Shown here one piece after another: positions 1 to 21,423 of a stretch of DNA of 21,423 nt. The notes beneath the pieces were generated by a model. It did not search any database, was not told where the DNA came from, and was given only the letters and a program-made list of their open reading frames with translations. Within the stretch, counting starts at the first letter, position 1. Each line of letters opens with the position of its first letter. Source of the DNA: a virus. The position numbers were made by a program, and so were the translations under genes. The stretch spans positions 1 through 21,423 of the IMG/VR virus record IMGVR_UViG_3300042540_001487, one strand, 5' to 3'.

Positions 1-4
1 AATA

Positions 5-151
5 ATGCCAATACCTAAACCAACACCAGACGAGAAGCGCGAGGACTTTATGGCTCGATGCATGTCCGACTCTAAAATGTTAAACGAATACAAAGATGCC
101 GCCCAGCGTTACGCTATCTGCATTACCTCATACAAAGAAAGCAAACCATGA
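5..151 (+). CDS. Small conserved phage protein, 48 aa
   Basis: The frame opens with MPIPKPTPDEKREDF, followed by a segment containing ARCMSD and a QRYAIC motif. Recalled phage proteins share this pattern (PxPKP, then F[IM]xRCM, then QR.A.C), either as standalone small proteins or as an N-terminal piece of head-maturation proteases; this was not checked by search. No catalytic residues or membrane segment are visible, so the function is unknown. Its stop overlaps the next start in an ATGA arrangement (148-151), which suggests translational coupling to the methyltransferase. The start lies 5 bases from the window edge, so a longer form beginning upstream cannot be excluded. Confidence 0.7.
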   Translation: MPIPKPTPDEKREDFMARCMSDSKMLNEYKDAAQRYAICITSYKESKP

Positions 152-1326
152 ACAGCACCCTCACCCCTCTTGGCCAGATCAAGGCAAACCCAAACAACCC
201 GAGAACCATCAAGGACGTCAAGTTCAAGAAGCTCGTCGAATCAATCCGGACCTTTCCAAAGATGCTGGAGCTCCGTCCTATCGTCGTCAATGATGACATG
301 GTGGTCCTCGGAGGCAACATGCGTCTCAAGGCATGCAAGGAGGCAGGTATCAAGGAGGTGCCGGTGATCAAGGCCAGCGACCTTTCGGAGGAGGAGCAGC
401 GCCAGTTCATCATTAAAGACAATGTCGGCTTTGGAGACTGGGACTGGGAGATGCTCGCAAACGAATGGGATGTCTCTGAATTGGATGAGTGGGGGATGGA
501 CCTGCCCAAGGACATGTTTTTAACTGATGACGAGGTGCACGAGGATGAGGTTCCCGAGATGCCTGAGGAGCCAATCACCAAGCCCGGCGACCTTTGGATA
601 TTGGGAAGCCATCGTCTCCTTTGCGGTGATTCCACAAACACCCAGCATGTCGATCGCCTCATGAATAAAGAGCAAGCGGACATGATCTTCACGGATCCAC
701 CTTGGAATGTTAACTACGGAGCTCAAAAGAGCAATGGCATCTGGGGCAAGCAGCAGAGGACCATTCTCAATGACCACATGGATGATGACAAGTGGGATGA
801 GTTCGTCGCAGGATTTTGTGCCAGCTTCTTTATTGCCTCCAAGCCCGGTGCACCTATCTACGTAGTGATGTCAGCGCAGGAGTGGCCATCGCTTCAAACC
901 AATCTTATTAATTCTGGTTTCCACTGGTCTTCGACTATCATTTGGAAAAAGGACAGTCTGGTCATCTCTCGCAAAGACTACCACACCCAATACGAACCGA
1001 TTTGGTATGGTTGGAATGATAAAGCCGCTCGCCTAGTTCAAGTGGAGGACCGCAAGCAGTCTGATGTATGGGAGGTGGCTCGCCCCAAGGTTTCAGAGCT
1101 GCATCCAACCACCAAGCCCATCGAGTTGATTGCACGAGCCTTGAACAACTCCTCCAAAGCAGGAAACCTCGTTCTTGACCTGTTTGGCGGTTCCGGCTCA
1201 ACCATGATAGCCTGTGAACAGACGGGTCGCAAGAATTGCAGCATGGAGTTGGATCCTAAGTACTGCGACGTCATAGTTAAGCGCTGGGAGAACCTCACGG
1301 GCCAGAAAGCCGTCCTCGAAAAATAG
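148..1326 (+). CDS. ParB-like nuclease-fold domain fused to a DNA adenine/cytosine methyltransferase
   Basis: This is a 392-aa two-domain protein. Residues 1-118 look like a ParB/sulfiredoxin-type domain, with NNPRTI at 16-21 and GGNMRLKACKEAG at 55-67. Residues 145-392 are an amino-methyltransferase with DPPW (183-186, motif IV), HPTTKP (319-324) and DLFGGSGST (344-352, AdoMet-binding motif I). Motif IV before motif I is the beta-class order, typical of N6-adenine or N4-cytosine enzymes. All key motifs are intact, so it should be active, but the recognition sequence cannot be read from the protein. Such fusions are common in phages and prophages. Likely roles are protecting phage DNA from host restriction or marking DNA around packaging. 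No partner restriction endonuclease is visible next to it. The start is fixed by the ATGA overlap with the upstream ORF. Confidence 0.9.
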   Translation: MNSTLTPLGQIKANPNNPRTIKDVKFKKLVESIRTFPKMLELRPIVVNDDMVVLGGNMRLKACKEAGIKEVPVIKASDLSEEEQRQFIIKDNVGFGDWDWEMLANEWDVSELDEWGMDLPKDMFLTDDEVHEDEVPEMPEEPITKPGDLWILGSHRLLCGDSTNTQHVDRLMNKEQADMIFTDPPWNVNYGAQKSNGIWGKQQRTILNDHMDDDKWDEFVAGFCASFFIASKPGAPIYVVMSAQEWPSLQTNLINSGFHWSSTIIWKKDSLVISRKDYHTQYEPIWYGWNDKAARLVQVEDRKQSDVWEVARPKVSELHPTTKPIELIARALNNSSKAGNLVLDLFGGSGSTMIACEQTGRKNCSMELDPKYCDVIVKRWENLTGQKAVLEK

Positions 1327-1393
1327 TGTCGATTTTACTTGCGACATTGGGAAAGAGATGCCATTTTTGGTCTATATATAAATAGTGTGCACA

Positions 1394-1639
1394 ATGAGAA
1401 CGAAACAGGAGATTCGACATTTGCTTTCACAGGTACACGTCGGCACCTTCACCAAAACAGACGCAGACATATACTTTGACACAGCAAAAGGTACTTTCTA
1501 CGTTTCAGTGATTGACGGTGCCGGGAACAGGAAAAACCCGATGAAGGATGTCCGCACCATAGATGACCTTCTCCAGAAGTATCGTAACCAGTGGCAGTGG
1601 ACACCTCAAGGGAAAAAATTCTTTGCAGACGAAATATAA
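1394..1639 (+). CDS. Small protein A of a five-gene paralogous cluster, 81 aa
   Basis: The product begins MRTKQEIRHLLSQ, matching the N-terminal motif of three following genes (M[KR][TS][KR][KQ]E[IL]xxLL). I chose the ATG at 1394 over an in-frame GTG at 1385 because it places the shared motif at the start. The rest appears beta-rich, with TFYVSVIDGAG at residues 34-44, then a short helix (DVRTIDDLLQKY). Residues 34-49 resemble residues 42-55 of the fifth protein in the cluster. There is no signal peptide or membrane segment. A 67-bp gap separates it from the methyltransferase, so the cluster may have its own promoter, but I could not identify one. Function unknown. Confidence 0.75.
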   Translation: MRTKQEIRHLLSQVHVGTFTKTDADIYFDTAKGTFYVSVIDGAGNRKNPMKDVRTIDDLLQKYRNQWQWTPQGKKFFADEI

Positions 1640-1648
1640 AATCACAAT

Positions 1649-1879
1649 ATGAAAACGAGGAAAGAAATAGTAGCGCTTCTTAGTCAACAAGTTAATCTTG
1701 CCGACACAAAGGCAAACTTTGATGCGACAATGAAAAGCATCGACACGACCTACAAGGCAATACAAGCAAAGTTGAAGAAGTTGGAGAGCAGCTTCAATCG
1801 AGATCCAGAACCGGATGGTTACGTCAGAGAAATTAACAACGTGCTTGAATCACTGAAAGATATTAATAGCTCACTATAA
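1649..1879 (+). CDS. Small protein B of the paralogous cluster, 76 aa, helical
   Basis: The product begins MKTRKEIVALLSQQV, the clearest version of the cluster motif with protein C. The remainder is rich in K, E, D, S and L and looks fully alpha-helical, probably a small helical bundle or coiled coil. It ends in a TAATG overlap with the next gene (stop 1877-1879, start 1879), so the two are probably translated together. No known domain was recognised and no cysteine, metal-binding or catalytic pattern is visible. Cytoplasmic location is inferred from the absence of any hydrophobic segment. Confidence 0.75.
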   Translation: MKTRKEIVALLSQQVNLADTKANFDATMKSIDTTYKAIQAKLKKLESSFNRDPEPDGYVREINNVLESLKDINSSL

Positions 1880-2100
1880 TGAAAACAAAAAAAGAACTTG
1901 TCACAATGCTCAGCGAGCAGGTCAAAGAGGTTAATTTGGCTTTATCAAATCCTGCCGTCAATAATTTTGACGCAATGAAAGCAGCGGTAAACTATTTTAG
2001 AACAGAGGCGACAAGAGCAAAGGATGACAAAGCCTTAGATTTAATTAAAAAAATAGAAGACTCAAATTTAAAACTTCGTAAATATCTCGAAAAAAATTAG
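1879..2100 (+). CDS. Small protein C of the paralogous cluster, 73 aa, helical
   Basis: The product begins MKTKKELVTMLSEQVKEVN and continues as a charged helical protein ending YLEKN. The segment EQVKEVNLALSN resembles EHIKEINLANAE in protein D, so C links the B-type and D-type members. The gene is unusually AT-rich: my hand count gives about 31% GC over 1981-2100, against about 50% or more in the structural genes. This suggests separate ancestry. Its start overlaps the stop of B by one base. Function unknown. Confidence 0.75.
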   Translation: MKTKKELVTMLSEQVKEVNLALSNPAVNNFDAMKAAVNYFRTEATRAKDDKALDLIKKIEDSNLKLRKYLEKN

Positions 2101-2122
2101 CCAGCACTAAATAAACAACACC

Positions 2123-2371
2123 ATGAAAAACACAAACCCAGTCGCCGCAAAGATCGCGGAGCACATCAAAGAAATCAATCTCGCCAATGCAGAAGTCAAC
2201 TTGGCTGCAGACTACAAAAAAGCAAAAAAAATCGGAATCGATATTTACAGCAAAATTGTCGATCTGAAGGGAATCGCATCTAAAGGTGAAGATAAGCAGA
2301 TGGAAACACTTCTAAGAGAATTTGATAAAGCGCTATCAAAAGTGCAGCAGTATATTGACTCAAAACAATAA
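2123..2371 (+). CDS. Small protein D of the paralogous cluster, 82 aa, helical
   Basis: The N-terminus (MKNTNPVAAKIAEHIKEIN) is the most diverged of the five and lacks the KKE[IL] core. From residue 13 it aligns with protein C (EHIKEINLA versus EQVKEVNLA). The rest is helical and lysine-rich, ending VQQYIDSKQ. It is separated from C by 22 bases and from E by 4 bases. No membrane segment or known motif was found. Membership in the family is moderately supported; the coding call is supported by tight packing, by codon use like its neighbours and by the similarity to C. Confidence 0.72.
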   Translation: MKNTNPVAAKIAEHIKEINLANAEVNLAADYKKAKKIGIDIYSKIVDLKGIASKGEDKQMETLLREFDKALSKVQQYIDSKQ

Positions 2372-2375
2372 AACC

Positions 2376-2783
2376 ATGAGGTCGAAAAAAGAACTTGCAC
2401 AGCTCTTAGGTAGAAACGAACAGAACCTACCTGCTGCTCCCGGCTTTCGTAAACAGGAGTCCGGCAAGTATTCTATCGGAGTCTTTAAGGATGCAGACAA
2501 CGTTTATTTTACCCTTAAAAATGGAGCGGGATGGGACAAACCAAGTGGAGACGATAACTTTACACTTTGGATTAGTGACGGGAGAACGCGCAGTCGATCT
2601 GAAAAAATAACTTTCACCGACAGCAGCCAAGTGTCAAGTTTTGCTAAAAAGCTGTACGACATCGCTAAGAAAAAAGGCGTGCAGCAAAATCAGACCGCAG
2701 CCGATTACGAAAAGGTCCTCAAGATGTGGTTGAAGGCAAAAAGAGATGTCCAGTACGGAGGTGGTCCTAACGAGTACGATTAA
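2376..2783 (+). CDS. Small protein E of the paralogous cluster, 135 aa
   Basis: The ATG at 2376 was chosen because the product then starts MRSKKELAQLLG, matching the cluster motif. An upstream in-frame ATG at 2322 would add 18 residues overlapping gene D and is unlikely. After the motif comes a beta-rich region with NVYFTLKNGAG at residues 42-52, which parallels TFYVSVIDGAG in protein A, then NFTLWISDGR. Two helices follow (about 85-100 and 108-125) and the tail is glycine-rich. It is the largest member and the last before the TerS-like gene. No known family was recognised; a nucleic-acid or protein-binding role is only a guess. Confidence 0.75.
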   Translation: MRSKKELAQLLGRNEQNLPAAPGFRKQESGKYSIGVFKDADNVYFTLKNGAGWDKPSGDDNFTLWISDGRTRSRSEKITFTDSSQVSSFAKKLYDIAKKKGVQQNQTAADYEKVLKMWLKAKRDVQYGGGPNEYD

Positions 2784-2792
2784 GAATAATTA

Positions 2793-3140
2793 ATGGCAAG
2801 AGTCCTGTCCGACAATTCGGCAACTAAAAAGACGATGCTCGAGAACCTCGAAAAGGCTCTCGGCGTCGTTACTGTTGCTGCTCATAACACAGGCATCCAC
2901 CGGGACACGCATTACAACTGGATGCAAACCGACGAGGAGTATAAAGCCAAGGTCTCCTCTCTTAAGGAGGTCACCATCGACTTTGCAGAGGCCCAACTGC
3001 ACAAATTAATCAAAGAGGGTAACGTCGCCGCGACAATCTTTTTCCTAAAAACCCAAGGCAAGAACCGAGGTTATATAGAGCGGCAGGAAATCACCGGTAC
3101 AGATGGAGCTCCGATCATTGAGATTATCGGGAACATCTAA
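2793..3140 (+). CDS. TerS-like helix-turn-helix protein (putative terminase small subunit)
   Basis: This 115-aa protein has a helix-turn-helix-like stretch at about residues 25-50, where AAHNTGIHRDTHYNWM is followed by DEEYKAKV. It then has a C-terminal helical segment with EGNVAATIFFLKTQGKNRGY. That arrangement (AAxxxGIxRxTxYxW, then EGNxxAxxFxLKxxG) is typical of small terminase subunits and related phage DNA-binding proteins, which recognise the packaging site and feed DNA to the large subunit. The large subunit is not next to it: the following gene starts 22 bases on and is a tail gene, and no ATPase/nuclease gene occurs in the window. A transcription regulator using the same fold is the alternative. 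Confidence 0.6.
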   Translation: MARVLSDNSATKKTMLENLEKALGVVTVAAHNTGIHRDTHYNWMQTDEEYKAKVSSLKEVTIDFAEAQLHKLIKEGNVAATIFFLKTQGKNRGYIERQEITGTDGAPIIEIIGNI

Positions 3141-3162
3141 ACCAAAAAAGTCAATTTAATAG

Positions 3163-3735
3163 ATGAGAGTCGAGATACCAAAAACACTGGACGACGTCAC
3201 GCTCCGGACTTATATCGCATACATGAACGCGAAGACTGAGTCCGAGCGCATCAGTGCTTATACCGGAATCAAGAAGACCGTAGTGGAGAACTGGAACTAC
3301 GAAGCGATCAACAAGACACTGGAATTGATCGAGAGGAGTGTTTCCGAGTGCACGCCAATTCATGTGCCGACCTTCAGGCTTGACGGTCAGTTGTTTGGAT
3401 TCATTCCGGACATGGACCTCATCACAATGAGGGAGCACGTCGATGCGGAGGCATGGGCAGGTGAGATATGGAAGGGCACGACAGTCAACTGGAGCTACAT
3501 GCCACAGCTTATGGCGGTGCTCTTCCGACCTGTCATCGCACAACTGGGAGAGCAGTACGAGATAAAGAAGTACACAATGGAAGAGGCGAAGCGCTACGTC
3601 GAGACGATGAAGGGAATGAGAATGAGCCAAGTGCAAGGGGCACTGGTTTTTTTTTCGACTATCGCTCGCGACTGCGTGACAAGTACTCTCGAGGATCAGC
3701 TGACGGAGGCGATGAAGGAGATGACGGCGAAATAG
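3163..3735 (+). CDS. Tail assembly chaperone-like protein, zero-frame product (190 aa)
   Basis: The product begins MRVEIPKTLDDVTLRTYIAY and contains FGFIPDMDLITM (about residues 73-84) and a conserved-looking stretch with W, M and LFRPV. I recall similar phage proteins of unknown function with the FGFIPxxDxIxxxE pattern; this was not checked. The tail assembly chaperone assignment rests mainly on the architecture: a first ORF, a T-run slippery site near its end, and an overlapping -1 frame that continues to the next gene, as in lambda gpG/gpGT. The ordinary product would carry 26 zero-frame residues after the slip site. Such chaperones coat the tape measure before tube polymerisation. Here the gene is about 8 kb upstream of the tape measure rather than adjacent, which is unusual. 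Confidence 0.6.
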   Translation: MRVEIPKTLDDVTLRTYIAYMNAKTESERISAYTGIKKTVVENWNYEAINKTLELIERSVSECTPIHVPTFRLDGQLFGFIPDMDLITMREHVDAEAWAGEIWKGTTVNWSYMPQLMAVLFRPVIAQLGEQYEIKKYTMEEAKRYVETMKGMRMSQVQGALVFFSTIARDCVTSTLEDQLTEAMKEMTAK

Positions 3736-3929
3736 ACTTAACCCCAGACGGCCTTGACCGGTACGGGTGGTTGCACATCCTTGAGATCTTAAGCTCCAAC
3801 GATGTGACAAAGTTTGACGCAGTACTCGACCGGAACATATATGAGATTTATACGCACCTCAGCTATATGCGAGACTTTAACGCCGAGAAGCTGAGAATGC
3901 TCAAACGAATAAAGAAAGGCCATGTTTAA
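3163..3929 (+). CDS. Tail assembly chaperone-like -1 frameshift fusion (about 255 aa)
   Basis: Ribosomes slipping back one base on the T run would read 164 residues of the first frame, then 91 residues in the -1 frame to the stop at 3927-3929. The added part starts FDYRSRLRDKY, has an acidic Gly/Asp-rich linker, then a compact helical domain with RYGWLHILEI, FDAVL and a basic end (LKRIKKGHV). The joined sequence reads smoothly across the site. The C-terminal part resembles the second-frame domain of other phage chaperones, which contacts the tape measure in lambda. The -1 frame has no well-placed start codon of its own for this domain (its only upstream ATG, 3468, yields a nonsense-looking N-terminus). 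The stop overlaps the fibre gene start by 8 bases. A homopolymer sequencing error is the main alternative. Confidence 0.6.
3647..3655 (+). promoter_or_regulatory. Programmed -1 frameshift slippery site (nine T run)
   Basis: Nine consecutive T residues lie so that, in the zero frame, codons are GTT TTT TTT TCG. The heptamer T TTT TTT (3648-3654) is an ideal X XXY YYZ slip site: both Phe tRNAs re-pair perfectly after moving back one base. An AAGGGG stretch at 3635-3640 lies just upstream and could act as a stimulator, although Shine-Dalgarno pairing is weak in Bacteroidota. I could not identify a convincing downstream stem-loop or pseudoknot. The position near the end of the first ORF matches known chaperone shift sites. 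Confidence 0.6.
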
Positions 3930-6267
3930 TAACATCAGTTACAACGTCGTCGTCGAGCGCTTCAAGGTGTTTGCAGACGGCCACTTCCTTATCAAACGAT
4001 TCACTCACGGGCAGGTTGACCAGACCGACCTCGATAAGGACCAGCTCTTTCCCTGGATGCACGTAGCACCGGTGGAGGTTCGCGCAGCGGCAGGAGCTCG
4101 CGTGTTCACCTTTGATGTGATCTTTGCGGACATACCAAGGGACAAAGAAGACAAGACCGACTATCAGAAGGAATCAATTAGCGACTGCATCCGGTTGGCC
4201 GAGGACTTGCTTAGCGAGATCCAGAACGGCCAGACAGTCTTCGGCGATCTTGTGGAGGTGGATGGCGAGAGCAGCATCACTCCTTTTATTGAGGAGTGGA
4301 CTCACACCCTAAGCGGGTGCACTTTGGCTTTAACTATATCTGTTCCAAACAACTACTCCGCGTGTGATATACCTGCGGACTGGGCGATTGGTGGTGGTGG
4401 TTCTGGCACACCGCCTTCTCCTTTACCATCCCTTGTGCTTCGGGTCAATAACGTCGACAACACGGTGCAGAACGTCCTCGACCTTGTCAACGGCACGAAC
4501 ATCACTATCGAAGACCTCGGAGACGGCAGGGTCCGTATCAATTCGTCAGGAGGTGGCGGTGGGTCAGTAGCATGGGGAGCCATCACGGGCACCCTATCGA
4601 GTCAAGTCGACCTCCAGAATGCTCTCAACTTGAAAGCTGACATCTTAAGTCTGGGAGCGGTAGCCTTCTCAAACGACTATGATGACCTCGACAACAAGCC
4701 AACGATACCGGACGCGACTACTTTTGTCCCTTATACTGGAGCCACTGCAAGCGTAGATCTGGGCGTGCATTCCTTAAAGGCTAACGATGGCACAACTAAC
4801 ACGGAGGTGAATGCTAGTTTCTTTGGAGTGCAGAACGCAGCAAGCACGAAGTACTCTGTCCTAACCGAGTCAGGCATTACTGTCACCGACGTCGCAGCGA
4901 GTAACGTGATGAACTTGAACGCTGGAGGTCTGACCTTCCCTGACACGACAACTCAGTACACGGCAGCTGTGAACGCGGACTGGAACGCAACAAGCGGACT
5001 AGCTGAGATACTTAATAAACCCACGATTCCAGCAGCGCAAATACAATCAGATTGGACACAAACCAATAACGCAGCGCTCGACTTTATCAAGAACAAACCG
5101 ACGTTACCCGGCACGATAGGCGACATGCTCAAGAGCGTCTATGACACCGACAACGACGGCATCGTAGATTTTGCTGAAGCACTCAAGACCGAGGTACGCA
5201 ACTCAACCGGAGCGACCTTGCACAAAGGTCACATCGTTCGTTTGAGTGGCAGCACAGGAAACCTTCCAAATGCAGTCTACGCTCAAGCCAATAACGACGC
5301 AAACAGTGCTCAGACCTTTGGAGTTGTATACCAAGACATCTCAAACAACAGTGATGGTTTTGTTATAACGCTGGGACAGATTAATACGCTCGACACCCGG
5401 AGCACTGCACCAAATGCCTTCACATCGGACACGCTGATTGATGGCGATGTTATTTACCTCTCGGCTACTACACCCGGTCACATTACCAATATCAAACCAA
5501 GCGCACCTCAACATATCGTTTACGTGGGCATGGTGGTACGGACATCACCGACAAACGGTACAATCCAGTATCGGATCCAGAACGGTTACGAGCTTGACGA
5601 AATCCACAACGTGGTTGCTTTGTCGCCAGTCAATAATGATTATTTATATTATGATGGGTCGACTTCGCTTTATCGTTTGCGTCAACTCACCGCTTCACTG
5701 ATAACCGATTCGACGACGGTGGGTCAGAGCCTTATGAAGCTCACCAACCCATCAGCGATTCGATACCTGCGAGTCAATGCCGACAATACCGTGACGGCTA
5801 TCTCGGCGGCTACGCTTAAGAGCGAACTTGGCTTGTTACGTGGTGTGCAAGCAACAACCCTTACGAACAGCAACACAATCGCGAGCACGAATATCACGGG
5901 CTGCATACTTGCACTTGATGCAAATAGTACTTATATAGGTAGAATGGTTGTATCAACAGGATATCCTAGCACTAATGGTTTTCCATTTTGGTTTACATTC
6001 CCAGCAGGGGCAACAATGAACGTTGGGCAACTATCGAGTACTACAGTTTCGGGTCAATTTATGCAATGGCAAGCAGTAACAAGCGGAACGGCATTAACCA
6101 ACCGTTTGAATCAGGCTAATACACAAATCGGTTTAGCTACTATTGAGATATTTATCAGTACTGGCGCGACTAGTGGTAATTTGACACCTGTGTTCAGTAC
6201 ATTCTCAAACGGAACAACAGCAACCGTGTACGGTAACGCAACATTCATTCAACTTGAAAAAATATAA
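3922..6267 (+). CDS. Tail fibre / receptor-binding protein with N-terminal tail-attachment domain
   Basis: A 781-aa modular protein. Residues 1-150 are a globular domain (WMHVAPVEV, FDVIFADIPRDK, a cysteine near the end) resembling small tail proteins and probably anchoring to the tail tip. Two glycine linkers follow (GGGGSG 157-162, GGGGG 210-214). Fibre-type segments come next: ITGTLSSQVDLQNALNLKA, then NKPT[IL]P repeated at 258, 365 and 391, and FVPYTGATASVDLG. Residues about 429-560 match the recurrent fibre module GATLHKGHIVRLSG...GFVITLGQI, and later comes a TNPSAIRYLRVNADNTV stretch. The last 125 residues form a separate tip domain that probably contacts the receptor. No cleavage or chaperone domain was recognised. 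The fibre call is strong; the domain borders are approximate. Confidence 0.85.
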   Translation: MFNNISYNVVVERFKVFADGHFLIKRFTHGQVDQTDLDKDQLFPWMHVAPVEVRAAAGARVFTFDVIFADIPRDKEDKTDYQKESISDCIRLAEDLLSEIQNGQTVFGDLVEVDGESSITPFIEEWTHTLSGCTLALTISVPNNYSACDIPADWAIGGGGSGTPPSPLPSLVLRVNNVDNTVQNVLDLVNGTNITIEDLGDGRVRINSSGGGGGSVAWGAITGTLSSQVDLQNALNLKADILSLGAVAFSNDYDDLDNKPTIPDATTFVPYTGATASVDLGVHSLKANDGTTNTEVNASFFGVQNAASTKYSVLTESGITVTDVAASNVMNLNAGGLTFPDTTTQYTAAVNADWNATSGLAEILNKPTIPAAQIQSDWTQTNNAALDFIKNKPTLPGTIGDMLKSVYDTDNDGIVDFAEALKTEVRNSTGATLHKGHIVRLSGSTGNLPNAVYAQANNDANSAQTFGVVYQDISNNSDGFVITLGQINTLDTRSTAPNAFTSDTLIDGDVIYLSATTPGHITNIKPSAPQHIVYVGMVVRTSPTNGTIQYRIQNGYELDEIHNVVALSPVNNDYLYYDGSTSLYRLRQLTASLITDSTTVGQSLMKLTNPSAIRYLRVNADNTVTAISAATLKSELGLLRGVQATTLTNSNTIASTNITGCILALDANSTYIGRMVVSTGYPSTNGFPFWFTFPAGATMNVGQLSSTTVSGQFMQWQAVTSGTALTNRLNQANTQIGLATIEIFISTGATSGNLTPVFSTFSNGTTATVYGNATFIQLEKI

Positions 6268-6269
6268 TC

Positions 6270-6530
6270 ATGAGAGATATACAACCCCTTGATATATGGA
6301 GTAACGGAGAAACCAAGACTGCCGTATGCCTTCGATTATATATCAGCTACGACGACCTTGAAAGTCGTGCTGTCTTCCAGTATGCACTTTGTGACTTGGA
6401 GGACCGTACTATTTATGAAGGTCAGGTGCTGGTTGATGGCCAGACCTACGTTGATTGGGGAGCCAGTGGAGACTCAAACAGTGAGGCTTATACCATTGCG
6501 GCTACACAACTTAACTTGACCATAATCTAA
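6270..6530 (+). CDS. Small fibre-associated conserved phage protein, 86 aa
   Basis: The protein begins MRDIQPLDIWSNGETKTA and ends AYTIAATQLNLTII. It has a YALCDLEDRTIYEGQV beta-hairpin-like region and DGQTYVDWGASGD. I recall short proteins with this pattern (PxxIWxNGExxxA at the start, AAxQLNLTxI at the end) beside tail fibre genes in Bacteroidota phages, where their role is unknown. It starts 2 bases after the fibre stop and ends in a TAATG overlap with the next gene, so it is in the same translation unit. A fibre-tip cap or fibre assembly role is inference from position only. Confidence 0.65.
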   Translation: MRDIQPLDIWSNGETKTAVCLRLYISYDDLESRAVFQYALCDLEDRTIYEGQVLVDGQTYVDWGASGDSNSEAYTIAATQLNLTII

Positions 6531-7171
6531 TGTCAAGGCCGGTTGAATATCAACAACTCTATGACCTGCTCGACGACTTTGGGAGGGGGGTGATAGAGAA
6601 TGCCGTCTCCAATATACGCATCATTCGAAAGATAGGTGGCAAGAACAGAAGACGCAATGCCAGTGGCACGCTTGCAAAGAACCTTAGATTTGACCGGAAG
6701 CTCACGGGCCGCAGTTCATATTTATATTTCTACGCAGGAGGAGAAGCTGAGAAATACGGCGACTTTATCGAGCAGGGTGTTAACGGTACCCAGAAGGCTT
6801 GGGGTAGCCCTTATTCCTTCCGAGGCGGCAAGATACCCATCAGTCCGATTCTCAAATGGATCAAGGTCAAAGGAATCAAGCCTCGCAATGTCGACGACGA
6901 GAATCGCATGAAGCGCTCGCAGTTCACCTCAGCCGAACGAGAGAGCAAGAAGACCGGGAAGGAGATCACTATGGAGAAACTCTACCTCCGAATGGCGGCT
7001 CGCATGGCTAAGAGCATTAGCAAGAAGGGCATCGAGCCAATCTTCTACTTCCGAGATGCCATCGAGACTGAGCTGGACAAGCGTGACGATGACTTCCTCG
7101 ATGCTCTTGAGAAAGCCATCAGCATTCGACTTGAGACTGCATTTGATATAAAGAAAAAATTTAGAACTTAA
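6530..7171 (+). CDS. HK97 gp10-like tail completion / minor tail protein
   Basis: This 213-aa basic protein contains NASGTLAKNLRF, then YGDFIEQGVNGTQKAWGSP and PILKWIKVKGI, a helical region, and GIEPIFYFRDAIETEL near the end. The order (ASGxLxxSL-like strand, YxxFxExG, WIxxKGI, GIxPxxFxxxA) is the usual pattern of gp10-type and related tail-completion proteins, which sit at the head-tail joining end and cap the tube. In canonical phages this gene is near the connector and tube genes; here it sits between fibre and tail-tip genes. The start is set by a one-base overlap with the upstream stop. The family call is from motif memory. Confidence 0.6.
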   Translation: MSRPVEYQQLYDLLDDFGRGVIENAVSNIRIIRKIGGKNRRRNASGTLAKNLRFDRKLTGRSSYLYFYAGGEAEKYGDFIEQGVNGTQKAWGSPYSFRGGKIPISPILKWIKVKGIKPRNVDDENRMKRSQFTSAERESKKTGKEITMEKLYLRMAARMAKSISKKGIEPIFYFRDAIETELDKRDDDFLDALEKAISIRLETAFDIKKKFRT

Positions 7172-7174
7172 GAC

Positions 7175-8470
7175 ATGGCAATCACTATCAATGACCAGCC
7201 GTACGCATTTAGCCCGAGAGGGCAGCGTCTGCTCTTTTATGTGACAAGCACCGAAACTGCACAGCCGGGTTTTCGCTTGAGTGCGGAGGTGCAGGTTGCA
7301 TCCAGTGGTGAGACTTATAACTTCATCTTAAGCGTTGATCCTTATGGAGGAGTCATCTACGACCTTGGGAGTCTGGTCAACCTTCAGAATTATGAGGGCA
7401 ATCCAGATGTCCATTCGGAGGTGGGAGAGAATGCCGAACCACAGGGTGACGGTTGGGAAACCTACACCGTTATATTTGAGGAGATGTGGATTGTTGGTGG
7501 GGTGCTTACTCCTTCCGGCTCACCGTCTGACCCTGTCGAAATCGTAGTGGTTAATGGTTACTATCAGATGAAGGACGGCTATAAGCCGAATGCTAACCTC
7601 GGCAATATCAATGTAAAGTATGCACTCTCCTCGGCAGCAAACTCTCGTGCAATGAGTGATCGCTTTGCCGAAACTCATAACTGGATTAAGCTGCGATCTG
7701 CTTATGTAGGGGCTCCTATACCGGGCAGCATATACATCCCAGTTCGCGAGGCAGACTATGGTCAGCTATTTGTGCCGGGCTCAAACCTGTATCTCGCATC
7801 AAACGCTCTGGATAAATGGAGGGTGACTCTTTATGATAGTGCTGGCACGGCTCACACATGGACCAGTGGATCTTTGACAGGATACACTGTAACTTCTCTT
7901 GGAGCTTACCCAGCAAACTTGAACGATGACCCTACCGTGACCGAGAAGCCAGAAGATTACCCCGGCTGGAGATATTATATTGTGAGCTTGCTCAATGCAT
8001 CCAACAGCACAATTGCGGCTCGCTATGTCTTTTATAACACGGAGGAGTGGGGACAGTGGGACTGTCGATATACACCTGTTCGCCTTGGCTGGGTCAACTC
8101 AAGAGCTGGATGGGATTACTTCAACTTCATCAAGAAGAATGAGATTACTGATTCTATTGAACGCAAACAGTACAAGCGAACCAGATGGAGAGGTGCAGAC
8201 CCGTTTTATTTATCCAGCGACCGGGTGCTTACTGATCGCGAAAACATCGTGACTCAATCGCTGAGTGTGACATCGGACTGGATGCAGGAGAACGAGTACG
8301 TCTTCCTGCGTGGGCTTTTGGTTTCAAATCAAGTTCACATTATAAATGATGACGGTACATTTACGCCGTGCAGTGTGGAGGACACCAGCTTTCTGGAACG
8401 CCGTGAGCGCAATGGCAAACTGTACAATATCCAATTGCAGATTAAATATTCTCAAGATTACTGGACATGA
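7175..8470 (+). CDS. Large conserved tail / tail-tip protein, 431 aa
   Basis: The protein starts MAITINDQPYAFSPRGQRLLFYV and is beta-rich with many aromatic residues. A conserved-looking core is RLGWVNSRAGWDYFNF, followed by KQYKRTRW and a C-terminal region ending QIKYSQDYWT. I recall proteins with the GWVNxxGGWDYFxF motif in Bacteroidota phages and prophages directly before the next large tail protein. They have no experimental function known to me; a tail-tip or baseplate ring is the natural guess. It overlaps the next gene by ATGA (8467-8470), which suggests matched production of the two. No signal peptide or membrane segment. Confidence 0.65.
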   Translation: MAITINDQPYAFSPRGQRLLFYVTSTETAQPGFRLSAEVQVASSGETYNFILSVDPYGGVIYDLGSLVNLQNYEGNPDVHSEVGENAEPQGDGWETYTVIFEEMWIVGGVLTPSGSPSDPVEIVVVNGYYQMKDGYKPNANLGNINVKYALSSAANSRAMSDRFAETHNWIKLRSAYVGAPIPGSIYIPVREADYGQLFVPGSNLYLASNALDKWRVTLYDSAGTAHTWTSGSLTGYTVTSLGAYPANLNDDPTVTEKPEDYPGWRYYIVSLLNASNSTIAARYVFYNTEEWGQWDCRYTPVRLGWVNSRAGWDYFNFIKKNEITDSIERKQYKRTRWRGADPFYLSSDRVLTDRENIVTQSLSVTSDWMQENEYVFLRGLLVSNQVHIINDDGTFTPCSVEDTSFLERRERNGKLYNIQLQIKYSQDYWT

Positions 8471-11400
8471 ACGCAGAGGTAGAATTAATAGTTAAGACCG
8501 GTGTTGCCCAATGGTACACCAGCGGACTTACCGGAATCAATACAACGCTTCAGAAGATATATTTGGACGCGACTGCGGCTCCTTGGCTCGGCGTTGATTT
8601 ATATCAGCAACTCATCGACGAGAATCTGGACGTGCAGGTCTATGACTCAGGAAACAATCTACTCCAGACCGTTACAATCAGCGCGGGAAGTATATTTGAA
8701 ACCAGCGGGACACTTTCGTACTTAAGCCTCACTCCGGAAGCGATAGCCACTGGAACATATTTCATGTTTGTTATTGGTCAAGACTCCTCAACTGTGCTTG
8801 AGCTTTATCTTAATGAGACCATCTCTCAGAACTGGCGGTTCTCGGATCTTCAGACCTTTGATGCGCTCGGATCATTCTCAAGGCAGTTTAGAATCCCGGC
8901 AACAAATAATAACTGCAAAGCCATCGGATATCTTAACGACGTGAATTTCAATGGCGACATTGATTATTTGCAAACGAAACTACCTGCCGAAATCAGGGTG
9001 CAGACTCTTCCTATCGCTGCTGGTTATATTCGGGTCATGAGTGTTATAACTCAGGCAGCCAAGCTCGCAGACTTTGAGGTTACCTTTTATGCCGAGAGCC
9101 CAGACCTGTTCACCAAGGTGGCAGGAAAGAAGCTTAAAGATATTGAAGCTCTGCAAAGTTTAAATGTGCCTCTTGATTATAATGAAGTAGTCGGAGCCAG
9201 CGGTTACCCATACCTATATTCACTCAGTGACTATGGCCAGAAGTGGGACCAGACTGGTACGGTTGGATCACGCAGTATTTATACCACATCAATATTTGGA
9301 GCACCCCGAGCTGGCGACTTGACCCCGTCACTGAACTGGCAGTGGATATTTCAACAGATAATGAGTGAGGCTGGTTTCACGTATACCGGAACCATTCTGG
9401 ATAATGCTCTGTTTAAATACTACGCTCCTTGGCTCAACGCAAAGAACATTAAATATGTCGATAGCGTCCAGAGTTATGCTTTCAAGATATACAATAATGC
9501 GCCCATCTCGATGGCGGTTAACACTCAATACTCTTGGGCATCGACAGCTGAGACCTTTGACAATGGATCCACTGTGGTTGGTAATACCTTCACGGCTCCA
9601 ATAACAGGTGTTTACACTTTTCGTTATTGGTATACTTTCACAAGTCCATCTCAACCGACCGGGATTAACTTCAGGTTCTTTTTCCAAAATGTAACCACTG
9701 GCGCTTTGGTGCAAATCAATGAGACGGTGATTGTTGCGGGGACAAATAACTGGGACTCAACTAATCAAGCTCCACCTTTTTTCCTTTCAGCTGGAGATCA
9801 ATTTCGTGTTGTATACATAGCGGTCAGCGCTGGTGTCGTTCTCAAGGATGGAGTCAGTTACACTACCGGAACAGGTCTGGAGCTTATCGATATTGACTTC
9901 ATGGACGGAGCGACCATCGATTGGGCAGGAAACGCACCGGATGTAACTCAAAGTGATTTTTTGAGGGACGTTTTAAATATGCACTGCTGTGTTATTGTAC
10001 CGGACCGCATCGAGCCTAACAAATTAATCATTTCACCAATTTCAGATTATGTAGAAACTGGTGCTGATCGTGACTGGAGTAAAAAACTGGATGTCTCCAA
10101 AGACATCGTTTTGACCAACACCAGTGATTATCAAAACAAAAGATTGACCTTTACCTATAGTGAAGGCGAAGATTACTTTTCTGGGATTTACAAAAAACTG
10201 GGTCGCATCTACGGTGATTACAAAATTGAAAACTACACAGTCAGCGAGACAGATGTTCCAAATGACTTTGCAAGTGATAGCGAACAGAAAATTGAACTGG
10301 TGACTCAATCAACGCCCAGCAATTATATTAAAGGCACCAGTGTTGTCATACCCAAGTTTGTGGATGAGGAGGGTAACTTTATCAGTCCTAAACTGCGGTG
10401 CTTGTTTCATGCGGGTGATTTCCAGATGACTTTATTTGATTTCAGTACAAGCCTTCCAGACACAAGTTATGTTGTACCGGTGCTAAATCACTATGAGTTG
10501 ATTCAACCATTGTTTACTTCGCTTGATTTGAACTGGGCTCCTGAGGTGCCTCTTTATATTCAAGGTATTAATCCGGTGAACAACCTCTTCAACGTCTACT
10601 GGAGGGAGTATCTCAATCAGCTCTACTCCCCTAACGCTCGTATCATGGAGGCTTACTTCGCTCTTGATTTAACCGACATCCTTAACTTCACTTTTGCTGA
10701 TCGCATCTGGGTAGTTAATGCTTGGTGGAGAATTCTGGAAATCAGTGACTATAAGATTGGCAGTGGTGAAGTCACAAAGGTCGTGCTCTTAAAACTAATC
10801 GATGCGGTTCCAGAAACTACAGCAATACCGGATGGAGCTGATGCTGGAGGTGTCATCGAGTTTGTTGACGGAGCTGGAGATCCAGTATCTGGAACACAGG
10901 ACGCATGCGAGCGTTACGGTTACACTTGGGATCCTGTGACTCAGTCCTGTTACGCCTTCACCTCGCAACCTCAAAACACCAGCTCCGCTGTAACCAGCAA
11001 AGCTACAGGTCGAAGTACAAACGAGGTGAAGAACGCATCGAACACGATTGTCATGACCGACAAGCTCGACAATGATACGACCAATGTCTACACGCTGGCT
11101 GTGGGTACCGACATCACGCTTGCGGCTGACAATACCTCAAGCTTTGCGGTTGGTGAAAAATTAACTCAGGACGGCAGTGGTGGTGTGGCTATGTTAGGCA
11201 AGAACGTCTACACTGAGAACTCAGGAATACATATGGGCGGTGGCTATCGTGACGGCGATTCTACTAATAATGAATCAGGCTGGGCACAGAGCGGGACTAT
11301 TATATTACACCGTCGTCACACTTTCACGGCACATGCTGAAACTACTGAGCTCTTTATCAATGGTATCTCAGGAGCTCGCATATCAATACCAGATGAGTCA

Positions 11401-11682
11401 CTATGGAGCACTATTATAAATGTGACTGCTGTCGATACTTCCGGCACTTATTATTATACAGCACAATTGAATTATGGCATAATGATATCAGGAGGACTTG
11501 CGTATAGTCAAGGAGTTGATATTATGCTTGAGCAAGGATCAACGGGTTCTTATACTTTCGGTTTTGGAATAGATCCGGATCCACTAGGCATGAAAATAAG
11601 ATTCAAAATATTGGGCTCGACCTTCCCTATCACTCTCGTATTGACTGCATCAGTATTATATCAACAATCCAGAATATCATGA
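8467..11682 (+). CDS. Large tail-tip / baseplate protein with inserted jelly-roll-like and C-terminal fibre-like domains
   Basis: A 1071-aa protein, the largest in the window. An N-terminal module contains FDALGSFSRQFRIPATNNN, then a stretch with FYAESPDLF and LKDIEALQSLN; this is a recurrent core in Bacteroidota phage tail proteins. About residues 355-465 hold an extra beta-sandwich with GNTFTAPITGVYTFRYWYTF and FFLSAGDQFRV, a pattern like C1q/TNF-type jelly rolls. A paired-cysteine motif DACERYGYTWDPVTQSCY lies at about 812-829. The last 190 residues are glycine/serine-rich and fibre-like, ending LTASVLYQQSRIS. It probably forms the tip hub that contacts the cell surface. The call as tail-tip protein is firm from context; the domain names are inference. 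Confidence 0.7.
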   Translation: MNAEVELIVKTGVAQWYTSGLTGINTTLQKIYLDATAAPWLGVDLYQQLIDENLDVQVYDSGNNLLQTVTISAGSIFETSGTLSYLSLTPEAIATGTYFMFVIGQDSSTVLELYLNETISQNWRFSDLQTFDALGSFSRQFRIPATNNNCKAIGYLNDVNFNGDIDYLQTKLPAEIRVQTLPIAAGYIRVMSVITQAAKLADFEVTFYAESPDLFTKVAGKKLKDIEALQSLNVPLDYNEVVGASGYPYLYSLSDYGQKWDQTGTVGSRSIYTTSIFGAPRAGDLTPSLNWQWIFQQIMSEAGFTYTGTILDNALFKYYAPWLNAKNIKYVDSVQSYAFKIYNNAPISMAVNTQYSWASTAETFDNGSTVVGNTFTAPITGVYTFRYWYTFTSPSQPTGINFRFFFQNVTTGALVQINETVIVAGTNNWDSTNQAPPFFLSAGDQFRVVYIAVSAGVVLKDGVSYTTGTGLELIDIDFMDGATIDWAGNAPDVTQSDFLRDVLNMHCCVIVPDRIEPNKLIISPISDYVETGADRDWSKKLDVSKDIVLTNTSDYQNKRLTFTYSEGEDYFSGIYKKLGRIYGDYKIENYTVSETDVPNDFASDSEQKIELVTQSTPSNYIKGTSVVIPKFVDEEGNFISPKLRCLFHAGDFQMTLFDFSTSLPDTSYVVPVLNHYELIQPLFTSLDLNWAPEVPLYIQGINPVNNLFNVYWREYLNQLYSPNARIMEAYFALDLTDILNFTFADRIWVVNAWWRILEISDYKIGSGEVTKVVLLKLIDAVPETTAIPDGADAGGVIEFVDGAGDPVSGTQDACERYGYTWDPVTQSCYAFTSQPQNTSSAVTSKATGRSTNEVKNASNTIVMTDKLDNDTTNVYTLAVGTDITLAADNTSSFAVGEKLTQDGSGGVAMLGKNVYTENSGIHMGGGYRDGDSTNNESGWAQSGTIILHRRHTFTAHAETTELFINGISGARISIPDESLWSTIINVTAVDTSGTYYYTAQLNYGIMISGGLAYSQGVDIMLEQGSTGSYTFGFGIDPDPLGMKIRFKILGSTFPITLVLTASVLYQQSRIS

Positions 11683-11861
11683 ACACTAACCACGATACAA
11701 TCACTCCGCTCCTTCATTTGATCAAGGCCGGATATAAGACCAATACCGGAGAGCGTCACCTCAAAGGTCGACGTCTGGCTCTATTCTACTTGACCAAGTG
11801 GAGTATTGCCATTAGTATTTGGGCGCTGCTTTCTTTTATCACTTACCTCATAATCACATAA
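11679..11861 (+). CDS. Small single-pass membrane protein, 60 aa
   Basis: The first half is hydrophilic (MNTNHDTITPLLHLIKAGYK, then a basic GRRLALFYLTKW), and residues about 42-59 form one hydrophobic segment (ISIWALLSFITYLII) at the extreme C-terminus. The start overlaps the preceding stop as ATGA, and it ends just before the tape measure, so it is embedded in the tail translation unit. The positive residues before the segment predict a cytoplasmic N-terminus. Function unknown: a holin-like, superinfection or tail-injection accessory role are all possible and none is shown. Confidence 0.65.
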   Translation: MNTNHDTITPLLHLIKAGYKTNTGERHLKGRRLALFYLTKWSIAISIWALLSFITYLIIT

Positions 11862-11862
11862 G

Positions 11863-14364
11863 ATGTCAAAAAAATATATAATAGAACTTGAAACCAAAGC
11901 GGATGGTACCATTGGCACTCTGAATGATGTAGCCAAGGGTCTCGAATCGGTGGCAAATGCTGAAAAGAAGGTCGCAGATAATACCGAGGACGTCACGGTT
12001 CAGCTCGCCAAGTTACGCGAGCAGTTACAGAACACAGATGTCAAGAGCGACCAGTATAAGGAGCTCACTGAGCAATATAAAAAGCTCGGTGGTAGTCTTG
12101 ACGACCTTATACCTAAGACAACAAACCTAAAGCAAGAGCAGCGAGAACTTCGAAAAGCACTGCAAGCAGGACAAGAAGCGCTCGGGACCGAGAAGTATAC
12201 ACAGCTTACGCGGCGACTCGGAGAGGTCAATGATCAGTTGAAGGACATCGCGGAGAGTGCGGGTCAAAACGCAGGACCGCCTTTAGAGAACCTTCAACGC
12301 ATCAGCGGTGGACTTGCAGATAGATTGTCAACACTTGATTTTGAAGGACTCAATCAAGACATTCTGAATATTGCCGGAAACGTCAAGAGCTTCTCGTTTA
12401 AAGGGATTATTGATGGAGTCAAAGGTCTTGGCACTGCCTTCTCTGCTTTAGGAAAAGCTCTTCTTGCCAATCCTATATTCGCTATCGCTGCGGCAATTGC
12501 GGCCATTGGTGTAGCTATTGCAGCTTTTCTTTCGAGTCAGCAGGAAGCTATAGAGAAACAGAATGAAGCCATTGATAAAAACACAGAGCGCCGTAAAAAT
12601 AACGAGCGTCTGGCTTTTGCTCAAGCAGAAGGTAACACTAAAAAATTAACCGAGCTCAGGCTACAATCAAATAAAAAAGATCTTGATGACACTCAGGCTA
12701 AAATTAATAACATACTTGGATATCAGAAGCGTTATGGGTACCTGACTGAGCAGCAGGAAAAAGATCTTGCTGACCTTCGTGATAAATACCGTCAACAAGA
12801 AATTGACCGGGAGCTCATTAAAATTGAAGCTATCAATGCACTGAATGCTCGCCGGATAACTTTACAGGAGGAGTTTGAACTTCGCAATCTTGATGATCGC
12901 CAACAGTCAGAGGCATTGTTAACTCGCGAGTATGTTAAGCAAGAAGAGGAGCTCCGGAAACTTGGTGGTACTGCGGAGGACTTCGATAAGCTCGGTGAAG
13001 TATTCGCCACAAAAATAAAGAAGCTTCGTGATGGTTTTGCCGATGCAGACAGGTCGGCATCAAGGTCAGCTGCTGAAAGCGCAAAGAGTAAACGCGAGGC
13101 AATCAAAGCTGAACAGGACGCAGTAAATGAAGCGATCAAGTCAGCACAGATTGAACTCGAAGCGAGCACAAAAAGCGCCCAGCAACGAGAGCTCGATGCG
13201 GTCGCTGCTAAATACACAGCACTCACGGATCAAGCAAAGAAAGCAAAGGTGGACACGGCCCAGATCGTCGAGCTACAAGCAAAGGAGGAGCAGGCTATTC
13301 GTGACCGCTATACCAAAGAAGAGCAGGCAGCGGCTGACACAATTAACAAGGAGCGCCTAGCTACAGCGCAAAGCATAGCTGAACAAGCACGGAAATCAGT
13401 GGCCGATCAAAAAGGGCTCGAGCTTGCTGAATTACTGAAAAAGTATGTGGAGGAGAAGGCTCTGCTTAAACAACAAGGAATCGATACAACTGCACTGACA
13501 GAACAGTACGAAAAGCAGCGAAAAGAGGTTGTTGATAAATATGCAGCCGAGGCAGCTAATAAAGAGAAGGATCGACAAGAAGCTGTACTCCAAGCACAGA
13601 CTGCCGGGTTGAGTGCAAGACAACAGGCACTTGCATTTGAGCTGGCGAGCCTTAAGGCTGACTATGAAGCGCGCATTGCACTGGCTAAAAAGTACGGAGA
13701 GGATGTGACTGCTTTGGAAGAGGAGTACACTGATAAGCAAAAGCAAGCTCGGATTAAAGCAGCTTTAGATACTGTGACTGCATGGGCAGACGCAGCAGCA
13801 AATGCTATCGATGCATTGACTTCTTTAAACGAGGCAAAGAGCGTTGAACTTGCTGGCAAGCTGAGTGATCTTGACAAGGAAATTGAAAATGCTCGAACCG
13901 TCCAGCAAAGGAATGATTTAATTAAACGAAGAGCTGTCATTGAAGCTGAACAGCGTCGAGCGTTTGAAAAGAACAAAAAATTACAAATTGCAGCTGCAAT
14001 TGTAAACACAGCGGCAGCAGCTGTCACTGCATTTGGATCACAGTTAATTGTGGGCGACCCGACCAGCTTTATTCGAGGTGGTATTGCCGCAGCAGCCGCA
14101 GCCGCAGCCGGAGCTTTGCAAATTGCCAAAATAAAGAACACGCAGTTTGAAGCCAGCACTCCTCCATCGAGCACTAATATACCTGAGCCAAGCTCTGGTT
14201 CTTCTGGAAATACAGAGGCAACTACTCCTGCCTTTAATCCATTAGCACTGGACTTTTTAAAGAACCGACCGGATCAGGAAATGCCTCGTGCTTATGTGCT
14301 TGCTGGTGATGTTCAGAAATCTACTGAGGCTCGTGAAAGAGTTGAGGAGCTTGCCCGACTTTAA
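11863..14364 (+). CDS. Tail tape measure protein
   Basis: An 833-aa protein that is mostly long charged alpha-helix and coiled coil, the hallmark of tape measures, which set tail length and are ejected during DNA entry. The N-terminus (KYIIELETKADGTIG) and following helices lead to a hydrophobic segment at about 190-223 (LLANPIFAIAAAIAAIG), then coiled coil from about 225 to 640. A second alanine-rich hydrophobic region lies at about 705-758, partly encoded by tandem GCAGCC repeats near 14088-14110. The last 70 residues are Pro/Ser-rich. By the rule of thumb of about 0.15 nm per residue the tail would be near 125 nm. No lysozyme or peptidase domain was recognised. Confidence 0.9.
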   Translation: MSKKYIIELETKADGTIGTLNDVAKGLESVANAEKKVADNTEDVTVQLAKLREQLQNTDVKSDQYKELTEQYKKLGGSLDDLIPKTTNLKQEQRELRKALQAGQEALGTEKYTQLTRRLGEVNDQLKDIAESAGQNAGPPLENLQRISGGLADRLSTLDFEGLNQDILNIAGNVKSFSFKGIIDGVKGLGTAFSALGKALLANPIFAIAAAIAAIGVAIAAFLSSQQEAIEKQNEAIDKNTERRKNNERLAFAQAEGNTKKLTELRLQSNKKDLDDTQAKINNILGYQKRYGYLTEQQEKDLADLRDKYRQQEIDRELIKIEAINALNARRITLQEEFELRNLDDRQQSEALLTREYVKQEEELRKLGGTAEDFDKLGEVFATKIKKLRDGFADADRSASRSAAESAKSKREAIKAEQDAVNEAIKSAQIELEASTKSAQQRELDAVAAKYTALTDQAKKAKVDTAQIVELQAKEEQAIRDRYTKEEQAAADTINKERLATAQSIAEQARKSVADQKGLELAELLKKYVEEKALLKQQGIDTTALTEQYEKQRKEVVDKYAAEAANKEKDRQEAVLQAQTAGLSARQQALAFELASLKADYEARIALAKKYGEDVTALEEEYTDKQKQARIKAALDTVTAWADAAANAIDALTSLNEAKSVELAGKLSDLDKEIENARTVQQRNDLIKRRAVIEAEQRRAFEKNKKLQIAAAIVNTAAAAVTAFGSQLIVGDPTSFIRGGIAAAAAAAAGALQIAKIKNTQFEASTPPSSTNIPEPSSGSSGNTEATTPAFNPLALDFLKNRPDQEMPRAYVLAGDVQKSTEARERVEELARL

Positions 14365-14394
14365 ATAAAAGAGCCGCTCACGTTTGAACGGCTC
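14363..14394 (-). terminator. Leftward rho-independent terminator
   Basis: Read on the minus strand, 14394-14371 forms a 10-bp stem (GAGCCGTTCA with TGAGCGGCTC, one G-U pair) closed by the loop AACG, followed at once by TTTTATTT (14370-14363). On the plus strand the same stem has a C-A mismatch and no T tract, so the signal points left. It lies at the end of the tape measure gene, 649 bases beyond the stop of the leftward gene ending at 15043, and is the only leftward terminator candidate I noticed for that gene. Confidence 0.7.
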
Positions 14395-14470
14395 CCTCCA
14401 TACCCTAAATGACTATCTTGCACTAGTCTTATAGTCGAGACTAATATATTACAAATAATAAAAAATAGAC
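14395..14470. promoter_or_regulatory. Intergenic region with repeated GACTA/TAGTC sites before the head operon
   Basis: This short gap holds four copies of one pentamer in alternating orientation: GACTA 14411-14415, TAGTC 14424-14428, TAGTC 14432-14436 and GACTA 14439-14443, plus the palindrome ACTAGT at 14422-14427. Two six-base pairings are possible (14411-14416 with 14431-14436, or 14424-14429 with 14438-14443). An AT-rich stretch then runs to the protease start at 14471. This looks like an operator or promoter region for the head genes. I found no good match to the Bacteroidota promoter consensus here, so the exact role is unresolved. Confidence 0.4.
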
Positions 14471-15049
14471 ATGCAAAAGAAAAAAGTTATGAAGTGCGTC
14501 ATTGACGACAACATGAAGCTCGGGGTGCAGGCGATAAGTTTAGTAGAGTTTCCAGCCATAGAGACCAATTGGGTAGCATTAAATGAGGTGAAGCTCTCAG
14601 CGGTAAGCGAGGACCGCCGGATGCTTTATGGCCCAGCACTAATACCTGAAAAGTACATCTTACGCATTGATCAACAGACAGGCGAAGAATACTACATCTA
14701 CTTTGATAAAGACACAGTCTACAAGTGCGCTCACCAGTTCATGCTAAAAAACCTGCACCATAATCACACGCTGGAGCATGAGCATAAAGTTAATGGTTGC
14801 ACTGTCGTGGAGACATGGTTAAAAGAAGATGAAAACGACAAGAGCACACATCTTGGCATTGATGTCCCGGTAGGCACTTGGCTTGTTGGGAGCTATGTAC
14901 AAAACGACGACCTTTGGGAAGAGGTAAAACTCGGCAAGGTTAAAGGCTTCAGCATTGAAGGTATCTTTGACCACATGGTTGCAGAGCTCAGCAGTTCAAC
15001 TGAGGACTTGTTTGTGAAGGCATTGATGAATGCTTTGAATGATCAGTAA
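14471..15049 (+). CDS. Phage prohead protease, XkdF-like (Peptidase_S78_2 type)
   Basis: A 192-aa protein with FPAIETNWVALNEVKL early, GPALIPEKYILR (54-65), YYIYFDKDTV, then LEHEH (101-105), VVETW (112-116), VPVGTW (132-137) and GKVKGFSIEG (155-164). This order is that of the XkdF-like phage serine protease family, in which a His in the central motif and the Ser in the GFSxEG motif are the likely catalytic residues; both are present. It would mature the capsid by trimming scaffold and shell proteins. It is the first gene of the head group. Its 3' end overlaps the convergent leftward gene by 7 bases, and the scaffold gene it should work with is 1.15 kb away. Confidence 0.85.
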   Translation: MQKKKVMKCVIDDNMKLGVQAISLVEFPAIETNWVALNEVKLSAVSEDRRMLYGPALIPEKYILRIDQQTGEEYYIYFDKDTVYKCAHQFMLKNLHHNHTLEHEHKVNGCTVVETWLKEDENDKSTHLGIDVPVGTWLVGSYVQNDDLWEEVKLGKVKGFSIEGIFDHMVAELSSSTEDLFVKALMNALNDQ

Positions 15050-16119
15050 TAAGACTCTTCACCTGTTTCCAAGTTGAGCCATTTGCCAATACTCTCATTC
15101 TTGCCGGTGGCCGGTAGAAACTCCATGTAGGCTAGCAGACCTGCTGTCTCTTGAAGGCTTGGATTATAGGTGAGAACTTTATCAACGCTGTCGTACTCGT
15201 TAACGCTTCCAGCTTGCACCGTGATGGTGCTGTCGCCTTGACTGTTGACTGCAACCTCAAGAGTCGACCCGTATACGTTGTCGCTAATCATAACAGAGCG
15301 CGGTCCATTGTAGAGTCGGTACATTTGAATGAAGCCAGAGTACTTTTGCCCAAAGCTATTAATCAAAGATTGGTATGGTGTGGTGCGCGTGTCTTTGCCA
15401 TTAATGTATACAGCACTCTTGGTCTTGCCATCAGCTTGACGATCGATATCCATTGCAATTGATGTGATGTGAGTGCTGGGGCTGACTTTCACAATATTAA
15501 AAGAAGTCCGGGTCTGGTAGATATACTGTTCAATAGTCATGTTGACGAGCTTCAAAAACTCAGCGCGACGGAGGCGACGCTTTGGAGTTATTGCAGCGCG
15601 TGATTGCCAAGAGATGCGAGGTTTGCCATCGGCTCCTTTCGTTATCACACGCGCAAAATATCCAACTCTGATGAGTGGGTCCTTCATATCTTCTGCTTTG
15701 CCTTGCACAGCTGTCTCGTATGGCTCCAGTTCAAAATCAACTACCGCTCCAGTGGCATTATGGGAGTAGGTCACCTTTGCCTCGCAATAATATACATTTT
15801 GTCCAGCCATACCACTCGGCGCTTCGTGTCTGATCCACTTGCTGGGATTCCGTAGTACATACCCTTGAGGGGTGTCACCGACTAGCGAGAACCCTCCGTT
15901 ATAAAGGAGCATGTTTGCATAGTTCAGAGGATACATCCCAAAAGCGCTCACTGAATCCGGCTGTAGTTCGGCGACATAGTAGATCTTCATCGGTCCACTG
16001 CTGAAATCGCTCACCTCATATACGCGGTAGTTGCGCTGAGTTCTGGTTTGTATTTGGCCTTCGAATTGGGCCATCTCTTCGGGAAGCCCGAGAAGCTGAA
16101 GTGCATTGATTGTGCTCAT
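15043..16119 (-). CDS. Leftward orphan gene inside the head operon, 358-aa protein of unknown function
   Basis: The only convincing minus-strand gene in the window. The product begins MSTINALQLLGLPEEMAQF and ends GKWLNLETGEESYY. It has no signal peptide, membrane segment or recognised catalytic motif. It looks soluble and mixed alpha/beta, with a basic stretch KRRLRRAEF in the middle and many aromatic residues. It has its own Bacteroidota-type promoter (16157-16187) and a 37-base leader, and it converges on the protease gene. An autonomous gene opposite to the surrounding late genes is the usual pattern of phage morons, which often act on the host (lysogenic conversion, exclusion of other phages). 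That role is inference; a head or decoration protein is also possible. Codon-like composition matches the neighbours, so it is not an obvious recent import. Confidence 0.8.
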   Translation of the reverse strand: MSTINALQLLGLPEEMAQFEGQIQTRTQRNYRVYEVSDFSSGPMKIYYVAELQPDSVSAFGMYPLNYANMLLYNGGFSLVGDTPQGYVLRNPSKWIRHEAPSGMAGQNVYYCEAKVTYSHNATGAVVDFELEPYETAVQGKAEDMKDPLIRVGYFARVITKGADGKPRISWQSRAAITPKRRLRRAEFLKLVNMTIEQYIYQTRTSFNIVKVSPSTHITSIAMDIDRQADGKTKSAVYINGKDTRTTPYQSLINSFGQKYSGFIQMYRLYNGPRSVMISDNVYGSTLEVAVNSQGDSTITVQAGSVNEYDSVDKVLTYNPSLQETAGLLAYMEFLPATGKNESIGKWLNLETGEESYY

Positions 16120-16156
16120 GGTACTAAAGTAGTCACTTTTTTGCTACGATATCGGG

Positions 16157-16187
16157 AAAAGTTATGCACACGAGTCAATAGTTCAAA
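16157..16187 (-). promoter_or_regulatory. Bacteroidota-type promoter for the leftward gene
   Basis: On the minus strand, TTTG (plus-strand 16187-16184) is followed after exactly 19 bases by TAACTTTT (16164-16157). The Bacteroidota primary sigma factor consensus is TTTG, 19-21 bases, TAnnTTTG, so this matches ten of the eleven bases expected if the last G is allowed to differ (TTTG, TA, TTT; final T instead of G). Transcription should start near 16150, leaving about 30 bases before the ATG at 16119. No comparable promoter was found on the plus strand in the same gap. Confidence 0.65.
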
Positions 16188-16198
16188 CATTCATAAAA

Positions 16199-16813
16199 AT
16201 GAAAGGAACAATCGCTCAAAAAGTACGCGACATCTTTCACCAGTTCAGCATCGATCCAAAGGACATCTTCCTCGAAGAGGAGGAGGTAGCTCTTGAGACC
16301 GAGGGCAAGCTAGCCGACGGTACTGTGATTTACACAAGTGCTGCCGAATGGACCAGTGGAGTTGACGTGTACACTAAAGATGAGAGTGGCACCGCTACGC
16401 CTTTGATGGCTGGCGAGTACGCTCTGGAAGACGGTCGCATGGTCATCATTGGCGAAGACTCTAAGATTACAGAAATCAAAGAAGTCGAAGTCGAAGAAGA
16501 GATGAGCTCGGCTGACTTGTTGCAAACTATCGAGAGCTTGAGCTCACGTGTTGCTGCGCTGGAAGGCCAGAACAACGAGTTGCTCAGCAGGCTCACGAAG
16601 TCTGAGGCTGATAACATCAGCAAGACTACTGAACTCAGCCGCGTTAAAACTGAACTCTCTGAGGTCAATTCAAGCGCAGCAGCTCCATCCGTAAAGGATA
16701 AGGCCGTGCAATTGGGCCGCGTTAAGCAGCCACAACCTGCAATCCCAACTAAACCTTTCGCTCGCATGTCGATGAAAGAGCGTATCGAATACAACCTTCA
16801 AAATTCAAAGTAA
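16199..16813 (+). CDS. Capsid scaffolding-like protein
   Basis: A 204-aa acidic protein lying directly before the major capsid gene. Residues 35-95 are a beta-rich domain (GKLADGTVIYTSAAEW, YALEDGRMVII), residues about 104-156 a coiled coil (LLQTIESLSSRVAALEGQN), and the end is a basic helix (MSMKERIEYNLQNSK, 190-204). Acidic N-terminus, coiled coil and a basic C-terminal helix just upstream of the capsid gene is the standard scaffold layout; the terminal helix usually binds the shell protein. I recall similar proteins in Bacteroidota phages with the LxDGTxIxTxAxEW pattern. The XkdF-like protease would digest it during maturation. The gene starts 80 bases from the divergent leftward gene. Confidence 0.7.
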   Translation: MKGTIAQKVRDIFHQFSIDPKDIFLEEEEVALETEGKLADGTVIYTSAAEWTSGVDVYTKDESGTATPLMAGEYALEDGRMVIIGEDSKITEIKEVEVEEEMSSADLLQTIESLSSRVAALEGQNNELLSRLTKSEADNISKTTELSRVKTELSEVNSSAAAPSVKDKAVQLGRVKQPQPAIPTKPFARMSMKERIEYNLQNSK

Positions 16814-16817
16814 AATC

Positions 16818-17723
16818 ATGGCAACTACTGTAAACAATTCAACTACGTATGCCGGTAAGTTCGCCGGTGAGTACATCAAGGCTGCGTTCTACGCCAACGA
16901 GACACTGCAACATGTGACCGTGAAGGAGAACATCGAATACAAACAAGTAGTGAAGCGCATTGCATCCAATGTGACCTTTGCTAATGCTACTTGTAACTTC
17001 ACTCCAACTGGTGAGATTAACCTGACTGAGCGCATTCTTGAACTGAAGAAACTACAATTTCAAGAAGAGGTTTGCAAGAACACTTTTCTTGATAGCTGGG
17101 AGGCTAAGGATGTTCAGAATGGTACTCTTGGTACTAATTTGACCGATGGCATCATCAGCGAAATGCTCGCAGGTATTGCTCAGAACAATGAGAACTTGAT
17201 ATGGACTGGCGATGGCACAAACGCTGGTGAGTATGATGGTTTGCTTTACTTGATTGGTCAAGATGCTGATAACGATATCAACTTCGTATCCACTCCAGTA
17301 GCTATCGACTCTACAAATGTTTTCGCTAAGATTCAAGCCTTGATTGCTAACGCTCCTCTTGGTTTGAAAAAGGCAAGCGAAAAACCTCTGATCTACATGG
17401 GTCAGGACGTGTGGGAGGCTTACATGTACGCAAATGCTGCGGCAGGTAACGGCTGGTACACCTACGCTGGACCTGAAGTTCAGAAAAGCTTCATGGGCTT
17501 GTATAATATTGTGGTTTGTCCGGGTCTCCCAGCATCTACAATGATTATGTCGCAGCCTTCGAACTTGTGGTTCGGTACTAACTTGACTTCTGAGTGGAAT
17601 AACATTCAGGTAGTTGACATGGGACAGTGGGCTGATGACAACGTACGCTTCTCAGCTAAATTCTTTGCTGGCACTCAGTACGGAGTCGGTTCAGATATCG
17701 TAGCCTACTCGACTTGGTTCTAA
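16818..17723 (+). CDS. Major capsid protein
   Basis: A 301-aa protein immediately after the scaffold. It begins MATTVNNSTTYAGKFAGEYI and has ETLQHVTVKENIEYKQVV near the start, LTERILELKKLQFQEEVC, then NENLIWTGDG, GKKASEKPL-like helices and a C-terminus ending YSTWF. Length, position between scaffold and tube gene, and the mid-protein pattern of an acidic helix followed by a WxGD loop fit the HK97-fold shell proteins of Bacteroidota phages. There is no long N-terminal delta domain, in line with a separate scaffold gene. Codons are more T-ending than in neighbouring genes, as expected of a very highly expressed gene. A strong hairpin follows the stop at once. Confidence 0.85.
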   Translation: MATTVNNSTTYAGKFAGEYIKAAFYANETLQHVTVKENIEYKQVVKRIASNVTFANATCNFTPTGEINLTERILELKKLQFQEEVCKNTFLDSWEAKDVQNGTLGTNLTDGIISEMLAGIAQNNENLIWTGDGTNAGEYDGLLYLIGQDADNDINFVSTPVAIDSTNVFAKIQALIANAPLGLKKASEKPLIYMGQDVWEAYMYANAAAGNGWYTYAGPEVQKSFMGLYNIVVCPGLPASTMIMSQPSNLWFGTNLTSEWNNIQVVDMGQWADDNVRFSAKFFAGTQYGVGSDIVAYSTWF

Positions 17724-17730
17724 ATTTCAC

Positions 17731-17752
17731 GGGGAGGGCTTCGGCTCTCCCC
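17731..17752 (+). terminator. Strong hairpin with UUCG tetraloop after the capsid gene
   Basis: GGGGAGGGC pairs with GCTCTCCCC (9 bp, one G-U) around a C(UUCG)G tetraloop, among the most stable RNA loops. The following TATTTC is only a weak T tract, so it may be a partial terminator or a 3' stabiliser of the capsid message rather than a full stop. It lies 7 bases after the capsid stop codon. Confidence 0.6.
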
Positions 17753-17782
17753 TATTTCAAAAACTTAAACAACTGATAATCA

Positions 17783-18340
17783 ATGGCTTGTGTCCTTTCT
17801 ACGGGCTTTTTGCTCGACTGCAATGAGGGAGTCGGTGGCGTGAAGGAAGTCTTCATCGCACCTTGGAACCTCTTCTCTGCCGGAGTTACTCAAGATGGGG
17901 ACGGTATAATTACCGGCTTCACCGTAGCTTCACCAGTTACCGTGTTTCGCTACCAGCCAAACCGTAACACCGGCGCTGTTACTATTACACCAACAGCATC
18001 CCTTGAAAACGGGACGCTCTTTTTTGTACAAGCTATCGAGTTAACCCTCGGTAAGCTGGACAACGACAAGCGCAAAGAACTCGAGAATCTCTCGAAGGCT
18101 AAGGTTGCTGTGTTCGTTCGTCTGTACGACGATCAAATTATGATGTGCGGTACTACCGACGGATGCTTCTTGACTGCTGGAACCTACCAGTCAGGAAAGG
18201 CAAAAGGAGACCTTAATGGCTACACGCTCACTCTCACAGCAGAGGAGCCAACACAGCCGCTCTTCCTTGAGCCTTACACCGCCGGAGACACGCCATTCAG
18301 CAACTTCACGCCGGATATCGTGGTAGACCCAGCGTACTAA
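17783..18340 (+). CDS. Probable major tail tube protein
   Basis: A 185-aa beta-rich protein starting MACVLSTGFLLDCNEGVGGVKEVFIA, with RYQPNRNTGAVT, then FFVQAIELTLGKLDNDKRKELENLSKAKVAVFVR and GDLNGYTLTLTAEEP. I recall this pattern (TGFxLDCxxxxGGxKxxxLA at the start, GDxNGYTLTxTxxE near the end) as a very common gene after the capsid gene in Bacteroidota siphophages. Size, position and all-beta appearance make the tube protein the best guess; a head decoration protein is the alternative. It is flanked by hairpins on both sides, consistent with separate, high expression. Confidence 0.6.
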   Translation: MACVLSTGFLLDCNEGVGGVKEVFIAPWNLFSAGVTQDGDGIITGFTVASPVTVFRYQPNRNTGAVTITPTASLENGTLFFVQAIELTLGKLDNDKRKELENLSKAKVAVFVRLYDDQIMMCGTTDGCFLTAGTYQSGKAKGDLNGYTLTLTAEEPTQPLFLEPYTAGDTPFSNFTPDIVVDPAY

Positions 18341-18378
18341 TCGCTGCTTGTTCATTGTATGTTTTGTAAATTGGGGAT

Positions 18379-18410
18379 GGCGTGGCTACTTAGCTGCGCC
18401 GTTCTTTTTT
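18379..18410 (+). terminator. Rightward rho-independent terminator after the tube-like gene
   Basis: GGCGTGGCT pairs with AGCTGCGCC (18379-18387 with 18392-18400; two G-U pairs) around the loop ACTT, followed by GTTCTTTTTT. Stem, tight loop and T run are all present, so this is the best rightward terminator in the window. It should reduce transcription into the portal group unless antitermination or another promoter operates. I saw no good promoter between it and the next start at 18422. Confidence 0.75.
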
Positions 18411-18421
18411 AACTTGAGATC

Positions 18422-18811
18422 ATGATCACATTAGTTGCAAACACCATGAATCAGACGCTCTACCTCACTCTTGATGAGGCGAGACAGTACTATTCGACGC
18501 CATTCACACACTACCTGTTTATACTTCGGCATGAAGAGAACAGCGATGCTGGTGTATATTTGGCTCAAGTGCTCGATGTGGTAGCCGAAAATCAAAGAAT
18601 AACGCAGGTCCTTGTTGATACAACTGGACTAACCTTGACCGGACGTTATCGCTATGATGTCTACGGTCAAAATAGCGCGAGTAATTTGAATCCTACCAAC
18701 GTAAGTGTGGTCGGACTTTGCGAGCAGGGACTCTGCCAGCTAAGCGACGGCACCAGTTTTTATACAGTACCGGACATAGATATCAATAATGACATCGTCT
18801 TCAATGGCTAA
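18422..18811 (+). CDS. Conserved phage structural-type protein of unknown function, 129 aa
   Basis: The product begins MITLVANTMNQTLYLTLDEARQYY and contains THYLFILRHEENSDAGVYLAQV and GRYRYDVYGQNSASNLNP. It is beta-rich and soluble. Similar small proteins (TLxLT...YLFxL at the start, YxYxVYxQ later) are, as far as I recall, encoded just before the portal in Bacteroidota phages, with no assigned role. An alternative start is the ATG at 18446. Its stop lies inside the start region of the portal gene, so the two are probably coupled. A decoration or neck role is speculation. Confidence 0.65.
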   Translation: MITLVANTMNQTLYLTLDEARQYYSTPFTHYLFILRHEENSDAGVYLAQVLDVVAENQRITQVLVDTTGLTLTGRYRYDVYGQNSASNLNPTNVSVVGLCEQGLCQLSDGTSFYTVPDIDINNDIVFNG

Positions 18812-20624
18812 TAATATAATGAACGTCTCGCTCACTGACTACACGCCAGTGAAGAGCACAGAGAAAGTTGACCGCTCTGGATGGGTGACCTGTGGTGCGG
18901 ACAATCTTTTTCCAATGTACCTCCGTGATCTTGCAGAATCTTCTCCGATTCATGGAGCTTTGTGCATTAGTATTGCAGACATGATTGCCGGGAAGGGAGT
19001 CAATGCAGGAAGCAATCAGCAAAGGGTTGATGCGCTTTTAACAGATGAAATCCGTGAGGGCTGTGCATCAGATTTGAAAAAGTTTGGAGGATATTATATC
19101 GAAGTCATCTACTCAGTTGACCGCAAGACAATCGCAAAGCTCCAGCATTTACCTTATGAAGAATGCCGCATTGCTGTTACCGGAGACGATGAGGAGGTGA
19201 TAGGAATATATCAGAGCGATGACTGGGCAAATACTCGGAAAAAGAAAAACAAGCCAGAATTTATACCTAAATTCAACAAAGAGACCGCAATCGAGGAGCC
19301 TCGACAAGTTTACTGGTGCTTTGATTATACCGGAGGACAGATATATCCGAAGCCTGACTACTTCAGTGCTGTAAACTATATTGAACTTTCAAAGCAGATT
19401 GGAATCTATCACGTTTCCAATATTCTGAATGGAATGTTTCCGAGTCTGATCGTGTCGTTTTTCAATGGTCAGCAGGATGCAGATGGCATCCGCCGTATGA
19501 GGAATGACATGGAGCAGCATTTGGGCGGTGCTAAAAATAGCGGTAAAGCATTCTTTACATTTAACGAACCCAATGCTACACCCCCAGATATTAAGAGCTT
19601 CCCATTATCTGATGCAGATAAGCAGTACGAGTATTTGACTAACACATCCCGGCAGGAAGTCCTGCTTGCTCATCGCTGCACCACTCCTTTGATCTTTGGT
19701 ATTCGTGATGTGGGTGGCGGTTTTGGATCAAATAAGGAAGAGATGGTGATTGGTTTGGAGATTTTCACAAAACAGGTGGTGGAGCCAAAGCAAAGAAAGC
19801 TGTCGCAAGGTTTCGAGGAGGTCTTAGCTTATGAGATGCCAGAGGTAGAGATTAAAATTATACCTAACACTCCAATCATGACTGAGCAAGGAGCTACCGC
19901 TTCAATGGAAACACCAGCACCAGCTCCAACACCTGAGCCAGAGCCAGCTGCTCCGGCAACACTCTCAGACGAAAAAAAAAAGTTAGAACTTTCTAATACT
20001 GCGGTCGAAATGACTGCTGAAGACGAAAATTACTGGAGGGAGCGTCTTAAAGGCTGTGGTGAGATTATAGATTTGGATGAATGGGAGCTGGTACATGAAG
20101 ACGAAGCTCTGCGAGATTCAGAAATTGAGCTTGCATTTTGTGAAAACCTCAAAGAGTACCAGCTTCAAAGCCTTGAAAGTTATGCCGAGCCGGATAAGAA
20201 GAGCGCATGGGGTGACAAGGGTCTTTACAAATTACGGTATGCCTACAGTCAAAACTTGAGCAGAGATGAAAGCGGCAAAACAAACAGTCGCGAGTTTTGC
20301 ATAGACATGGTTGGATTATCGAAGCAGGGTACTGTTTATAGATATGAGGACATCCAATTAATGAGTGATGCAGGAGTGAACAGGCAGTTTGCACCCTCAG
20401 GGTCAAGCAGTTACGATTTATTTAAATATGTCGGCGGTTGCTTTTGCCATCACCATTGGAAACGTCAGATTTACTTCAGAAAACGTGAAAAAGGGAAGTT
20501 TCTACCCAACAAAGGACTAGAAAACGACAAGAGGGTAGGCAATGTGCCTTATGTAAAGAAGAAGGGCATCGAGAGTATTGCACCTAATGATCGACCCGGT
20601 CGAGGATCACTTAAATACGGCTAA
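18804..20624 (+). CDS. Portal protein with C-terminal Cys/His-containing extension
   Basis: A 606-aa protein from the ATG at 18804; in-frame ATGs at 18789 and 18819 are alternatives, and 18804 gives the smaller overlap with the upstream stop. Residues 1-360 look like a PBSX-type portal: a DNLFPMYLRDL segment, SSPIHGALC, MIAGKG, long mixed region, and LLAHRCTTPLIFGI. A Pro/Glu/Ala-rich linker (TPAPAPTPEPEP, about 370-382) leads to a second domain (about 405-606) with YKLRYAYSQNLS, REFC, YRYEDIQLMSDAGVN and a CFCHHHW cluster (546-552). The portal forms the DNA channel and connector base. The extension may be an internal head or minor capsid module, with possible metal binding at the Cys/His cluster. 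Portal call firm; extension role unknown. Confidence 0.8.
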   Translation: MANNIMNVSLTDYTPVKSTEKVDRSGWVTCGADNLFPMYLRDLAESSPIHGALCISIADMIAGKGVNAGSNQQRVDALLTDEIREGCASDLKKFGGYYIEVIYSVDRKTIAKLQHLPYEECRIAVTGDDEEVIGIYQSDDWANTRKKKNKPEFIPKFNKETAIEEPRQVYWCFDYTGGQIYPKPDYFSAVNYIELSKQIGIYHVSNILNGMFPSLIVSFFNGQQDADGIRRMRNDMEQHLGGAKNSGKAFFTFNEPNATPPDIKSFPLSDADKQYEYLTNTSRQEVLLAHRCTTPLIFGIRDVGGGFGSNKEEMVIGLEIFTKQVVEPKQRKLSQGFEEVLAYEMPEVEIKIIPNTPIMTEQGATASMETPAPAPTPEPEPAAPATLSDEKKKLELSNTAVEMTAEDENYWRERLKGCGEIIDLDEWELVHEDEALRDSEIELAFCENLKEYQLQSLESYAEPDKKSAWGDKGLYKLRYAYSQNLSRDESGKTNSREFCIDMVGLSKQGTVYRYEDIQLMSDAGVNRQFAPSGSSSYDLFKYVGGCFCHHHWKRQIYFRKREKGKFLPNKGLENDKRVGNVPYVKKKGIESIAPNDRPGRGSLKYG

Positions 20625-20635
20625 AACTTAAGATA

Positions 20636-21196
20636 ATGGCAGAGATTCTTTTTATATCGGACGTGTACATTAAAAAGTACACTCAGGTCAACGGAGCAGT
20701 CGATTCGAACCTGCTTTACCCAAGCGTCTACTTGGCGCAGGACAAGTACCTGCAACCATGGCTTGGCACCAACCTCTACAATAAATTGAAGGATGACATC
20801 GCGGCCAATAATCTGAGCGGTGTTTATGAAGACCTTGTTACAGAATACTGCCAGAAAGTGGTGCTCTGGTGGACAATGGTAGAGGCTTTACCCTCACTTG
20901 TATATAAACTCGACAATGGCACCTTTGTGCAGAGGTCATCGGATGATGGCACTGGAATGAGTGACTCGACCATGAAGGACTTCATTGTGCGTTATCGCCA
21001 GAATGCGGAGTATTACACCGGTCTTCTCTTCGATTATTTGTGCGCGAACTCATCAGATTTCCCAGAATACAGATCAAATGTATGGCCGCAGCGCTCTCCT
21101 TTGCAGCGTCGTCAGCCATTTGGCTATGACTTCAGCAGAGGGTTGCCGGTGAACCCGCCAGAATTCTACGGTCGTCGCATTGACTTTATACCATAA
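20636..21196 (+). CDS. Head-tail connector-like protein (DUF6712-type)
   Basis: A 186-aa mostly helical protein with FISDVYIKKYTQVNGAVDSN, then LYPSVYLAQDKYLQPWLGT and LYNKL, YCQKVVLWWTMVEALPSLVYKL, and a proline/arginine-rich C-terminal tail. The LxPxIxxAQDxxLQxxLGTxLYxKL pattern is what I recall of DUF6712 proteins of Bacteroidota phages, found close to portal and capsid genes and likely filling the adaptor role of HK97 gp6. It starts 11 bases after the portal stop. The family name is from memory, not a search. Confidence 0.65.
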   Translation: MAEILFISDVYIKKYTQVNGAVDSNLLYPSVYLAQDKYLQPWLGTNLYNKLKDDIAANNLSGVYEDLVTEYCQKVVLWWTMVEALPSLVYKLDNGTFVQRSSDDGTGMSDSTMKDFIVRYRQNAEYYTGLLFDYLCANSSDFPEYRSNVWPQRSPLQRRQPFGYDFSRGLPVNPPEFYGRRIDFIP

Positions 21197-21204
21197 CTGC
21201 GATT

Positions 21205-21327
21205 ATGAAAGAGAAAAGAGAGGAAAAACGAGTCTATTTGGAGAAGCTTAAGCGCTATGAAAAGCAGCTCTTGAGCCAACTAAAAAAAGGATCACAAAAT
21301 GAAGGCAATCTGGGTAGAAATAAGTGA
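21205..21327 (+). CDS. Small highly charged protein, 40 aa
   Basis: The product starts MKEKREEKRVYLEKLKRYEK and continues QLLSQLKKGSQ, ending GRNK. It is almost entirely one charged helix. It begins 8 bases after the connector stop and its end overlaps the next start by 29 bases. The tight packing supports a real gene, but so short and low-complexity a frame could be chance. No function can be assigned. Confidence 0.45.
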   Translation: MKEKREEKRVYLEKLKRYEKQLLSQLKKGSQNEGNLGRNK

Positions 21328-21423
21328 AATCTTTCACCACACTCATACCTACGTCGTTGGTATTGGCGTAGGATTACTTGCGAAATTAAGCTACGATATA
21401 TACATGAAAAGGACTCTTTCATT
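21299..21423 (+). CDS. Small membrane protein, holin-like candidate (cut by window end)
   Basis: The visible 41 residues begin MKAIWVEISEIFHHTHTYVV and include a hydrophobic stretch VVGIGVGLLAKLSYDIYM, then a basic KR. The frame is open to the window end. A short phage protein with a membrane segment near its N-terminus followed by positive residues fits a holin or another small phage membrane protein. The lack of a visible lysis enzyme and the missing C-terminus keep this a guess. Confidence 0.5.
   Translation, partial: MKAIWVEISEIFHHTHTYVVGIGVGLLAKLSYDIYMKRTLS

Follow-up and report, generated by a model that had tools for sequence, protein, structure and literature searches.

A reversed, optional and exchangeable gene at the protease/scaffold border of a phage head operon

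The window analysed here, a linear virus record of 21,423 bp with a rightward late region, carries between its prohead protease and scaffold genes a gene that is read leftward and is called X hereafter. Comparison with related contigs showed that X is a genuine gene, a member of an undescribed all-beta protein family, and that it behaves as a cassette at a module border, optional and with alleles that are swapped. The reading that I favour as a whole, and regard as probable though well short of certain, is that of an optional, exchangeable cassette lodged where the protease gene meets the scaffold and capsid genes, served by shared leftward signals and encoding a late accessory virion protein. 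The initial annotation of this DNA had described a 358-codon leftward open reading frame between protease and scaffold, and the frame is indeed present with the neighbours that were named for it. The features of the locus are:

11863-14364, plus strand: 833-aa tape-measure-like gene upstream of the protease, so called from its position and coiled-coil make-up
14367-14398, minus strand: leftward terminator-like hairpin between the tape-measure-like gene and the protease
14471-15049, plus strand: prohead protease, Peptidase_S78_2 / XkdF-like (Pfam E 1e-16)
15043-16119, minus strand: gene X, ATG start, 358 aa, all-beta, undescribed family
16125-16188, unstranded: conserved element upstream of the scaffold gene, from an alignment of 11-13 relatives with and without X
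16199-16813, plus strand: scaffold-like coiled-coil protein, equivalent to the C-terminal part of the P12024L protease-scaffold fusion
16818-17723, plus strand: major capsid protein, with a weak Phage_capsid match, phrog_11320, and 30% identity to Nonlabens phage P12024L_02

The protease scored 61.6 bits against Peptidase_S78_2, above the Pfam cut-off of 24, and its stop overlaps that of X (15043-15049). The 833-aa gene, which matched no family in Pfam or PHROGs, ends 3 bp short of the leftward hairpin. Nonlabens phages P12024L and P12024S (Inhavirus) have homologous protease, scaffold and capsid proteins, but in P12024L protease and scaffold form one 349-aa gene (P12024L_01) with the capsid gene directly after it and no X. 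The window protease is 42% identical to the first half of P12024L_01 and the scaffold 27% identical to the second half, in agreement with phrog_24921, a single profile whose N-terminal part is matched by the window protease and whose C-terminal part is matched by the scaffold. Lone leftward frames are likewise annotated in the late region of P12024L (P12024L_04 and _07), and lone reversed frames are therefore not unique to the window; two small leftward ORFs, at 2750-2980 and 5123-5365 of JQ823123 (P12024L), each stand alone in its rightward head region. To judge from P12024L and from the promoter type described below, the host phylum is probably Bacteroidota. Near the left end of the window, positions 148-1326 encode a 392-aa protein that resembles ParB-like nuclease families in its N-terminal part and, along most of the chain, DNA methyltransferase families; a small-terminase-like gene (2793-3140) lies a few genes downstream of it.

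At least five other distinct phage contigs carry a relative of X in this position, likewise reversed, with 51-62% identity over the aligned part. The carriers encode proteins of 311 aa (L009 and L002), 355 aa (L010 and L011), 357 aa (L083 and L084) and 354 aa (L138), and partial copies are present in L015 and L139. Within the close pair L083/L139, dN was 0.039 and dS 0.93 (dN/dS ~0.04), and X is by this measure under purifying selection. The X gene of L009 (L009:5360-6295) has a clean in-frame deletion of 47 residues, corresponding exactly to residues 186-232 of the window protein. Downstream of it, on the minus strand of L009:5136-5360, follow a 74-aa DUF1508 (YegP-like) gene (E 5e-10) and then a terminator; the window has no such DUF1508 gene.

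X is absent from L003-L008, L012-L014 and L016, where the gap between protease and scaffold measures just 73-179 bp, and the capsids of these contigs are 74-90% identical to that of the window. It was also found nowhere else in the long contigs of L004, L012, L013 and L016 (G001, G006, G007 and G008; 26.8-34.8 kb), records that are possibly incomplete. With so many close relatives lacking it, X cannot be essential for assembly. On the capsid tree the presence of X is scattered and implies at least four changes on well-supported branches. X identity was 56-62% for all pairs of carriers compared, regardless of whether their capsids were 94% (L009-L011), 85% (window-L009) or 62% (window-L138) identical, and the third-position identity between L009 and L011, which was 0.61-0.66 in protease, scaffold, capsid and portal, fell to 0.47 in X. 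This flat identity across capsid divergence, together with the low third-position value, shows that X alleles have been exchanged independently of their neighbours. The comparison of relatives with and without the insertion, which had been suggested at the outset, thus bore out an insertion that is present or absent between protease and scaffold and whose alleles are exchanged. The protease/scaffold border itself recombines: between L003 and L016 the protease is 96%, the scaffold 63% and the capsid 73% identical. In L036-L082, whose capsids are ~50-55% identical, nearly all relatives have a conserved 58-aa forward ORF in the protease-scaffold gap. In 84,980 bacterial and archaeal genomes, two pattern scans found relatives of neither X nor the capsid, and so gave no sign of a prophage within the limited divergence that such scans cover; X and the forward homologue described next were likewise without relatives in a phage collection of 50,697 records.

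A cousin clade from IMG/VR (L018, L020, L024, L026, L027, L097-L109, L129, L133 and L135) has a homologue of X in the same protease-scaffold junction, but here it points forward and is coupled to the protease. In 20 contigs its start lies between -4 and +24 nt from the protease stop, with stop-start junctions such as TAATAATG, ATAAATG and similar. Full-length identity between the forward homologue and X is 19-24% (blastp 4e-17 for L011 vs L018), the forward homologues being at least 42% alike within their own clade, and the reverse and forward families form separate clades in which orientations are never mixed. The leftward gene at the cousins' junction is instead a large terminase (Terminase_6N, E 9e-7), situated between the forward homologue and the scaffold and capsid genes; in the window's clade the terminase is located elsewhere. 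Examples are L020:3741-5036 and L097:7763-9061, and TAAATTTG, TAACTTTG or TACTTTTG occurs a few bases at most ahead of the terminase start. The idea that a neighbour or the 431-aa ORFs gave rise to X by duplication was rejected: the cousins' 431-aa leftward ORF is the terminase and has no similarity to X. Stop-start coupling to the protease is what one would expect if the gene were expressed together with the head genes, and as far as gene order can tell it goes against a job for the family outside the lytic programme. The identity of ~20% between X and the forward homologue nevertheless leaves room for different functions.

Searches of Pfam, PHROGs, PADLOC and PDB with X and its homologues gave no match at E<0.05; the sole PHROG match of X, to an endolysin with an E of 0.08, was put down to chance. 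AlphaFold models of X (moderate, pLDDT 67) and of the forward homologue (confident, pLDDT 84.6, pTM 0.81) were both almost all beta. PDB structure matches of the two models all had E>0.01 and none identified a head protein; the weak matches were to fibronectin-III and Ig-like sandwiches, and those of the moderate-confidence X model were dismissed as meaningless. The only viral structure match was BFVD A0A6J5NXI2, an uncharacterised protein of an uncultured Caudovirales phage, which aligned with the X model almost from end to end (Foldseek E 1.8e-7, probability 1.00) at a TM-score of just 0.32-0.34, a low value that is probably due to the moderate confidence of the X model. Fold class, position and the protease coupling of the homologue suggest that X is probably an accessory head or virion-surface protein of the beta-sandwich type.

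The 79-bp gap between X and the scaffold gene contains, on the minus strand at 16187-16157, the sequence TTTG-N19-TAACTTTT. Flavobacteria and Bacteroides share the -7 consensus TAnnTTTG, and TTTG near -33 is a Bacteroidota sigma-A promoter element (PMC7366714; PMC9723704), although F. johnsoniae showed no such motif at -33 (PMC7366714). TAACTTTT agrees with TAnnTTTG at 7 of 8 positions, the final G being missing, and has TTTG 19 nt upstream; a sigma-70 scan is uninformative for promoters of this type. The two-box pattern TTTG-N18-21-TAnnTTTK occurred in 0.3% of shuffles of the 79-bp gap, and the whole window has four matches against 0.7 expected by chance. The three other minus-strand matches (9686-9715, 11869-11898 and 12641-12671) all lie within rightward tail-region genes. 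The boxes form part of a larger element, which on the plus strand reads AAAGTNGTCAC...TTGCTAC...GGGAAA-GTT...GAGTCAAT, spans ~62 bp and ends ~10 bases before the scaffold start codon. All clade members but L138 have kept it, whether or not they carry X (nhmmer E 1e-19 to 8e-11), and nhmmer found no convincing match to it elsewhere (next best E 0.54). A conserved RNA fold was looked for in the element and none was found, nor was there an Rfam match. TTTG-N19/20-TAnnTTT is present in the X-less contigs L003-L008, L012 and L013, while L015, L083 and L138, all of which carry X, lack the -7 TA; the promoter pattern therefore does not track X. The two-box sequence that had been taken for the promoter of X is thus real, but it is not X's own, being kept in relatives without the gene.

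The strongest competitor of the favoured reading is that the element is a purely rightward, phage-specific promoter or operator of scaffold and capsid, that its sigma-A likeness is incidental, and that X is transcribed from a weak start near its ATG or is hardly expressed. The near-fixed distance of the element to the scaffold ATG irrespective of X fits such a role, as does the frequent presence of a terminator before it, which would leave scaffold and capsid in need of a start there, and the three X carriers without the -7 TA also speak for it. On the plus strand, however, most members have no TAnnTTTG, a near match being confined to L007/L008 (TACATTTT), and X, being under purifying selection, must be expressed. 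I regard this explanation as unlikely, yet deserving serious attention.

The minus-strand hairpin at 14367-14398 has a 14-bp stem that includes G-U pairs and is followed by TTTTATTT, so that it shows the GC-rich stem and T tract of an intrinsic terminator; the rightward reading has mismatches and lacks a T tract. No other leftward terminator-like hairpin in the window is as strong. It lies past the whole protease gene, 645 nt from the X stop, so that the predicted leftward RNA would cover the protease gene from end to end in antisense. A hairpin with a leftward T tract occupies the same tape-measure/protease junction in the X-less contigs L003, L004, L006, L008, L012, L013, L014 and L016. The initial annotation was right that stem and T tract exist in the leftward reading only, but the terminator does not belong to X. 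A second hairpin, bidirectional and flanked by A and T tracts, comes immediately after the protease stop in the X carriers L009, L011, L083 and L138 and also in L003, L006, L007/L008 and L016, which have no X. In the carriers it sits between the convergent ends of protease and X (in L009, of protease and the small gene after X). It is absent from the window, and the long antisense 3' end predicted there would consequently be a local peculiarity of this genome.

There is a second competitor, in which an older leftward RNA, either antisense to the protease or short and ending just after the protease gene, tunes protease against scaffold and capsid, with X as a passenger. It is consistent with the minus-strand TTTG-N19/20-TAACTTT of the X-less contigs named above, with the leftward T tracts that both hairpins have in relatives lacking X, and with the tape-measure/protease hairpin of the window, L003/L006/L016 and L009, whose leftward G-U pairs are A.C mismatches in the rightward reading. 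Against it, the conserved block extends past the two boxes without a conserved fold or a match in Rfam, L014 and L016 have kept the hairpin while lacking the box pattern, and the hairpin of L014 favours the rightward reading. I consider this explanation decidedly unlikely.

Phage morons, known from lambdoid and other prophages, are extra single genes between conserved late genes that are variably present and flanked by promoter-like and terminator-like sequences. X had at first been likened to them, as a self-contained gene with its own promoter and terminator, transcribed by the host RNA polymerase at a time apart from the late genes, for instance in a lysogen. Several points of this likeness stand: promoter-like, coding and terminator-like features line up on the minus strand, X is an extra gene between conserved genes that close relatives lack and that is swapped between phages, and L009 adds a second leftward gene, the DUF1508 one, with a terminator. 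The claim of a self-contained unit failed, since the terminator lies past the whole protease gene and both promoter-like and terminator-like sequences exist where X does not; X brings no signals of its own, and both controls are older than, or independent of, the gene. The -7 TA is, moreover, missing in three carriers, no prophage relative emerged from the genome scans with their limited reach, and the homologue of X belongs to the late operon of the cousins. Late-gene regulation in relatives had been named beforehand as an observation that would speak against the moron reading, and the anatomy of the 20 cousin contigs points to it. A moron in this sense is accordingly slightly less probable still.

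More speculatively, and in my view quite improbably, the conserved divergent promoter might always make a leftward RNA across the protease gene that sets the ratio of protease to scaffold and capsid, and X might have been inverted to ride on this antisense transcript; if true, a late structural gene would have been turned into one made in opposition to the protease. Lastly, the occurrence of homologues in both orientations at the same junction could suggest two phases of one invertible segment flipped by a site-specific recombinase, but such a switch is largely refuted and very improbable, because the orientations belong to separate clades of 19-24% identity, never mixed within a clade, and no inverted repeats of at least 14 bp were found in 14300-16300.

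Returning to the favoured reading of an exchangeable cassette, the group would comprise uncultured siphophages, probably of Bacteroidota, in which the border may be permissive because transcription is already re-set there, with a terminator usually after the protease and a conserved control element before the scaffold. X was probably inverted in the window's clade. Read leftward, it would use the minus-strand face of the shared divergent element as its promoter where the -7 box is usable (the window, L009 and L011), and its RNA would end at leftward terminators that exist with or without X. The window has lost the terminator next to X, and there the transcript would continue in antisense across the protease gene as far as 14367-14398. 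The protein would be an accessory head or virion-surface component made with the late genes, as the stop-start coupling of the forward homologue to the protease suggests; promoter use, timing and virion role are here inferred.

That a promoter, a reading frame and a terminator are aligned in one genome is no proof that they form one unit, and relatives without the frame that keep both signals, as here, call for caution. The cassette behaviour of X is of a known kind, the protein family is new, and the reversed orientation relative to a late-operon homologue is unusual. The locus thus presents an undescribed all-beta family whose members are coupled to the protease in the cousin clade but reversed and optional in that of the window, and the head operon of these uncultured phages tolerates cassettes of either orientation at a single module border.
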